Source of the DNA: Planctomycetaceae bacterium
GTDB lineage: Bacteria > Planctomycetota > Planctomycetia > Pirellulales > Pirellulaceae
NCBI GenBank assembly: GCA_002723275.1
Contig: PBNZ01000030.1
Location: 162,879 to 226,878, forward strand
DNA length: 64,000 bases
Direction: 5' to 3'
The position numbers and the translations under genes were made by a program. The notes below the pieces were generated by a model. That model worked only from the letters and a program-made list of their open reading frames with translations, was not told the DNA's origin and did not search any database. Of the stretch, positions 1-64,000 are shown in pieces (positions within the stretch are counted from its first letter, which is position 1; every line of letters starts with the position of its first letter).

Positions 1-537
1 TCAGGTGGGCTGCGCCGTCGTGTCGATCTTGCGAAAGGGTTGCTCCACCGTCCAAAGTTGTTGTTGCTGGATGAACCAAGCACCGGCTTGGATCCGGGGG
101 CTCGCAGCGATCTTTGGCGTTATCTACAACAGTTGCGAGATAATTTTGGCGTTACGATTGTGCTGACCTCTCACTTGTTGGAAGAGGCGGATCGAGCGGA
201 TCGTGTTGCGGTTCTCCATCTAGGGCAGATTGTTGCCCAAGGCACGCCCGCCGAACTTCGAGAGTCAGTAGGCGGAGATTCTATCTCCATTGAATGTGAA
301 CGACCGGCGGAATTGGCCGCGAAGATCAACCAGCAATTCGGCTTTGAAGTTTCTGTTGTCGATGACGTGATTCGCTTTCCCTGCTCCGATGGGGCGGTCG
401 GTGTTGCTCAAGTGATGCAAGAATACTCGGACGAGGTGCATTCGATTAAGCTCGGAAAGCCCACTCTCGAAGATGTTTTCATTGCAAAGACGGGGCACCG
501 TTTTTGGCAGGCGGAGGACGCAGCGGTCGCGTCTTGA
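1..537 (+). CDS. ABC transporter ATP-binding protein (5' truncated by window edge)
   Basis: The reading frame is open from base 1, so only the last ~178 residues are visible. They begin inside the ABC signature (SGGLRRR), followed by Walker B with D-loop (LLLLDEPSTGLDPG) and the switch histidine (LTSHLLEEAD). A C-terminal regulatory tail of about 80 residues follows, as in CcmA/NodI/DRR-type exporters. It would power the ABC-2 permease that starts 15 bp downstream. The following SCO1 and DUF420 genes suggest a role in cytochrome oxidase or copper biogenesis, by context only. The Walker A half lies outside the window. Confidence 0.93.
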   Translation, partial: SGGLRRRVDLAKGLLHRPKLLLLDEPSTGLDPGARSDLWRYLQQLRDNFGVTIVLTSHLLEEADRADRVAVLHLGQIVAQGTPAELRESVGGDSISIECERPAELAAKINQQFGFEVSVVDDVIRFPCSDGAVGVAQVMQEYSDEVHSIKLGKPTLEDVFIAKTGHRFWQAEDAAVAS

Positions 538-552
538 ACGCTCCTGGAATTT

Positions 553-1407
553 ATGTCGAAAAATAGTCAAGACAATACGACGACGATGGTGCTGCGGCCA
601 ACTCCCTGGCGTGCGGCAGCTATGTTGAGTTGGCGAGAGATGATCCGCTTCCTGCGACAGCGGAATCGGGTAATCGGCGCGGTGGGACAACCTATTCTAT
701 TCTGGTTGTTGTTCGGGACCGGAATGAATCGAACCTTCGATGTGCCCGGCCAGAATTTCAGCGAGTATTTCGTGCCCGGAACGCTCGTTTTGATCCTGCT
801 CTTCACCGCTATCTTTGCGACCATCTCGATCATTGAAGATCGCAAGGAAGGGTTTTTGCAGGCGGTTCTTGTGGCGCCGACGCCCCGTTGGTCACTCGTT
901 CTCGGCAAGGTGGTCGGGGGAACGATTTTAGCCGTCGGTCAGAGTTTGCTCTTTTTCGCTCTCTCACTAACATTAGGTATCCGGGTCGGTTTCGTAGATG
1001 CATTTGGCGTTGCTGTATTAATGGCGGTGCTCGCCATCGGCTTGACCTGCCTCGGCTTTGTGATCGCCTGGAAACTCGATTCGACGCAAGGTTTTCATGC
1101 CATCATGAATTTGTTGCTCATGCCTATGTGGCTTTTATCCGGTGCATTTTTTCCTGTACCCGTGCTCAATGCCGGTGCCGGATGGGGAGAAATGGCCTTG
1201 GCTGGAGTCATGCGCGTAAATCCTGTCACCTACGGCGTCGCTGGGATTCGCCAACTGATGTTTCCGGAGTTAGTCGACGGATGGAGTGGGGTGATTTGGC
1301 AGCCATCCCTTGCCGTCTGCTGGATTGTTACAGCTGCTTTTTCATTTTGCATGTTCCTGGGAGCGTCGCGGCTGGCGATGCGTCCGACACGTGGAGATTT
1401 GCTATGA
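553..1407 (+). CDS. ABC-2 type transporter permease
   Basis: A 284-residue inner-membrane protein with about six hydrophobic segments in the ABC-2 arrangement. The cytoplasmic N terminus (about 35 residues) is followed by a first membrane segment near residues 40-58. The loop ISIIEDRKEGF, typical of NodJ/DrrB-like permeases, comes before the third segment. It follows the ATPase gene by 15 bp, and its stop overlaps the ATG of the SCO1 gene by 4 bases (ATGA), so the three genes are translationally linked. The substrate is unknown. The oxidase-biogenesis neighbours suggest haem, copper or lipid export connected with respiration. Confidence 0.92.
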   Translation: MSKNSQDNTTTMVLRPTPWRAAAMLSWREMIRFLRQRNRVIGAVGQPILFWLLFGTGMNRTFDVPGQNFSEYFVPGTLVLILLFTAIFATISIIEDRKEGFLQAVLVAPTPRWSLVLGKVVGGTILAVGQSLLFFALSLTLGIRVGFVDAFGVAVLMAVLAIGLTCLGFVIAWKLDSTQGFHAIMNLLLMPMWLLSGAFFPVPVLNAGAGWGEMALAGVMRVNPVTYGVAGIRQLMFPELVDGWSGVIWQPSLAVCWIVTAAFSFCMFLGASRLAMRPTRGDLL

Positions 1408-2108
1408 GTCGCGCGGTAGTCTTTTGGCTTGGAATTTTGATGGTATTTGTGGGTGGCACGATCATTTGGTTTGGCACCAAGTACTCAGGCCGTCAGGTGG
1501 GCTCGGTGGCCGTGGTCGATGAAGACGCCGATCTCGATCCAAAAATGACATCGTTCGAGTTGATCGATCAAACCGGTTCCCGACTGAAATCTGAGGACCT
1601 TGATGGACAGGTCTGGGCGGGAAGCATCTTTTTCGCCAGCTGTCCGAGCACCTGCTACACGCAGAACGTACGCTTACAGCAGCTCGATACAGAGTTCGGA
1701 GAGCGGGGCCTGAAACTGATCAGTGTGACCTGCGACCCAGCCAACGACACGCCTGCAGCTCTGGCCGCCTACGCGAGTCGCTTCAATGCCGATTCCGATC
1801 GCTGGCACTTTCTTACCTCGCCTGACGCCGACTTCGAATACCTGAGACGTGTCGGTAATGACTTTTTCAATATTCCAGTCGCCGAAGAAACTCACACAAG
1901 CCAGGTCGTCGTCTTTGACCGCGATGGAAAAAATTGTGGTACGTTCGATATTCTCAAACATGAAGGCCAACTCGGACTCAAAAGTCTTGTTGACGAACTC
2001 TTGAGTGCATCGACAGCTGGTGATTCTACCGACGACGATACGTACGACTCGAACGACAATACTCCCGAGCCCCTCGAAGGGGAGGGTGCTGAGACGCCCG
2101 CCGCCTGA
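1404..2108 (+). CDS. SCO1/SenC family copper chaperone for cytochrome oxidase
   Basis: A 234-residue thioredoxin-fold protein anchored by one N-terminal membrane segment (about residues 5-23) and facing the periplasm. The copper-binding CxxxC is present as CPSTC at C80/C84, and the third ligand histidine is probably H164 in EETHTSQVVVFD. SCO proteins deliver copper to the CuA centre of cytochrome c oxidase subunit II. The start was set to the ATG at 1404 because it overlaps the permease stop (ATGA) and gives the membrane anchor at the right place. The frame is open much further upstream, but that part is antisense-like sequence over the permease. The last ~30 residues are an acidic low-complexity tail. 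Confidence 0.92.
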   Translation: MSRAVVFWLGILMVFVGGTIIWFGTKYSGRQVGSVAVVDEDADLDPKMTSFELIDQTGSRLKSEDLDGQVWAGSIFFASCPSTCYTQNVRLQQLDTEFGERGLKLISVTCDPANDTPAALAAYASRFNADSDRWHFLTSPDADFEYLRRVGNDFFNIPVAEETHTSQVVVFDRDGKNCGTFDILKHEGQLGLKSLVDELLSASTAGDSTDDDTYDSNDNTPEPLEGEGAETPAA

Positions 2109-2133
2109 AACGCATTGCCAGGAACGCGAAGAA

Positions 2134-2676
2134 ATGTCTCCTGAAGTTGTCAACACGTTACCGCATGTGAACGCATCCCTGAATGCCATCGCAACGCTCT
2201 TGCTGTTTAGCGGGTATGTGTTGATTCGCCAACGTCGTGAGGTGGCACACCGGCGCGTCATGTTGTCCTGTTTTGGTGTTTCTGTTTTGTTTCTGATTAC
2301 GTATCTGATCTATCATGCATATGCCGGAAGTAAACGCTTTCCGGACTACCCGGCTCAGGGGATACGAATCACCTATTTCGTGATTCTTTTTTCGCACATC
2401 GTGCTCGCAGCACTCGTTCCATTCATGGCGGTCGTGACCATTGTCCTCGGCTTACGGAACCGTCGACAGGCCCACCGACGTTGGGCGAAATGGACGTTTC
2501 CGATTTGGATGTACGTCTCAATTACCGGTGTTCTTGTCTATCTCATGCTATATCAGCTCTACCCACCACGAAAAGAAGCAGCTAAAATTGGAGTAGGGCA
2601 AGCGGAGCGGTCGATCACCAGAGTGGTGGACACCGTCTCCCAAATTCCCGGTCAACCTATCACGGCAATCAAGTAA
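2134..2676 (+). CDS. DUF420 family membrane protein
   Basis: A 180-residue integral membrane protein with four to five hydrophobic helices and histidines near helix ends (for example NTLPHVNASLN and FSHIVLAAL), the pattern of the DUF420 (PF04238) family. Members are often encoded beside cytochrome oxidase assembly genes, and some have been linked to oxidase maturation (CtaM-like). The start at 2134 lies after the SCO1 stop with an AGGAACG/GAAGAA purine stretch. An earlier in-frame start inside the SCO1 gene is unlikely. It sits between SCO1 and a small CPTC membrane protein in one co-directional run. Confidence 0.88.
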   Translation: MSPEVVNTLPHVNASLNAIATLLLFSGYVLIRQRREVAHRRVMLSCFGVSVLFLITYLIYHAYAGSKRFPDYPAQGIRITYFVILFSHIVLAALVPFMAVVTIVLGLRNRRQAHRRWAKWTFPIWMYVSITGVLVYLMLYQLYPPRKEAAKIGVGQAERSITRVVDTVSQIPGQPITAIK

Positions 2677-2683
2677 ATTCATC

Positions 2684-2950
2684 ATGAAGAGTCGCGTAAT
2701 CATCCTCAGTGTGTTCGCTTGCATCTTGATGCTTGCGTCCGTGTGTGAGGCGTGTCCCACTTGCAAACAGGGGATTGCCGAAGGCGGTGATCATGCACGA
2801 GTGATTGAAGGCTACTTTTGGAGCATCTTGTTCATGATGTCCATGCCGTTCTTGATCCTGACTTCGCTCTGCTCCTACTTCTATCTGATTGTTCGAAAGG
2901 CACGGGCAATGCAGCCCGTCGGTTTCGGCATGGCCGGTCAACAGTCTTGA
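2684..2950 (+). CDS. Small exported/membrane protein with CPTC motif
   Basis: An 88-residue protein with an N-terminal signal-like hydrophobic stretch (residues 4-20), then CEACPTC (C21, C24, C27) and one membrane segment (about 46-72) ending in positively charged residues. The cysteine cluster lies just after the expected cleavage or anchor site, so it would face the periplasm. I do not recognise a named family. Its place directly after SCO1 and DUF420 genes (7 bp after the stop) suggests a role in copper or haem delivery to an oxidase, as inference. Its 3' end overlaps the convergent DUF983 gene by 13 bp. Confidence 0.8.
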   Translation: MKSRVIILSVFACILMLASVCEACPTCKQGIAEGGDHARVIEGYFWSILFMMSMPFLILTSLCSYFYLIVRKARAMQPVGFGMAGQQS

Positions 2951-3339
2951 TTTGGCCGATCGGCAGAAGGCGTTGAGTTCGGCCTCGCTTGGCGCTGATA
3001 TGGGTCAAAGCACTCGTCCATTCCGAGCCATAAACTTCTTGCATGTTGGAAAAATAGGAGTGGAAAGACCATCGCAAATCCGAGCCCAAGGAACAACGCG
3101 CCGTTTTGGCTGAGCGTTCTAATCAGCGTCAGGATTGGAAAACTAATGGCGAGGATTAACGCTGTTAGCCCGTAATTGAAATAGATCGCGCCCAGGTAGA
3201 AGCCGCTTTCGCGTTGGAACGGATAGTCACAATTAGAGCACTTGTCGTTCATTGCGATGAAGCCGCGAAAAAGTCGTCCACGTCCACAATCAGGACAGCG
3301 GAGCAAGCAAGCTCGAGAGAATCGTCGTAACAACTTCAA
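2938..3339 (-). CDS. DUF983 family zinc-ribbon membrane protein
   Basis: A 133-residue protein whose N terminus carries two CxxC pairs (CPDC at 15-18, CSNC at 34-37). These form a zinc ribbon with the CPDCGRGRLF start characteristic of DUF983. Two hydrophobic segments follow (about 53-72 and 81-98). DUF983 genes are frequently found in cytochrome oxidase operons of other bacteria, which fits the neighbouring SCO1/DUF420 genes even though this gene runs in the opposite direction. Its biochemical function is not established. Confidence 0.88.
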   Translation of the reverse strand: MKLLRRFSRACLLRCPDCGRGRLFRGFIAMNDKCSNCDYPFQRESGFYLGAIYFNYGLTALILAISFPILTLIRTLSQNGALFLGLGFAMVFPLLFFQHARSLWLGMDECFDPYQRQARPNSTPSADRPNQDC

Positions 3340-3550
3340 GGGGAGCTCTCCCTGGTTGCCGATGAGTCAGACGTGCGAGACGACTTCGAATGGGGAGCAC
3401 TGATTTTCAGTTTCGAACAGCCTTTGCGGCCCTCTCGTTCATCCTAACCCAAGTCCGAATCAGACGATAGGTTTCGCGATACTTGCGGTCACGAAGGCCT
3501 CCGCGGGGCGACCCTTGCGACTGACTCTAGCGTGGCGTACATTCGGGGCT

Positions 3551-3733
3551 ATGAATATGGTAGGTCGCTTACTGCAAATCGCCGGTTTAACCGTTTTACC
3601 TGTCGCCGTGCTCTTGGAGATGATGGGACGCTTGGGGCGTCGCGGATTGAGCGACATGTTGCTGCTCATGGTTTTCGGCGCGGTCTCCTTCTATCTGGGC
3701 CGATATCTCGAAGGTTACGCTCGCTCGCACTAA
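3551..3733 (+). CDS. Small hypothetical membrane protein
   Basis: About 60 residues with two hydrophobic stretches (VGRLLQIAGLTVLPVAVLLEM and LLLMVFGAVSFYLGRYLEGY) and a GRLGRR linker. This looks like a two-helix hairpin protein with a short basic loop. The ATG at 3551 was preferred over an upstream start at 3515 because the hydrophobic part begins directly after it. I do not recognise a domain. No close operon partner: it is divergent from the DUF983 gene and convergent with the mutase gene. Confidence 0.65.
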   Translation: MNMVGRLLQIAGLTVLPVAVLLEMMGRLGRRGLSDMLLLMVFGAVSFYLGRYLEGYARSH

Positions 3734-3856
3734 ACCACGAGTTTCGAGCGAGCCGATACTGTCAGGTTCTCAGGTGACGATCAGCTTGAGACGCGCGTGA
3801 GTGCGTCTGTTGCGTTAGACATGATAAGCTTTGCCCGCTGAGCTGGACCAATTCGA

Positions 3857-5062
3857 TTAGGCTCCGAATTTGCCGAGTTTGCCGGCATTCGCCAACGCAA
3901 GGCTCATCAGATATTTTGCTTCGAAATGTCCCAAGCCACCCGTAATGCACTCGCGTTCGCTAAACGCTTGCTTGCCGTCAGGACGGCAGCAATCAGAGAC
4001 CAATAAAGTCGGCACGGGATGCCAACTGTGGCTCTTCAGGAAACTCGGAGTGCTGTGATCACCGGTGACGATCAAGACGTCGGGATTCAAAGCGGTGACG
4101 CGAGGGATGATGGCGTCGAAATCTTCAGTTCGAGCAACCTTCGCATCAAAGTTGCCGTCCTCTCCCGTACTGTCCGTGTACTTGTAGTGGATGAAGAAAA
4201 AGTCGTACTCCTCCCAATGTTTTTCGAGGAGATCGATCTGTTCAGCAAGGGTTTGCGCTTGTCCGACAATGTTCATGCCGACGAGTCGGGCGAGTCCCTT
4301 GTACATCGGATAGACAGCGATCGCGGCAGCAGTGAGGCCGTAAACCTCTTCATAGCTGGGAAGCTGCGGGCGAGCAGCGAAGCCTCGCATCGTCAAACCG
4401 TTGGCTTGTTTTTGATCCGATAGAAGTTCAACGGCCTGACGCGTGAATTCGGCCGCCACTTCGGCAGTTCGTTGGCTTGCATCATTCCTGGCATGAGGAG
4501 CCAGAGGGGGCACGCCAGTCTTTTGAGGATCGGTGTCGTCAACTTCGCCGGCTAAGCCTTCACCTCGCAGAACAACCACGAATCGGTGTTCCTTGACGGG
4601 CTCGACGAAGACTTTGATGCCTGGGATCGAAACCTCGCGAAGGCGAATCGCCAGGGGAGCACTATCCTCGCTCGCAATCCGACCTGCGCGTCGATCGGTG
4701 ATATTTCCGTTCTCATCGAGCGTGCAGAAGTTGCAGCGAATGGCTACGTCGCCCTGTTGAAGCTCGAAGCCGATGCCCGTTGCCTCCAGAGCGCCACGGC
4801 CAATCAAGTATTGGATCGGATCGTAGCCGAAGAGGCCAAGGTGTCCTGGCCCACTGCCAGGGCTGATGCCCAACTTGACGGGGATACTGGCACCTTGGAT
4901 GCCCTGAGTTGCCAGGGCGTCGAGATTGGGGGTCTTCGCGGCCTCAAGCTCGGTTTGACCGTCGGCAGACTGTGGAAGGCCGCCAAGGCCATCCGCGACT
5001 AGCATGACGATTTTTGATTCGTTCTTCACGTGAAGCGAACGAGTGAGATCATGAATATCCAT
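3857..5062 (-). CDS. apgM: Cofactor-independent phosphoglycerate mutase, archaeal ApgM type
   Basis: A 401-residue alkaline-phosphatase-superfamily enzyme. Metal-binding stretches are visible near the N terminus (VMLVADGLGG), in the middle (IHYKYTDSTGEDGNFDAKV) and near the C terminus (VTGDHSTPS). The phosphorylatable serine region is GISPGSGPGHLGLFGYDP. ApgM interconverts 2- and 3-phosphoglycerate in glycolysis. The length matches ApgM (~400 aa). A closely related subfamily (TIGR02535) has been proposed to be an alternative homoserine kinase, and I cannot separate the two by eye. The start is the ATG at 5062 (MDIHDLTRSLH); the frame is open further upstream without family-like sequence. Confidence 0.85.
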   Translation of the reverse strand: MDIHDLTRSLHVKNESKIVMLVADGLGGLPQSADGQTELEAAKTPNLDALATQGIQGASIPVKLGISPGSGPGHLGLFGYDPIQYLIGRGALEATGIGFELQQGDVAIRCNFCTLDENGNITDRRAGRIASEDSAPLAIRLREVSIPGIKVFVEPVKEHRFVVVLRGEGLAGEVDDTDPQKTGVPPLAPHARNDASQRTAEVAAEFTRQAVELLSDQKQANGLTMRGFAARPQLPSYEEVYGLTAAAIAVYPMYKGLARLVGMNIVGQAQTLAEQIDLLEKHWEEYDFFFIHYKYTDSTGEDGNFDAKVARTEDFDAIIPRVTALNPDVLIVTGDHSTPSFLKSHSWHPVPTLLVSDCCRPDGKQAFSERECITGGLGHFEAKYLMSLALANAGKLGKFGA

Positions 5063-5676
5063 GGAATTATTTCTTCTCCGCGAAAATGTGAGAGTTTCTC
5101 GTCTGATTTTGGCTTCAGGGCAGCCTACTGTGGTAACAAAATGCTCACCACGTAAAAAGGTGGCGGCTCGGGGTTCCCGGTCACTTGCCTGGTCACTCAA
5201 ACCTCGCTGGCCAATCCGTGAGCTCAAAATAAGCCCAAAAAAGCCCAGAACTGACGAAGATGTCAGCCGAAGATTTCGGAGAGTTGACGCCACTCATTTA
5301 CGCTCACGTAAATCCTTACGGCTCATTCGAACTGGACATGGAGACGCGATTGCCCATTGATTTCGTTGAATTGGCGGCATGAACTGGACGTTGGTCGCGA
5401 TATCATTCTTCTCGAGATTGTCAGAAGGAGTGTACTGGCCTCTCCGGATGCGACGATACGGTCGAACGGTTTAGGGTTTTGAACACCATTGGACCCACTT
5501 CTCTGACAAGTCAAAAAGCGCGTTGGGTGATGGAATAGACGCGATTTTGGAATGCTCCGAAGTGCAAGAGGTGTCATCTCCGTGTGGACACCGTTGAAGA
5601 TAAACCGCGACAGAAAACTGATGAAGATTATCCAATTTCGGTCCGTTTAGAGCACATCGAACCAGTAAGATAAGGG
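5063..5676. other. Intergenic stretch with a possible transposase remnant
   Basis: About 610 bases between the mutase and the polysaccharide-degrading enzyme, both on the minus strand. Apart from a short open frame at 5233-5382 that looks like a transposase C-terminal tail (listed separately), I see no coding frame of convincing quality. A small inverted repeat (ATTTACGCTCACGTAAAT) lies inside that remnant near 5297-5314. Confidence 0.6.
5233..5382 (+). pseudogene. Possible C-terminal remnant of a Tn3-family transposase
   Basis: A short open frame, in which ATG 5260 to TGA 5382 gives 40 residues. It contains [14 protein letters not shown] followed by [11 protein letters not shown]. This resembles the conserved tail of Tn3-type TnpA proteins, where a Leu-Ser-Pro segment is followed by a His-Ile-Asn element, then Gly and an aromatic residue near the end. 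Nothing upstream in the frame continues the match (stop at 5230), so if real it is only the last few dozen codons of a lost gene. The similarity is from memory and short. An orphan small ORF is the alternative. Confidence 0.35.
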
Positions 5677-7791
5677 CTACTCGTCCAGAACCCAGGAAAG
5701 GGGAGTGTACTTGATGGATTGACTTTCGAAAATGGGTTCCGTGAAGTAAATCAAATCTATGTGGGGCCCGCCGGCGTTTGAACTGAGTGTGATCACGTTC
5801 TCTCCTGTGTTCATTGCCACGTCCACCACCTGGCCGTTCCATTTATTCCAGTTCGTAGAGCCTGTAAAGGTCATCACCTGCGGCGTGGACCCGTTCACCA
5901 CGAGGTCCATTTGCTTATCAGTGCCGGAACCATTGGCCCAGACTATGACCATTTTGAAAGACCCGGTTTGCGGTGAATTCACCTGCCATGAGATGGAAGC
6001 GGCACCTGCGTTCGATTGGACATAACCTGTACCTGAATAACCCCATCCCTCCTGTTTTACTTCCGCGCCTTTGAAGTTTGCTTTTTCCGCCTCCATAAAC
6101 CCCTGAAGCGTCGGTATGGGGACATCAAGCCAGTTGTCTACCGCGATTACGCGGGCCGTCCAGTCATAATGAACGGCCCACAGATCTGTGAACGACTCAG
6201 TCCATTTCAACAGCCCATGACCGCCGTAGGCCGCGGACTTCAGGCTCACCTTTCCGTTGGCTAGGCGGGCATCCCATACAAATTGCCATCTCTCATCCAG
6301 CGACTCGGGCACAACGGTTGTGCTAATGCAGCGGCGGGCCGCCTCAATTCGCTTTTCCAAGAATTGTGCAGGAGTCCACCGGGCATTGCCTTTGAACAGA
6401 CGCCGCCACCCGGCAAGGCCTTCAGACTGGAGTAGCGATAACATTTTTTCAGCGCCCGACAACTGAACTTTTAGAGTTGTGTACCTTGGATGGCCGCCTT
6501 CCGCTATGCTGAGCTCTTGCAGTGCATTGGGCCAGGTCGAAGGCTGGTCATAGCGATACGACTTGTAGCCGGCAGTCCAGGCTTCTGTCCCATCCGGAAG
6601 GTATTCCGAAGGCCAGCCCACGGGCGTCAGTGAAGCCTCTTCAAACCACGGATGTTTGGGTGCCCTGGATCCATGGGGATGCTCCATCGATCGCAACCAA
6701 GCGATGGTCTCTTCAAACAGGATGCGGTAACGTTCTTCGCCTGTCATCACATAAAACCAAATCATCATCGGCAATGTAAAACGATTGGCAGTGCGTGGTT
6801 CTATGTTTAAGCCTTCGTGATGCCTAGCAGGCACGGGCTCGTTGAGGCGGTTATAATTATCTGCCCAGCCGCGGGTTGCACCCTCACCCAGGTGAGTAAG
6901 AAATATCCATTGCCCGAGCTTGGAACTGTATTTCAGATACTTGGAGTCTTTGGTCAGGTGGTACATGGCCATTGTGGTCATGAAGCCGTCGTAGGTGGCA
7001 TGGTCACTGTATGAACCACCGTTGGGCACGCCCCTATCTCTATCGTCACCGCTTGCGTACGCATCTCCTATCGCACGAGTCTTGCCGTCCCAATAATCGG
7101 GGGAACACCCCCAATCGTGATACTGAACTCTTTCAAAGAACAGGTCACCCCATTTTTTTGCGCTCTCTAAATACTTTTCCTCGCCTGTCAATTTGTAAGC
7201 ATAAAGCATCAGGCAAAAGGCCGGATACTGATAGGCGTCCTCTATTCGGGCCACACCAAGCGGATGCTTGTGTTTGCGAGCGACAGCCGCTGTAGCTTTG
7301 CCCCCTCTCTCCAAAATCGCGCTACCGGGAAAACTTCCGTTCTCGTGCTGAATTTGATAAAAGAAATTCGCGGTTCTTAATCCGGCCTGCAGATAGGCAT
7401 CATCGCCAAAGGTTTCATAGGCCCGTAGAAACCGGGCGGCAGCCGGCGGCAAATGCCCTTCCTCGAGGTCAACTTTGACTGAATCGGTAGTCCAATCTCG
7501 GTTCTTGGGCGGATAAACTCCATACTCTCCGTATCTTTCTATGAGTTTATCCAACGACTCCCGCACAGCCTTCTCACACTTTGCATACGTCGCCGCGTCT
7601 ATTTTCGCGAGAAGTGCGTCGAGCGTTTCCTGCTGCCTATCACCGGCAGTGGGCAGCACTACCTGATCGCTACGCACCTGAACCTTGCCGCCGACAACCG
7701 TCTTATCCTGAGCGGTGGCAGTTCCCCCGAGTAGTGGCTCCAGAACAAATAGTGTGATAGCGGTGATTGCCGCTATTGTTGACGACTCCAC
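5677..7791 (-). CDS. Secreted polysaccharide lyase/hydrolase-like protein with C-terminal CBM35-like module
   Basis: About 704 residues. The proposed start is GTG at 7791, because a good GGGAG ribosome site lies 7 bases upstream and a signal peptide follows directly (hydrophobic AAITAITLFVLEPL, cleavage near TATAQ/D). The frame is open to 7995, but the extra residues look non-coding. The catalytic part (about 60-560) is helical, with repeated elements such as FLRAYETFGDDAYLQAG and MLYAYKLTGEEKYLESAKKW. This is typical of alpha/alpha-toroid pectate-lyase or unsaturated-uronidase-like enzymes. The last ~125 residues (EAEKANFKGA to HIDLIYF) form a CBM6/CBM35-type beta-sandwich. The exact sugar specificity is unknown. 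Its neighbours are decayed mobile-element pieces. Confidence 0.8.
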   Translation of the reverse strand: MESSTIAAITAITLFVLEPLLGGTATAQDKTVVGGKVQVRSDQVVLPTAGDRQQETLDALLAKIDAATYAKCEKAVRESLDKLIERYGEYGVYPPKNRDWTTDSVKVDLEEGHLPPAAARFLRAYETFGDDAYLQAGLRTANFFYQIQHENGSFPGSAILERGGKATAAVARKHKHPLGVARIEDAYQYPAFCLMLYAYKLTGEEKYLESAKKWGDLFFERVQYHDWGCSPDYWDGKTRAIGDAYASGDDRDRGVPNGGSYSDHATYDGFMTTMAMYHLTKDSKYLKYSSKLGQWIFLTHLGEGATRGWADNYNRLNEPVPARHHEGLNIEPRTANRFTLPMMIWFYVMTGEERYRILFEETIAWLRSMEHPHGSRAPKHPWFEEASLTPVGWPSEYLPDGTEAWTAGYKSYRYDQPSTWPNALQELSIAEGGHPRYTTLKVQLSGAEKMLSLLQSEGLAGWRRLFKGNARWTPAQFLEKRIEAARRCISTTVVPESLDERWQFVWDARLANGKVSLKSAAYGGHGLLKWTESFTDLWAVHYDWTARVIAVDNWLDVPIPTLQGFMEAEKANFKGAEVKQEGWGYSGTGYVQSNAGAASISWQVNSPQTGSFKMVIVWANGSGTDKQMDLVVNGSTPQVMTFTGSTNWNKWNGQVVDVAMNTGENVITLSSNAGGPHIDLIYFTEPIFESQSIKYTPLSWVLDE

Positions 7792-8110
7792 TCTTGTACT
7801 CCCATTTTCTGTAATGCCTATTCGGTATTGACGCCGAAACTCGGCATGGCAAAGCTGTTTCCAAAAGACCAGCCTTCCAGCTGCTCCTATTTTTAACCCA
7901 GTGGCTGAATCGTCGTCACCCTCAACGGCGAATTCACTGCGGTCGTCATCACCGCTGAGGATAGAGCGAGTTCCTACCAGACGTCGGTTTGACACACTTC
8001 ATGCAGCCACAGGTAAAGGCATTCATTGTTTTGATAAGGTTTCTAAACATTCCCGAATTTACCCGCTTTTCGGAATGTTCGTTGGCCTGAAGTGCCGAAG
8101 TCCTGTGAAT
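7792..8110. other. Non-coding stretch upstream of the secreted enzyme
   Basis: About 320 bases between the start of the minus-strand secreted enzyme and the recombinase remnant. It should hold the promoter of the enzyme gene, but I could not point to a convincing -35/-10 pair. No gene-like frame is supported here. Confidence 0.5.
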
Positions 8111-8708
8111 ATGAGCACCTTAAAGAAGCAGTCCTAAGCATCGTTTTCGGGAAAGTTATCACCAGCGAAGCCCAAGAACGCCGATGTCTGTCCGCGTGAA
8201 TACCTCACTCACAGGGAAGTCACTCGAGTGATGAAGGCGGCATCGAAGTTTGGTTACCACGGTCATCGCGACTCAACACTAATCTTCGTAAGCTAACGTA
8301 ACGGGTTTCGAGTGTCGGAACTTGTCGCTCTCGACTGGAACCAAGTGGAACTCGACGGTGATCGAATGCATGTGAGTCGTTCCAAAGACGAATTCACCCA
8401 ATTCGCGGCCCAGAAATCAGAGCACTGCGTCGCCTGAAAATGGAATATCTGGAATCTCCCTACGTTTTGTCACGGAACGAAAGCGACCAATTACGGATTC
8501 AGAAATTTGCAAAATGGCTGCCCGAGCTGAAAAAAATGCGGACTTCGAATTCCCTGTTCATCCGCACATGCTTCGTAACGCCACCGGCTACAAGCTCGCA
8601 AATGATGGTCACGACAGTCGTGCCATTCAGCAGTATCTTGGCCACAAGCACATCTAGCGCACGGTTCGCTTCACCGAACTGGCCTCCAACCGTTTTCAGG
8701 ATACCTGA
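8111..8708 (+). pseudogene. Decayed FimB/FimE-type tyrosine recombinase (integrase)
   Basis: Three frames together reconstruct most of a ~200-residue tyrosine recombinase. Frame 1 (from ATG 8111) gives PREYLTHREVTRVMKAA, GHRDSTLIFVS, then FRVSELVALDWNQVEL (box I with the catalytic Arg). Frame 2 (from about 8407) gives GPEIRALRRLKMEYLESPYV. Frame 3 (from about 8508) gives AARAEKNADFEFPVHPHMLRNATGYKLAND, listed here only in part, and QYLGHKHI. The order matches FimB/FimE. There are in-frame stops at about 8135, 8294 and 8655 and two frameshifts. The HxLRH box reads HMLRN, and the nucleophile tyrosine of the TVRYTE motif is Phe (TVRFTE). The gene cannot encode an active recombinase. Confidence 0.88.
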
Positions 8709-8796
8709 AAGGATTGGGGGTTTAGGTGGAAATGGAAGGGCACGGATGGCGTTTTATGACAGCTTCGTCAGTTCTGTCCCTAAAAGGGGGTGCGTC

Positions 8797-8821
8797 CCAT
8801 CGGCGAAAAAATCGCCGATGG
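8797..8821. repeat. Perfect inverted repeat (10-bp stem, A5 loop)
   Basis: CCATCGGCGA, then five A, then TCGCCGATGG: a perfect 10-bp stem with a 5-base loop, 88 bases after the recombinase remnant. There is no T-run after it on the plus strand, so an intrinsic terminator is unlikely in that direction. It may be a terminator remnant, a protein-binding palindrome or part of an old element end. Confidence 0.6.
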
Positions 8822-8925
8822 TTATAACGTAACTAGATTCTCTCGGGGTAATTTCGGATATTCCCTGGAAGTGGGGATCACGATCTGTTGAACAAAACGG
8901 TCTGCAATACAAAGGGTCATTAGCG

Positions 8926-9612
8926 ATGGCAAGGCAACTTACCTGGTTGGGGCACGGTTCCTGGCTGTTGGAGACAGGAACTCACTCGATTCTCCTGGAT
9001 CCATTTCTTAATGACTCCCCGACGTCGCCGGTGAAAGCCGAGGACCTTTCGCCTGACTATATCTTGATCTCTCACGGACACTTTGACCATTTGAGTGATG
9101 CTGCCTCGATCGCCAATCGTACGCAGGCGCCTCTGGTGGCCATTTATGAAATCGCTGAGTGGTTTCAGAAGCAACACGGTGTTGCCAGTACTGTTGGTAT
9201 GAATCTGGGAGGGGCAGTGCAGCTGCCATTTGGGTCGGTGAAGATGACTAACGCGCTGCACAGTTCGCAATTGCCAGACGGTTCCTATGGCGGAAACCCC
9301 GCTGGCTTCTTGGTCAAGTTGGAAGAGGTGACGCTGTATTTTGCATGTGACACGGCATTGTTTGGGGATATGCAACTGATTGGCCAGGCTGGAATCGATA
9401 TCGCCGTGCTTCCCATTGGCGATCTCTTTACGATGGGACCCGACGATGCGGTCGCAGCCACCAAGTTGATCCAACCGAAACGCGTCCTGCCGGCGCATTA
9501 CAACACTTGGCCGCCTATTGAGCAGGATGCTGAGGCCTGGGCTGCGAAGGTGAGAGAGCAAACCGATGCCGAGCCGATTGTGATCGAGCCTGGTCAGTCG
9601 GTCAGCCTTTAG
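8926..9612 (+). CDS. UPF0173 family metal-dependent hydrolase (metallo-beta-lactamase fold)
   Basis: A 228-residue cytoplasmic protein with the HxHxDH-type metal site of the metallo-beta-lactamase fold (SHGHFDHLSDA, residues 49-59). A second ligand region is ACDTALFGDM, and a late histidine lies in VLPAHYNTWPP. Length and motif order match the UPF0173/UlaG-like group (YtkL), whose physiological substrate is unknown. Its last four bases overlap the convergent Rieske gene. No operon partner. Confidence 0.9.
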   Translation: MARQLTWLGHGSWLLETGTHSILLDPFLNDSPTSPVKAEDLSPDYILISHGHFDHLSDAASIANRTQAPLVAIYEIAEWFQKQHGVASTVGMNLGGAVQLPFGSVKMTNALHSSQLPDGSYGGNPAGFLVKLEEVTLYFACDTALFGDMQLIGQAGIDIAVLPIGDLFTMGPDDAVAATKLIQPKRVLPAHYNTWPPIEQDAEAWAAKVREQTDAEPIVIEPGQSVSL

Positions 9613-9989
9613 GCGGGATCGGAGGGGTCAGCGTCCGTTGAAGAGTTGTCCGAGTCTGGAGAACCGCTCTCCGTTGGCGGGACGGCCACCTGGATCTCGT
9701 CATCGACTACTCGGACCGGGAATGTGTCGACCTTGAGTGTGGGATTATCACACCAGGTGCCATCGCATGTCCGAAATCGCCAGGCGTGCCAGGGGCAGGC
9801 GACCACGCCGTCTTCGAGGTAACCAGCCGCCAGCGATGCGCCCATGTGTGGGCAGAAATCGTCGATGGCCTGATAGGAACCTTTTTCGCAAAATACGGCG
9901 ACGATCCGACCGTTAACGGTGAAGGTTTCGCCGGTACCCTCGGCAATCGCGCCAACCTTGGCGACGGTGGTGAATTCTGGATCGGACAT
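9609..9989 (-). CDS. Small Rieske 2Fe-2S ferredoxin-like protein
   Basis: A 126-residue soluble protein carrying both Rieske cluster motifs, CPHMG (C46, H48) and CPWHAW (C65, H68). The spacing matches NirD/biphenyl-dioxygenase-ferredoxin-type proteins. It would bind a 2Fe-2S cluster and pass electrons to an oxygenase or reductase that is not encoded nearby. The C-terminal 20 residues are Ser/Asp/Pro-rich and probably disordered. It is convergent with the UPF0173 hydrolase gene (4-bp overlap). Confidence 0.9.
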   Translation of the reverse strand: MSDPEFTTVAKVGAIAEGTGETFTVNGRIVAVFCEKGSYQAIDDFCPHMGASLAAGYLEDGVVACPWHAWRFRTCDGTWCDNPTLKVDTFPVRVVDDEIQVAVPPTESGSPDSDNSSTDADPSDPA

Positions 9990-10220
9990 TTGGGGAATAC
10001 GATCGTAGGGTTTGCAACGCGATAGGTGAACCGTTCAAAACGTTCGATTTTACGTGCAGCGCATGTTTTTTCCCAGGCGTTTAGCGGGAGATCTGCACTG
10101 TAATTCTGGGGCGATTCTTGGGATACTGGCGAAAGTTTCCTGAACTATCCATTCCACGTTTGGAGGTCGTGACGGGGAAGTCGATCGAGGCTCTTTCCGT
10201 GTCCTCTCGCGAATCCATAC

Positions 10221-12050
10221 ATGATCAATACACAGCTTAAACAACAACTGACCAACCAAGTCTTGTTGCGAGTTCAACAGCCAGTCCAATACGTGGGTGA
10301 TGAACTCAATATCATCCGCAAGGATCACCGCGAACTTGAGGGCAAGTTGTGTCTGGCTTTTCCCGATACCTACGCTTTGGGGATGAGTCACCATGGGTTA
10401 CAGGTGCTTTATGCACTGATGAATCGCGAGCCCAAGTGGTGTTGCGAGCGGGTGTTCACTCCCTGGTCGGATATGGAGGAGCAGCTTCGTTCCAATAACG
10501 TACCGCTTTATTCCTTGGAGACCTTCACGCCCCTTTGCGATTTCGACGTAGTCGGATTTAGTTTGCAGTATGAGGTCTGTGCGACCAATCTCCTGACAAT
10601 GCTCGATCTTGGACGTGTGCCGCTACGCGGGAAAATGCGAACGATGGCAGATCCCTTGATTCTTGCCGGAGGTCCGTGTGCACAGAATCCAGAGCCACTT
10701 GCGCACTTTGTTGATGTGTTTGTCACCGGGGATGGGGAACCGAGTTTACCTTTGGTTTGTAAGCTGTGGCGGAAACTGAAGGGTGAGTGCGAGCGAGACG
10801 GTTTAGCGGAGGGAGAAGAGGGAGTCCGTCAACGCGAGGAAATGTTGGCACGCCTCGCTACGGAACTTTCCTTCTGTTACGTTCCTCGATTCTATGAGCC
10901 AGAGTATTTCGAAGGACGTGTGATCGCGCTGAATCGGACTCGGGCCGATCTTCCTGAGACGATTGAGCCTTCCGTGATCAGAGATCTCGATGGGATTCCT
11001 CTGCCCGTGAAACCAGTGGTTCCCTATGTCGAGTGTGTGCACGACCGTATCGCCATCGAAATCATGCGTGGATGTCCGTGGCAATGTCGTTTTTGTCAAA
11101 GCACCGTGATTAAACGCCCGTTACGCATTCGTTCGGTCGATACGATTGTCGAGGGAGCTCTTGAAAGTTATCGCAACACGGGCTTCAACGAGATCTCGGT
11201 GTTGTCGTTGTCCAGTAGCGATTACCCGCATTTCGAAGAACTCGTGCTGCGTTTGAAAGAGGTCTTTAATCCGCTGGGCGTGAATATCTCGGTGCCAAGT
11301 TTGCGGGTGAATGAACAATTGCGATCAATTGCCGAATTGATCGGCAACAAACGACGATCAAGTTTGACATTGGCTCCCGAGGTTGCCCGCGACGATATGC
11401 GAGAGCAGATTCGGAAGAAAATCAAAAACGAAGATCTTTACGAGGGATGTCGCCAGGCTTTCCGGAGGAATTTCGAAAGCGTGAAACTGTACTTTATGTG
11501 TGGGCTTCCCGGGGAACGCCCTGTTGATCTGGACGGCATCATTGAGATGGCGGAAACGATTGCCAAGATTGGCAAAGAAGAGCGTGGTCGTTACGCGAAA
11601 GTGACGGCGAGCGTTTCTAACTTTGTTCCCAAAGCTCATACCCCCTATCAATGGAATGGGATGCAGTCTCGGGATTATTTTCATTGGGCTCACAAGTACC
11701 TGCGAAGCAAATGTAGCCTCCGAAGTGTTTCCGTGAAGTGTCATGATGTTGAGACAAGCTTGCTCGAGGGTGCCCTCAGCCGTGGAGATCGTCGTGTCGG
11801 TGATGCAATTGAATTGGCATGGCAACGTGGTGCGAGGCTCGATAGTTGGAATGAGCATTTGGATGCGAAGCGTTGGTGGCAAGCTTTGACCGATGTCGGC
11901 ATTGACATTCAGCAACTGATTCACGAACCGTATCAACTGTCTGATCGGCTCCCTTGGGATCATGTAAACGTGAAGTCTGGTCGTACGTTTCTTGAGAAAG
12001 AGCAGACGCGAGCGGTTGTTCAGCTCGATTCCATGGCTGACGCTCAGTGA
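10221..12050 (+). CDS. TIGR03960 family radical SAM protein with B12-binding-like N terminus
   Basis: A 609-residue protein. The N-terminal ~200 residues resemble a B12-binding-like Rossmann region (LCLAFPDTYALGMSHHGLQ, LILAGGPCAQNPEP). The radical SAM core follows, with the 4Fe-4S cluster motif RGCPWQCRFCQS (C285, C289, C292) and downstream elements VLSLSSSDYP and YFMCGLPGE. This architecture and length match TIGR03960. In some bacteria such proteins are fused to or paired with a DUF2344 protein, and I see no DUF2344 domain here. Substrate unknown. The MazG-like gene follows 76 bp downstream. Confidence 0.9.
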   Translation: MINTQLKQQLTNQVLLRVQQPVQYVGDELNIIRKDHRELEGKLCLAFPDTYALGMSHHGLQVLYALMNREPKWCCERVFTPWSDMEEQLRSNNVPLYSLETFTPLCDFDVVGFSLQYEVCATNLLTMLDLGRVPLRGKMRTMADPLILAGGPCAQNPEPLAHFVDVFVTGDGEPSLPLVCKLWRKLKGECERDGLAEGEEGVRQREEMLARLATELSFCYVPRFYEPEYFEGRVIALNRTRADLPETIEPSVIRDLDGIPLPVKPVVPYVECVHDRIAIEIMRGCPWQCRFCQSTVIKRPLRIRSVDTIVEGALESYRNTGFNEISVLSLSSSDYPHFEELVLRLKEVFNPLGVNISVPSLRVNEQLRSIAELIGNKRRSSLTLAPEVARDDMREQIRKKIKNEDLYEGCRQAFRRNFESVKLYFMCGLPGERPVDLDGIIEMAETIAKIGKEERGRYAKVTASVSNFVPKAHTPYQWNGMQSRDYFHWAHKYLRSKCSLRSVSVKCHDVETSLLEGALSRGDRRVGDAIELAWQRGARLDSWNEHLDAKRWWQALTDVGIDIQQLIHEPYQLSDRLPWDHVNVKSGRTFLEKEQTRAVVQLDSMADAQ

Positions 12051-12126
12051 ACGTCCTGTGAACCAGCGGACGCTCGATACGTAAAACAGGTGAGCTCAAA
12101 ACCGCTTCGAAAATGAGAATCTAGCC

Positions 12127-12474
12127 ATGTCGGATCCGTCATCCAATCAACAGCCAGGATCTCCTGCGGGCGATGTTTCTCTCGCCGATTTTCAGGCGTT
12201 AATCCGAGAGATGTACTTTAGTAAAGACGAAGCACGCGGTGTTGATGGGACTTTCATGTGGCTCATGGAAGAAGTGGGCGAATTGGCTGCTGCACTCCGT
12301 GAGGGATCCGCAGACGATAAGAATGAAGAATTCGCGGATGTCCTTGCCTGGTTGACGACGATTGCAAACATCAGCGGCGTCGATCTCACCGAAGCCGTCC
12401 AGCGAAAATACGGATCCGGTTGCCCCGGATGTAGGCAGTTCGTGTGCACTTGCCCCGACGAAGGAAAGCCGTAG
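12127..12474 (+). CDS. MazG-like nucleotide pyrophosphohydrolase domain protein
   Basis: A 115-residue all-helical protein with the MazG metal-binding pattern: LMEEVGELAAAL (ExxE-type) and NEEFADVLAWL (EExxD-type). MazG enzymes hydrolyse NTPs to NMP and pyrophosphate, acting in nucleotide-pool cleaning. The C-terminal tail CPGCRQFVCTCP holds four cysteines and could bind a metal; this tail is unusual for short MazG proteins. The stop is one base before the GTG of the next gene, so translation is probably coupled. Confidence 0.85.
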   Translation: MSDPSSNQQPGSPAGDVSLADFQALIREMYFSKDEARGVDGTFMWLMEEVGELAAALREGSADDKNEEFADVLAWLTTIANISGVDLTEAVQRKYGSGCPGCRQFVCTCPDEGKP

Positions 12475-12475
12475 C

Positions 12476-14692
12476 GTGTGGCGTTCGAATTTCAGTTTGT
12501 TGCAGACGGCGATTCTGTATAACGCAACGGTGCTGATTGGACTAGTGGCGGCTTCCTCGGGAATAGCGGCTTCCTCCATTCGTGATGTGCAGGTGGGATT
12601 CGACGGCACCTCGCGGGTTGGACATTGGACGCCGGTCAGAACCGTCATTGCTGCGCCGCCTGAAAGTTCGGTTTCGGGACGACTCATTGTGTCAGCCGTG
12701 GATGGTTCTGGAATTCCAGCTCAATACGAGCAGGCATTCGCTGAGGTCCCGGCAGGGCAAGAGCAGGTCATTTGGTCCTATGTGAAATTTGGCCGTGTCT
12801 CTTCCACGATGACGGTTCGCCTGGAAGGCTCCGATAGCGAGACGACGCAAATGGAAATGTCTGTCGAGGCATTGCCTTCCGACCGGCAGGTTGTGCTTGA
12901 GCTAGGGAGCACGCTTCCGCTGGACGATTCGCTAAACCTGCTGAGATTGCGGCGGGATCGACAGAATACGCGCGACGGCAACCAGCAAACGGTGCTTGCT
13001 CAGTCGATTGAATCGGCATCGCAGCTTCCTCCACACATGCTTGGATACGATGGGATTGAGGTGCTGGTGGTGGTTGCCTCTCAGCAATCACTCTTGCAGG
13101 AGTTGGCCCCTCTGCAACGCCAGGCGATTGAAAGCTGGGTGATTCTGGGCGGTAAATTGATTGTGATTGCCGACACCGATCCGAGCGACGACATGGTTGA
13201 CCAACCTAACTCTCTCTTTACCAATGTGTTGCCTGGTTCGGTCGAACGAATCGCGATGCAACGACAGACAACTGAAATCGAACAGTTTGCTTCTGCAACT
13301 GCACGACTCGATAGCGGTGCTGGATTTCGTTTGCCAATGGCAATTCTCAGTGAAGTGGATGGGGTCGTTGAGGTTGGCGAAGGCTTCGGTGCCGATCGAA
13401 GGCCAGCCGTGGTGCGTGGAATGGCCGGGATGGGTGAGTCCGTCTTTGTAGCATTTGATATCAGTACCGCGCCGTTTGTGGATTGGGCCGATCGCTCCCG
13501 CCTTCTTGCCGCGATTGTGAATCTGGTCTTGAGTGGCGGTGATACGGGTGGCCTGCAAATGCGGGAACTGGTGGTTGCGAATACGTTCGGATTTGAAGAT
13601 GTCACCGGCCAGCTGAGAAACTCGCTCGAACAATTTCAAGGCGTACGGCTGATTCCTTTTTCCTTGACGGCAACGCTGATTGCTGTCTATCTGTTGATCG
13701 TCGGCCCTGTTGACTATTGGGTTCTGAAACGCCTTGGAAAATCGACATGGACGTGGTTGACCTTTGCACTCACGATTGTCTGCTTTACCGGGTTGGCGAT
13801 CTATCTGGCAACTTCTTGGAAGGGAAATCAGCTTCAACTGAATCAGGCTTCTATCGTCGACGTCGATCTTGAGGAACGGGTGGTGCGGGGGACGACCTGG
13901 ATGCATCTGTTCGCTCCCGAAACTCTTATGCTCGACCTTTCCGCCACGCATCGTTCGCCGGTTGTGCAGGACGTTCAAAATGTCTTGATCTGGCAAGGCG
14001 TACCCGGCGAAGTCTTCGGAGGCATGGACAGCAATTTGGCCTCGACTACCTTTTCCCAGCCCTATCAGGTTGATGCGAAGCTTAAGGATGCAACCGATGC
14101 CTCTGTGCGATTGGATCAATTTCCCATTGCTGTCTGGTCGAGTCGGAGTTTGTTGAATCAGTGGTGGGGCTCATGCTCTCTCGAACATCAGGTCGAACAA
14201 TCGCTCGAAAGCCATTCAGAGGGACAATTAAAAGGATCATTTACAAACCCTTTTCCCTTTGCGTTGCGGGATGTCTATCTCGTCCACGAACGCTGGTTTT
14301 ATCCGTTGAGGACAGAATTGCCGGCCAACGGGACCGTGCGGCTTGCGGATTTGTCCGTCATGGACCTCCAGACGCGATTGACTCGTCGACGTGTCGTGGA
14401 TGGCAGAAACGTCATGACGCCTTGGCAGACAGCCGATCGTGATGTGAGCCGGATTCTTGAAATGATGATGTTCTTCGATGCAGCGAACGGTTCGAGCTAT
14501 ACTGGTCTGTCCAACGATTACCAGGGATACCTGGATTTGAGTCGTGCACTTAAATCCGGACGAGCTGTTCTGGTCGGCCGCGCAGCGGAATCCGCCGCTC
14601 AACTCGAAATCGACGGTGAGCCTTTGTCAGAAGAAGTCATCCAGCATTGGACCTACTATCGTGTCCAGATCCCTGTGAAGCGTGAGAGGTAA
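12476..14692 (+). CDS. Large exported/membrane protein in an ABC transporter operon
   Basis: About 738 residues from the GTG at 12476, chosen because it follows the MazG stop by one base and a purine-rich site (AAGGAAAG) lies upstream. An N-terminal hydrophobic signal segment (about residues 8-30) is followed by a large extracytoplasmic region. Two close membrane helices come at about 395-440 (TLIAVYLLIVGPVDYWVLKRLGK, given here as a marker split around the GPVDYW core), and then a C-terminal soluble region. The IVGPxDYWVLKRLG element recurs in bacterial membrane proteins of unknown function. The ABC ATPase starts 8 bp downstream, so the two probably act together. Function unknown. Confidence 0.75.
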   Translation: MWRSNFSLLQTAILYNATVLIGLVAASSGIAASSIRDVQVGFDGTSRVGHWTPVRTVIAAPPESSVSGRLIVSAVDGSGIPAQYEQAFAEVPAGQEQVIWSYVKFGRVSSTMTVRLEGSDSETTQMEMSVEALPSDRQVVLELGSTLPLDDSLNLLRLRRDRQNTRDGNQQTVLAQSIESASQLPPHMLGYDGIEVLVVVASQQSLLQELAPLQRQAIESWVILGGKLIVIADTDPSDDMVDQPNSLFTNVLPGSVERIAMQRQTTEIEQFASATARLDSGAGFRLPMAILSEVDGVVEVGEGFGADRRPAVVRGMAGMGESVFVAFDISTAPFVDWADRSRLLAAIVNLVLSGGDTGGLQMRELVVANTFGFEDVTGQLRNSLEQFQGVRLIPFSLTATLIAVYLLIVGPVDYWVLKRLGKSTWTWLTFALTIVCFTGLAIYLATSWKGNQLQLNQASIVDVDLEERVVRGTTWMHLFAPETLMLDLSATHRSPVVQDVQNVLIWQGVPGEVFGGMDSNLASTTFSQPYQVDAKLKDATDASVRLDQFPIAVWSSRSLLNQWWGSCSLEHQVEQSLESHSEGQLKGSFTNPFPFALRDVYLVHERWFYPLRTELPANGTVRLADLSVMDLQTRLTRRRVVDGRNVMTPWQTADRDVSRILEMMMFFDAANGSSYTGLSNDYQGYLDLSRALKSGRAVLVGRAAESAAQLEIDGEPLSEEVIQHWTYYRVQIPVKRER

Positions 14693-14700
14693 ATGAGCCG

Positions 14701-15624
14701 GTGATTGAGACACGTGACCTGACGAAAAAATACGGTGACCTTTTCGCGATTCAATCGATCGATCTCGATCTCCAGAAAGGCGATCTGTTTGGCTTTATCG
14801 GCCCCAATGGAGCCGGCAAAACAACGACGATGCGCATTATTGCGACGCTGTTGACGCCGAGCTGGGGGGAAGCCTATGTCGACGGTCACTCCATTTATAC
14901 TCATCCTAAGGAAATCCGCCGTCTGGTTGGATACATGCCTGATTTTTTCGGGGTGTATGATGACATGAAAGTCATCGAGTACCTGGAGTTCTTTGCGGCG
15001 GCTTATCGAATCAACGGCGAAAAGCGACGAAAGATCTGCGAAGAGATGCTCGAAGTCGTCGATCTTGCGTTCAAACGCGACGCTTTCGCAAATACGCTCT
15101 CCCGTGGACAAACGCAACGTCTAGGTTTAGCGCGCGTTCTGCTCCATGACCCTCAGGTCCTGCTGCTCGATGAACCTTTGAGTGGACTCGACCCGCGCGC
15201 CCGTATCGACATGCGCAATTTATTGAAAAGATTAGGCGACACCGGAAAAACGATTATTGTGTCTAGCCATATCCTGCCGGAACTCGCAGACGTCTGTAAC
15301 AAAATCGGGATCATCGATCGTGGTGTCATGAATTGGAATGGCGAAGTCGCCGAGGTGATGAAGCAGATTCGACAGTCCATCGTGCTGAATGTTGCCGTAA
15401 AGCAACGTCACGAGGATGCAGCCGAGCTCTTGCGCCAACGGAAAGATGTTTCCACCGTCGAGATTGAAAAAAATAAGATGGTAGTCACGATGACCGAGGG
15501 TATTGTTGAATATAGTGAACTGGCGAACGAGTTGATCGCCAATGGATTCTCCCTGTTGGAATTCAGTGAGGATCATCCAAGTCTTGAATCGGCCTTCATG
15601 ACACTCACAAAAGGCATGAAATAG
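14701..15624 (+). CDS. ABC transporter ATP-binding protein
   Basis: A 307-residue ATPase with GTG start. It has Walker A GPNGAGKTT (34-42), signature LSRGQTQRLGLAR (Arg in place of the usual second Gly of LSGGQ, common in this exporter subgroup), Walker B LLLDEPLSGLDP and switch VSSHILPELAD. A C-terminal regulatory domain of ~90 residues follows. It is the CcmA/GldA-like type that works with ABC-2 permeases. No permease lies beside it; a double-module ABC-2 permease without an ATPase lies at 45701-47353 in the same window and could be its partner, as speculation. It is cotranscribed with the large membrane protein upstream. Confidence 0.93.
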   Translation: MIETRDLTKKYGDLFAIQSIDLDLQKGDLFGFIGPNGAGKTTTMRIIATLLTPSWGEAYVDGHSIYTHPKEIRRLVGYMPDFFGVYDDMKVIEYLEFFAAAYRINGEKRRKICEEMLEVVDLAFKRDAFANTLSRGQTQRLGLARVLLHDPQVLLLDEPLSGLDPRARIDMRNLLKRLGDTGKTIIVSSHILPELADVCNKIGIIDRGVMNWNGEVAEVMKQIRQSIVLNVAVKQRHEDAAELLRQRKDVSTVEIEKNKMVVTMTEGIVEYSELANELIANGFSLLEFSEDHPSLESAFMTLTKGMK

Positions 15625-15677
15625 CCGATTGATTAGGATCGATGGGTTGAAGACGCAATCGGTCTTTGGAGTCTTTC

Positions 15678-16880
15678 ATGTTTATCCGACTTTTCTTGAT
15701 CGGTTGCGTCGTGGTGGCGGCGACTCATGCCCAGGCTCAGTCCTCTCGTGACTTACAGCTGCGACGGTATCAAATGGTCGACCAGACATTAGTCTCGGCC
15801 GGTATTACCAACCCTCGAGTCTTGCGAGCCATGCGGCAGACGCCACGTCATGAGTTCATTCCGAGGAATTATCGGCATCAGGCTTACTTCGATATGGCTT
15901 TGCCGATCGGCGAGGCGCAGACCATTTCGTCCCCCTTTATCGTCGCCTTTATGACGGAGTGTATAGATCCTCAGCCGAGTGATCGTGTATTGGAGATTGG
16001 CACCGGAAGCGGCTACCAGGCTGCGGTGTTGAGTCCCCTGGCCGGACAGGTTTACTCCATCGAAATCGTTGAGTCCTTAGGACGAAAGGCAGCCAGGACC
16101 TTGCGACGTTTACGTCTTAATAACGTCAATGTGAAGGTTGGAGACGGATTTCAAGGATGGCACGAGCACGCGCCCTTCGACAAAATTATCGTTACTTGCT
16201 CTCCCGAAAAAGTACCTCGTGCCTTGATCGAACAATTGCGGGAGGGAGGCCGGATGGTCATTCCTGTCGGCGAACGATATCAGCAAACCATGATGTTGAT
16301 GAAGAAGGTTAATGGGCAATTAGAAACCGAAGCTCTGCGCCCGACCTTATTCGTTCCCATGACGGGCACGGCCGAAGAAACTCGTGATGTGTTGCCCGAC
16401 CCGCAGCGGCCTAAAATCCAGAATGGCGATTTTGAACTGCCGGAGCCCGAAAACGGATTTGTTGAAGGCTGGTACTACCAGCGACAAGCTCAATTGTTGA
16501 CTGATGTAGGCAAGTCGGAGCGAGGACAATACGTCGATTTAACAAATCAAACTCCCGGAAAAGATTGTCACCTCATGCAAGGTTTTGCCTTAAATGGAAA
16601 ATCAATCGAACGAGTGGTTCTCGAAGCATGGGGAAAGGCGGAACAAACGCGAGCCATCGGGGCAGGGGAGGGACCGCGCGTGGTGATCACCTTCTACGAT
16701 GATAAGCGGCGAGATCTCGGACAATGGTGGCTGGGGCCCTGGAAATCGGATGGCGTTTGGCGGCAAGAGTCAAAAAATATTCGGGTCCCGAAACAGGCTC
16801 GTGAGGCCATTGTCCGAATCGGATTGTTCGGCGCGACGGGAAACGCTTCATTTGATGATGTAAAGCTGACGATTCCCTGA
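15678..16880 (+). CDS. Exported protein-L-isoaspartate O-methyltransferase homologue with C-terminal extension
   Basis: About 400 residues. ATG 15678 was chosen because GGAG lies 6 bases upstream and a clear signal peptide follows (FIRLFLIGCVVVAATHAQA/Q). The PCMT domain (about 30-225) shows GEAQTISSPFIVAFMTE, SAM motif VLEIGTGSGYQAAVL and the HAPFDKIIVTCSPEKVP region. Pcm repairs isoaspartyl residues using S-adenosylmethionine. The last ~160 residues (from NGDFELPEPENGF) look like a beta-rich carbohydrate-binding-type domain. A signal peptide on a SAM-dependent enzyme is odd, since SAM is cytoplasmic. It may instead act before export or bind another ligand. Confidence 0.88.
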   Translation: MFIRLFLIGCVVVAATHAQAQSSRDLQLRRYQMVDQTLVSAGITNPRVLRAMRQTPRHEFIPRNYRHQAYFDMALPIGEAQTISSPFIVAFMTECIDPQPSDRVLEIGTGSGYQAAVLSPLAGQVYSIEIVESLGRKAARTLRRLRLNNVNVKVGDGFQGWHEHAPFDKIIVTCSPEKVPRALIEQLREGGRMVIPVGERYQQTMMLMKKVNGQLETEALRPTLFVPMTGTAEETRDVLPDPQRPKIQNGDFELPEPENGFVEGWYYQRQAQLLTDVGKSERGQYVDLTNQTPGKDCHLMQGFALNGKSIERVVLEAWGKAEQTRAIGAGEGPRVVITFYDDKRRDLGQWWLGPWKSDGVWRQESKNIRVPKQAREAIVRIGLFGATGNASFDDVKLTIP

Positions 16881-17052
16881 CCCGGTATAACGCGGATTCG
16901 CTGCTCGAACAAACGACAGGGCATAGGGTGACGGTGACGACCCGGATTCGATAAAATAACTGTAGGCGGACCCACCATGGGATCATTGGTCAAGCGGCTG
17001 ATTACGGCCGTTGATCGGTCCGAATTCTTCACTCGTAGGAAGGGTCGACGCC

Positions 17053-17355
17053 ATGAGCAACGCCTACAAATTTCAGGCTAATGCCTCTGGGTTTGAAGTC
17101 TATTACCGCGGCAAATCCATCGGTCAAATTATTTCGACGAAGGAATCCTCCGGAAGACACTGTTTCTCCCTCGGCTTTGATCGGCGGAAACCTCCTCGTA
17201 TCTATCGCGGCAAAGTTCACGCCGCAGAAGCCCTGCACGAAATCTACAAGCTGGCCAAAGAGTTCCGGAATAGGCGGTGGTCAGTTGAGCAATTGATCGT
17301 TTTGTCCTGGGATCAAAGGCCACGTGCTTCCCGTGATTTTCAATGTTCCAAGTGA
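17053..17355 (+). CDS. Conserved-looking small hypothetical protein
   Basis: A 100-residue soluble protein. ATG 17053 is preceded by a strong AGGAAGGG ribosome site. The frame opens 14 codons earlier, but without such a site. The protein begins MSNAYKFQANASGFEVYYRG and is basic, with no signal or membrane segment. I do not recognise a family. It stands alone between the methyltransferase and the TIGR03000 gene. Confidence 0.6.
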   Translation: MSNAYKFQANASGFEVYYRGKSIGQIISTKESSGRHCFSLGFDRRKPPRIYRGKVHAAEALHEIYKLAKEFRNRRWSVEQLIVLSWDQRPRASRDFQCSK

Positions 17356-17662
17356 GCGTTGGAAGTCCTCGGGTCTGCGAAGTGGGTGCCTCGAGTTCTC
17401 GTCGACGAGTGTTTCAGGGCTCTTCCCCCTTTCTCGTTGGGGGACCAACTTGTTGTGCGATCAATATTTCCTGATTTCCTTCGAAATTCAGGGCCTCCGA
17501 ACCGTTGGCGGTGTCCTATGCTTGTTTGAATAAAACCCCTGTTTTAGCTGTTTTTCGTAACCGTGAAAAATATCGTAGACGGCTTGTATTGTGAACTAGG
17601 ATTATTATGCTTTCACGGGCAGCTTGTTGTTTAAGGACTCAAGAGTATGAGGGCTTGCTTTC
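17356..17662. other. Intergenic region upstream of the TIGR03000 gene
   Basis: About 300 AT-richer bases between the small hypothetical gene and the TIGR03000 gene. They should contain the promoter and leader of that probably well-expressed exported protein. A TTGTAT ... TATGCT pair at 17586-17613 (16-base spacer) is a weak sigma70-like candidate. I see no gene here. Confidence 0.4.
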
Positions 17663-18709
17663 ATGGTTAGGACATGTCTCAGCGTTGTTGTGGCCGGCTT
17701 TGTAGCCGTCGGCATGGCAGCAGATGCTAATGCTGGTTGGGGTTCGTGGGGAGGTTCCTACGGTAGCGTCGGCGGTTCGCATGGATTCCATGGATCGCAT
17801 GGATCGTGGGGTGGATCTTCTGGAGGAGATTCCTCCGGTGGTAGTTGGGGAAGTCAGGGTTTCCACGGCTCAAGCGGCGGTCATATTGGAATTTTCAAGC
17901 GTTGGACGATGAAACATAAGGCTCGCAAAGCAGCTCGCCGCGATTACTTTGCATCCTCCGGTGGTTCGTGGGGTTCTCACGGCAGTAGCGGTGGTAGCAG
18001 TGGTGGCAGCTGGGGTGGGTCGAGCGGTTACGCCTATTCCAGCCATGGCTCGTCGGGCGGATCTTCGGGTGGAACCGTAATCCATGAAGAGCACCATGAC
18101 GGACACCATGACGGACACCACGAGGCAGCCCCTGCCGATTCGGGCGATGCGATTATCGAAACTCCCCCGGCAGAGGGTGACAGTGCAATGCGTCGGAGCA
18201 ACAACGGTGTACTCACCGTGGATGTTCCGGAGGACGCAACGGTCACCGTGAATGGACTGGAAACGACGAGCACTGGAATCCATCGTCGATATGTTTCGAA
18301 GGGTCTCGATCGAGATCTTAACTATCGTTACGAAGTGACGGCAGTTGTAGAACGAGATGGCGAAAAAGTCGAACGCACGCAGGTGACAACCTTGCGAGCC
18401 GGCCAGGTTTCCAGCCTCGCATTTGATTTTGATCAACCCGAGCCTGTTGAAACACGACTGACACTGAACGTTCCCGATGATGCCTCGGTTTTCCTCTCGG
18501 GCGTGAAGACCAAATCGACCGGTGCCCTTCGTCAATTTGCGACGAAGAGAATCGCCGAAGGCCAAAAGTGGAATGATTATCACGTTGTCGTGACGGTTGA
18601 ACGAGACGGTCAAAAGCTGACTCAAGAACGTGAAATCAGCATCAATGGTGGTGATCAGATCGACCTCGATTTTGACTTCAACGAAGCGACGCTTGCTGAC
18701 GCTCGTTAG
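17663..18709 (+). CDS. TIGR03000 domain exported protein with Gly/Ser/His-rich N-terminal half
   Basis: A 348-residue exported protein. It has a signal peptide (TCLSVVVAGFVAVGMAADANA), then a low-complexity region of GGSWGSHGSSGG-like repeats (about 25-140) and an EEHHDGHHDGHH histidine/aspartate cluster that could bind metal. Two TIGR03000 domains follow: residues ~180-250 (LTVDVPEDATVTVNGLETTSTG) and ~262-340 (LNVPDDASVFLSGVKTKSTG). TIGR03000 is a domain known mainly from planctomycetes, and its function is unknown. A strong terminator follows 33 bp after the stop, indicating a monocistronic, well-expressed unit. Confidence 0.9.
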   Translation: MVRTCLSVVVAGFVAVGMAADANAGWGSWGGSYGSVGGSHGFHGSHGSWGGSSGGDSSGGSWGSQGFHGSSGGHIGIFKRWTMKHKARKAARRDYFASSGGSWGSHGSSGGSSGGSWGGSSGYAYSSHGSSGGSSGGTVIHEEHHDGHHDGHHEAAPADSGDAIIETPPAEGDSAMRRSNNGVLTVDVPEDATVTVNGLETTSTGIHRRYVSKGLDRDLNYRYEVTAVVERDGEKVERTQVTTLRAGQVSSLAFDFDQPEPVETRLTLNVPDDASVFLSGVKTKSTGALRQFATKRIAEGQKWNDYHVVVTVERDGQKLTQEREISINGGDQIDLDFDFNEATLADAR

Positions 18710-18741
18710 TTCAAAATCGTTATAACTCGACTAAACAGAAT

Positions 18742-18782
18742 AACCCTCGCAACGCATCAACGTGTTGCGAGGGTTTCTTTTT
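18742..18782 (+). terminator. Rho-independent terminator of the TIGR03000 gene
   Basis: AACCCTCGCAAC at 18742-18753 pairs perfectly over 12 bp with GTTGCGAGGGTT at 18764-18775 across a 10-base loop, followed by TCTTTTT. This is a strong intrinsic terminator directly after the TIGR03000 gene. Confidence 0.9.
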
Positions 18783-18849
18783 GGGGGTGAAGCGAATCAG
18801 ATGCGGCTTGAGGTTTGTGTTTTCGGTCGGCGACGACGATAGAGACTTT

Positions 18850-19491
18850 ATGCCGAAAGAGCAAACAGAGAGTTGGAAGCGATGGAGTCCATTCTGGCGA
18901 GTCACGGCCAGTATGTTGATCGGTCTGCATATTCTCGCTGTCTTTGCGGCGCCCTGGTCTTCGCCGCCTCCGTCACCGTTGCTCGCCCAAGAGCTGACGC
19001 AGGTGATGATGCCCTATCAGGTTTCCGCCTTCTTGAATCATGGATATCGGTTTTTCGCGCCGGATCCTGGGCCGAGTCATATTATTCGATATGAGATGAC
19101 GATGGCTGACGGATCGATCAAACATGGCCGCATGCCCGATCTCCAGGAGCAATGGCCAAGGTTGCTCTACCATCGCCACTTCATGATGACGGAGATGATG
19201 TACAACAACCAGGCTCAGATTAATGACAACCCTCCGTTAAATTTGATGACCGAGGAAGAAAAGAGTCGATTGGCGGCTCGGAACGAAAGAGCCAGAAACC
19301 TGGTCCGGTTGATGAGTGATGGCATTGCGACGCAATTATTGAAGAAGCACCAGGGGGAACGAGTTCATCTCTTTTTGCAACGGCACGAGATTCCCTTTCC
19401 CGAAGCGGTGCAGGAGGGCATGCAGCTTGACGATCCGAGCCTGTATGTCGACCTGGTCGATCTCGGCGAATTCACAGGAGATCGGTCGTGA
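18850..19491 (+). CDS. Hypothetical membrane-anchored protein, partner of HTTM protein
   Basis: A 213-residue protein from ATG 18850 (MPKEQTESWKRW). One membrane segment lies at about residues 17-37 (ASMLIGLHILAVFAAPW), and a soluble region with many Arg/Met/His residues follows. The frame is open from 18781, but that part lies over the terminator. The stop overlaps the GTG start of the HTTM gene (GTGA), so the two are translationally coupled and probably functional partners. I do not recognise a domain. Confidence 0.75.
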   Translation: MPKEQTESWKRWSPFWRVTASMLIGLHILAVFAAPWSSPPPSPLLAQELTQVMMPYQVSAFLNHGYRFFAPDPGPSHIIRYEMTMADGSIKHGRMPDLQEQWPRLLYHRHFMMTEMMYNNQAQINDNPPLNLMTEEEKSRLAARNERARNLVRLMSDGIATQLLKKHQGERVHLFLQRHEIPFPEAVQEGMQLDDPSLYVDLVDLGEFTGDRS

Positions 19492-20549
19492 AGTTGATCA
19501 CGGATTACCTCCGCGAATTAGGATCGGCCGCTTTGACAGGATGGAATCGCTTCTGGTTCAGTCCTAGTGACCCCGCGACGCTTGGCTTTATTCGCATTTG
19601 CACCGGAGCCATGTTGTTCTACACGCATCTGGTGTGGTCGAAGGATTTGCTTGGCTTCTTTGGGCCAGCAGGTAGATTGCCTGCCGAATATGCTCGTAGT
19701 CTCCACGAGTTCAATCTCTTTGCAGACTCAGGGTATGCTTGGAGCCACTTATATTATCTTGAATCGCCTCAGGCTCTCTGGATTTGTCATTTACTGGCGC
19801 TGTTGATCTTGTTGCTGTTCACCATCGGCTGTTGTACGCGCATCACCTCGGTTCTGGCGTTTTTGATTACGGTATCGTATGCCCATCGAGCCGTCGGGGC
19901 CTTGTTTGGACTTGATCAAATCAACGGTTTCCTGGCCCTCTATCTTGCGTTGGGGCCTTCGGGAGCTGCGTTTTCGGTCGATCAGTGGTGGCGTAATCGA
20001 AGGCAGGGGGGGAGCGTCCAGGAACAGCCTCCCCAACTGGTCATGGCCAATGTCTCGCAACGACTGATTCAGGTGCATATGTGCATCGTTTATTTCTTTG
20101 CCGGCGTCGGCAAATTAATGGGACAGACCTGGTGGGCCGGCACAGCACTTTGGGGAGCCTTTGCCAACCTTGAGTACCAGACGCTGGATCTCACCTGGCT
20201 GGCTTGGCATCCAATCGTCGTGAATGTCATGACGCAGCTCATCCTGGCCTGGGAAGTCACCTATCCGGCGCTGATCTGGCCACGGCTTACGCGCCCGCTG
20301 ATGCTTTGTCTAGCAATTCCCTTGCATCTGGGAATCGCCATTGGGATGGGGATGACGACCTTCGGACTGATCATGCTTGTCGGAAATGCTGCTTTCATCT
20401 CGCCTTCATTGCTGCGACGGCTTTTTTCGCCGCGAAAGCAGGCGGAAGACTCAAAGCAGTCCGGAAAGCGGCCGGCAGGGCAGGGGGCTGAAAACCGAAA
20501 TCTGAGTGTCTCCAGCGGAAAACGTCGCCCTCAGACGCAGAGAGTATAA
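19488..20549 (+). CDS. HTTM domain membrane protein (vitamin K gamma-carboxylase-like)
   Basis: A 353-residue polytopic membrane protein. The GTG start overlaps the preceding stop. It shows the HTTM pattern: an N-terminal PATLGFIRICTGAMLFY helix, then GFFGPAGRLPAEYA, LYYLESPQALWICHLL and IHMCIVYFFAGVGKL-like helices. HTTM proteins are distant relatives of vitamin K-dependent gamma-carboxylase; the function in bacteria is mostly unknown. The last ~19 residues (from ENRNLSVSSGKRR) are encoded by the first unit of a 119-bp tandem repeat, so the C terminus was probably replaced or extended by repeat insertion. Confidence 0.88.
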   Translation: MKLITDYLRELGSAALTGWNRFWFSPSDPATLGFIRICTGAMLFYTHLVWSKDLLGFFGPAGRLPAEYARSLHEFNLFADSGYAWSHLYYLESPQALWICHLLALLILLLFTIGCCTRITSVLAFLITVSYAHRAVGALFGLDQINGFLALYLALGPSGAAFSVDQWWRNRRQGGSVQEQPPQLVMANVSQRLIQVHMCIVYFFAGVGKLMGQTWWAGTALWGAFANLEYQTLDLTWLAWHPIVVNVMTQLILAWEVTYPALIWPRLTRPLMLCLAIPLHLGIAIGMGMTTFGLIMLVGNAAFISPSLLRRLFSPRKQAEDSKQSGKRPAGQGAENRNLSVSSGKRRPQTQRV

Positions 20550-20729
20550 GTTCGCCACTTCAGCTTTTCCGGTCCGCCGCTTATACTACTGGCCTTGCTG
20601 GATAGGCGAGGAACCGAAATCTGAGTGTCTCCAGCGGAAAACGTCGCTCTCAGACGCAGCGAGCATAAGTTCGCCACTTCAGCTTTTCCGATCCGCCGCT
20701 TATACTACTGAGCTTGCTGGATAGGCGAG
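20493..20729 (+). repeat. Tandem direct repeat, two 119-bp units
   Basis: Unit 1 (20493-20611) and unit 2 (20612-20729) both begin AACCGAAATCTGAGTGTCTC and end GCTGGATAGGCGAG, with only a handful of differences between them. Each unit holds internal inverted pairs, such as CTGAG...CTCAG and ATAAG...CTTAT, so RNA or DNA hairpins are possible. Unit 1 runs through the 3' end of the HTTM gene; unit 2 lies wholly between it and asd. Confidence 0.93.
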
Positions 20730-20790
20730 AAACTGTCTATCGCGTTTTCGTCGTGTGGTTGTTAAAGAATGCAACGTGGGAGTCGGTTCG

Positions 20791-21804
20791 GTGTATGAAA
20801 GTCTTGCAGTCGTCGGAGCTACCGGAGCTGTTGGTCGTTTGATCCGTCAGTTGTTGGAGGAGCGAGATTTTCCGCTCAAGGATATTCGCTTTCTTGCTTC
20901 GGCTCGTTCAGCCGGAAGTCAGCTGACGTTTCGAGGGGAGTCGGTGACGGTCCAGGAGTTGAAGCCCGAAGCCTTCGATGATATCGACCTGTGCATCGCC
21001 AGTACCCCAGATGATGTGGCCAAAGAATTCGTCCCGTGGGCGGTTGAGCGTGGCACCGTCGTGGTCGACGAAAGTAATGCCTGGCGAATGGACGATACGG
21101 TGCCTTTAGTGGTTCCCGAAGTCAACGGCGACGCAATTGAGAAACACCAGGGGATTATCGCGAGCCCGAACTGCTCGACAACTCAGATGGTTGTCGCGAT
21201 GAAGCCGCTCCACGATTTTGCTCAGATTCATCGAGTGGTCGTCAGCACCTATCAGGCGACCAGTGGAGCAGGGGTGGTGGGTGAGCAAGATCTGATTGAG
21301 GGAACACGGGCAAAGCTGGATGGTGGCAATTATGACTACCAGGCATTTCAGCATCCGATCGCGATGAATGTGATTCCGCAGATTGGCTCGCAAAAACATC
21401 AAGGGTACACCTCGGAAGAGATGAAGATGGTATGGGAAACCCAGAAGATCTTCGGCGATAAATCCATTCAAGTGTGTCCGACCTGTGTGCGTGTCCCTGT
21501 GGAAAATTGCCACAGTGAGAGCATCCTGGTCGAAACCGAAAAGCATATTTCCGTCGAGCAGGCACGCGAACTCTTTGCCACCGCCGAAGGCGTGGAAGTT
21601 GTCGATGATCTCGATACGTCAAAATACCCGATGCCGTGTCAATGTAGCGGTTACGATCCTGTCTATGTCGGCCGGATTCGAGAGGATCTTTCGTCTCCTA
21701 ACGGTTTGGCTTTTTGGTGCGTCAGTGACAATCTACGGAAGGGTGCTGCGACTAACGCGGTGCAGATCGCCGAAAGACTTGTCGCCGCCCAAGCTTCCAT
21801 TTGA
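20791..21804 (+). CDS. asd: Aspartate-semialdehyde dehydrogenase
   Basis: About 337 residues. The enzyme reduces aspartyl phosphate to aspartate semialdehyde in the lysine/threonine/methionine pathway. It has the NADP-binding GATGAVGRL motif near the N terminus, catalytic cysteine C128 in SPNCSTTQ, and the QATSGAGVVGE segment. The GTG at 20791 was chosen because GGGAG lies 8 bases upstream and the protein then begins YESLAVVGATG, as in the family. The frame is open from GTG 20755. It follows the tandem repeat region, and truA follows 11 bp downstream. Confidence 0.95.
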   Translation: MYESLAVVGATGAVGRLIRQLLEERDFPLKDIRFLASARSAGSQLTFRGESVTVQELKPEAFDDIDLCIASTPDDVAKEFVPWAVERGTVVVDESNAWRMDDTVPLVVPEVNGDAIEKHQGIIASPNCSTTQMVVAMKPLHDFAQIHRVVVSTYQATSGAGVVGEQDLIEGTRAKLDGGNYDYQAFQHPIAMNVIPQIGSQKHQGYTSEEMKMVWETQKIFGDKSIQVCPTCVRVPVENCHSESILVETEKHISVEQARELFATAEGVEVVDDLDTSKYPMPCQCSGYDPVYVGRIREDLSSPNGLAFWCVSDNLRKGAATNAVQIAERLVAAQASI

Positions 21805-21815
21805 GTTAGCTCGCC

Positions 21816-22562
21816 ATGCGAGTTCTTCGATTAACTGTCAGCTACGATGGGACTGATTTTTTTGGCTGGCAGTTTCAGCCCGGTAAGCGGACGATTCAGG
21901 AAACACTGGAAACAGCCGTCGAATCCGTGACGGGAGAGAAGCAAAGGTCTCTCGCCAGTGGGAGGACCGACGCGGGTGTCCATGCTCTTGGCCAGGTCGT
22001 GGCGGTCCGAACGGATACAAAACTCGATGCGACAACACTTTGTCGCGCTTTAAATGCGAGACTGCCTGAAGATATTCGTGTCCGAGACGCTGACTTCGCC
22101 GATTCTGATTTTCATCCGATCCGCGATGCCAAATCAAAGCGTTACCGGTATTCGCTTCAGTTCGGTGGGCAGCACGATGTGTTTCGGCGTTGCTTCTGTT
22201 GGCATCTTCATCGTCCGTTAGATCCGGACGTCATGCGAGATGCCGCCCGATTGCTCGTGGGGGAGCAGGATTATGCGAGCTTTCAGGCCTCCGGCGCCCC
22301 TCGAAAGTCAACGGTTCGAAACATTCATCACCTTGAAATTGCCGACGAAATGGTGGATGGCCAGAACTTTATCACTTTTGAGATCGAAGCCAACGGATTT
22401 CTCTACAATATGGTTCGAATCATCGTGGGAAGTCTGGTGCAGATTGGGCTGGGCAAGCAGGACGAGGCGTGGTTAAGGCGGGTGGTCGACGGTCGAGATC
22501 GGAAGCTGGCCGGCCCAACGGCACCCCCTGAGGGGCTTTGCCTGCTTTTTGTCCGGTATTAA
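21816..22562 (+). CDS. truA: tRNA pseudouridine synthase A
   Basis: A 248-residue TruA that forms pseudouridine at positions 38-40 of the tRNA anticodon stem-loop. The catalytic aspartate is D52 in ASGRTDAGVHALGQV, and the N-terminal LTVSYDGTDFFGWQFQP is typical. It is close to the asd gene (11-bp gap), so the two are probably cotranscribed. Full length, no anomalies. Confidence 0.96.
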   Translation: MRVLRLTVSYDGTDFFGWQFQPGKRTIQETLETAVESVTGEKQRSLASGRTDAGVHALGQVVAVRTDTKLDATTLCRALNARLPEDIRVRDADFADSDFHPIRDAKSKRYRYSLQFGGQHDVFRRCFCWHLHRPLDPDVMRDAARLLVGEQDYASFQASGAPRKSTVRNIHHLEIADEMVDGQNFITFEIEANGFLYNMVRIIVGSLVQIGLGKQDEAWLRRVVDGRDRKLAGPTAPPEGLCLLFVRY

Positions 22563-22619
22563 TCGCATAAGATGGTATCGATGCTTGGCATCGATCGCGG
22601 GTGATCTTTTTCGGATCGC

Positions 22620-22644
22620 TGCCTTTTTATAGACTAAAAAGGCA
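22620..22644. repeat. AT-rich hairpin between truA and the kinase gene
   Basis: TGCCTTTTTA and TAAAAAGGCA form a perfect 10-bp stem with a 5-base loop, 58 bases after the truA stop. It could be part of a transcription terminator for asd-truA, but no separate T-run follows. Confidence 0.55.
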
Positions 22645-22719
22645 TTAGTACACTCGGAAAAAGTCAGATATTCGGACCCCTGCACCAAAACGGGGCAGGG
22701 GAATGATGGAAAGTTTTTT

Positions 22720-23571
22720 GTGGCGCGAGATCAAGACTATATCGGTTCCTATCGGATTCTTAAGCTTGTTCGCGCTGGCTCCAGTTGCCAAATCTGGGAG
22801 GCGATGAGTGAATCCGACAATCGGCGCTGTGCGCTGAAGTCGCTGCAAGAAGAGCATCGCGGCGACAAGGAGCAGATTGGGCTGCTAAAGCATGAATTCA
22901 ATGTTGGCCACACTCTGAAACATCCCAATATCATTGAGATTTATGAATATGATGTTGCGAAAGGCCTGCCGTTTATCGCGCTGGAGTATTTTGATTCGAA
23001 TAACTTGAAGCAGTGGATTCGATTGAAGCGAGATGATGCGGAAAGCCGCAGTCATCTTCCTGACGTTATTCGCCGGTGTGCGGAAGGCCTTGCATACCTT
23101 CACCAGCACGACTGGATCCACTGCGACATCAAGCCCGACAACTTTTTGATCAACCGCTCTTATGAAGTAAAACTCATCGACTTTGCGATTGCTCAAAAAG
23201 AAAAAAAAGGACTCAGCCGTTTGTTCGGCGGGAAGTCGAAAATTCAAGGGACTCGAAGTTATATGTCGCCTGAGCAAATTCGTGGGGGGACGTTAGACCC
23301 TCGCAGCGATGTTTATAGCTTTGGCTGTATGTTGTTTGAACTCAGTTGTGGTCGCCCTCCGTTTACCGGAGGAAGTCCCGACGAATTGCTGCAAAAACAT
23401 TTACGAGCGCCGATTCCGAATCTCAATGCCAGCAGTGATGAAGTTAGCTCGGATTACGCCAAATTGGTGACAAAAATGATGGCGAAGAAACCAGAAGATC
23501 GCCCGCATTCAATGTCCCAGTTTTCGGATGAATTTAAAAGTATCCGCATGGTTCGTCCTAAGCGGAGATAG
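22720..23571 (+). CDS. Serine/threonine protein kinase (soluble, single domain)
   Basis: A 283-residue kinase domain with GTG start and no membrane segment. Visible motifs are the nucleotide-binding lysine K40 (CALKSL), catalytic loop HCDIKPDN (D136), the APE equivalent YMSPEQIRG and subdomain IX SDVYSFGCMLFEL. Two departures are seen: the glycine-rich loop reads VRAGSSCQIWEA instead of GxGxxG, and the DFG motif is DFA (154-156). The catalytic Asp and DF aspartate are kept, so activity is possible. accA starts 13 bp downstream; a link to fatty-acid synthesis control is speculative. Confidence 0.92.
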   Translation: MARDQDYIGSYRILKLVRAGSSCQIWEAMSESDNRRCALKSLQEEHRGDKEQIGLLKHEFNVGHTLKHPNIIEIYEYDVAKGLPFIALEYFDSNNLKQWIRLKRDDAESRSHLPDVIRRCAEGLAYLHQHDWIHCDIKPDNFLINRSYEVKLIDFAIAQKEKKGLSRLFGGKSKIQGTRSYMSPEQIRGGTLDPRSDVYSFGCMLFELSCGRPPFTGGSPDELLQKHLRAPIPNLNASSDEVSSDYAKLVTKMMAKKPEDRPHSMSQFSDEFKSIRMVRPKRR

Positions 23572-23584
23572 TCGGAGATTCCTT

Positions 23585-24562
23585 ATGGATCAAGTTAGTC
23601 CCGGTTTGGAATTTGAAAATCCGATCTACGAGCTTGAAGCTCGGATCGAAAAACTTAAGTCGGTTGGGCGCCCTGAGTCTGAAGAAGAGATTCGACGTGT
23701 CAGAGATCAGTTGGCGGATGTGACACGCAATATCTATGAGAATCTTTCTCCATGGCAAGTCGTTAAGGTTGCTCGGCATAAGGATCGTCCTCAGACGGCT
23801 GACTATTTCTCGTTGATGTTTGACGAGTTTGTACCGCTGCATGGTGACCGACTCTTCGGAGATGACTCGGCGATGCTGTCGGGATTTGCCAAGCTCGATC
23901 AATTTAAGGTGATGGTGATCGGCCACCAAAAAGGTCGTACGACCAAGGAACGCACCGAGTGCTATTTCGGCTGTGCTCATCCCGAAGGCTATCGCAAAGC
24001 GCTCTCGAAAATGAAGCTGGCTGCCAAATTTGGCATTCCGGTCATCTGTTTCATCGATACGCCAGGAGCTTATCCCGGGGTTGGAGCCGAGGAACGCGGG
24101 CAGGCGCAGGCCATCGCTGAAAACATGTTTGAGATGTCCCGGTTGAAAACGCCCGTCATTTGTGTGGTGATCGGTGAAGGCGGTAGCGGCGGTGCTCTCG
24201 GGATCGGAGTTGGTGACCGTGTAGCGATGTTGCAATTTTCCTATTATTCCGTCATCAGTCCTGAGGGTTGTGCCGGGATTCTCTGGAAAAGTCATGAGTT
24301 TGCTGAACGAGCTGCGGAAGCTCTGAAATTCACTTCCAAGGATCTCCACGGATTTGGCGTGGTCGATGAAGTGATTGAAGAACCGCTCGGAGGCGCCCAT
24401 CGTGATCATCATCAGGTTGCCAATCGACTCAAGATTTACCTCACTCGTCAGCTGCGAGAATTGGTGAATCTCGACGAGGCCACCTTGCTTCATCAGCGGT
24501 ACGAAAAGTTTCGCCGGATGGGAGTCTTCTTGGATAGCGTTCAAGAGACGGCCGGCGGATAA
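23585..24562 (+). CDS. accA: Acetyl-CoA carboxylase carboxyltransferase subunit alpha
   Basis: A 325-residue subunit that with AccD transfers the carboxyl group from biotin to acetyl-CoA to give malonyl-CoA, the first step of fatty-acid synthesis. Family features are the N-terminal helical part with PIYELEARIEKLK, RPQTADYF, CFIDTPGAYPG, GEGGSGGALGIGVGD and the SPEGCAGILWKS segment. Start ATG 23585 has GGAG 7 bases upstream. It is 13 bp after the kinase gene, probably one operon. accD is not in the window. Confidence 0.96.
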   Translation: MDQVSPGLEFENPIYELEARIEKLKSVGRPESEEEIRRVRDQLADVTRNIYENLSPWQVVKVARHKDRPQTADYFSLMFDEFVPLHGDRLFGDDSAMLSGFAKLDQFKVMVIGHQKGRTTKERTECYFGCAHPEGYRKALSKMKLAAKFGIPVICFIDTPGAYPGVGAEERGQAQAIAENMFEMSRLKTPVICVVIGEGGSGGALGIGVGDRVAMLQFSYYSVISPEGCAGILWKSHEFAERAAEALKFTSKDLHGFGVVDEVIEEPLGGAHRDHHQVANRLKIYLTRQLRELVNLDEATLLHQRYEKFRRMGVFLDSVQETAGG

Positions 24563-24904
24563 TACCCCGGCCCAAGATCGTTGATTTTCGGGGCTTATCA
24601 AACGACTGAAATAAGCTGTGAATCCCGCCAATTTCAGTTCCTTGTAACGTCCGATAATGTTTCTTATGTTCGGTTTTCGGTCGGTTTTTCCCGCAGATAT
24701 AGCCGTTTCGCCGATTTTGGGACGTCGCCGGCGTGCACTGCCCGGCTGAACGGTTCGCGAGCCTGGCGGAACGCTCGGGTCGCCACGAGTAACTCCCCTT
24801 CGAAGATGCCGGGTTTCGTGCCGTCGTCTGGCCTGCAAGAGCCGTCTTTGAGAGGTGTTGATTGGCTTCTTCGGCTTCGGATTTTGGAGCTGTTCCCCCC
24901 TGCC
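24563..24904. other. Intergenic stretch between accA and cvpA-like gene
   Basis: About 340 bases between two convergent genes. A CCCCG...CGGGG pair near 24566-24595 could be a weak terminator for accA. I see no convincing gene; the open frames here lack start sites and family-like sequence. Confidence 0.45.
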
Positions 24905-25555
24905 TTATCGCCGATCGAAGACCCTTAATCGTCGATCGAGATCCGCCGCTGTGCTGCTTCCCGGCTTGATGAGTTCCGTCTTCTCATGAAGCCAATCCTG
25001 CAACTGCTCCATCTCGGCATCCATGGAATGGCTTGAACTGGGCGTGCCTAATTGGTTCCCAAACTCATTAAGGTAAGGATCCAAATAATCGTGCATTTCT
25101 GCCGGCATGATCGCGTCCGCTCGATCCAGCAATTGGGCGATGTAAAAACCTGACTTGGAATCGATGATGTCCTGGCGTTGTTTCTCGCCGAGCAAAGTGA
25201 CCGCGAACAACGTAATGATGATGCACAGGACGCATCCCTTGGCCAAGCCAAGCAACGCTCCCAGTTGTCGGTCAAATCCCGTCAGCTTGGTCCGCTCGAT
25301 GAAACCACGAACAAATCGAAACAGGATCCAGATTGCCAGGGAGGTTCCGACGTAGACGACGAGCATGGCCAGGGCGGTATTCCAGGGGGGCTCGGCGTTA
25401 ATTCTTGAGGCGACGATGTCACGATAGCGAACCGCAACAAAGTAGCTGGCAAATATCGCGAGAATGGAGGCTACCTGCCACACAATCCCTTTACGGAATC
25501 CCATAAAGGTAGCGATGGCCAGGACAATCAACATGATGATGTCATACGGTTGCAT
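24905..25555 (-). CDS. CvpA family membrane protein
   Basis: A 216-residue protein with four hydrophobic helices in the first ~125 residues, in the CvpA arrangement (MQPYDIIMLIVLAIATFMGFRKG start, then DRQLGALLGLAKGCVLC before the last helix). A soluble tail rich in acidic and hydrophilic residues follows. CvpA was named for colicin V production in E. coli and has been implicated in envelope integrity. The gene stands alone, divergent from the YdjM-like gene. Confidence 0.88.
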   Translation of the reverse strand: MQPYDIIMLIVLAIATFMGFRKGIVWQVASILAIFASYFVAVRYRDIVASRINAEPPWNTALAMLVVYVGTSLAIWILFRFVRGFIERTKLTGFDRQLGALLGLAKGCVLCIIITLFAVTLLGEKQRQDIIDSKSGFYIAQLLDRADAIMPAEMHDYLDPYLNEFGNQLGTPSSSHSMDAEMEQLQDWLHEKTELIKPGSSTAADLDRRLRVFDRR

Positions 25556-25759
25556 GCTTTGCTGCCTTGCTTTCGCGGTCCCTGTTCAGGCCCTATTTTG
25601 CCTGCTGTTTTCGGGGGAGGAGTATAGTCACTCGGAAATACCGCCGATAGTCCATTCGTTGCGTTTGTTGATTTGTTGGGTGATTTCGCGACAAGGGCTT
25701 ACCTGAATTACCAGGTTTTGTCTCTATAGGGGGGTAGGTTCCGTCGCAGGAGCGAGAGA

Positions 25760-26506
25760 ATGGCTGGGTTTAAGACTCACATCTCAACGAGCACCGTGGT
25801 CGGCATTGGCTATGGGGTGGCTGGATTTGCGCTCTATGAGATCTCTATTCCGGTTGCCATGGTGTCTGCAGGGCTTTGCAGTGTCGCAGGTATTTTGCCG
25901 GACCTTGATAGTGACTCTGGGAAGCCGGTGCGCGAAATCACAGCATTCTCCGCCGCTGTGGTTCCCATGTTGATGGTTCATCGTCTGCGAGAAGTGGGCC
26001 TCTCTCACGAGATGATCGTGATGACAGGGGGGCTCATGTACATTTTTCTTCGCTTTGGAATTGGCGAATTTTTAAGCCGGTTCAGTGTCCACCGAGGGAT
26101 GTGGCACAGTGTCCCCGCGGCGATCATTGCTGGCATGATAGCGGCTCTGCTTTGTTCGGGAGATTTTCCAGATCGCATGTTCAAGGTAGGGGCCGTGGTG
26201 CTCGGGTATATGGTCCACCTGACCTTGGACGAATTGTGGAGTATCGAGTTTCGTCGCGGGCGAATTCGCTTGAAAAAGTCATCCGGCACCGCCATCAAGT
26301 TTTTTGGCAAGAGTTCAGGCGCGAATTTCGTGGCCTACGCGAATCTGCTTTTGCTCGGTGTCCTGATCGTGGGGGATCCTTCCCTTTCTAAGGTCTTGGA
26401 TGGGCAGGAGGGACAGGTCCATCGCGTGGCTCGAGAGACTTTGCAGGGTGTCGTCGGAGGGCCATCGGAGAGCGACGAAAGCTCCAGCTTTGGAGCCTTG
26501 AGGTAA
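25760..26506 (+). CDS. YdjM-like (DUF457) membrane-bound metal-dependent hydrolase
   Basis: A 248-residue protein with about five membrane helices. Conserved histidine motifs typical of the LexA-regulated YdjM/DUF457 family are visible: FKTHISTSTVVG near the start, ILPDLDSD, SVHRGMWHSVPAA and HLTLDELWS. The conserved His/Asp residues suggest a metal site in the membrane; the substrate is unknown. No SOS-box-like palindrome was seen upstream. It is convergent with dtd. Confidence 0.87.
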   Translation: MAGFKTHISTSTVVGIGYGVAGFALYEISIPVAMVSAGLCSVAGILPDLDSDSGKPVREITAFSAAVVPMLMVHRLREVGLSHEMIVMTGGLMYIFLRFGIGEFLSRFSVHRGMWHSVPAAIIAGMIAALLCSGDFPDRMFKVGAVVLGYMVHLTLDELWSIEFRRGRIRLKKSSGTAIKFFGKSSGANFVAYANLLLLGVLIVGDPSLSKVLDGQEGQVHRVARETLQGVVGGPSESDESSSFGALR

Positions 26507-26533
26507 GCCATGTCCAATGCGGACATGAGCTGC

Positions 26534-26983
26534 TCAAAAATTCTTCTTGCTGTCGAGTAACAAGGTCACCGGACCATCGTTCACTAATTCAACCTGCATC
26601 GACTGTCGAAAGCGACCGCATTCAACGGTGATATTTCGAGCTTTGGCGCAGTTTACGAATTGTTCGTAGAGTCGTTCTGCCATACCGGGTTCCGCTGCCA
26701 TCACAAAGCTGGGACGTCTACCTTTGCGGCAGTCTCCCCACAAAGTGAATTGGCTGACGACAAGCAAGCCTCCGGAAACATCTTGAAGTGATCGATTCAT
26801 GCGACCATCTTCGTCTTCAAAGATTCGCAGATCGACGATCTTATCGGCGAGGAACTGCGCGTCGTGATCCGTGTCGTCTTGACCGACACCAAGCAGCACG
26901 ACCAGGCCGTGTTCGATGCGCCCCGTTGTTTCGTCAGCGACGGTTACGTGAGCGCGAGTTACGCGTTGTACGCAGGCTCTCAT
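26534..26983 (-). CDS. dtd: D-aminoacyl-tRNA deacylase
   Basis: A 149-residue protein that removes D-amino acids from mischarged tRNA. Family motifs are [13 protein letters not shown] at the start, [26 protein letters not shown] and the cross-subunit Gly-cisPro segment NDGPVTLLL at the end. ATG 26983 fits the family N terminus exactly; the longer open frame (to 27103) lies in the upstream gene. It begins 7 bp after the stop of the hypothetical membrane protein and is probably cotranscribed with it. Confidence 0.96.
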
Positions 26984-26990
26984 AAATGAC

Positions 26991-27647
26991 TCATGAAGCT
27001 TGATCGAGACCCTTGTTCTGGCGGATCTTTTGAACTTCAGCCAGGATTTGATCGACGATTGCAGAGTTTTCTCGGATGCTGACGATCTGAAACATATAGG
27101 CAATCACGATCAACACGCTTCCGAAAAGCGAGGCAAATAGATGCGGTTGAACCCATAAGGGTGTCGACTCGCGCAGGGTGCCAGGATCTGCAGCGGCACC
27201 TAATCCTGCGATGACCATGACGAGCATGATTCCAAGGAGTGCGAAGGGAAACGACTTTCTTTTGAGCCGAGTGCTGGCGGCAGTATAGTCAGTTGAAAGC
27301 TGGTAGGTTTCCGCAACCTCCTTGCACCACCTGCTCGTTCCGATGAAATACGTTACCGAAATGCAATTCACGAGTAAGGCGACGAGGCCGGCGAGAATAC
27401 CAATCAGCATGTGAAGTCGAGCTCGGTCGCGAGGAGCGTTGAGATCGGTGTAGATTTGTTTGATCCCTGCTTGTAATTGTTCAACTTCTGACGCATTGGT
27501 GTCGGCTGGAAGTCCCTTGAGCTTGTATTCGAGCCGCAGGTATTGACGATACAACTCGTTGTACTTGCCCACACGGAGACCGAGTACGACTGAGATGCAA
27601 AGCAGCAGCGTGGCAACGATGGTCAAAGTTGTAAAGATGCGGGACAC
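26991..27647 (-). CDS. Hypothetical membrane protein
   Basis: A 218-residue protein with an N-terminal helix (residues 8-24) and a hydrophilic loop (25-78). Three more membrane segments follow (about 80-100, 133-150 and 170-190), plus a basic/acidic C-terminal tail [14 protein letters not shown]. It looks like a four-helix membrane protein with a coiled-coil-prone loop. No family recognised. It is cotranscribed with dtd downstream (7-bp gap). Confidence 0.72.
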
Positions 27648-27841
27648 GGCGGCTCCGGCTTCCAGGTTAAAACCTTTAGTTTAAGGCGGGAAAGCGGAAC
27701 GTTCCAGGGATTTCGACGATCCGCTGCAACTTTCCTTGCCCTCTCTCCTCACCAGGAAAAGTGGACATGCAGGCTCGTGGTGGTGTCGCTACAATACTCG
27801 CCTTAACCCTGCGCTTTCGTAATTAACTTGTGGAGTCGTCC

Positions 27842-28480
27842 ATGCCACCCTCTCCTGGTCCTGATACTTGTTTTTGCTACTTGTTGCGGCACGGTGCGAC
27901 GGATAACAATCTTGCCAATCCACCGCTCCTGCAAGGTAATTCGGTCGATGGCCCGCTTTCTGATGAGGGAGTTGTCCAGGCTCGCGCCGCCAGTGCGGAA
28001 TTGTCCGAGCAACTGCTCGATGCCATTTATTGCAGTCCTCTAAAACGCGCTCGCGAGACCGCTGAAATCGTGGCCGCACCCCACGAGCTTTCGCCTCAGG
28101 TGGTCTCGGAAATATCCGAAGTGGATGTCGGTTCCTGGGAGGGACGCACATGGGTTGAAATTGAACAGTCAGAACCGGAGCATTATCGGCGATTCATGGA
28201 TGATCCTGCTCTGTTCGGCTACCGCGACGGAGAAAGTCTTACTGACGTTCACGGACGTGTTGTTCCTGCGATCCATAAGATTTTGAGCGACCATGTGGGG
28301 CAACGCATCGCAGTCGTTGCCCACAATGTTGTGAATCGTGTGTTACTCGCCGAAGCATTGAAGATGCCACTGGCTCAGGCTCGTTCGTTGTCGCAGGACA
28401 ATTGTGGCATCAACGTGCTGCGTTATCGAGATGGCGAGCTGAAGCTCGTGTCGATGAACTCGATCTTGCACCACTGGTAA
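27842..28480 (+). CDS. Histidine phosphatase superfamily protein (phosphoglycerate mutase-like)
   Basis: A 212-residue enzyme with the catalytic RHG motif (LLRHGATDNN), the CSPLKRARETA segment, acid residue region EVDVGSWEG and the late VVAHNVVNRVL histidine. This is the standard order of the 2-histidine phosphatase branch (GpmB/CobC-like). ATG 27842 has GGAG 6 bases upstream and is preferred over the GTG four codons earlier. Substrate not predictable; candidates include alpha-ribazole phosphate and phosphorylated sugars. Single gene. Confidence 0.9.
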   Translation: MPPSPGPDTCFCYLLRHGATDNNLANPPLLQGNSVDGPLSDEGVVQARAASAELSEQLLDAIYCSPLKRARETAEIVAAPHELSPQVVSEISEVDVGSWEGRTWVEIEQSEPEHYRRFMDDPALFGYRDGESLTDVHGRVVPAIHKILSDHVGQRIAVVAHNVVNRVLLAEALKMPLAQARSLSQDNCGINVLRYRDGELKLVSMNSILHHW

Positions 28481-28559
28481 AAAACAGGAGCAGGTTGCTT
28501 CTGCGAGTCAAGATTGAACTAGGATCCCATCGGCACAGACGGTCTAAGCTGCGCCGGAA

Positions 28560-29525
28560 TTAGCTTCCGTCCGGGTTCTTTCGCTTTGCGGCTGTTGTTG
28601 CATTCCGCCGTTGCTGAGCAAGATACTCTTCCGTGCCGTCGATGATTTCGATGTCCCCCGGCTTGTAGACGAAGAGTGCTGGATTGATCGGAGCGTTGAA
28701 CTGAACCTCAAATAGCTCCATGGTTACAAGCGACTGGGCTCGGGAGCCCGTTCCAGGGTTGCGAGGTTGTGAGCTGCGGAAATCCACACGATAGGGGAAA
28801 AAGTCGTCCTGCCCCAGGAAGATCAGAACATGATCCGGCATCTGTTGGGGTAAAGCTGACAGTTGGACTTCATTCGGATTGGCCAGTGCTGGATGATCCT
28901 TCGGCAAATGCATCGCCAATCGTTTTGGTTTCCATTGGCACACGATTGCCCATACCGGAACCTGTTGAAATTCCATCGATTGGGGTTCGCTGAAATTGAA
29001 ATTCAGTCGCATTGACTGGAGCAGCTGGGCCAGGCCTCCTCCCAAGTGAATCGATGAAGGAGGTGCCGTTTCGCTTACTAATTGTGCGGTTCGAACGACG
29101 CGCAGGTCAACGCGGCTGAGCGGGCCGGAGTTTTCCCGAATCCAAAGAAAGCGGCCGTCGCATACATGCAGCAGATTGTCAGGGCGATCGTCCCCAATCG
29201 ATAGCGAGAAACGTACCAAAGGATCGGGAGAGGATCGTTTTTGCAGGTAGACACCCGAGCCGACCTGTCTTTGTCCAAACAGTTGGCTTCGGTGGCGAAC
29301 CTTGGCTGAAATCGTTTGATGTTTGCCGAGTCGAGCAATCGCTTCATCGAGAATGGCGGTCCCCCGATTGGCGGATTGGGAGGAGCCTTGTAAGGGTGCT
29401 GTTGAGCTCACAGGGGCTGCAGGCAGTGCTGCCGCAGGCGGAGCTTTGCTGTCAGAGAAGGCGCGGGTAACACCGAAGCCAATCACGATCAGTCCGACTG
29501 TCAGGACAGGCAATCTGTAATCCAT
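28560..29525 (-). CDS. Hypothetical exported protein, LolA-like fold possible
   Basis: A 321-residue protein with a signal-anchor (VLTVGLIVIGFGVTRAF) and an Ala/Pro/Ser linker (28-55). The rest is beta-rich, with alternating patterns such as HVCDGRFLWIRENSG and FFPYRVDFRSSQPR, reminiscent of outer-membrane lipoprotein-sorting or LolA-type sheets. I cannot name the family. The gene is alone and divergent from the lipoprotein cluster that begins at 29823. Confidence 0.7.
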   Translation of the reverse strand: MDYRLPVLTVGLIVIGFGVTRAFSDSKAPPAAALPAAPVSSTAPLQGSSQSANRGTAILDEAIARLGKHQTISAKVRHRSQLFGQRQVGSGVYLQKRSSPDPLVRFSLSIGDDRPDNLLHVCDGRFLWIRENSGPLSRVDLRVVRTAQLVSETAPPSSIHLGGGLAQLLQSMRLNFNFSEPQSMEFQQVPVWAIVCQWKPKRLAMHLPKDHPALANPNEVQLSALPQQMPDHVLIFLGQDDFFPYRVDFRSSQPRNPGTGSRAQSLVTMELFEVQFNAPINPALFVYKPGDIEIIDGTEEYLAQQRRNATTAAKRKNPDGS

Positions 29526-29777
29526 GTGCTGATTCTGCCGGTTTTGCCAAAGATTCGAGGGACTGAATTCCGACCAAATACCCCTAGACCAACTCTTTAT
29601 CTCGTTGGCCGGTGGGTTATGCCTGCCGGCGTGACTGAAGATTCCGGAGTTGGCGGGGCCATTCTACGGAGGAGTCGCTTGTAGGTCTACTTGAATTACA
29701 GGCGATTCAAACATGGCATGGTCGCTCGATCGTGAGCACGGAAATAATTCGTCTTTGTCCGCAACTGTTTGGGTGGA

Positions 29778-29792
29778 TCGAGTCGGACTCGA
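29778..29792. promoter_or_regulatory. Perfect 15-base palindrome upstream of the lipoprotein gene
   Basis: TCGAGTC-G-GACTCGA, 30 bases before the ATG at 29823, between any promoter and the ribosome site. It could be an operator or an RNA hairpin in the leader. No known regulator can be assigned. Confidence 0.4.
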
Positions 29793-29822
29793 CCGCAGAT
29801 TGCGTTCAACAGGGGGGAAATC

Positions 29823-31115
29823 ATGAAGATACGTCAATGGATTGCGACGTTGCTGTTGTTCTCAACAGTCGCAGCAGTCGGATGCGAAATGACGGGCGGT
29901 CACAACTTGCCCCCCGCGTCTCGATTAGCTCAACCTGGACCTGGAGTCGGTGGGCCGGGACCCGGTGTACTAACACCTCCACGGCCACCTGTGGCACCTG
30001 TGTCGGCCATCGAGTCGATAACCGCAGACGCCGGCGTACCTGGCAGCGTTGCCAGTGTCGGTGCGATCGCTATGGGTGGGCCGCATGTCGGTCCGCAGTA
30101 TCTCACGGGAGCCAATGTTGTTCCCGCTGGTGGTACTGCAGCGCAAAACGTACAGGTTTGGTTCAAACGACCCGACCGAATGCAGGTGCAGTGGGATGTT
30201 TCTGGGGTCGGGCAATTTGACTCGGTTCCGCTTGTGACGCCCGGTCGCCAGTCCTTTACCCAGGGTGGCATTTACCGCTTGAAGCTAACCAATATCGAAA
30301 ACCAAGAAGGCGTTGAATTGTATCCGACGCTCGAAATCGGTCCGCCGCGTTATCGCAGCATGGCCTACCTTGCTCACAACGCGATTCCGATTCAGTTCAC
30401 GGAAGAGGATTTCGATCAGGTTTTGGCCGGCAACTTTGTCACCAAAGTGGTTTACCTGCCAGATCCCGAATTCCAAGGTGTTGCCGTTGCTGATGTCGCG
30501 ACTCTGGTTAGCACGCCTCTTGATCCCGGTTTGGATCCGATCGAAGAAGCGATCGACAAAGGTGTTATCCTGGCGGTTATCCGAATTGGTAACAAAGACA
30601 TGGAAACTCCAGGTGGGGAATACGATAGCGCTGTGATGAGCGAAAGCGTTGTTCCCGCTGGTTACGGAGCTCCTGTCAGTGCCGTTGCTTATGGCCGCGG
30701 TTTTAAGCACCATCAGCCCATGGTTGTTGCCAATACGACTCCCATGGCGCCCGGTGGAATGCCCGCCGAACTGATTTCTGGAGTGAATACTCCGCAGTAT
30801 GGAATGACGATGTCGGGTACGCCTATCGGTTTGCCCGGTCCGCCACATATTCCGCTAGGAGTACCGGCCGGGCTGCAGAAGCACGTCATGAAGAACTGGA
30901 CATCTCGACACATTCCTGATCCTGTCAGCAAGGTCAAGATTAATGTCAAGCAACGTCCGGGGTTGAGTTATCCACAACCGCCTTCCAAGGCGTGGATTAC
31001 CGAAGAGACGATCCATCCCACCGTGCATCATGGTCATCACCACCACGGTGCTCAGTCGATGGGCCAGGTCCACTACAACTGCGGTCCTGGATTTGCTCCT
31101 AACTTCCCTAACTAA
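29823..31115 (+). CDS. Predicted lipoprotein with paralogous exported domain
   Basis: A 430-residue exported protein with a strong AGGGGGG ribosome site. Its signal peptide ends in a lipobox-like AAVGC (C21), followed by a Pro/Gly-rich linker (28-60). The region around residues 120-240 (IYRLKLTNIENQEGVELYPTLEI, then IQFTEEDFDQVLAGNFVTKVVYL, each quoted as a pattern start) matches the same region of the next gene product. This indicates a duplicated family of exported proteins. The C-terminal part is Pro/Met/Gly-rich and ends with HHGHHHHG. Function unknown; probably a cell-envelope structural or surface protein. Confidence 0.8.
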   Translation: MKIRQWIATLLLFSTVAAVGCEMTGGHNLPPASRLAQPGPGVGGPGPGVLTPPRPPVAPVSAIESITADAGVPGSVASVGAIAMGGPHVGPQYLTGANVVPAGGTAAQNVQVWFKRPDRMQVQWDVSGVGQFDSVPLVTPGRQSFTQGGIYRLKLTNIENQEGVELYPTLEIGPPRYRSMAYLAHNAIPIQFTEEDFDQVLAGNFVTKVVYLPDPEFQGVAVADVATLVSTPLDPGLDPIEEAIDKGVILAVIRIGNKDMETPGGEYDSAVMSESVVPAGYGAPVSAVAYGRGFKHHQPMVVANTTPMAPGGMPAELISGVNTPQYGMTMSGTPIGLPGPPHIPLGVPAGLQKHVMKNWTSRHIPDPVSKVKINVKQRPGLSYPQPPSKAWITEETIHPTVHHGHHHHGAQSMGQVHYNCGPGFAPNFPN

Positions 31116-31137
31116 GGCAAGTTGAAAACGAATCGAA

Positions 31138-31171
31138 AACCACAGTTCTGCCTGAGAGTAGAACTGTGGTT
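31138..31171 (+). terminator. Hairpin after the lipoprotein gene, terminator-like
   Basis: AACCACAGTTCT and AGAACTGTGGTT pair over 12 bp across a 10-base loop, 22 bases after the stop. No T-run follows, so it may be an attenuator or a stability hairpin between the two paralogous genes rather than a full terminator. Confidence 0.6.
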
Positions 31172-31287
31172 GACTCAGTGATAGGCACCGCCCTGCTCTT
31201 TCGCAGGAAAACGAATTTCGCAAAAGAAAACAGGAAGTCACGGAACCGGGAAACCCCGGGGCCAAGAAACCACGGGAGTGGGACGAC

Positions 31288-32151
31288 ATGAGCAAGATTC
31301 GCTGCCTGAATCCACTTGTCAAGCAACTCGTCGTGGCTGCTGCTGTTCTGATTTGCGGGACACAAGCGGTTGCCCAAGAACGGCCCGTCCATCGGCTCTA
31401 CAACATTAATATGCCCCCCGGGGCGATTGGTGCTCAGCAGCTTCGCAGCAACTACCCCTTTCAAGGGTACGTTCAGCCGGTCAAGATTCGCGTTCCCGAG
31501 GGGGCCGACGTTGCCATTGCCGACAGTGAAGCTTTTGAGGTGACGGCTCCGACGTTGCGAGTTGGATTGATGGTCGGTTACGTCTACCGTCTCAAGGTTT
31601 CCAATATCCCTCGTTTCGAAGGGGAAGAAATCTATCCGAGCCTTGAAATTATCAACCGGCTCTATCCGCCGAGAGGAATGAAAGATCGTTTTCCCATACC
31701 GATCGAGATTGCTCAGGAAGATCTCGAGGCAGCGATTGCCGGCCAGATGGTCGTACGTGTGGTCTATGTCGAAGACCCCAACGAAGCCTTTCCGAAACAA
31801 GAAGATCCCGACTTTCAGCGTTACTTTGATGTACTGCCTGAGGAGGATCCTTTGCACGTTGCTGACGAGCTTGGTCGTCCCATCGCGATTTTGCGTCTAG
31901 GGTCGCGGCGGCCGAACTATACCGGTCCTGATCGTGAATTCCTGTTTGGATCGCCTCCCTTTAATTTGACGCCGGAGATTGTGGAGCCAGTTGGTGAAAC
32001 TGAAGATGACTCGGAAGTTTCTTCGTCGAGCCCCGATCTCATTGACAGTGGAAAAGTAAAGGAGATTCCAACGACAGAGGATGCTTCGGACGGAAATGAA
32101 GAATCATCGGGAGTGGAAGATCCATTCGCCGACGACGACATCAAGAATTAG
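31288..32151 (+). CDS. Exported paralogue of the upstream lipoprotein
   Basis: A 287-residue protein with a signal peptide (LVVAAAVLICGTQAVAQ/E). Its core (about 90-165) repeats the pattern of the upstream lipoprotein: YRLKVSNIPRFEGEEIYPSLEI, then PIEIAQEDLEAAIAGQMVVRVVYVEDP, each trimmed here to the shared skeleton. The C-terminal 70 residues are very acidic and Ser-rich and probably disordered. A GGGAG site lies ahead of ATG 31288. It precedes the DUF11 protein gene by 55 bp, so 29823-34003 probably forms one functional cluster of surface proteins. Confidence 0.78.
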   Translation: MSKIRCLNPLVKQLVVAAAVLICGTQAVAQERPVHRLYNINMPPGAIGAQQLRSNYPFQGYVQPVKIRVPEGADVAIADSEAFEVTAPTLRVGLMVGYVYRLKVSNIPRFEGEEIYPSLEIINRLYPPRGMKDRFPIPIEIAQEDLEAAIAGQMVVRVVYVEDPNEAFPKQEDPDFQRYFDVLPEEDPLHVADELGRPIAILRLGSRRPNYTGPDREFLFGSPPFNLTPEIVEPVGETEDDSEVSSSSPDLIDSGKVKEIPTTEDASDGNEESSGVEDPFADDDIKN

Positions 32152-32206
32152 GACACGGAAGAGAACGAAGGTTGGCTTGGACGTAAAGCATAACGGAGAC
32201 GGTCGT

Positions 32207-34003
32207 ATGCGAATTTCACGGTTGTTAACGATGGCTGCCATCTTGTTTCTTCACGGCAGTGCTCAGTCGCAGGATTCGTTGCCACCGATCGTTCCAGGGA
32301 AAATTTTGCTGGAGCGTCAGACGTCTGAAGATCTCGCTCCCATCCGTTCGGCGGTCGTCCATCGACTGATGGAAACGCCCGCTAAGGCAACGGTCGTCGC
32401 TGAAGACCAGAGCAAAAAAACGGCGAAAGAAGATGTGACCCGGCCCGTTGAGGTTTTGTCGGAGAATGCCAAGAAGTCAGGTGATGCCCAGGGGAATGCG
32501 CTGCCAAAGTCGAATCAGGCATCGCGCAATGCCAGCCCTCGAAAAACGATAGCCACTCGTGCCGTGGGCCCTGCGCCAGGTCTTCGCAAGGATCTGACGA
32601 TTTCCATGGACGGGCAATCCGGTCTGATGGAGAGGGAGTCGATGCCGAAGGAGAACCGTCGGAAATACGGTAACAAGAGAACGGCGAAACTTCCTTTCGA
32701 GAAGGAAGTCCCCCGCTCCACCGGGCCTCAGCTCATTAAAGATAAAACCACTTTTCCAAAATCGCCGTCTGTAGACGAGTCGTTTGAAGAAAAATATGAA
32801 GTGCCTTCGCCGAAGGTAAAAACGGTATCTGCTAATGAGTCGATTCTCCCGGCAAAAGACGAGTTAGACTCAGAGGTCGAATCCAAGATCAAGGCAAAAC
32901 CTGCCGTTAAGAAGGCTCATGAACCCAGCGGGAACTCGGTCATGGTCAAGCTTGCAGAGCATTTCGTGCGATCTGCAGGGGGCAAGCCCTCCGTCATGAA
33001 AACGACGGGCGTCCAGATTGGTTTGGGTTTGATGTCCGGAGACTGTACCTGTCCACCAGACATCGAGTATTGGCGGCCTCATGGTTACGAAGGGGTCTGG
33101 CCAGCGGATGAATACCTTTGCGATGGTGGCGATGCTAACGTGAGGGCTACAGTGAATCGAGATTCCGTCGTTTATGGACTCGATCTTGAGGATACGATTG
33201 CTCACTATGACACCGCGGACGGTCGGACTCTCGTTACGCCCTCCAACAGCGTGTGCATTTATGCTCCTCGCTTTGCCTCGGTCCGGAAGTTGGTCAGAGT
33301 TCAGCAAGACGAACGATTACTGCGACCTGGTGAGATCGACTTGCCAGTTCCGCCACTTGTTGAAGAGGCTACGCGTCCTCCGATGGTTGTGGAGCAGCCT
33401 GTGCCCACACTGCGTCTGCTGGATATTGATGGCCCACTCGCTTTACGCGATCGTCGACGTGAAGTCGAAATTGATCAGACGCAACGAGTTGCAGAGTTGG
33501 TCAGAGATTTCGAGGCCTACGAGGACTTTCAAGTTGTCCGTCTTGGTGTCGATAGCTCGGCCGAGAAAGCTCGGCTGATCGAATACATTGTTGCAGCCGT
33601 TGAGTGGTCCGATAACGACGCTCCAGAGGTGCTTGTAGGAGGCCAGGAAGCAGCTGTCAATAAATCGGTTGAGCGTACCGGGTTGGTTTATCAGGTGGAG
33701 GTTGGATCTCCCTGTCTGCGGATCATCAAGTTGGCCGATCGAACTGCCGCCCAACCTGGAGAGATTGTTGAATTCACACTTCGCTATGACAATATTGGCG
33801 AACAAACGGTTGATCAGGTTACCATCATGGATAATCTGACGACCCGCTTGGAGTATGTTCCCAATTCTTCTCAGAGTGATCGCGAGGCCGAATTCCTCAG
33901 TGAAGAGAATCAAGGCGAATCCTTGGCTCTCCGCTGGGAAATCAAAGAGCCATTGCTTCCCGGCGATGGTGGGATCATACGCTTTCAATGTCGAGTGCGT
34001 TGA
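32207..34003 (+). CDS. Exported DUF11-domain protein
   Basis: About 598 residues from ATG 32207 (MRISRLLTMAAILFLHGSAQSQ, a signal peptide). The first ~250 residues are Lys/Glu/Ser-rich and low complexity. A cysteine-containing region follows (about 275-370, CTCPPDIEYWRPHGYEG). The C-terminal ~95 residues are a DUF11-type immunoglobulin-like repeat (IVEFTLRYDNIGEQTVDQVTIMD, shown in part), which in other bacteria occurs in large surface proteins. It is co-directional with the two paralogous exported proteins upstream. An earlier frame opening at 32081 overlaps the previous gene and is unlikely to be used. Confidence 0.78.
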   Translation: MRISRLLTMAAILFLHGSAQSQDSLPPIVPGKILLERQTSEDLAPIRSAVVHRLMETPAKATVVAEDQSKKTAKEDVTRPVEVLSENAKKSGDAQGNALPKSNQASRNASPRKTIATRAVGPAPGLRKDLTISMDGQSGLMERESMPKENRRKYGNKRTAKLPFEKEVPRSTGPQLIKDKTTFPKSPSVDESFEEKYEVPSPKVKTVSANESILPAKDELDSEVESKIKAKPAVKKAHEPSGNSVMVKLAEHFVRSAGGKPSVMKTTGVQIGLGLMSGDCTCPPDIEYWRPHGYEGVWPADEYLCDGGDANVRATVNRDSVVYGLDLEDTIAHYDTADGRTLVTPSNSVCIYAPRFASVRKLVRVQQDERLLRPGEIDLPVPPLVEEATRPPMVVEQPVPTLRLLDIDGPLALRDRRREVEIDQTQRVAELVRDFEAYEDFQVVRLGVDSSAEKARLIEYIVAAVEWSDNDAPEVLVGGQEAAVNKSVERTGLVYQVEVGSPCLRIIKLADRTAAQPGEIVEFTLRYDNIGEQTVDQVTIMDNLTTRLEYVPNSSQSDREAEFLSEENQGESLALRWEIKEPLLPGDGGIIRFQCRVR

Positions 34004-34190
34004 GCACACGGTTGAGGACACGAAGGCTTTCGCTATTCGCCACCGATCGCTTGCGGTAAACTAGTGGTCTCATTCGAGTCATCCACGGGTGATGACTCCG
34101 ATCGTTGGTGACGCCCTTCAGTGCGTCTTTTTTCACTGCTCTTAAAGTGCCATTCAGGGAAAGCCTGATTGATGCGCAGGAGATAATCGG

Positions 34191-35303
34191 ATGCATTCCA
34201 GTTGGATTGCGGATCGTACAAGTGCTTTTGACAGTAGCGGAATTCGCCGGGTATTCGACTTGGCCGCCAAGATGACCAATCCGGTTAATCTGTCGATTGG
34301 TCAACCAGATTTTGATGTGCCGGAAAGCGTTCGCGAGGCTTGCATCGAAGCGATTAATTCAAATCGCAATGGCTATTCCGTGACTCAGGGAATACCCGCT
34401 TTGCGAGAAAAGCTGCAGCAACAGGTCGATAAGGAATACGGCCATTCCGATCGACGTGTTTTCGTCAGCTCGGGAACCAGTGGTGGGTTGGTGTTGAGCC
34501 TCCTGGCGATGGTTAATCCGGGTGACGAAGTGATCGTGTTTGATCCTTATTTTGTCATGTATAAGCCGCTCATTGAGCTTGTCGGTGGCGTTGCTGTTCT
34601 GTTGGATACCTATCCCACGTTTCAGGTGGATGTTGACCAGGTTGCTGCAGCGATCACGGAAAAAACAAAGCTAATCCTCTTCAACAGCCCGTCGAACCCA
34701 ACCGGGGTGTTAACCGATGAGGCGAATCTGCGAGCGTTGGCCGAATTAGCAGCCGATCGAGGTATTGCCCTGGTGTCCGATGAGATTTACCGAGAGTTCT
34801 GTTACGACCAGGAATTTATTTCTCCTGCCAAATTCAATGAAGAGAGCGTGGTGATTGATGGGTTTTCCAAAAGTCACGCGATGACCGGCTGGCGAGTTGG
34901 CTTTGTACATGGGCCGGCTGAATTGATCGAGACGATGGTCAAGCTGCAACAGTATTCCTTTGTTTGTGCACCACAACCGGCTCAGTGGGCTGCTGCGGTA
35001 GCTCTCGATTATGATGTTTCATCGCTGATGGAGGTGTACCGAGGTAAACGCGATCGCGTTGTCAGCGGACTGCAAAATGACTTTAATCTGGTGGTGCCGG
35101 GTGGGGCCTTCTACGTGTTTCCGGAAGCCCCCGGCGGCGATGCAACAGCCTTTGTGAATCGAGCCATTGAGAATAATCTGTTGATTATTCCGGGCGGTAT
35201 CTTTAGCGATCGAGATACACATTTTCGTATCTCCTATGCAGCCGATGATGAGACCATCGATCGTGGTGTTGAGATTCTACAAAGGTTGGCACGCAGCAGC
35301 TGA
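34191..35303 (+). CDS. PLP-dependent class I/II aminotransferase
   Basis: A 370-residue fold-type I aminotransferase of the aspartate-aminotransferase-like group. Visible are substrate-side N169 (NSPSNPTG), PLP-contacting D197 and Y200 (SDEIYREF), the Schiff-base lysine K227 in DGFSKSHAMTGWR and R235. N-terminal LSIGQPDFDVPESV is typical of PatA/AspC-like enzymes. The amino-acid specificity cannot be told from sequence alone; aspartate, alanine or aromatic donors are all possible. The gene stands alone and is followed by a short stem-loop. Confidence 0.93.
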   Translation: MHSSWIADRTSAFDSSGIRRVFDLAAKMTNPVNLSIGQPDFDVPESVREACIEAINSNRNGYSVTQGIPALREKLQQQVDKEYGHSDRRVFVSSGTSGGLVLSLLAMVNPGDEVIVFDPYFVMYKPLIELVGGVAVLLDTYPTFQVDVDQVAAAITEKTKLILFNSPSNPTGVLTDEANLRALAELAADRGIALVSDEIYREFCYDQEFISPAKFNEESVVIDGFSKSHAMTGWRVGFVHGPAELIETMVKLQQYSFVCAPQPAQWAAAVALDYDVSSLMEVYRGKRDRVVSGLQNDFNLVVPGGAFYVFPEAPGGDATAFVNRAIENNLLIIPGGIFSDRDTHFRISYAADDETIDRGVEILQRLARSS

Positions 35304-35304
35304 T

Positions 35305-35327
35305 GCGGACGAATTGCCGTCGTCCGC
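35305..35327 (+). terminator. Short stem-loop directly after the aminotransferase stop
   Basis: GCGGACGA and TCGTCCGC pair over 8 bp with a 7-base loop, one base after the TGA. There is no T-run, so it would be a weak or Rho-assisted terminator at best. Confidence 0.4.
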
Positions 35328-35434
35328 GCCGTGTCGATTAGCCGTGTGGATTAGCGGTCCTGGAGTAAACTGTTGTGGATGAACAACAGTGGCTGTCACG
35401 AAAGTTGCAATCCATGGTTCCGGTTGCGAAAAAA

Positions 35435-35467
35435 AAAGAGGTCGTTACCGGGAGTAACGACCTCTTT
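35435..35467 (-). terminator. Rho-independent terminator of clpX
   Basis: AAAGAGGTCGTTA and TAACGACCTCTTT form a 13-bp stem around a 7-base loop. Read on the minus strand it is followed by a run of T (the plus strand has nine A before the stem), 20 bases beyond the clpX stop. On the plus strand it may also stop readthrough from the aminotransferase gene. Confidence 0.85.
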
Positions 35468-35487
35468 GCTGATCTTCGTTAGATTGT

Positions 35488-36771
35488 TTAAGCACTCTTC
35501 GATTGCGGGGGCAATTTAAAGAGCTGTTCTCGGCCTTCGACAATGTCATCCGTGATCAGGAATTTGCTGCCGGCTTCCTGTTCCGGTAAATCGTACATGA
35601 TGTCGAGCATGACTTCCTCGATGATCGACCGTAGTCCGCGAGCACCCGTATCTTTTTTGAGTGCCCGTTGGGCGATGCTTCGCAACGCACCTTCGGTGAA
35701 GTCGAGTTCGCAATGTTCCATCTGGAACAGGCTTTGGTACTGTCGAACCAAGGCGTTCTTGGGTTCGGAGAGAACCTTCACTAGTCCCTCTTCGTTCAGT
35801 GGAGTCAATGCACAGTTCACTGGCAGGCGACCTACCAACTCAGGAATCAACCCGTACTCGAGGATGTCATCGCTGGTAACGTTCGGTAGCAACTCACCAA
35901 GGTCTTTCTCTGTGGATTCAATGGACGGTTGTCCGAAGCCAATGTTGCGTTTGCCAAGTCGCTTGCGAATGATTTCCTCAATACCGACGAATGTGCCGCC
36001 GCAGATGAAGAGGATGTTGCTGGTGTCCATCTGGATGTACTGCTGTTCGGGATGCTTACGTCCACCCTGAGGTGGGACGTTTGCTGTCGTACCCTCGAGC
36101 ATCTTCAATAAAGCCTGTTGCACACCCTCTCCAGAAACGTCGCGGGTAATTGAGACGTTCTGCGAAGTCTTGCCAATCTTGTCGATCTCATCGATGTACA
36201 AAACGCCTCGTTGAGCAGCTTCGATGTCGAAGTCAGCCGCGTGCAATAACTTCAGCAGGAGATTCTCGACGTCTTCACCAACGTAGCCAGCCTCGGTCAA
36301 GGTTGTTGCGTCACCGATGGCAAAGGGCACGTTGAGCACGCGTGCAAGCGTTCGTGCCAACAGTGTTTTGCCCGATCCGGTCGGACCGATCAACATGATG
36401 TTGGACTTTTCAATCTCGACGTCAGATCCTTCCCATCCTAGGGCGAGTCGTTTGTAATGATTGTGAACCGCCACTGCCAATACTCGCTTCGCAGCTTGCT
36501 GGCCGATAACGTAATCATCAATTTGTGCCACGATTTCGCGAGGAGAAGGGATGTCGTTGAACAGTTGCTTCGTCGTACCACGACGTCGCTGCTCTTGTTC
36601 CAGAATCGACTGGCACAGATCAATGCACTCGCCGCAAATGTAGACGTCACCGGGGCCCTCGACCAACGGACCCACATCACGGTAGCTTTTGCGGCAGAAC
36701 GAACAGAAAGCATTCTTCTTGGTCGTGCTTCCTCCTCGTCGTGTTGTTGAACCATCCTTACCAGCGGGCAT
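35488..36771 (-). CDS. clpX: ATP-dependent Clp protease ATP-binding subunit ClpX
   Basis: A 427-residue AAA+ unfoldase that feeds substrates to ClpP. The N-terminal zinc-binding domain has CSFC (C23, C26) and CGEC (C46, C49). Walker A is GPTGSGKT (129-136) and Walker B is VLYIDEIDK. The pore loop region is GYVGEDVE, and the C-terminal small domain contains [14 protein letters not shown]. The length matches the family. clpP is not adjacent here. Transcribed alone and terminated by the hairpin at 35435-35467. Confidence 0.97.
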
Positions 36772-37044
36772 GATTACTCCTTTCGGCTCGTCGGCGTACC
36801 AGCATGTATAACAGCTGACAATAACCGGCCTGGTGATTGTCCCTGGTGTTTTGCTCGATTGGCCGTTGTTCCGACATTTGTCGTCTCGACCTTTTGGGGC
36901 ATCCGTGTCCGCACATTCACCTCGAGCCTAACTACGAAATCAATGCCCTCGCTGTTCTGTTTTGCCCGATAGGCAAATCAGATTAGCTTTCCCTGGCATA
37001 ACGGGTCACATCAGCAGTTATCCATTTGTACCGCCAAACCCGTC

Positions 37045-37305
37045 TTAATCTGAATCATCCTTCCGTTTTACCTTGGCACGGATGTCTTCGGCCAAGAGCG
37101 TTTTTATTTCTCGGAATTCCGTGTCGCTCAGGACACCCCGGTGACGCATTTCTCGAAATTTAGTGAGCATCGTGCTGGAGGTTTCCGCGTCTTCGGACTC
37201 ACCGCGAAACCTTCGCACGAGATAAAGCCCGATGATCGACAAGATCGCCAAAATGGCCAGGGATATGACGAGGCGAGCTTGCGGAGTTTGAAGGAATTCA
37301 GTCAT
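37045..37305 (-). CDS. Small membrane protein with SHOCT-like C-terminal region
   Basis: About 86 residues. One membrane segment (ARLVISLAILAILSIIGLYLV) is followed by a charged stretch MLTKFREMRHRGVLSDTEFREIK, quoted here in part. It resembles the SHOCT short C-terminal motif (a helix followed by a G-x-L-x-x-x-E-F pattern). ATG 37305 is used; a GTG three codons earlier is also possible. Function unknown. Confidence 0.65.
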   Translation of the reverse strand: MTEFLQTPQARLVISLAILAILSIIGLYLVRRFRGESEDAETSSTMLTKFREMRHRGVLSDTEFREIKTLLAEDIRAKVKRKDDSD

Positions 37306-37673
37306 GGTGACCACTAAACACTAAGGCGACTCGCACCGTTTAGGCGGAGTTTACAACCGCCCGTAATTATGCACATGACGTATGTGGAGTCTAGGAGCAA
37401 CGCTTGATTTGGGCTGGCGGGGCAAAGCCTGCGGTTTGGCTCGGATGTTTTTGCCGAAAGCCCCCGACTTTCGGCTGCTATCGGCGGTAGCGGACGGCTA
37501 GTCAAACTGGCTGCCGATCGTGCGAGGGTTTGCCTCCTGCTGGGGCCTCCCTGCGTGCGTTTTATCGTATGCGGTTCTGCCAGCTTTCGTAAAAAACGTT
37601 TGACAGCTGAGCCGTGATCAACGTTAGAATTAAGGCCATATTGCCCCGGATCCTGCGTCAGGAGAATAACTCG
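37306..37673. other. Intergenic region between the SHOCT-like and DUF1559-like genes
   Basis: About 365 bases between divergent genes, holding a promoter candidate at 37600-37630 for the DUF1559-like gene (listed separately). No gene is supported. Confidence 0.5.
37600..37630 (+). promoter_or_regulatory. Candidate sigma70-type promoter of the DUF1559-like gene
   Basis: A consensus -35 TTGACA (37600-37605) is followed after 19 bases by TAGAAT (37625-37630, five of six matches to the -10 consensus). A transcript from here would have a leader of about 37 bases before ATG 37674. The spacer is two bases longer than ideal. Confidence 0.4.
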
Positions 37674-38561
37674 ATGGCGATCTCGTTTACCTGTCCCCAC
37701 TGTGGTTCTGTCACTCAAGTGGATCCCCGATATGCCGGTAAGTCCGGCCCCTGTGCTGCCTGTGGCCGGATGATTTCGATTCCGGCCGTCGACGGTAACG
37801 CTGCTGTGGCAAGAGGCAGCAGAAAGTCCACATGGACAGCGGTGATTGTCATTGGTGCCGTGCTTTTTTTCGGGCTGATGATCATGGGCGCGTTGGTCGC
37901 GCTCCTGTTACCGGCCGTTAATGCCGCGAGAGCCAATGCTCGGCGAGCCCAAAGTGCGAACAATGTGCGCCAGATTTCGATGGCAATCGATCAGTATCGA
38001 GACGAGCACCAACACTTTCCCCCCGCCTATACCGTCGATCAAGAGGGGAGACCCTTACATAGTTGGCGAGTCCTGATCCTGCCCTATCTGGGGCCTGAAG
38101 CTCAAGCCTTGCACGCCAGGATCGACCTCGACCAGCCATGGGATAGCCCGGCTAATCTGGCGTACGGGAATGAAATACCTCCTGTTTTTGCCTGTCCAGC
38201 CGATTTCGATCTAGCTCCGAACGAGACGAGTTATTGTGTTGTTGAAGGCCCAGGCTTTCTATTTAACGGCTCTAACACGGTGACGAATGAGGAGTTAGAT
38301 ACCGAAGGAAAAGGGGCTGCCGGTACTCTGGTGTTGTTGCAAACACGTGATGCGATGATCAACTGGATGGAACCCAAGGATATTCAGGCTGCGAATCTTG
38401 CTCAGGGAATTAATGGCGGTATCTGCGGTAGTTATCACTCAGGTGGGGCGTTTGGGGCCTATGCGGATGGCTCCATTGAATTTTTGCAGGATAACTTGCC
38501 TCCGGAAACGCTGGTGGATATGGCGACCTGGAAATCCACTGAACTGCAGCCTCAGCCCTAG
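37674..38561 (+). CDS. DUF1559-like protein with N-terminal zinc ribbon, not a classical pseudopilin
   Basis: A 295-residue protein with an AGGAG site before ATG 37674. Residues 5-35 form a zinc ribbon (CPHCGSVTQVDPRYAGKSG then CAACGR). A membrane helix follows (VIVIGAVLFFGLMIMGALVAL) leading into ALLLPAVNAARANARRAQ and LHSWRVLILPYLGPE. The last two elements are hallmarks of DUF1559 proteins, which are massively expanded in planctomycetes. The usual prepilin cleavage motif (GFTLVE) is absent, replaced by the ribbon and a different helix entry, so it is not expected to be processed as a pilin. Function unknown. Confidence 0.85.
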   Translation: MAISFTCPHCGSVTQVDPRYAGKSGPCAACGRMISIPAVDGNAAVARGSRKSTWTAVIVIGAVLFFGLMIMGALVALLLPAVNAARANARRAQSANNVRQISMAIDQYRDEHQHFPPAYTVDQEGRPLHSWRVLILPYLGPEAQALHARIDLDQPWDSPANLAYGNEIPPVFACPADFDLAPNETSYCVVEGPGFLFNGSNTVTNEELDTEGKGAAGTLVLLQTRDAMINWMEPKDIQAANLAQGINGGICGSYHSGGAFGAYADGSIEFLQDNLPPETLVDMATWKSTELQPQP

Positions 38562-38689
38562 AGGCTGGCGGCAAAGTTTACCTAACTCGTGCCACGGTCT
38601 GCACGGTCGATCTTATTCCAGCAACGCGAAAAGCCTACCGATACCTAGGATAACGGAACGCTGTTTTTTCACGCGTGGGAGATCGGTTC

Positions 38690-40528
38690 GTGCGTCCTAT
38701 TATCGCTTATGGTTTGGCTGTTCTGGTCGTTGTTGTGGCGACAACTGAGATTGTCGCCCAGGCGACTCTTCCTGTGGCTCCACCTGGAGTTGAGCCGATC
38801 GTCACTCAGGAGCGGTTGTTCTCGATTCCCTTCTACCTTAATCCGCGCCAGCCACTCCCCAGTGAGTTGTCGCTTTACGTTTCTGGAAACAAGGGACGAC
38901 AGTGGACGCTCTACCAAAAACGGACTCCTGATCAACAACGGTTCGATTTTCAGGCGGGCGATGAAGGGGAGTATTGGTTTGTCGTTCGAACTCCGTTCAC
39001 ATCGATCAATCCTTCTGAGCAATCGTCGCCGGAAAAAATTGTAGTTGTCGATCAGACGGATCCACAGCTGGAAGTCAAAATTGAACAGGGTTCTTCGGGT
39101 CAAATCAAGGCAAAATGGACCGCCCAGGATTCCTATCTCGATACCAGTACCTTTCGGATTAACTATCAGAATCCAGGTGACGAAACTTGGCATCCGGTAA
39201 CCGTGCGACTTCCAGTCACCACCGGCGATTCAAAATTCGAAGGCGACGTGACTTGGCTCGCGGAAGCCGAACAAGGTGACGTGATCGTACGTGTTGAGGT
39301 GAATGATCGAGCGGGTAACGAGGCACTCTTTCAGGAAACGATCACACTCCATTCCATCGCTCACAGCACGATCACATCCGACAGCCGAGTCTCAAGCCGT
39401 GATCCGTACGCCGGTCAGCCCAAGACCGTTGTCACCCGCTCAGATAATCGTCAAAGCGTTTCTGAATCGGGAGTCGGGTCAGAGCTACCCCCTGCCCTGA
39501 CGGCGAACCTATCGGACGCAGGTATAGGAGCGGACGATTTCGGTCAATCGATTCCGCCACTCCCCAAGGACCAGCCGTCCCAACTTCCATCGACGGCGAT
39601 GCAGCAATCCAATCCATCGATCGATTCGGGTTGGGGAACTACCTTGCTCCACCCTCCTCAGGACTCGCTTGAAGATTTCTTCGGGGGTGAGTCGCCTTTT
39701 GATGAGTCGCCTTTTGCAACTCCGTTGGATCAGGTGGTTCAACAGCAGGGGCCAATCCAAGCACCCTTGGAGGATCCTGTTGCCGATCAATTCGATCCGA
39801 ATCGACCCAGTTCCCATGGAAATTGGCCCGGCCCGAATGGCCAACCGCTCGTGCCGCAACCGCCGGTGAGCTCGCAATCGTCGGCAGGTGATTTACTCGC
39901 ACAGGTCACTCGCTCTCGCCGGTTTAACCTGGATTATGAAATTACCGATGCAGGCGATTCCGGAGTAGCTCGGGTGGAACTTTGGGTGACACAGGACGAA
40001 GGACGCAGTTGGTCCGCCTTCATGACCGACGAAGATCGTCAAAGCCCGATGTTGGTCGAGCTTGATGCTGAGGGAAATTTTGGATTTCGTCTTCTCATTC
40101 ATAATGGAGTCGGCGCGTCCTCAAGGCCGCCTCAGCCAGGGGACGAGCCCGATCTGATGGTGACGGTCGATGCGACTGCTCCTCAGGGAAGCTTGAGGGA
40201 CGTGACATTTGGCGAGGGAGGCCAGCGAGGTCTGCTCGAGGTCGCCTGGCAGATTTCTGATGCGAATCTTGACGAATCCTCGCTGCGGCTCAGCTACGCT
40301 GATCGACCGATCGGGCCTTGGTTGCCTTTAGGCGTTCCGACTATCGTAGGGCCTTCACAGGGACAGTGGCAGATCGATTTCCGACTTCCGCCAGAAATCT
40401 ATTTGAAGTTGGAGATGAAGGACCGAGCAGGAAATGCGGGGGAGATCATTCACCCCCACCCCGTTCGCACCGTTCCTAAACCGCCAGCAGGCCGAATTCA
40501 GGCGGTACGTCCGATCGAAGGCCGCTAG
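38690..40528 (+). CDS. Exported protein with duplicated two-domain module
   Basis: About 612 residues from GTG 38690, chosen because GGGAGA lies 7 bases upstream and the signal-like helix IIAYGLAVLVVVVATTEIVAQ follows. Two beta-rich modules are separated by a Pro/Gln/Ser-rich linker (about 230-380). The first (about 40-225) has LYVSGNKGRQWTLYQ then VDQTDPQLEVKIEQG and VNDRAGNEA. The second (about 385-595) has LWVTQDEGRSWSAF then VDATAPQGSLRDV and MKDRAGNAGE. The repeat suggests an internal duplication of Ig-like folds, as in surface proteins. Function unknown. holA follows 90 bp downstream. Confidence 0.8.
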   Translation: MRPIIAYGLAVLVVVVATTEIVAQATLPVAPPGVEPIVTQERLFSIPFYLNPRQPLPSELSLYVSGNKGRQWTLYQKRTPDQQRFDFQAGDEGEYWFVVRTPFTSINPSEQSSPEKIVVVDQTDPQLEVKIEQGSSGQIKAKWTAQDSYLDTSTFRINYQNPGDETWHPVTVRLPVTTGDSKFEGDVTWLAEAEQGDVIVRVEVNDRAGNEALFQETITLHSIAHSTITSDSRVSSRDPYAGQPKTVVTRSDNRQSVSESGVGSELPPALTANLSDAGIGADDFGQSIPPLPKDQPSQLPSTAMQQSNPSIDSGWGTTLLHPPQDSLEDFFGGESPFDESPFATPLDQVVQQQGPIQAPLEDPVADQFDPNRPSSHGNWPGPNGQPLVPQPPVSSQSSAGDLLAQVTRSRRFNLDYEITDAGDSGVARVELWVTQDEGRSWSAFMTDEDRQSPMLVELDAEGNFGFRLLIHNGVGASSRPPQPGDEPDLMVTVDATAPQGSLRDVTFGEGGQRGLLEVAWQISDANLDESSLRLSYADRPIGPWLPLGVPTIVGPSQGQWQIDFRLPPEIYLKLEMKDRAGNAGEIIHPHPVRTVPKPPAGRIQAVRPIEGR

Positions 40529-40618
40529 TCTTTGCAGACGCTCCCTTTTCAAGCGGCCACTCGACCGTTAGGCTGTTCGGCAGAAACTGAAAGTCGACTT
40601 GGTCTGAGATCGCTGCCG

Positions 40619-41692
40619 ATGTCTGAGCCCGTTCATGCCTTTGATTTCTTGAAGCAAAAGTCGCTGGATGATCTCCCACGTGTGATCGCGATTTTTGGAG
40701 ATGATCGGTTCTTAAAGCGGCAGGTGCTCGACAAGCTGCTTCCGCCGGATGATTCCGATGACTGCCTTGAGTTCGCAGGCGGTGAGCTCGAATGGCGGGA
40801 CATCCGTGACGATCTGTCGACGGGTTCTCTCTTCAGCCAGGGGGATCGCAGGATTCTCGTCTCTGATGCAGATCGGTTTGCGACCAAGCACCGTGATGCC
40901 TTGGAGGATTACATTGCGAATCCATCGAACGCAGCTGTCCTGATTCTCGATTTTACGACGCTCGCATCCAATACCAGGCTCTATAAGGCGATTGCCAAGG
41001 CCGATGGTTTGATCAGTTGCCGCCTGCCTGAGGTGAAACGAGGTAAGTCCAAGAGTCTGGACATCGCACGACTTCACAAATGGGCGGGCCATTGGGCGTC
41101 TTCGCAGCACCGGATTAAGCTGACATCGGAAGCGGTGGAGGAACTTACCGACCTCGTGGGCTGGGAACTTGGATTACTCGATCGCGAGATGGCCAAGCTG
41201 GCCCTTTTCGTCGAAGAAGGTGGCACGGTTGATGTCGCACTCGTCGACGAAGTCGTGGGCGGTTGGAAGGCGAAGACAACCTGGGATATGCTCGATGCCG
41301 CCACGGAAGGAAAGACGGCGGACGCCCTGGAACAGCTTGATCATCTTCTGCAGTCTGGCGATGCCCCGCATGCTTTGTTTGGATCAGTTGCCTGGTCCTT
41401 GCGTCGCTTTGCCACGGCAACTCGGATTTATCAACGGATGGAACAACAGTCGGGTCGCTGTGCGAATTTGGCGATGGCGTTGGAGCAGGCAGGCTTTCGA
41501 AAATGGCCCGCCAACGCGCTCAAGAAGGCTGAGGCTCAACTGATTCAAATCTCTCGACCGCGAGCGACTCAGTTGTATCGCTGGCTGTTGGAGACGGATC
41601 TGGCGCTCAAAGGAAGCCATTCTCGGCCAGAGCGAGCTCGTTTGGCTTTGGAAACCTTGATCTTTCGCCTGTCGCGACAAGCTCGAGGTTGA
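40619..41692 (+). CDS. holA: DNA polymerase III subunit delta
   Basis: A 357-residue clamp-loader delta subunit, with an AAA+-like N-terminal part (VIAIFGDDRFLKRQVLDKL, then GSLFSQGDRRILVSDADRF). A middle helical domain (WELGLLDREMAKLALFVEEGG) and a C-terminal collar domain (TWDMLDAATEGKTADALEQLDHLL, cited only as a region) follow. It opens the beta clamp during replication. The start at ATG 40619 (MSEPVHAFDFL) matches the family; the frame opens 29 codons earlier without family-like sequence. Convergent with the dihydroorotase-like gene (12 bp between stops). Confidence 0.92.
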   Translation: MSEPVHAFDFLKQKSLDDLPRVIAIFGDDRFLKRQVLDKLLPPDDSDDCLEFAGGELEWRDIRDDLSTGSLFSQGDRRILVSDADRFATKHRDALEDYIANPSNAAVLILDFTTLASNTRLYKAIAKADGLISCRLPEVKRGKSKSLDIARLHKWAGHWASSQHRIKLTSEAVEELTDLVGWELGLLDREMAKLALFVEEGGTVDVALVDEVVGGWKAKTTWDMLDAATEGKTADALEQLDHLLQSGDAPHALFGSVAWSLRRFATATRIYQRMEQQSGRCANLAMALEQAGFRKWPANALKKAEAQLIQISRPRATQLYRWLLETDLALKGSHSRPERARLALETLIFRLSRQARG

Positions 41693-41704
41693 TCACCACT
41701 TGAC

Positions 41705-42982
41705 TCAAGGTTGCTTCTTGAGTTGGCCTCCGACAATCACGTGAGTGGCACGGCCGTGAAGCGTCCAGCCGTCTAAAGGCGTGTTGCTGCTTTTGGAGTG
41801 CAGCTCTTTGGTGCTCACCGTCCACGGTTGATCGGGATTGAACACAGTGATGTCTGCGTCGGATCCCGCGCTCAGCGAGCCCTTCTGCTCCAGCCCCAGA
41901 ATCTGAGCGGGAGCCACGCTCATTTTGTAGATTGCGGCCGACCAATCAAGATGGCCGGCGTGAACAAGCTTGGTCCCAACCAGTCCGAGAGTTGTCTCAA
42001 GATTGACGATTCCGAATGGGGCCGCATTCAAGACCAGCATTTTCTTTTCTGTTGCGCGAGGTGCGTGGCCGCTGCAAATGACATCGATCGTCCCATCGGT
42101 CAGGCCGGCGATACATGCGTCGAGATGATCCTGAGATCGAAGCGGGGGATTCAGTTTGAAGTTCGTGTCGAAGCTGCGAATCGTCTCATCGGTACCGATC
42201 AAATTGGCGGCACTCAATCCCGCTGAAACTTTGATCCCCCGTGCCTTGGCTTGCCGCACAATCTCAACGCTGCCCGACGTCGAGATCTTCATCAGGTGCA
42301 GCGTACCACCGGTCGCCTCGGCCAGCCGGATATCTCGTCCCGTCATCACGTCTTCCGCTGCCGGCGGCATGCCGGGTAAGCCGAGAATGGTCGAAACAAG
42401 ACCGTCGTGCACGACTCCGTCTTGATTGAGTTCTGGCACTTGGGGCAGATTCAAAATGGGCCGATGGAACATGCGGCTGTATTCGAGTGCCCGACGCATT
42501 AATTCCGCGTTAAAGATGGGGCGGTTTGCATCGGTGAACCCAGCGGCTCCCGCTTCCACCAACGAACCCATTTCGGAAAGTTCTTCCCCTGCCCTGCCCT
42601 TGCTGACACACGCCAGTACAAACACGTGGCAATTGTCCGCTCGTTTCGCCTGGTGGCTAATGAATTCGACACTTGCTTGGGTATCGGTCGGTGGATCCGC
42701 AGACGGAATCGAGGCAATCGAAGTGAAGCCTCCCGCAACCGCGGCAGCCGTTGCAGATTCAATGGTTTCGTCTTCCTCAGAACCAGGTTCTCGCAGTTCT
42801 GTGTAAAGATCAATGAAGCCTGGGCAGACGATCTGATTGGTCGCATCGATGATTTGATCCGCTTCCTGCGGGGCATCGCCAATGTCTGCGATTCGCCCAT
42901 CGTCAATGAAGACATTCGTGACCCGGTCCAATTCCCGACTCGGGTCGATCACGCGTCCGTTTTGAATCCAGATCCTTGCCAT
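41705..42982 (-). CDS. Dihydroorotase homologue, probably non-catalytic (PyrC'-like partner of PyrB)
   Basis: A 425-residue amidohydrolase-fold protein clearly homologous to type I dihydroorotases (CPGFIDLYTELREPG, AAVAGGFTSIASIPS, PRATEKK and a C-terminal SDADITVF barrel end). The metal-site residues are all changed. The usual DxHxH is DLYTE, the HVST histidine is replaced in LMKIST, and the TDHAPH aspartate is SGHAPR. It therefore should not hydrolyse dihydroorotate. In Pseudomonas a similar non-catalytic PyrC' assembles with aspartate carbamoyltransferase; here pyrB lies directly upstream on the same strand (47-bp gap). A structural role is inferred. Confidence 0.88.
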   Translation of the reverse strand: MARIWIQNGRVIDPSRELDRVTNVFIDDGRIADIGDAPQEADQIIDATNQIVCPGFIDLYTELREPGSEEDETIESATAAAVAGGFTSIASIPSADPPTDTQASVEFISHQAKRADNCHVFVLACVSKGRAGEELSEMGSLVEAGAAGFTDANRPIFNAELMRRALEYSRMFHRPILNLPQVPELNQDGVVHDGLVSTILGLPGMPPAAEDVMTGRDIRLAEATGGTLHLMKISTSGSVEIVRQAKARGIKVSAGLSAANLIGTDETIRSFDTNFKLNPPLRSQDHLDACIAGLTDGTIDVICSGHAPRATEKKMLVLNAAPFGIVNLETTLGLVGTKLVHAGHLDWSAAIYKMSVAPAQILGLEQKGSLSAGSDADITVFNPDQPWTVSTKELHSKSSNTPLDGWTLHGRATHVIVGGQLKKQP

Positions 42983-43029
42983 GCAATGGGCCTATTGACT
43001 AATCGATGCTTGAGTGTGAGAGCGACGGT

Positions 43030-44001
43030 TCATTGAGTCACCAGCCAGAGTGCTGCCATCCGTACTGCTAAACCATTGGTTACCTGATCCAAGATGACCG
43101 AATGGGATCCGTCGGCCACTTCCGTCGTGACTTCGACCCCACGATTGATTGGCCCAGGAGCCATAATGACAATATTGTCCTTCGAACGAGCGAGCCGATC
43201 CGGCGTCATCGCGTACAAGAGAGCGTATTCTCGCACGGAAGGAAACGGGCGCGTGTTCTGCCGCTCAAACTGAATCCGCAACAGATTCAGCACATCGCAA
43301 CGCGGGAGGATTTCATCGAGGTTGTGTGCTACCTCGACGCCGATTTCCTCCCAGCGATCGGTAACCAGCGTGGCCGGACCGCAAACGATGACGTGCGCTC
43401 CGAGCTTTTTGAGCCCCCAAATATTCGACCTCGCTGTCCGACTGTGAGCGATATCACCGACGAGTGCGACGGTAAGTCCATCGATTCGTCCCAGCTTTTG
43501 ACGGATCGTGAGGATGTCGAGAAGGCCCTGTGTCGGGTGTTCGTGAGGGCCATCCCCCGCGTTCACGACCGCCGTGTCAAGCGTCTTTGTGAGCACATGT
43601 GGCGTTCCCGGAGCCCGGTGACGCACCACCACGGCATCGACGTTCATCGCCTCAATGTTCTTGGCGGTATCGATAAACGATTCGCCCTTGGATAGACTGC
43701 TCCCCGACGCGGTGAAATCCACCGTGTCCGCCCCCAGCCGTCGGGCGGCAAGCGAAAAACTCGTACGAGTACGCGTGGAATTCTCAAAAAAAAGATTGGC
43801 GACGGTCTTGCCCTGCAGAACGGGCAGCTTCATCCGGCACTCATTGGTGAGTTCGCGAAACTGATCAGCCGTATCCAACAAAGTTGTGATTTCATCGGCG
43901 GTTAAGCTCTCTAAGTCAATGAGATACCGCCGATTCCAGCTGTCTGGCTTCGCGAGTGTGTTGATCTCCTCTTGCATTGTTCTTGGCTTCATTCGGTTCA
44001 T
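43030..44001 (-). CDS. pyrB: Aspartate carbamoyltransferase catalytic chain
   Basis: A 323-residue enzyme that condenses carbamoyl phosphate and aspartate, the committed pyrimidine step. The carbamoyl-phosphate motif STRTRTSF, HRAPGTPHV and the HPTQGLLDILTI segment identify PyrB. The start is uncertain among ATG at 44001, 43992 and 43977; the frame runs to 44202 without family-like sequence. The pyrC-like non-catalytic partner follows 47 bp downstream. No pyrI regulatory chain is nearby, consistent with PyrB/PyrC'-type dodecamers. Confidence 0.94.
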   Translation of the reverse strand: MNRMKPRTMQEEINTLAKPDSWNRRYLIDLESLTADEITTLLDTADQFRELTNECRMKLPVLQGKTVANLFFENSTRTRTSFSLAARRLGADTVDFTASGSSLSKGESFIDTAKNIEAMNVDAVVVRHRAPGTPHVLTKTLDTAVVNAGDGPHEHPTQGLLDILTIRQKLGRIDGLTVALVGDIAHSRTARSNIWGLKKLGAHVIVCGPATLVTDRWEEIGVEVAHNLDEILPRCDVLNLLRIQFERQNTRPFPSVREYALLYAMTPDRLARSKDNIVIMAPGPINRGVEVTTEVADGSHSVILDQVTNGLAVRMAALWLVTQ

Positions 44002-44196
44002 AGAGGCTGGAAATGCGCCATACAAATTGCCGCAAATTCTATCAGTAACGTCGCAGGTTTCAACTGCATAAGCCGCCGAGTTACGAGAAAATAGTGGGAA
44101 GTTGCTGGCTTTCAGGAATCCGCAGGTATCATGGAAGCAGGTGTTTTTGATGGTGTTGCGTGACGATTCTTGATGTTCAACTCGGAGACTGAGCTG

Positions 44197-45108
44197 ATGC
44201 ACTCCTTTCCCGGCATTGTTGGGATTCGTCTGGCCTCAGATTGTCAGCATCACACCGAGTTTCTTGATTCGCGTGGCTTCCAGGTTGAGCTTCTGGAGCA
44301 AAAATCCGACGGCTCGCAGCTTGACGTAGTCGTGACTGACCGAGTGTTGCCCCAGCTTCTGGCTGCACAAGATCTCGCCGCAAGGCCCGGCATGATCACG
44401 ATTGGCGTGGAAGACGCCGGCGTCGATATTGATGTCAAACTTAGGGCCGATGTCTCATCGCGTGAAGTTGCTACGGCCGTTGAACTTGTTCTGCAAATCG
44501 TGGCGTTGAGACGTCAACGTGATGCCGAACGAGTTGAACGTGAGCGGTGGGCTGAGCTGGCGATGTTTGATGCTCTGACAGGTTTGCCGAACCGTCGAGC
44601 CTGGGAGGGATCACTCGCTAGATTCTGCGACAATGGTCAAAACTTTTGTCTTGCGTTAATTGATGTCGATTTCTTCAAGACAGCAAATGAGCGTGGCCAA
44701 GAGACGGGCGATGCTGTCCTGCGTGAAATCGCTGTTGCGATGCGAGCACGTTTGCGAGATGGCGATATTGTGGCGCGAATTGGGGGCGATGAATTTGCCA
44801 TGCTGTTGGTGGATGTCGAGCAAGATTCGGCGCAGATCATCGTCGATCGAATGCGCGGTTACATTGCGATGCATCTCTGTGATGCAGGGTTGCCATCCCT
44901 GACCGTCAGCGCCGGTTATCTGATCGTCGATCAGGATATTCCTGTCAGGAAATCGGACCTCCTCTATCGAGCGGCTTCCCGGTCTCTTGCTGTCGCGAAG
45001 CGACAGCAACGCAATTGCAGTGTTGCTTACACCTCCGCAGTTGAAGCGGAATTCTCGGCCAACCCGGAAGATCCAATTCAATCATCCGTTTCGCCCGAAA
45101 ACGGCTAA
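44197..45108 (+). CDS. Diguanylate cyclase (GGDEF domain)
   Basis: About 303 residues. The N-terminal ~120 residues look like a degenerate receiver-type domain (VVVTDRVLPQLLAAQDLAARPG). A short coiled coil (QIVALRRQRDAERVERERW) leads into a GGDEF domain with LTGLPNRRAWEG, intact active site RIGGDEFAML and the RxxD inhibitory site (RDGD) five residues upstream. It should make cyclic di-GMP from GTP and be product-inhibited. Start ATG 44197 has GGAG 9 bases upstream; ATG 44173 is the alternative. It is divergent from pyrB. Confidence 0.92.
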   Translation: MHSFPGIVGIRLASDCQHHTEFLDSRGFQVELLEQKSDGSQLDVVVTDRVLPQLLAAQDLAARPGMITIGVEDAGVDIDVKLRADVSSREVATAVELVLQIVALRRQRDAERVERERWAELAMFDALTGLPNRRAWEGSLARFCDNGQNFCLALIDVDFFKTANERGQETGDAVLREIAVAMRARLRDGDIVARIGGDEFAMLLVDVEQDSAQIIVDRMRGYIAMHLCDAGLPSLTVSAGYLIVDQDIPVRKSDLLYRAASRSLAVAKRQQRNCSVAYTSAVEAEFSANPEDPIQSSVSPENG

Positions 45109-45211
45109 TGATCGGTGGCCAATACGCCGATATTTGCTGCGAGACGAAATGAGGGGGGCCTCAGAATCGTCGCGGAATTACTTCGCTTTCAGCAAGCAAG
45201 GAGTGCTCGCA

Positions 45212-45697
45212 ATGCCCCCCCGCTCTTCGGCTACCCTATGGTTCTTTCTGGGTCTCATCTCTTTTGCCAGTGGCTGCACTAGCCTGACTCCTTCCAAATC
45301 ACTTTCCGGCTTTTGGGATGATGAAACGGCGGAGGCAGAAGTTGACTTGAGCCCTGGACCTCATTGTTGGGTTGAAATACGACCGCTTTCCGGGGAATCG
45401 GAACGAGTTCAATTGGCGGTTGTCCCCGACATGCGGATGGCACAGGTCATCGAACAAAGTAACGTTAGCTACCGGCATATGGATGCCTACATTCTGAGAG
45501 GTTCCCCTGACAATCCAAGTCAGCAAGTGAAATTAGAGATTCGCTTTGATCGCGATTCGGGAAAAGTCAAGTGGGATACCGATTATGCGATTCATCCCAA
45601 TGATCGCGTGATCATTAAAGAAGAAGCCTTCACGGTGTTGGATGAGGCTTACAACTCGCTGTTGGGACCCGTCTTGGGCCGTATTGGAAAAGACTAG
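45212..45697 (+). CDS. Hypothetical lipoprotein
   Basis: A 161-residue exported protein with AGGAG 9 bases before ATG 45212. The signal peptide ends in a lipobox (ISFASGC, C about 24). The mature part is short and beta-rich, with IHPNDRVIIKEEAF near its end, a phrase recalling SLBB/polysaccharide-export proteins but too short to claim. It lies 103 bp after the diguanylate cyclase gene on the same strand and may be cotranscribed. Its stop is 3 bp from the convergent ABC permease stop. Confidence 0.75.
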   Translation: MPPRSSATLWFFLGLISFASGCTSLTPSKSLSGFWDDETAEAEVDLSPGPHCWVEIRPLSGESERVQLAVVPDMRMAQVIEQSNVSYRHMDAYILRGSPDNPSQQVKLEIRFDRDSGKVKWDTDYAIHPNDRVIIKEEAFTVLDEAYNSLLGPVLGRIGKD

Positions 45698-45700
45698 AAG

Positions 45701-47353
45701 CTAGTTTTGAGCCACGCGCCAACGTGTGCGGAACAGCCAAAGCATGCCGCTTAAGAGGAAGCCGTTCAGCAGAACGGCTGACCCCATGTAGGTTGCCCAC
45801 ATATTCCAACTCGGAGGGAAGTATCTGAGCGACTCCGGTTGTCGATCAAGGTCTGCGAACTCGTCGACCTCCAGCGGTACAGAAAATGCAGCGGCGAACG
45901 GGCTTGTTACCGCCATGCGCTGAATGTCATTGGGAGCGCTTGCGACGGCATTCGTCTGAAACGTCTTGATGAAGACCGTCACCGCGAGCGGTGCACAAAA
46001 CAATAGAATGATCAGAACATAGGTCGTCATCAGGCTGATCGACGTTTTCTGAAAGAGGACGGAGCAAAAAAGAGCAATCATGCCCGTTGTCAGGCACGTC
46101 ATCAAAATGATTAGCAAGAAGGCTCCCACCGAGGTCAGGTTTTGCCAGTAATAGGTCACCATCATACACGCCAGCATCAGTGGCCAAACGAGAAACAGCG
46201 TAAGGACGCTCGATACACGTAAGCCAGCAACCAATTTTCCGAAGAGAATTTGCCAGGGCGTGATGGTCGTGGTCAACAATAAATCTAGAGTCTGGCGTTC
46301 TCGTTCGCTCGTGATGCTACCCGCGGAAAATACGGGACCTACCAGCATGTTGAAAATCAGCACGTAAGAGATGTACCAGGCAGCCTGGTCCGGGTACATG
46401 AACAAACAGGCTGCCATGATTGGGATCGCCAGAAACATACTGATCTGAATGACCAACCGCAGCATCAGCGTGCCTTGGCTGAAAATCTCGCTGTGAATCT
46501 CTTTGTCGTAGACGGGGTTGGCGCCGTCTCGCATCAAATCGTTACGCTTCGGTGGAGCAAATAGTCGATCCGGGAACTGATCTCGCTGAATGACAAGGCC
46601 CACCACATTCTCTGCTTCGTCATCCAGATCGACGACCTCTTTGCCTTCACTGCCAACGTCGGGTGGATGAAGAAGTCTCGATGATGTGTTCAGAAACAAT
46701 GCCACACAGATCGCCGCCGCGATGCCCGGAAGCACGGTGATCGTTAGCAGGAGACGCACTTCGCCTTGCCCCTCAAAGCTGGTCCATACCAATACTCCCA
46801 GCAAGGCCAAGGGAAGAATCAGCAAGTAGGAGGCAACGAGCGAAGAAGACGTGCGGTGGAAATAGCTGCTGCACGCGATGCTAATCATGCCGAAGGTGAT
46901 GACCGACAGGAAAAGTCCCAAATAGGCCGCCAGGACCTCATAAAACGAAACACCGCCCAGCGGCAAACAGAGCATGACGATTGGCAAGGAAGCGCAGATC
47001 AGTAAGCCCAGGTGAGCCAAGGATGAGAGCAGTTTTCCCAGAGTAATGGCGGCCGGTCGCAACGGGCTGGCCAGCAGCATCTCGTAGGTTTTTCTCTCTT
47101 TTTCACCGGTGATGGCGGCCGCGGCGAAACTTGGTGCCATGAGCGACGCCAGGATGTATTGGCCGAGGAATACAATGTTCACAAGGCCTCGCGCTTGATC
47201 GGCGTTCGCTTCCAATCGAGATTGCGTAGGCCACGCGTAATAGACAACCGCTCCTAACAAGGCTTGATAGATCAAGAGCAGGATGAAGGCACGCTTCATC
47301 CGCAAGTTGACAAGCAACTCACGTTGGAGGACTGGGTTCTCGAACAGGTACAT
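45701..47353 (-). CDS. ABC-2 type permease with two fused membrane modules
   Basis: A 550-residue polytopic protein made of two homologous halves. The first (about 1-230) carries AAAITGEKERKTYEMLLASPL and five to six helices; the second (about 265-550) carries AGSITSERERQTLDLLLTTT and another six. The pair of ITxExERxTxxxLL motifs marks the two ABC-2 modules. A hydrophilic linker separates them. No ATPase is adjacent; the only free-standing ABC ATPase in the window without its own permease is at 14701. Substrate unknown. Confidence 0.88.
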   Translation of the reverse strand: MYLFENPVLQRELLVNLRMKRAFILLLIYQALLGAVVYYAWPTQSRLEANADQARGLVNIVFLGQYILASLMAPSFAAAAITGEKERKTYEMLLASPLRPAAITLGKLLSSLAHLGLLICASLPIVMLCLPLGGVSFYEVLAAYLGLFLSVITFGMISIACSSYFHRTSSSLVASYLLILPLALLGVLVWTSFEGQGEVRLLLTITVLPGIAAAICVALFLNTSSRLLHPPDVGSEGKEVVDLDDEAENVVGLVIQRDQFPDRLFAPPKRNDLMRDGANPVYDKEIHSEIFSQGTLMLRLVIQISMFLAIPIMAACLFMYPDQAAWYISYVLIFNMLVGPVFSAGSITSERERQTLDLLLTTTITPWQILFGKLVAGLRVSSVLTLFLVWPLMLACMMVTYYWQNLTSVGAFLLIILMTCLTTGMIALFCSVLFQKTSISLMTTYVLIILLFCAPLAVTVFIKTFQTNAVASAPNDIQRMAVTSPFAAAFSVPLEVDEFADLDRQPESLRYFPPSWNMWATYMGSAVLLNGFLLSGMLWLFRTRWRVAQN

Positions 47354-47484
47354 CAGTTTGTTTGATGATCCTCTTGCACCGAAGAGCGACAGAGGAGATC
47401 AGTGACCCTCGCTAAATGAAATCGACCGTCTTCAGGTTTTCGAGGAGTGACGACAAGTGGACCTGAGGAGTTCCTCTGGCAAGC

Positions 47485-48699
47485 TTAATACTCTCGTGGT
47501 GTGATTCGACCCTGCACCCGTGAGGGAAGCCCCACGATTCGCAGGAATCCCTCGGCGTCCGTCTGGTTGTAGGATCCACCACCTTCCATGGTCGCGATTC
47601 CTTCATCATACAGGCTGTTGGGACTTGATCGTCCATCAACAAGGATGTTGCCCTTGTACAGCTTTAAACGAACCTGACCGCTGGCCGGCTTGATTCCCTC
47701 ACGAATCATCGCGAACAATGCGTCCATTTTGGGCGTGTACCACAGTCCGTAATAAACAGCCTCTGCGACCTCCGGAGCAAGTCGATCTCGAAGATGAATG
47801 AGATCGCGGTCCACGGTTAGTTGTTCCAGAACCAACAACGCATCGTACAAAATCGTCATTCCAGGGGCTTCGTAGACGCCTCGACTTTTCATGCCCACAA
47901 AGCGGTTTTCGACCATGTCGATCCGACCCACGCCATTTCGTCCACCAATTTCATTCAGCTGCAAAACAACTTCGAGTGGGCTGCAGGCTTTCCCGTTGAC
48001 GGCCACGGGGACGCCCGATTCAAAATCAACGGTAACGGTTTCAGCCTCTTCAGGGGCGTCCTGTGGCGAGACGGTCATGCCAAAATCGACGATCTCGACT
48101 CCGTTAACATCGAGATCCTCGAGCTTGCCGGCTTCGTAGCTGATGTGCAGGCAATTCTCATCGCTACTGTAGGGTTTGGCGGTCGAAGCTTTGACCGGGA
48201 TGTTCTTTTCGGCACAGTAGTCGATCATCTCGGTACGTCCCGGAAAAGCATTGCGAAACTTTTCGATACGCCAGGGAGCGATCACCTGGACATTCGGATC
48301 CAACGCCTCTGCCGCGAGCTGGAAGCGACATTGGTCGTTGCCCTTACCGGTTGCTCCATGAGCGTATGCGTCTGCTCCGACTTCTCGGGCAACTTGGAGG
48401 CATACCTTGGAAATTAGTGGTCGAGCGATGGAGGTGCCAAGCAGGTAGATCGACTCGTACTTGGCCTGCCATTGAAGAACTGGAAAAGCGAAGTCGCGAC
48501 ATAGTTCTTCTTGGGCATCGATGATCTGAGCACTGGCCGCGCCACAATCTTTGGCCTTTTGAAGGATCGCCTCTCGATCCTCACAGGGTTGCCCTAGATC
48601 AACATAGACGGCGTGAACTTCATAACCCTCGTCCTGAAGCCATCCCAAAATGACAGACGTATCGAGTCCCCCGGAATAAGCCAGTACACAACTCGGCAT
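47485..48699 (-). CDS. argG: Argininosuccinate synthase
   Basis: A 404-residue enzyme joining citrulline and aspartate with ATP in arginine synthesis. The ATP PP-motif is AYSGGLDTSV (residues 8-17). The family segments GKGNDQCRFQ, WRIEKFRNAFPGR and GGRNGVGRIDMVENRFVGMKSRG (quoted as a region marker) are intact. The length matches the family. It stands alone; argH is not in the window. Confidence 0.97.
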   Translation of the reverse strand: MPSCVLAYSGGLDTSVILGWLQDEGYEVHAVYVDLGQPCEDREAILQKAKDCGAASAQIIDAQEELCRDFAFPVLQWQAKYESIYLLGTSIARPLISKVCLQVAREVGADAYAHGATGKGNDQCRFQLAAEALDPNVQVIAPWRIEKFRNAFPGRTEMIDYCAEKNIPVKASTAKPYSSDENCLHISYEAGKLEDLDVNGVEIVDFGMTVSPQDAPEEAETVTVDFESGVPVAVNGKACSPLEVVLQLNEIGGRNGVGRIDMVENRFVGMKSRGVYEAPGMTILYDALLVLEQLTVDRDLIHLRDRLAPEVAEAVYYGLWYTPKMDALFAMIREGIKPASGQVRLKLYKGNILVDGRSSPNSLYDEGIATMEGGGSYNQTDAEGFLRIVGLPSRVQGRITPREY

Positions 48700-48903
48700 G
48701 ATCGTAGCCCTTTTTAGACCTCAGCCGTTGGCCGAGCGTCCCGTGATTTGTTCAAGGAAGTTTCGAATCCGCCCATTTTGCGACGACTTGCCCTCACTCG
48801 CAAGGGTTGTTCGCCCGCATCGGTGCCGCCGATCAGGATAAACAGTTGTTGAGGGCGATACCTGGGCGTTTCCGCCTGCGACCAAAACCGCTACTCTAAA
48901 GGG

Positions 48904-49668
48904 ATGAATCAGGAACAATTGAGCGAGATGTGCCGTCAATTTATCGCGGGCGAAATTGAAACTCGTCAGTTTCTTTCTCAGTGCCTGGCAACCGCCACGG
49001 CAGCCTCGGATGATGCCACAATCGATGTTCAGCGGCTCGATCGTTGCGGCTTTCCGGAGGTCGTTTATGGTGAAGGCAAATCGCTCGAAACCATCGTTGC
49101 TGCTATCGAAGCCCTACAGGGACGCCAGCAAAAGGTGCTCGTGACCCGAGTTGCTCCCGAGCAAGCTGCAGCCATTCAAGCCAAATTCAGCAGTGCGACC
49201 TACAATCAATCGGGCCGCACACTCCGTGTTGACCCGGAAGGCATCAACGAAGCTCGGGTTGGCCGGGTTGCTCTGATTACCGCCGGTTCCACCGATCGAG
49301 ATGTGGCTGAAGAGGCCCGAGATACCTTGGACTGGATGGGAGTTGAGGTTGTCCTGCTCTCAGACGTCGGAGTTGCCGGGCCACATCGACTTGCTGTGCA
49401 TTGGGAAAAGCTACAAGAGATCGATGCGGCTGTTGTTGTGGCAGGGATGGAGGGAGCCCTGCCCAGCGTGGTCGGAGGTTACGTCGCGTGTCCTGTCGTT
49501 GCCGTGCCGACCAGTGTTGGTTATGGGGCAAGCTTCGGCGGTGTTGCCGCGTTGCTTGGCATGCTGAATAGCTGCTCTTCCAACGTGACGGTGGTGAATA
49601 TTGATGCCGGATTCAAGGGCGGCTACGTGGCGGGTCTGATCGCGCGGCGAACCCACGCTTCCGATTGA
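48904..49668 (+). CDS. larB: LarB, pyridinium-3,5-biscarboxylic acid mononucleotide synthase
   Basis: A 254-residue protein related to PurE. LarB carboxylates and hydrolyses nicotinic acid adenine dinucleotide to start synthesis of the nickel-pincer nucleotide cofactor. Family features are the N-terminal helical part, CGFPEVVYGEGK and a PurE-like Rossmann core with AGSTDRDVAEEA and DVGVAGPHRL. A conserved end follows: GMEGALPSVVGG, PVVAVPTSVGYG and the FGGVAALLGMLNSC segment. larC, larE and larA are not in the window, so the pathway cannot be confirmed here. ribF begins 7 bp downstream, so the two are probably cotranscribed. Confidence 0.93.
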   Translation: MNQEQLSEMCRQFIAGEIETRQFLSQCLATATAASDDATIDVQRLDRCGFPEVVYGEGKSLETIVAAIEALQGRQQKVLVTRVAPEQAAAIQAKFSSATYNQSGRTLRVDPEGINEARVGRVALITAGSTDRDVAEEARDTLDWMGVEVVLLSDVGVAGPHRLAVHWEKLQEIDAAVVVAGMEGALPSVVGGYVACPVVAVPTSVGYGASFGGVAALLGMLNSCSSNVTVVNIDAGFKGGYVAGLIARRTHASD

Positions 49669-49675
49669 CCTTTGG

Positions 49676-50620
49676 ATGGGATCCGATACTTTGCAATTGA
49701 TTAGAAAGATCTCGGACGTTTCGAGCACGCTCCAGTACGGAGCGGTCGCCATCGGAAACTTCGATGGGGTCCACCAAGGTCATGCGCACTTAATTCGAAA
49801 GCTGATTGAACATGCGCGACAAAATGACGGGGCTGCGGTCGTCTTTACATTCGATCCACACCCCGTGAGATTATTGCGGCCGGCATTGGCACCGGTGCCG
49901 TTGACCTGGACCGAACGAAAGGCTGAGTTGCTTGGCGAACTTGGTGTCGATGCGTTAATCGCGTATCCGACCGATGAGACGCTCCTGAGCCTCTCGCCGC
50001 AAGAATTTTTCTTGCAGATCATCTTGGAATCGCTGAGAGCGCGGGCCATCGTCGAAGGGCCCAACTTCTTCTTCGGGCGCGATCGAGTTGGAGACGTACA
50101 TCTGCTCGCCGAATTGTGCCAGCAACATTCGATCTCCATGGAAATTGTGCAGCCGGTTGAAGTCGAAGACCGGTATATCTCAAGCAGTCGGATTCGCGAT
50201 CTCATCGCCGCCGGTGATATGGCGCTCGCACGCGAGATGCTCACCCAACCCTATCGTATCCGAGGAATGGTGACCCACGGCGCGGCTCGGGGGGCCGGAC
50301 TAGGATTTCCTACCGCCAATGTCGATGCCGTTGATACACTATTGCCGGCCCCAGGCGTCTATGCTGGACGGGCCTACTCCGAAGGGGAAATCTGGCCAGC
50401 GGCCATTCATCTGGGGCCAAATCCCACCTTTGGCGAACAGGCGGTGAAGGTCGAAGTTCACCTGATTGGGTACGAAGGAACACTCTACGGCAAACCGCTT
50501 GAGGTTGACTTTCTCGAGCGGTTGCGGGAAATTCACTCCTTCGATGGAATCGATCAGCTCGTGGCCCAACTACGCGTGGATGTTTCCCAGGCAGCGGACG
50601 TTTGTCACAATTTTGAATAG
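49676..50620 (+). CDS. ribF: Bifunctional riboflavin kinase/FAD synthetase
   Basis: A 314-residue enzyme making FMN and then FAD. The N-terminal nucleotidyltransferase has GNFDGVHQGH and FTFDPHPVRLL; the ISSSRIRDLIAAGD segment closes this half. The C-terminal kinase domain has RGAGLGFPTAN and VKVEVHLIGYEG. It follows larB by 7 bp; both handle nucleotide-type cofactors, so co-regulation is plausible. No FMN riboswitch is seen upstream, which is expected inside an operon. Confidence 0.96.
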   Translation: MGSDTLQLIRKISDVSSTLQYGAVAIGNFDGVHQGHAHLIRKLIEHARQNDGAAVVFTFDPHPVRLLRPALAPVPLTWTERKAELLGELGVDALIAYPTDETLLSLSPQEFFLQIILESLRARAIVEGPNFFFGRDRVGDVHLLAELCQQHSISMEIVQPVEVEDRYISSSRIRDLIAAGDMALAREMLTQPYRIRGMVTHGAARGAGLGFPTANVDAVDTLLPAPGVYAGRAYSEGEIWPAAIHLGPNPTFGEQAVKVEVHLIGYEGTLYGKPLEVDFLERLREIHSFDGIDQLVAQLRVDVSQAADVCHNFE

Positions 50621-50734
50621 TTCGCCCGCTTGAGCTAACGGATTTCAGTCAGGATTTTCAATAGCGATGCACTCGGTTGCCCTGGGATGTGGCACACTGA
50701 ACGCGATCATTCGTGAGACAATGAGGTGATCTAA

Positions 50735-51715
50735 ATGTCGGTTGATTGGTCAGCTTTCGTCGAAGTCATCAAAGCACATCAGAAATTTGTATTGACCAGT
50801 CACATTCGTCCGGACTGCGATGCGTTGGGCAGTGAATTGGGAATGGCCGGGGTGTTGGAAGCTCTGGGTAAGGATGTCGTGATCGTAAACGGGCATTCGA
50901 CTCCACCGAACTTGGCCTTCATTGATCCAACCCAGCGAATTCGCACTATTGGTGAAGATATCCAGCTCGCAGATCTAGAAGATCGAGAAGTATTAATGGT
51001 CTTGGACACCAGTGCATGGGCTCAACTCGGTCCCATGGGCGACGTGCTCAAAGCGACATCGGCTAAGAAAATCATTCTTGATCATCACGTCAGCTCGGAC
51101 GATTTGGGGGCTGAGTCATTTAAAAATACTAAAGCGGAGGCAACGGGGCGACTGGTCTTAGAGGCAGCTGAGCAGCTGTCCGTCGAGCTAACCCCAGAAA
51201 TCGCAACGCCGTTGTTTGCTGCTGTGGCTACGGATACGGGTTGGTATCGATTTGCATCAGCGGGTAGCGGCACTTATCGACTGGCGGCGAAGCTCATTGA
51301 TGCTGGTGCGAGCCCCCCCGAGATTTATGGTGAGCTCTACGAGCAGGAGACGCTCGGCCGATGTCGATTGCGAGGAGTGATTCTCTCACGACTGGAAACT
51401 GAATTGGACGGTCGCCTAGTGCATACCTATGTCCTCAAGGAAGACTTCGACAAGTGTGGAGCAGTTCCGCAGGATACAGAAGACGCAATTAACCTCTCAT
51501 TGGCTATTTCGGGCACAAAATTTGCTTTCATCCTTGTCGAGCAGAAGACGGGTGGTTTCAAATTAAGCTTCCGTAGTCGCTGTGCCCTGGATTGTAGCAA
51601 GGTGGCCGAGCATTTCGGTGGGGGGGGCCATAAGGCTGCCGCCGGCGCCTTTATCGACGAACCCTTTAAAATTGCACAATCGGCGGTGCTTGTCCACGTT
51701 CGTTCACTGCTATAA
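50735..51715 (+). CDS. DHH/DHHA1 phosphoesterase, NrnA-like
   Basis: A 326-residue protein with the DHH-domain motifs SHIRPDCDALGSELGM, VLDTSAWAQL and DHHVSSDDL, and a DHHA1 domain ending in FGGGGHKAAAGAF. This is the pattern of NrnA (nanoRNase/pAp phosphatase) enzymes that degrade short oligoribonucleotides and 3'-phosphoadenosine 5'-phosphate. The manganese ligands in the N-terminal half appear intact. It lies 114 bp after ribF and 97 bp before the Rieske gene. Confidence 0.94.
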   Translation: MSVDWSAFVEVIKAHQKFVLTSHIRPDCDALGSELGMAGVLEALGKDVVIVNGHSTPPNLAFIDPTQRIRTIGEDIQLADLEDREVLMVLDTSAWAQLGPMGDVLKATSAKKIILDHHVSSDDLGAESFKNTKAEATGRLVLEAAEQLSVELTPEIATPLFAAVATDTGWYRFASAGSGTYRLAAKLIDAGASPPEIYGELYEQETLGRCRLRGVILSRLETELDGRLVHTYVLKEDFDKCGAVPQDTEDAINLSLAISGTKFAFILVEQKTGGFKLSFRSRCALDCSKVAEHFGGGGHKAAAGAFIDEPFKIAQSAVLVHVRSLL

Positions 51716-51812
51716 TTAACGAGTCGTAGCCATAACCTGGACGGTCAGAAACGATTTCGGCATTTGCCTGCCGATCGTAAGCTTTCTACCCAGCTTCAAG
51801 GAGTTAATGAGG

Positions 51813-52406
51813 ATGAGCGATTCTCAGACGTCCGGAAGTTCCGAAGCACCCCGAAGAAATTTTTTCGTGCGGGCATTCACCGCCGCTCTTGGCGCTTTCT
51901 TGGGGCTTGTACCGGCGATGTTCGGTTTGCTGTTCTTCTTTGACCCACTTTTGCGAAAAAGAAAAAAGGGATCTGCTGGGGCGGCGGCTGGCGAGAAAAA
52001 AGATGCTGAAGGATTTACACGCCTGGATGTAAAGCTGGATACCTTGCCTAGCGACGGCACCCCGATGGCCTTTAAGGTCCGTGACGACAAGTACGATGCG
52101 TGGAATCTCTATAAGGACGTGGAAGTCGGCACGGTTTGGGTGCGACGCACAGCCGATGATGACGTCGTCGCATTCAGCACGATTTGCCCGCATCTCGGAT
52201 GTGCTGTCGACTTCCGCGCTGGTCGTCAAGATTTTTTCTGTCCATGCCACACCAGTGCCTTCGATCTAGAGGGCGAACGAATGAATGACATTCCGCCTCG
52301 AGGAATGGATCGACTCGCCACTAAAGTCAATGATCAGACCGGTATCTGGGTGAAGTACCAAACCTTTTTAGCGGGCAGAAAAGAACAAATTGCCACCGAT
52401 GAATAG
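51813..52406 (+). CDS. Rieske iron-sulfur protein of a cytochrome bc complex
   Basis: About 197 residues. One membrane anchor near the N terminus (AALGAFLGLVPAMFGLLFFF) is preceded by RRNFF, a Tat-like pattern often seen on Rieske proteins. The cluster motifs are CPHLGC and CPCHTSAF, with the extra cysteines of the respiratory type that form a disulphide. It moves electrons from quinol to a cytochrome c. Start ATG 51813 is used; ATG 51807 overlaps the GGAG site too closely. The cytochrome b gene overlaps its 3' end by 8 bp. Confidence 0.93.
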   Translation: MSDSQTSGSSEAPRRNFFVRAFTAALGAFLGLVPAMFGLLFFFDPLLRKRKKGSAGAAAGEKKDAEGFTRLDVKLDTLPSDGTPMAFKVRDDKYDAWNLYKDVEVGTVWVRRTADDDVVAFSTICPHLGCAVDFRAGRQDFFCPCHTSAFDLEGERMNDIPPRGMDRLATKVNDQTGIWVKYQTFLAGRKEQIATDE

Positions 52407-54345
52407 ATTGCTCGAATGGCTTGACGATCGAACCGGCTATCGCAACCTGCTCAATGAAACGCTTTATGAGCCGATCCCTGGCGGAGCTCGTTGGCGGTAC
52501 GTCTGGGGTAGCACGCTGGTTTTTACCTTCGTGATCCAGATGATCACCGGGATATGCTTGTGGGCTGCGTACAGTCCCAGCGTTCAGACGGCGTGGGAAA
52601 GTGTCTTCTACATACAGCATGAAATGTACCTCGGCAGCGTGGTGCGAGGGATGCATCATTATGCGGCTCAGGTCATGATCGTGCTGTTGGCATTACACTT
52701 GATGCAGGTCATTATCGATGGCGCTTATCGAGCTCCGCGCGAAATCAATTTTTGGCTCGGACTCATTCTGATGCAGATCATCCTCGGGCTTTCCCTGACG
52801 GGGTATTTGCTCCCTTGGGATCAGAAGGGCTACTATGCCACCCAGGTGACGACGAAGATCGTTGGGTCTGCCCCTGTTGTTGGCCAAGAACTGCAAAACT
52901 TGGTTCAGGGAGGAAGTGAGTACGGACACCATACACTGACCCGTTTCTTTGCCATGCACGCTGGTCTGCTACCGGCTTTGCTTATCTTTTTTCTGGTGGT
53001 CCACATCTACGTCTTTCGACGACATGGGATCACTGTCAAGAACCCAAACCGTGGGCCCAGTTCGGACTTTTGGCCAGATCAAGTTTTACGAGATTCAGTG
53101 GCCTGTCTCGGCGTACTGGCCGTTGTGATGGGACTCGCCATCTTTAAGGGTGCTGCCCTGAGTGGCCCGGCGGATCCGTCAGAAGCGTACTCGGCGGCTC
53201 GGCCCGAATGGTATTTCATGTTCCTGTTTCGATTTCTAAGATTCGAAATGGTGGAACATTTTGGCCAGGCTTTCGGGGCCATTTACGTGCCCGGTGCGGT
53301 CATGCTGTTGATTGCGTTGATGCCGATCATCGCACTGGTTCGCGGTGGGCACCGATTTAATGTGATTTTTGCCTGGTCTTTGATGGGTGTCATCGTTGGG
53401 CTAACAGTTTTGTCTTTGATAGAAGACGTTCGTGATGTTGAGCATCAGGCGGCTCTTGCCGAGGCAGATCGGGATGCCCTACGCGCTGTCGAGCTTGCCT
53501 CCGGTCCCAATCGGATTCCCATCGAAGGTGCTGGAAAGCTTTTACGAGAGGATCCCTTCACGCAAGGACCTAGAATCTTCGCAAAACATTGTGCCGCGTG
53601 CCATCGATATGACGGGCACAATGGCCGGGGCAGGATGGTGATGACTGCCGATGACGATACAGGGATCGAACGTCCGACTCTGCCGACTGCGGCCGATCTC
53701 GGCAATTTTGGCGATCGTCAGTGGTGGCGGAGGATCCTCACTGACTATCGTAATCTGATGCAGCCGCTCGAGAACGCCGGTTATGATGTGGAATCATCGA
53801 TCGAATACGGCATGATCTCTTGGTTCGAAGAAAGCGTGGAAGTCTTGACTGCCGAAGCGAATCAGGCAGATGTGGATGCAATGGTTGAATACCTGGTCGC
53901 TCAAAGCGGTCGGCCTGGTCTCGAACTCAATGCAGAATTAATGGAACGAGGTGAAGAGATTCTTTCAACAGGCTCGCTCACAGAAGGTGAAATTTCGACG
54001 TGCGATGATTGTCACTCCGAAATAGGGGGAGAATTTGAGTTAGGAACTGATAATGTCGGGATTCCAGAACTCAATGGCTATGCCTCCTACACTTGGCTCA
54101 AGGCCTTCATTGATAATCCGGGAACTGAACAGTTCTATGGAGAAAACAACTGCATGCCGGCCTTTGCCGATAAACTGTCGTCCTCCGATATGGATCTGCT
54201 CGTGCGTTGGATGATTGGTGATTATGCAGCCACCGAAGTCAAGCCGTACAATTCAAAAGTCGAGTTGTTGCAGATAGAGATCGATGATTCCTCGGGCAAC
54301 GAAGTGGCGAATGCTGACGAGCAACCCGCGGCAGACTCAGAGTGA
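52399..54345 (+). CDS. Cytochrome b fused to a two-haem cytochrome c domain
   Basis: A 648-residue subunit. Residues ~20-215 are the cytochrome b N-terminal four-helix core, with haem histidines in GMHHYAAQVMIVLLALH and AMHAGLLPALLIFFLVVH. Helices ~235-345 form the C-terminal part with the Qo-site PEWY (RPEWYFMF). Residues ~365-620 are soluble and hold two c-type haem motifs, CAACH (398-402) and CDDCH (535-539). With the Rieske protein it would form a bc-type quinol oxidoreductase lacking a separate cytochrome c1. ATG 52399 is used; a TTG three codons earlier is less likely. Confidence 0.94.
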   Translation: MNRLLEWLDDRTGYRNLLNETLYEPIPGGARWRYVWGSTLVFTFVIQMITGICLWAAYSPSVQTAWESVFYIQHEMYLGSVVRGMHHYAAQVMIVLLALHLMQVIIDGAYRAPREINFWLGLILMQIILGLSLTGYLLPWDQKGYYATQVTTKIVGSAPVVGQELQNLVQGGSEYGHHTLTRFFAMHAGLLPALLIFFLVVHIYVFRRHGITVKNPNRGPSSDFWPDQVLRDSVACLGVLAVVMGLAIFKGAALSGPADPSEAYSAARPEWYFMFLFRFLRFEMVEHFGQAFGAIYVPGAVMLLIALMPIIALVRGGHRFNVIFAWSLMGVIVGLTVLSLIEDVRDVEHQAALAEADRDALRAVELASGPNRIPIEGAGKLLREDPFTQGPRIFAKHCAACHRYDGHNGRGRMVMTADDDTGIERPTLPTAADLGNFGDRQWWRRILTDYRNLMQPLENAGYDVESSIEYGMISWFEESVEVLTAEANQADVDAMVEYLVAQSGRPGLELNAELMERGEEILSTGSLTEGEISTCDDCHSEIGGEFELGTDNVGIPELNGYASYTWLKAFIDNPGTEQFYGENNCMPAFADKLSSSDMDLLVRWMIGDYAATEVKPYNSKVELLQIEIDDSSGNEVANADEQPAADSE

Positions 54346-54416
54346 GTCGTGTTGAATCTGTCTGATGCTAGCGTGCGTGTCGTTCTCGTTATTATCGTTT
54401 CAGTTTAACGCGCAGA

Positions 54417-55256
54417 TTGCCGAATCAATACGATGACGGAGCGCGGATACTTGAGCGCTTGAAACGGCGAATTTTAGTCTTCAGCCATGAGCGAAGCCGT
54501 ATGTGGTGCGCTAACTGTGAAACCGAACGTCTTTTTTCACCCGATGCCGAGGATCCGGCTGAGATGGTATGTGTGCAATGTCAATCGAGCCCATCGCAGC
54601 AGCCTGGTTCGCCCACGTTACGATGGGACAGTCCGCATCCGGACGAATCCTCGGATGAAGACATCCATCATGACGTTTGCGTGATTGAGCCTCCACCGGT
54701 TCTCGACGACGCCGTCGATTGGCACCCGGGGCACGTTGCTCTTCGTCCTGTTTTTGAAGATTCGACGTCGTCATCAGACTTGCCTGGTGACGATCGGACA
54801 ACGCAAGTGGCACGGGCTCCCTCGGGAGCCAAAACAGTTCGCCGGCGATCCTCTATCCTTTGTTGGGCGATGTTGATGTTGGGGGTCGCTCTGTTTGCCT
54901 GTGGCGGCTCGCTGATCGGTTTTTCATTGTTGGGCGACCGAGGTGAATTGTGGAGTCTCGGGACGCCACTCGCTCTGGCGGGCCAGGCCGCCTTCTTGAT
55001 CGGTCTGGTTCTTCAGCTCGATGTGATCTGGTATCAAAGTCGTCAGACCTCTCGCAACGTTTCACGCCTTGATGTTCGCCTGACGGAAATGCAGGATGCT
55101 CCTGAAAAGCATTGCGAGCTTGCCGAAGCCGAAACGGCTCACCGCTTCGATCGGGATATACCCCGGGAGACCAGTCCGCAGTTTTTGCTGAGGGATCTCA
55201 AAGGGCAGCTCGAATTGTTGGCGAATCGTCTTTCTCACGAAAGTGAGAAGTACTAA
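54417..55256 (+). CDS. Hypothetical zinc-ribbon membrane protein
   Basis: A 279-residue protein (TTG start assumed; no ATG until the residue-29 methionine of MWCANCE). An N-terminal zinc ribbon (CANC at 31-34, CVQC at about 52-55) is followed by an acidic linker. Two membrane helices follow at about 145-170 and 182-202, then a charged C-terminal tail with a possible coiled coil. No family recognised. It is convergent with the HAD gene (4-bp overlap). Confidence 0.62.
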   Translation: MPNQYDDGARILERLKRRILVFSHERSRMWCANCETERLFSPDAEDPAEMVCVQCQSSPSQQPGSPTLRWDSPHPDESSDEDIHHDVCVIEPPPVLDDAVDWHPGHVALRPVFEDSTSSSDLPGDDRTTQVARAPSGAKTVRRRSSILCWAMLMLGVALFACGGSLIGFSLLGDRGELWSLGTPLALAGQAAFLIGLVLQLDVIWYQSRQTSRNVSRLDVRLTEMQDAPEKHCELAEAETAHRFDRDIPRETSPQFLLRDLKGQLELLANRLSHESEKY

Positions 55257-55942
55257 AGCTCGTCGACCGACAGCAGCGCCGCCACGATTTCCGAAGGACT
55301 CAAGTCTTCCAAGAGAAAGTCCGGATTTGCCTCTGCCAGTTGATCGACGCTGAACCCACCCGTCGCGACGGCAACTGAGTTGGCTCCGATCGCTTTCGCG
55401 CAGCGAATGTCGTTTGCCGTGTCGCCGATCACCCAGACGTCTCGAGGATCGATCGACTGATTCAGGTGGTCGCAGGCATTTGCGAAAGCCACCTCTGCGA
55501 CGTTGTTTCGTGAGACATGATGGTCTCCGTAGCCACCAAAATGGAAGAAATCCCAGAGCTCGTAATAACGCAGCTTGGCTTTAGCAGCTGCCTGAATGTT
55601 GCCGGTCAGCAAACCCAGATGAGAACGAGAGCAGGCATGTAATTGTTCAATTGCTTCGAGAACCCCGGTCAGTACCTCTCCCTCTTGTTTTTCCAAGTGG
55701 TCATGCAGGTGTTGGAGATAGGAACGTTGAAAGAGATCCCAATTTTCTTCGGTGACCTCGATGTCGTGTACCTGGAACAGGTCTCGTACGATCGCGCGGT
55801 CGGTGCGGCCGGCAAAACCGATCTGTTCACGGTCAGGATTTGCAATGGAAAAGGCATCCACGAGCGTCGCAAAGGCTGCTTCTTGTCCCGCTCCGCCACT
55901 CAGTATTAACGTTCCGTCGATATCGAAGAGCCAGATTTTCAT
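55253..55942 (-). CDS. HAD superfamily phosphatase (phosphoglycolate phosphatase-like)
   Basis: A 229-residue enzyme with the nucleophile motif FDIDGT (D7, general acid D9), motif II in LGLLTGNI, and motif III/IV in VWVIGDTANDIRCAKAIGA. A helical cap sits between motif I and II. It belongs to the Gph-like HAD group; the natural substrate is unclear (phosphoglycolate or another small phosphomonoester). It precedes the HtrA-type protease on the minus strand in genome order but is downstream in transcription: HtrA (55951-57144) ends 8 bp before it, so the two are probably cotranscribed. Confidence 0.92.
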   Translation of the reverse strand: MKIWLFDIDGTLILSGGAGQEAAFATLVDAFSIANPDREQIGFAGRTDRAIVRDLFQVHDIEVTEENWDLFQRSYLQHLHDHLEKQEGEVLTGVLEAIEQLHACSRSHLGLLTGNIQAAAKAKLRYYELWDFFHFGGYGDHHVSRNNVAEVAFANACDHLNQSIDPRDVWVIGDTANDIRCAKAIGANSVAVATGGFSVDQLAEANPDFLLEDLSPSEIVAALLSVDEL

Positions 55943-55950
55943 GTTGTCGC

Positions 55951-57144
55951 TCAGGGAGATGGGACAAGGGTCAGTGGGAGCGTAATTGTCTCTTCATCGT
56001 TACGCCGTAGATTGCGAATGATCGTCAGGTTAATGGTGTTACCTGCCTTTTGACTTTCCAGGAAGGTAAGCCAGTCATTCAAGTCATCGATCGGCTGGTC
56101 GTTGGCGCTGACGATCAGATCTCCATAACGGACCAGCGTGCGGACGCGACGACCTTGTGAGGCCAATAACGACCGAGTGGGTTGGATACCCGCTTGCTGG
56201 GCCGGCGAGTTCGGCAAGACGTCCCGAACGAGTACCCCAGTTAAGTTCGGGGTGAAACGATCCTGGAATGGGACAATGCCAATCGATGGACGGATGATCT
56301 TGCCATGCCGAATCAGCTCCGGAACGATCCGATTCACGGTATCAACGGGAATCGCAAAACCAATGCCCGCGTACGCTCCTGAGGGACTGTAGATCGCTGT
56401 GTTGACTCCGATTAGTCGCCCCGCACTGTCCAGAAGCGGACCGCCCGAATTACCCGGATTGATTGCGGCGTCGGTCTGTATGACTCCGTCGATTGTGCGA
56501 ATTGCCGCGACCGCCGAGGTGTTCTCGCTGGTTCTGATCTCTCGGTCAAGGGCGCTGATGACCCCTGTTGTCAGGGTTTGGTCGAGTCCAAATGGATTGC
56601 CGATGGCAAACACTTTCTGGCCAACGACCAGGTCATTGGATTGGCCGATCATGATGGGTTCAAGTTTTTCGGCAGGAGCCATGATCTTCAAGACGGCGAG
56701 GTCTTTACCGGGAGCTCGCCCTACGATTTTGGCATCCCATACGGATTGCTCGGAAAGCGATACGCGTGCGACATCCGCGGATGCAATCACGTGATCGTTG
56801 GTCACGATGTGGCCGTCGCGGTCCCAGACAAACCCCGAGCCGTGGCCTGGATTCATTTCTGTGGCGTCCAGCGAAAAACGATCAAACTCTATCTGCGACG
56901 TACGGATGTAAACCACGGAGGGGGCGTTCGTACGAAATAACTCAATCGTCGACTTTTCGTCCTCTGCCAGATCACCCCGTTGAGTCACTGGGCGAGGCTC
57001 GGCGTCCGGATCGTGCAATTGGTTTGCTTTCCATTGCCCGTACCAGACCGCGGCAAGGTAACCTACCAACAGCATCAAAATGTAAGGTAATGCTTGCGAT
57101 AGAAACGGACGGGCTGGGGCAGGCTGGGGAGACGGATAGTTCAT
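55951..57144 (-). CDS. HtrA/Do-like serine protease with one PDZ domain
   Basis: A 397-residue envelope protease with an N-terminal membrane anchor (PYILMLLVGYLAAVWY, about 20-35). The trypsin-like domain has triad residues H118 (TNDHVIAS), D148 (GKDLAVLK) and S233 (GNSGGPLL). One PDZ domain (about 288-390) contains GVLVRDVLPNSPAQQAGI. HtrA proteases degrade misfolded periplasmic proteins; a single PDZ and a membrane anchor resemble DegS/HtrA-like family members. Transcribed with the HAD gene downstream. Confidence 0.95.
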   Translation of the reverse strand: MNYPSPQPAPARPFLSQALPYILMLLVGYLAAVWYGQWKANQLHDPDAEPRPVTQRGDLAEDEKSTIELFRTNAPSVVYIRTSQIEFDRFSLDATEMNPGHGSGFVWDRDGHIVTNDHVIASADVARVSLSEQSVWDAKIVGRAPGKDLAVLKIMAPAEKLEPIMIGQSNDLVVGQKVFAIGNPFGLDQTLTTGVISALDREIRTSENTSAVAAIRTIDGVIQTDAAINPGNSGGPLLDSAGRLIGVNTAIYSPSGAYAGIGFAIPVDTVNRIVPELIRHGKIIRPSIGIVPFQDRFTPNLTGVLVRDVLPNSPAQQAGIQPTRSLLASQGRRVRTLVRYGDLIVSANDQPIDDLNDWLTFLESQKAGNTINLTIIRNLRRNDEETITLPLTLVPSP

Positions 57145-57466
57145 GGCGTCGGATTCTTTTCTTGGTCGTAGAACGCGTCCTCGTCAGACGCCGTTCGTCA
57201 ATTACTCAAGACATTAGCTTATTTTGCGGACTGCACGACCGCAACGGCGCTTCAATACCGATTCCTTGCCACCGGTTGAGATGTGGACGCTGGAATCACC
57301 TAAGGTGCGGCTGATTGGGCAGTCGAGAGGTTTTGATTTGCTCGATAGATAAGGATCTTCTGCGGTCATCAAGAGCAAGAGGGACCGACCATCACCACAA
57401 GTGGATCTGGGGCTCGAGCAACGTCAGCAGAATGCTTTTCTGCTGACGAGCGAGCGTTTCCGAAGT
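57145..57466. other. Intergenic region between HtrA and ExeA-like genes
   Basis: About 320 bases upstream of the protease gene and downstream of the ExeA-like gene (both minus strand). It contains one strong hairpin at 57422-57448 (listed separately) and presumably the protease promoter, which I could not locate. No gene is supported. Confidence 0.5.
57422..57448 (-). terminator. Hairpin downstream of the three-gene ATPase operon
   Basis: CGTCAGCAGAA and TTCTGCTGACG form a perfect 11-bp stem with a 5-base loop, 19 bases beyond the ExeA-like stop on the minus strand. The following bases are not T-rich, so termination strength is uncertain, but position and perfection suggest an operon terminator. 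Confidence 0.55.
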
Positions 57467-58288
57467 CTATTCGGGATGGATGGCGACGAGTTCCTCGGAA
57501 ACCGCCTCAATCGCTTTTTCGTCGATGGTCTTTTGTTCTTCGGCGAACCCGATCAACAAGGCGAGGTCACAGAGTCGATTTATTTTTCTCGCATTGCCAC
57601 GCGTGATCCCGAAAATAGCATTCAACGCAGATTCGTCGAAAATGGGATTGTCTGCTCCCGCTTCATTGAGCCGGTAATTGACATAGCTGACTGTCTCGTC
57701 GAGATCGAGTGGACGAAGCAGGCATTTGACGGCAAGCCGTTCTTCCAAGCCCGGATGCCTGTCGAGCGTCGGTAAAAATGCTGGCTGACCTACAAACAGC
57801 AGCGTTAGCCCGTTGCCGTGGCTGCTTTCAAAGTTGAGTAGCAGTCGTAGCATGTCCAAGGCGGTGACGTCGGTGATAAGCTGAGCTTCGTCGACGGTGA
57901 CGACCGCGTGCCGCCCCGCTTCGCTGTTCTCAAGAAGAGCCGATTCGATTTGTCGGACTGCCGCCTCGGTTGAAAGAGGCTGTGACGTTTGTTGCTCGGG
58001 TTTCAGCTGGTGTGCCAGATAAGTGAGTAATTCATTGGTTGGCATCTGAGGGAAAACAAGATGCACGCGCGGAGTAATCGTCTCCGGCAACATTCGATAC
58101 ATCATGCGGATCAGCAAGGATTTTCCGAAGCCGGGTGCGCCAGTCAGAACGGCGCCATCACGACGGTTTTCAATCGCGTAGCGAAGCTTCAGCATTGCAG
58201 CTTGGTGCGTCTCGCTCGGGTAATAGAAGTCTTCGTTCGAGTTGTTCTCAAATGGTTTGGCGCGAAGGCCCCAGTAAGATTCGTACAT
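57467..58288 (-). CDS. ExeA/TIGR03015-like AAA ATPase
   Basis: A 273-residue ATPase with the start MYESYWGLRAKPFENN common to ExeA-type and exosortase-locus secretion ATPases. Walker A is GAPGFGKS (50-57), Walker B is VVTVDEAQLI (about 128-137) and sensor-type LLFVGQP follows. Small ATPases of this kind (TIGR03015) occur next to a tyrosine autokinase (TIGR03018) in PEP-CTERM/exosortase and exopolysaccharide loci. The same neighbour arrangement is seen here: the BY-kinase-like gene ends 11 bp upstream. Its role would be secretion or assembly of surface polymers, by analogy. Confidence 0.88.
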   Translation of the reverse strand: MYESYWGLRAKPFENNSNEDFYYPSETHQAAMLKLRYAIENRRDGAVLTGAPGFGKSLLIRMMYRMLPETITPRVHLVFPQMPTNELLTYLAHQLKPEQQTSQPLSTEAAVRQIESALLENSEAGRHAVVTVDEAQLITDVTALDMLRLLLNFESSHGNGLTLLFVGQPAFLPTLDRHPGLEERLAVKCLLRPLDLDETVSYVNYRLNEAGADNPIFDESALNAIFGITRGNARKINRLCDLALLIGFAEEQKTIDEKAIEAVSEELVAIHPE

Positions 58289-58299
58289 GATCCTATTTC

Positions 58300-59532
58300 C
58301 TACGCGGTCTTCTTGTAATGGTGTTGTGCGTTTGTCGAAAAATTGTCAATCAATTCGACGATCTGATCCGATTGTTGATGGAGATGACGCTTTAGCTTCA
58401 GAACCTCGGTGTCTTTGGTTTGTCGAGCGTCACGGACAATCAGTTGTGCGGCTAGAATGTCGGCTAGTTCGTTGTCCCAGATGGGCCGCCCTGCTGCCGC
58501 GTCGAGAAGAATGAAATCAAAGGTAGGTAAAGCTCGGTCCAGAACCGAACGTAGCTTGGCGCCGAAACTCAACTCGCCGATCTCCCAGTCATTTTCGACC
58601 ATCGGCAAGGCTGTAAATTCGTTCGCAACCGAGTAAATACAGCACTCTTCGATCGATTCTCCGCCTCCAATGTGGGTTTCCCATCCAAATTCGACACTCA
58701 GGCCCAGGCATTCCGCCAGATCAGGCCGCTGATGATCAGCATCGATGATGAGTACGCGACTTCCATGCTCTGCCAGGAATTGGGCAAGCGCGATGGCGAT
58801 CGTTGTCCTGCCCTCTCCTGGTGCCCAGCTGTGGATGTTGATGAGTTTTTGTTCACCATGGCTCACGTCCTGCAATCGAACGCGGATTTCATCCAAGGCT
58901 TCAGGGAGCTCGTCCAAAAGGCGAATGCATGGATCCGGAATGCGGAAAGCATCAACTTCCCAGGCCGGCTTCACGATGATGTTTGGAGCTGCGGCGATGT
59001 ATGGAGCTACGGCTGACTGGGCAGTTTCGCCTATGGGTTTATCGCCTGAATCTGTCGGACAACCCACGTCCGGTATGATGTTCTCACTCTCGTTTTCGTT
59101 GTGGGGGGATGTGCCGAGTGTGCCCTTCGGTGCCGAGTCGCCTGTTGTGAGCGGATCGTCGAGGAAAGTCTCTGAGCCTGATATGCCTGAGCTCGCTGTG
59201 GTTGAGTTGCTCGCCAATAAACCCGATTCGATAACGATGGCTGCGTGATCGTCTTGGCTGACGGCAGCGACAGGCTCGGACGTGAATGCAAAGTCTGTTT
59301 CCGCACGGTACCACGTCAGCTCTGCAACTGCCTCGTCTTGAAGCAATGTTTCCGCTTCCGTGGCTGGCTCAGGCTCAGAATCAATGGTCAGTAATTCTGG
59401 CTTCGCCTCGGACGCCGACGGCGCTAAATCGGTGTACAGTTCACGTTCTTTCGGTGCCTGTTTCGTAGGCTGCATTTCGGACGGATGGGGTTGGCCGAAT
59501 GCCTTGAAGAAAGCCTGATCGAGTGATGTCAT
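58300..59532 (-). CDS. BY-kinase/ParA-type ATPase with arginine in Walker A
   Basis: A 410-residue protein with a ~190-residue acidic, low-complexity N-terminal half and a C-terminal P-loop domain. Walker A reads APGEGRTT (237-244), with Arg where the BY-kinase/MinD family has the catalytic lysine. Walker A' is LIIDADHQRP (261-270) and Walker B-like DFILLDAA is present. The closest pattern is the exopolysaccharide tyrosine autokinase (CpsD/TIGR03018), but the C-terminal tyrosine cluster is reduced to one Tyr (QHHYKK). Start and stop overlap the upstream gene by 4 bases (ATGA). Confidence 0.82.
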   Translation of the reverse strand: MTSLDQAFFKAFGQPHPSEMQPTKQAPKERELYTDLAPSASEAKPELLTIDSEPEPATEAETLLQDEAVAELTWYRAETDFAFTSEPVAAVSQDDHAAIVIESGLLASNSTTASSGISGSETFLDDPLTTGDSAPKGTLGTSPHNENESENIIPDVGCPTDSGDKPIGETAQSAVAPYIAAAPNIIVKPAWEVDAFRIPDPCIRLLDELPEALDEIRVRLQDVSHGEQKLINIHSWAPGEGRTTIAIALAQFLAEHGSRVLIIDADHQRPDLAECLGLSVEFGWETHIGGGESIEECCIYSVANEFTALPMVENDWEIGELSFGAKLRSVLDRALPTFDFILLDAAAGRPIWDNELADILAAQLIVRDARQTKDTEVLKLKRHLHQQSDQIVELIDNFSTNAQHHYKKTA

Positions 59533-60662
59533 CGTCGGGACCTTCCTGTTGTCTCACCGTTATTGGCTTGAGGGGTGGCCGAGTAAGGTTGCGCGTCGCT
59601 GGTTCGAGTCTGCCGGCGGGCAATCGGCGGTATGTTGTAAATGGGATCTTTGAAAGTTGACGGATCCGTGCTCTCGTACGAATACCGAGAATTAGCACTG
59701 GGCGGATTATTGAGGGTTCCGCGGGCGGAGCCGCTTGGCGGCTGTTGGCGTGCCACATCGGGCGAATTCGAGAAAAACGCCTTGTCCGTCATCGAATTGG
59801 GCTCCGACGTTTTGGCCCGCTGGGACGGTGCCGTCAGGCTGTTCACGAGACCCACGTTTTGCCGAGTGGGGGCCGATACTGATGGCTCCGATTTCGAGCC
59901 GGCCACGGATGTTTGGACAGAACGGTTAACCATCCCGACGCCGATCTGACCTGGAGCCTCTCGGGTAAGCGTCGCTTCGACGGTGTTATCCTGAGGATTG
60001 AGCAGAGATTCGGCATCGGCGAAGTCGTCGGCCGCAGCTGGATCCGTATCCGTCGTTGCGAAATCGTCCGCGGATTCAGAGGCAATGATTGGAACCTGTT
60101 TGAATAAGGGATCCACGTTTTCGTTGTCGTTTGTCGCGACAACGGGCGAATTCGTCCTGGGGTTCTGGGTAGCGACTGAGGTCGGCGATGCTCCGCGGAG
60201 TGGCTCTTGATCGATCGGTTTGACCGTCTTGGGCACATCTTGAGAAAGCACGCCTTGATTCTGAGGCGTTTGATCCTTTTGGAAAACGGTCCAAAGAAAC
60301 ATCAGAGAGATCGCAATTCCTACGCCAGGCAGCACCCCTCGGACGGTATTGGGAAGTGCTGAGGTGAGCCTCAAGCGTTTGCGGAGTTTCGAGATGGACC
60401 AGTTTTTTTCGGTCGTTTCTCGCAGGCGACCGGCGGCAGGTCCGTCGTCACCGCTCAATTGTTCGTTCGCCACATGGTTCCAATCAGCGGCGTCAGTTGC
60501 CTCGGCGGGACTGGCCGCTGTGGCGGCCTCAATTGAGTTCAGACTTAAGTTGGAGACCGCTTGGGCATCCCAGTCAGGTATCGCTAGAATGGGACATAGA
60601 GCGGCAGTCTGTTCGTCCGTTGCCGGATAGTAACCGCGGAATCGTGGTTCAATGGACGTCAT
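59529..60662 (-). CDS. Hypothetical membrane protein, first gene of the ATPase operon
   Basis: About 377 residues from ATG 60662 (MTSIEPRFRGYYP); the frame opens 16 codons earlier. A cytoplasmic N-terminal part (~1-110) is followed by a single membrane helix (about 115-130, GVGIAISLMFLWTVF) and a long Ser/Pro/Thr/Gln-rich, probably disordered extracytoplasmic part. The one-helix layout is reminiscent of chain-length or scaffold proteins but without a Wzz domain. The next gene starts within its stop (ATGA overlap), so the three genes are tightly linked. No family recognised. Confidence 0.7.
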   Translation of the reverse strand: MTSIEPRFRGYYPATDEQTAALCPILAIPDWDAQAVSNLSLNSIEAATAASPAEATDAADWNHVANEQLSGDDGPAAGRLRETTEKNWSISKLRKRLRLTSALPNTVRGVLPGVGIAISLMFLWTVFQKDQTPQNQGVLSQDVPKTVKPIDQEPLRGASPTSVATQNPRTNSPVVATNDNENVDPLFKQVPIIASESADDFATTDTDPAAADDFADAESLLNPQDNTVEATLTREAPGQIGVGMVNRSVQTSVAGSKSEPSVSAPTRQNVGLVNSLTAPSQRAKTSEPNSMTDKAFFSNSPDVARQQPPSGSARGTLNNPPSANSRYSYESTDPSTFKDPIYNIPPIARRQTRTSDAQPYSATPQANNGETTGRSRR

Positions 60663-60881
60663 AAGGCAATTTCCAGGCTTAATGTCGAAAGTCCAGCTAG
60701 GTTTTAACAACAGACAAACATGAATTCCCAGCTTCTCTATCGACCTAGTGAGAGTCTGGTCTTGAGGGTTAGGTAAGCTTTTCGGGTTGATCGAAATGAG
60801 GCTGTCGAGGCCAAGATCTCGGGTCTAGGATGACGAAAGGTAGGAAATGAGCAACAATTCGGCGGTTTCTGCGAGAGCCTT

Positions 60882-60896
60882 GCTAGAACTTCTAGC
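60882..60896. promoter_or_regulatory. Perfect 15-base palindrome upstream of metH
   Basis: GCTAGAA-C-TTCTAGC, 45 bases before the metH start. It may be an operator or leader hairpin. No cobalamin or SAM riboswitch core was recognised in the 279-base gap. Confidence 0.35.
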
Positions 60897-60941
60897 ATCG
60901 GGCGAATTGCTTGAGAGAAAGGTCTATAGGCACAGATTGAG

Positions 60942-63900
60942 ATGATATTATCTTCTCCAGCTCACGACGTTGAATCGGTACTTCGATCCTTGATGCAGGA
61001 TCGCATTCTCGTGCTTGATGGCGCCATGGGAACAATGGTGCAAGCATTGAAACTGCAGGAAGAGGATGTTCGGGGGCAACGATTCAAGAATCATCCGGTG
61101 GATCTTCTGAATTTTGTCGACGTGCTCTGTCTGACCCAACCCGATGCGGTCACGGAAATCCACTCAAAATATTTTGAGGCCGGGGCAGACATCGTCACCA
61201 CCAATACTTTTGGTGCGAGCCCCGTCGGTGTTGAGGAATTCCAGCTCGATCCCGAGACGGTTCATGAGATCAATTTGGCTGCCGTTGAATGTGCCCGTCG
61301 TGCCGCCGAACATTACAGCAAGTTGACCCCCGATCGTCCGCGTTTCGTCGCAGGCTCGATCGGTCCGACCACCAAGCAGACCGCGATCTCGACCGATGTA
61401 GAGGATCCTGGGTTTCGTAGCGCTACTTTCGATCAGATGGCTGACTCGTACTACGAACAGGTTAAATCACTGGTGGAGGCCGGTGTCGACATTTTGATGC
61501 CCGAGACGGTGATCGACACGCTGAATTTGAAGGCGTGTCTGTTTGCAATCCAACGATATATTGACGATACAGGCAACTCGCGGCCTGTCATGGTTTCGAC
61601 AACGTTCAATGAGGCGGGTGTTACGTTTGTCTCGAGTCAGTCCGTCGAAGCGATGTGGAATGCGGTTTCTCACTTTCCACTGCTTAGCATTGGGATGAAT
61701 TGTGCATTGGGGCCGAAACTCATGCGTCCCCATGTCGAAGAGCTCTCCAAGGTGAGTGATGTCTTTGTAAGTTGTCATCCGAACGCAGGCTTGCCCAATG
61801 AGATGGGCCAGTATGACATGACGCCCGCCGAATTAGGGCAATGGATGGGCGAGTTCGCTCGTGAAGGTTGGTTGAACATTGCCGGTGGCTGTTGCGGCAC
61901 GAATCCCGAGCACATTCATGAGATTTCGAAAGCGGTTAGTGGGGTATCACCGCATCGCCAGTCAACACTCCCATCATTCACGCGTTTGAGCGGAACTCAG
62001 TCGTTGACGCTCCGGCCCGATGCGAATTTTATGATGATTGGCGAGCGGACGAATGTTACCGGCTCGCGACGTTTCGCGCGGCTGATTCGAAATGGCGATT
62101 TTGAAGAAGCGATCGAAGTGGCTCGGCAGCAAGTGGTAAACGGAGCCAGCGTAATCGACATAAATATGGATGATGCCTTGTTGGATGGCGAAGAGGCGAT
62201 GACCCGTTATCTAAATCTGATTGCGGGTGAGACCGATATTAGCGCTGTCCCGGTCATGATCGACAGTTCAAAGTGGTCGATTATCGAGGCTGGCTTGAAG
62301 TGTGTTCAAGGCAAGGCGATCGTCAATTCGATCAGCTTGAAAGACGGCGAAGATGAATTCCTGCATCACGCTCGACTTGTCAGAAGCTACGGTGCAGCGG
62401 TCGTTGTGATGGCTTTTGATGAATCAGGGCAAGCGACCGAAACGGATGACAAGTTGCGGATCTGCAAACGCGCCTTCCAGTTGCTTACCGAAAAAGTTGG
62501 TTTTCCGCCCGAAGACATCATTTTTGATCCGAATATTCTTACCGTCGCGACGGGTATTTCTGAGCATGACAATTATGCGATAAATTTCATTGAAGCGACC
62601 CGGCGGATCAAACAAGAATGCCCAGGTGCCAAAATCTCTGGTGGTGTGAGCAATATCTCGTTCTCCTTCCGTGGGAACGATGTCGTGCGGGAAGCGATGC
62701 ACGCTGCTTTTCTGTATCACGCTGTGAAGGCCGGTATGGACATGGGGATCGTCAACGCAGGGCAACTCGCAGTGTACGAGGAAGTCCCCCAAGATCTATT
62801 GGAGCGAGTCGAAGATGTTTTGCTCAATCGACGCAATGACGCGACAGACCGATTGCTCGAGCTCGCCGATACCTTCAAGGGCAAAAAGGGAAAAGTCGCT
62901 GTTGAGGATCTTACCTGGCGAGAACAGTCCGTCGACGAACGATTGAAGCACTCTCTGATTAAAGGGATCGATAAATTCATCGAGGAGGATGTCGAGGAGG
63001 CTCGGCTGAATTGCGAACGTTGTTTGCACGTGATCGAAGGTCCTTTGATGCGCGGCATGACCGTCGTTGGGGATCTCTTTGGTGAAGGGAAAATGTTTCT
63101 GCCTCAGGTCGTCAAATCCGCGCGCGTTATGAAGAAGGCGGTCGCCTATCTGTTGCCCTATATGGAGCAGGAAAAGATTGAGGCTGGACTTCAGGATCAG
63201 TCGGCCCGAGGTAAAATCCTGATGGCAACTGTGAAAGGTGATGTCCACGATATCGGGAAGAATATCGTCGGAGTTGTTCTGGGATGTAACAACTATGAAG
63301 TGATCGACATGGGCGTAATGGTCCCTTGTGAAAAAATCTTAGCAGCAGCCGTTGAGCATAACGCCGATGTGATTGGCTTGTCCGGGTTGATCACGCCCAG
63401 CCTCGATCAGATGGTGCATGTTGCTCGCGAGATGCAACGAACTAATCTTTCAATTCCCCTGCTTATCGGGGGCGCGACAACTAGTGCGAAGCATACGGCA
63501 GTTAAGATCGCCCCTGGTTATGCCGAACCCACGATCCACGTGCTTGATGCCTCTCGATGTGTCGGAGTGGTTGATCGTCTGTTAAGCCCCACAATGCGTC
63601 GAGAAATCGTCCGCGAAAACAAGCAACTTCAAAAGCAACTGGTTGCGTCCTACGAACAACGCGAAGTAAAGCTGGCTCCCTTCGTAGAAACCCAGAAAAA
63701 TGCGTTTGCAACCGATTGGGAAAACGTCACAGTGGATCGTCCCAGCTTCCTGGGTGCTAAGACTTTGGATGCGATTGATCTCGAATCGCTCGTCGAATAC
63801 ATCGACTGGTCGCCCTTCTTCATGGCCTGGGAAATGAGGGGCAAGTATCCCGCGATTTTGTCCTCCCCGAAGTACCAAGAGTCAGCGCAAGAACTTTTCG

Positions 63901-64000
63901 ACGATGCTACGGCGATGCTGCGTGAGATCATCGACGAAGGATTATTGCAGGCAAAAGCGGTCTACGGCTTCTGGCCTGCACACGCGGTGCGCGAAGACGT
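60942..64000 (+). CDS. metH: Cobalamin-dependent methionine synthase (3' truncated by window edge)
   Basis: About 1019 codons are visible, open to the window end. The homocysteine-binding domain (about 1-330) carries zinc ligands C254 (GMNCALGP) and C317/C318 (AGGCCGTN). The pterin domain (about 355-610) has [16 protein letters not shown] and VNINMD-type segments. The B12 cap and B12-binding domain (about 650-880) hold the cobalamin ligand H769 in [10 protein letters not shown] and [15 protein letters not shown]. The start of the AdoMet activation domain (about 905 on, [15 protein letters not shown]) is reached. It methylates homocysteine from methyltetrahydrofolate. Transcribed divergently from the exosortase-like operon. 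Confidence 0.97.

Follow-up and report, generated by a model that had tools for sequence, protein, structure and literature searches.

A three-gene unit of the Pirellulales joins an ExeA-type ATPase to a predicted BY pseudokinase and a single-helix membrane protein

Described relatives and the layout of the locus

ExeA-type ATPases occur in type II secretion, in MSHA pili and in exosortase loci. In the GspA-GspB (ExeA-ExeB) pair, the AAA+ ATPase works with a single-helix protein that has an extracytoplasmic arm. The ATPase domain of ExeA is required for the complex with ExeB (PMC4098917). Typical GspA proteins have a membrane and peptidoglycan-binding part at the C-terminus, and GspB has a periplasmic secretin-binding domain (PMC9239104, PMC4098917), but some GspA proteins also do without that part (PMC9239104). 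Bacteria of the Dickeya and Klebsiella group have GspB proteins yet no gspA (PMC9239104). A different arrangement is found in the XrtA locus of a Nitratidesulfovibrio vulgaris plasmid (L260). There, a membrane protein, a BY-kinase-fold protein and an ExeA-type ATPase are encoded among exopolysaccharide genes; the kinase begins with MSRIEEALARA and keeps its Walker A lysine (GEGKT). The concept of BY pseudokinases is recent and has so far been put to the test in two pairs with a polysaccharide co-polymerase (PCP), EcpK-EpsV of Myxococcus xanthus and HfsB-HfsA of Caulobacter crescentus (PMC12004946). EcpK and HfsB are stand-alone BY-kinase folds lacking the catalytic residues and the tyrosine tail, and are thought, in the account given there, to act as scaffolds for their membrane partners.

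The unit described here lies at 57467-60662 on the minus strand of the window, a stretch of 64,000 nucleotides from a Planctomycetaceae bacterium. The ORF list and translations give three genes. The first encodes TMD, a low-complexity membrane protein of 377 residues (59529-60662, ATG start); an alternative TTG start at 60710 would add 16 residues. The BYK ORF (58300-59532, 410 residues) overlaps it by 4 bases, and the gene for the ExeA-type AAA+ ATPase (57467-58288, 273 residues) follows after an 11-base gap. This is the run of overlapping or near-abutting minus-strand genes that the original prediction described. The flanks, read from translations, hold metH (from 60942, opposite strand), an HtrA-like protease and a HAD-like protein. 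A scan for promoters and terminators gave signals not above those of shuffled sequence. No exosortase, Wzx, Wzy or Wzz gene was seen in the window from 38.7 kb to its end, in agreement with the original prediction, and the five exosortase matches of the source genome all lie on contigs other than that of the unit.

Compared with EcpK and HfsB, BYK shares the stand-alone fold and the loss of catalytic residues and tyrosine tail. Unlike those pairs, the unit has a membrane partner with one predicted helix, in which no PCP domain was found, and an adjoining AAA+ ATPase gene. Most members retain the Walker A' aspartate, the kinase-like domain follows an N-terminal peptide and a long linker, and in the window no polysaccharide locus surrounds the unit. 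Gene order and strand agree with the plasmid XrtA locus, whose kinase has a similar N-terminal peptide, but the BYK and ATPase of the unit score below the TIGR03018 and TIGR03015 cut-offs and the ATPase falls in a separate clade. With GspA-GspB the unit shares an ExeA-type ATPase and a single-helix protein with a presumed extracytoplasmic arm, and some GspB proteins carry a similar N-terminal peptide. However, in the unit a putative pseudokinase stands between the two, and neither the C-terminal part of GspA nor the secretin-binding domain of GspB was found.

The genes stay together across the order Pirellulales. All 80 loci retrieved by similarity to the ATPase carry BYK on its upstream side and on the same strand, so the linkage is more than chance. 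In family f7 the two are adjacent in all 7 loci fetched, despite strong divergence of BYK. An automatic pick placed a single-helix ORF directly upstream of BYK in 54 of the 80 loci; several of the remaining loci end at a contig edge or slipped past the crude filter. Among 146 genomes sampled within the order, 95 have an ortholog of the ATPase. A profile (A1) run on 294 genomes of the phylum found nothing above 107.4 bits outside the order, where diverged members are still possible because true members score down to 53 bits. Neighbourhood scans covered 78 of the 79 ORFs on the upstream side and 75 of the 193 on the downstream side. The metH gene is near the unit in 31 of 80 loci, many of them cut short, and ThiC accounts for 7 of 78 upstream neighbours. 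Both were rejected as functional partners and are read as position only, being housekeeping neighbours. No publication on the three-gene unit was found among open-licence papers.

The kinase-like protein and its ATPase

BYK consists of an N-terminal peptide, a disordered linker and a BY-kinase-fold domain; the tyrosine cluster is absent. Its structure model (pLDDT 90.6) has Wzc, Etk, CapAB and VpsO as nearest solved folds (Z about 19-22, best 21.9), with 193-208 residues aligned at 2.5-3.3 A. The MinD and ParA folds score Z 16.8 and lower, and the idea that BYK is a ParA/MinD protein was rejected on the higher scores of the BY-kinase folds. The best NCBIfam matches are polysaccharide tyrosine autokinases, led by TIGR01007 at 47.5 bits (cut-off 108.05); TIGR03018 gives 38.7 bits and its cut-off of 230.65 is not reached.

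The catalytic motifs of this fold are lost. The Walker A lysine is present in 0 of 116 readable distinct pseudokinases versus 27 of 29 control BY-kinases. In the window the alignment places Arg242 at this site (PGEGRTT; codon at 58807-58809, minus strand), and elsewhere in the clade it is filled by R, C, A, T and V among others. Because the replacements are so diverse, the position does not resemble a conserved nucleotide site. Most of the sequences retain the Walker A' aspartate, and with arginine in place of the lysine nucleotides might still be bound. Ahead of the P-loop, the EX2RX2R motif (R or K allowed) is found in 8 of 110 pseudokinases versus 21 of 29 controls, with no match by eye in the window BYK. 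The last 20 residues contain no tyrosine in 97 of 110 pseudokinases and a single one in 13, including the window BYK; 23 of 29 controls have at least three, counted over a tail of different size, the last 40 residues. In the tree, which included 51 of 118 distinct pseudokinases, they form one clade with support of 100/99; the structure alignment used 58 of 78 prepared rows. The family evolves fast, with domain identity to the window's BYK mostly 23-34%. These features argue that BYK is a BY pseudokinase and not an active tyrosine kinase. The fold of the "BY-kinase-like ATPase" first proposed is borne out by the model, and its kinase activity is not: the protein belongs to the pseudokinase clade.

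The neighbouring ATPase has intact Walker A (GAPGFGKS) and Walker B (VDEAQ) motifs. G53, G55 and K56 are invariant in 18 of 18 aligned rows, and identity among relatives is 35-80%. Its model (pLDDT 92.1) is closest to ORC/Cdc6 and TnsC (Z about 20-21), and a sequence search against solved structures returned weak matches only, TnsC and Cdc6 first. The protein ends with the AAA+ domain. By its motifs it is probably the only intact motor of the unit.

An ExeA/TIGR03015-like ATPase had been predicted, and TIGR03015 is indeed the best NCBIfam match, but at 174.6 bits it stays below the cut-off of 324.5; nothing in the source genome matches TIGR03015 above that cut-off. In the tree, a branch with support of 97/95 separates 16 ATPases of the unit from the XrtA, XrtD-type, GspA and MshM rows, which group on its other side and number only 8, two of them XrtA. 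The structure alignment used 37 rows of 81 possible. The unit ATPase appears to form a clade of its own, outside the XrtA and GspA rows. Cut-offs, tree and co-occurrence rule out a plain XrtA pair. What holds of the XrtA-type pair in the original prediction is that the ATPase pair is real; the TIGR03018 and TIGR03015 cut-offs and the grouping with XrtA in the tree do not follow. "Repurposed" is a fair word, since the pair is real, the genes stay together and the XrtA locus has the same order.

The N-terminal peptide and the membrane protein

BYK begins with the peptide MTSLDQAFFKAFG (59494-59532, minus strand), which is lost along with ExeA. Scored with a held-out PSSM, 93 of 100 ExeA-positive loci have the peptide versus 4 of 18 ExeA-negative loci; a broad regular expression raises the latter to 7 of 18. 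Among the ExeA-negative loci, two keep the full peptide (L044, L046), two pass the PSSM (L050, L285) and four have shifted or partial forms (L256, L257, L280, L281). The set of 139 loci was reduced to 130 distinct ones by removing one without BYK (L289) and 8 duplicates, and two lacking downstream sequence were set aside (L060, L284). Leaving out frames open at a contig end, 100 of 108 ExeA-positive and 18 of 20 ExeA-negative loci were used. In the ExeA-negative genomes checked, the ortholog is absent elsewhere too: best matches reach at most 163 bits, orthologs at least 220. The peptide idea was formed after the data had been seen, and the p-values are too small because the ExeA-negative loci fall in about 10 clades. 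As a control, the WEVDxF motif is kept in 17 of 20 ExeA-negative loci; it is a rough one because the pattern finds only 55 of 108 ExeA-positive loci.

The association extends outside the order. Of stand-alone BY-kinases, 5 of 6 that neighbour an ExeA-type ATPase have the peptide versus 1 of 15 others (p 0.0017, with [RKDQ] in the expression; an earlier form with [RKD] would give 4 of 6 versus 1 of 15, p about 0.011). Three of these N-termini (L111, L128 and L131, which are the loci L297, L300 and L301) had already been seen when the neighbouring genes were still to be determined, and L300 has its peptide in common with L313. The BYK peptide also resembles the N-termini of XrtA kinases and some GspB proteins, which are partners of ExeA-type ATPases; similar peptides begin the GspB of Ideonella and an ExeB-like ORF of Aeromonas. 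The expression fails on GspB of E. coli K-12 (MFEFYIAAREQ) and on the kinase-like frame of a Sphingomonas XrtA locus (L263) when read from its first start; this frame was left out of the list of ExeA-type partner N-termini.

We infer that the peptide docks the ATPase. A wider reading, in which unrelated partners reach ExeA-type ATPases through one general docking tag, M-[STE]-x-[ILF]-x-x-A-[LMF]-x-[RK]-A, is tentative and somewhat short of an even bet. It would include the kinase-dead BYK of the Pirellulales, in an envelope machine independent of exosortases and of known polysaccharide loci. The proposed users of the tag are XrtA-type BY-kinases, GspB proteins, an MshN-like protein and BY pseudokinases.

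The single-helix disordered protein expected as first gene is confirmed in TMD: one hydrophobic stretch near residue 109 (60282-60338, minus strand, from hydropathy only) has low-complexity flanks on both sides. No Pfam family, the GspB domain included, matches TMD with an E value of 1 or lower. Short motifs within its disordered parts are conserved among relatives. Before the helix, PILAIPDWD (60567-60593, minus strand) was taken by eye as the local form of a VLLRLPDL motif, whose strict pattern it fails. The strict motif occurs in 47 of 90 ExeA-positive and 7 of 18 ExeA-negative loci, independently of ExeA (p 0.44), and in 56 of 438 single-helix ORFs in general. After the helix, YSYESTDPSTFKDPIYNIPP (59625-59684, minus strand) was recognised by eye as a conserved tail motif, YPxTDPSxYxYP in relatives. 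One strong match per genome was found in 10 of 10 genomes of the clade carrying the motif, in a scan that for three genomes scored 150 of 165-273 first-look candidates. Where compared, the strong matches fall in TMD frames. A general sorting tag was rejected on this pattern, a single place being strong (E 8e-10 or better) and the next best at E 0.14. The arm of TMD is assumed to lie on the periplasmic side.

Possible roles in the cell envelope

The reading we favour, with a probability of about 0.5, is a module for assembling or positioning a cell-envelope structure, with the ATPase as motor, BYK as scaffold and TMD as tether. BYK would be incapable of phosphorylation and would dock the ATPase through its N-terminal peptide. 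Its kinase-fold domain, on the long flexible linker, would sit at the cytoplasmic face of TMD, as in CapB-CapA and EcpK-EpsV; pseudokinase scaffolds have precedents in EcpK and HfsB (PMC12004946). TMD would cross the membrane, its long disordered arm and short conserved tail reaching into the periplasm, and a specific periplasmic partner would bind the tail. By binding or hydrolysing ATP, the ATPase ring could collect or let go of the tether and in this way control assembly of the envelope structure, much as ExeA and ExeB act on the T2SS secretin. As for the target, a secretin or pilus type is possible, a glycan or polymer doubtful and anything else improbable.

A GspA/GspB-like assembly factor for a secretin or pilus, with the pseudokinase as adaptor and the TMD tail binding the secretin or an outer-membrane ring, is one branch of this envelope-module explanation, and taken by itself is unlikely, though not strikingly so. 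TMD is built like GspB, having a single helix and a long arm presumed to be extracytoplasmic (compare PMC9239104), and the Ideonella and Aeromonas peptides fit. Secretins are matched strongly (at E 1e-30 or better, a threshold chosen after the table was seen) in 95 of 95 genomes with the ATPase ortholog versus 27 of 51 without it, but the pattern may be one event because 22 of 24 weak-secretin genomes belong to family f8. The tie by phylogenetic profile is suggestive and comes mostly from that one family. Against this role, secretin and gsp genes do not recur among the neighbours in the 25 families listed of 84 and of 110, the 273-residue ATPase has no GspA-type C-terminal part, and the Pfam GspB domain is not matched in TMD. 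The unit could instead be a stripped-down or phosphorylation-free polysaccharide co-polymerase, an updated form of the original prediction. TMD would replace Wzz/PCP and be steered by the pseudokinase in the manner of EcpK-EpsV, with polymerisation and export genes elsewhere. The chain-length protein, kinase and ATPase order of the XrtA locus, the nearest folds of BYK (Wzc, Etk, CapB and VpsO) and the EcpK and HfsB precedents (PMC12004946) favour it. A GT-C glycosyltransferase gene, the sole glycan gene seen recurring beside the unit, adjoins it in 13 of the 27 genomes having that gene and is a hint, the nearest pointer to a surface polymer; in the source genome the family lies away from the unit (C31:254010-255557). 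Blastopirellula marina DSM 3645 is among the genomes in which the unit comes with a GT-C gene (L186). Single upstream neighbours match a GT2 transferase, a GDP-mannose dehydratase, an epimerase and CTP_transf_3, and 139 of 146 genomes of the order have a Poly_export match. However, PCP-2 proteins are described in PMC12004946 as having two helices and a large helical periplasmic domain, whereas TMD has one predicted helix, is mostly low complexity and matches no Pfam family. No Wzx, Wzy or Wzz appears in the families with at least two neighbour matches, among the 25 listed of 84 and of 110. The unit also occurs independently of exosortase, which is matched in 82 of 95 genomes with the unit and 39 of 51 without (p 0.17); the 13 unit genomes with no exosortase match include three single-contig ones (G101, G111, G128). 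Two genomes with the unit have no Poly_export match (G162, 92% complete, and G088, 77% complete). We consider a co-polymerase rather unlikely.

Two further explanations bear on BYK itself. A nucleotide switch of the MinD/ParA kind, positioning something at the membrane and still binding nucleotide with Arg or Cys in place of lysine, is improbable. MinD and ParA are the next folds in line and the Walker A' aspartate is mostly there, but BY-kinase folds score clearly higher, and the lysine is gone in 116 of 116 sequences, with replacements unlike each other. The fast evolution of BYK would also suit a decaying remnant of an exopolysaccharide locus without current function. Against that stand the identity and intact motifs of the ATPase, the linkage of the genes over the order and the conserved short motifs in the disordered parts, and we regard a remnant as very improbable.

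A monophyletic pseudokinase family spread through an order of bacteria here adjoins an AAA+ ATPase and a different kind of membrane partner, which suggests that the BY-kinase fold can serve as a scaffold independently of phosphorylation. The N-terminal peptide, if it is a true docking tag, would explain how ExeA-type ATPases recognise their partners.

Conservation and gene content of the three-gene unit

Besides an intact AAA+ ATPase, the unit comprises a tether and a kinase-dead scaffold; it is maintained through a bacterial order, probably Pirellulales. Reading of the ORFs confirmed the predicted positions on the minus strand. The first gene (59529-60662) encodes TMD, a single-helix, low-complexity membrane protein. 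The second (58300-59532) encodes BYK, a protein of BY-kinase fold, and the third (57467-58288) encodes an ExeA-type ATPase. TMD and BYK overlap by 4 bases, while 11 bases separate BYK from the ATPase gene. In an NCBIfam search the ATPase matched TIGR03015 at 174.6 bits and BYK matched autokinase models at no more than 47.5 bits; every match fell below the cut-off of its model.

A Pfam search with TMD returned zero matches. TMD relatives share short motifs within an otherwise disordered chain. VLLRLPDL precedes the helix, and some clades carry a tail such as GVARFxGxIExP. The TMD tail as query gave one strong match per genome in all 10 genomes searched.

A protein search gave matches in 38 of 40 relatives, many of them ordinary Wzc-like kinases. 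The layout recurring in 30 mapped loci is metH on the opposite strand, a single-helix low-complexity protein, BYK and usually the ATPase. Named genomes were also scanned with an ATPase alignment, and the best 80 of 236 loci were retained. At least 79 of these 80 come from planctomycete groups, and BYK lies upstream of the ATPase on the same strand in 80/80. The two genes are still adjacent in families where the BYK score drops to 53 bits. Within the order, ATPase matches reach 220 bits or more in 95 of 146 genomes; the next scores fall to 172.

Where metH is absent, thiC recurs upstream (7/78 upstream proteins). The commonest downstream family is PMT_2 (8/75 downstream proteins). This PMT_2-like GT-C family is single-copy and present in 27/146 genomes of the order. 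By comparison of coordinates, it adjoins the unit, or BYK where the ATPase is absent, in 13 of those 27. The window's genome has its GT-C copy on another contig (C31:254010-255557), and relatives in which this family adjoins the unit include Blastopirellula. Elsewhere in the window (52390-54345, plus strand), one 651-aa frame, judged by eye in translation, runs from a cytochrome b-like protein into cytochrome c-type CxxCH regions.

BYK as a pseudokinase

The predicted BY-kinase likeness of BYK holds for its fold but not for its catalytic lysine. The domain model (pLDDT 90.6) is closest in a structure search to the Wzc, VpsO, Etk and CapAB kinases (Z about 20-22), with MinD behind at 16.8. An alignment of 30 loci, and later one of 80, showed other residues in place of the Walker A lysine. 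Read on one profile, lysine occurs there in 0/116 readable distinct BYK sequences, the site holding R (50), C (32), A (17), T (8), V (5), S (2), G (1) or I (1). By comparison, 27 of 29 other planctomycete BY-kinases used as controls, four of them from the window's genome, carry the lysine. Two controls from outside the order, L115 and L125, have Thr at this site and are possible further pseudokinases.

The EX2RX2R motif is found in 8/110 BYK family members versus 21/29 controls, and 97/110 lack tyrosine among the last 20 residues. The Walker A' aspartate is mostly retained, and the Walker B proline is missing from a good part of the family. In the phylogeny, BYK sequences form a single clade apart from the controls (support 100/99; the bootstrap had not fully converged, and some branches are long).

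The ATPase and the BYK N-terminal peptide

Walker A and B residues of the ATPase are invariant or nearly so in alignments. Its model (pLDDT 92.1) is nearest to ORC/Cdc6 and TnsC-type AAA+ proteins. The 16 ATPases of the unit form their own group (97/95), outside the XrtA and GspA rows, in a tree that also included 8 proteobacterial rows, one from a transposon and 10 paralogs from planctomycetes.

Most BYK proteins start with M[ST]xxDxAF[IL][KR]A[FY] or a close variant of it. Seven proteins from clusters of other ExeA-type ATPases start similarly: an XrtA kinase (L260, MSRIEEALARA), GspB (L262, MSYILDALRRA), an Aeromonas ORF (L264, MSTLLKALRRA), an MSHA-locus protein (L268, MSLLNEMLKDL), Rhodovulum and Jannaschia kinases not directly adjacent to the ATPase (L261, MEKLQAALEKA; L266, MERLRVAIDRA) and a Photobacterium ORF not adjacent to it (L265, MSIIQKAMEKT). 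The pattern these seven match was composed after viewing them, and its background rate is 52/2212 ORF starts. Two further starts, those of Sphingomonas frame L263 and of GspB from E. coli K-12, fall outside the pattern, giving 7/9 overall.

With half of the ATPase-bearing loci as training set, a PSSM recovered the peptide in 45/50 and 48/50 held-out loci, versus 4/18 loci of the order without it; a broad regex gave 90/100 versus 7/18. The loci without the ATPase fall into 10 clades. A start can be read in nine of these clades: five have lost the peptide, two retain it and two are mixed. Outside the order, 20 fetched loci held 21 stand-alone kinases, and the peptide is present in 5/6 beside an ExeA-type ATPase versus 1/15 others. 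These five BY-kinases lie at L297 1173-1997, L300 5828-6643, L301 2782-3672, L303 5684-6466 and L313 1602-2417. Controls from three of these places (L111, L128 and L131) retain the Walker A lysine. From these sequence patterns we infer that the BYK peptide docks the ATPase.

Exosortase, export genes and the role of the unit

A Nitratidesulfovibrio XrtA locus has the gene order of the unit: chain-length protein, tyrosine autokinase, ATPase. A search for distant exosortase genes, as originally suggested, found five matches on other contigs of the window's genome. Two of them (C37:131112-131876 and C39:2296-3060) have equal scores and frame lengths and are possibly an assembly duplicate. Exosortases occur in 82/95 genomes with the unit versus 39/51 without (p 0.17), so the unit is not associated with exosortase presence. 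Strong secretin matches occur in 95/95 versus 27/51, with 22 of the 24 exceptions from one family. Poly_export matches occur in 139/146 genomes of the order. In the window, a short lipoprotein-like frame (44987-45697, plus strand) ends in HPNDRVIIKEEA..., which looks like the SLBB region of proteins that export polysaccharides.

The unit is probably an envelope assembly module. It adds a new form to the BY-pseudokinase systems already known.
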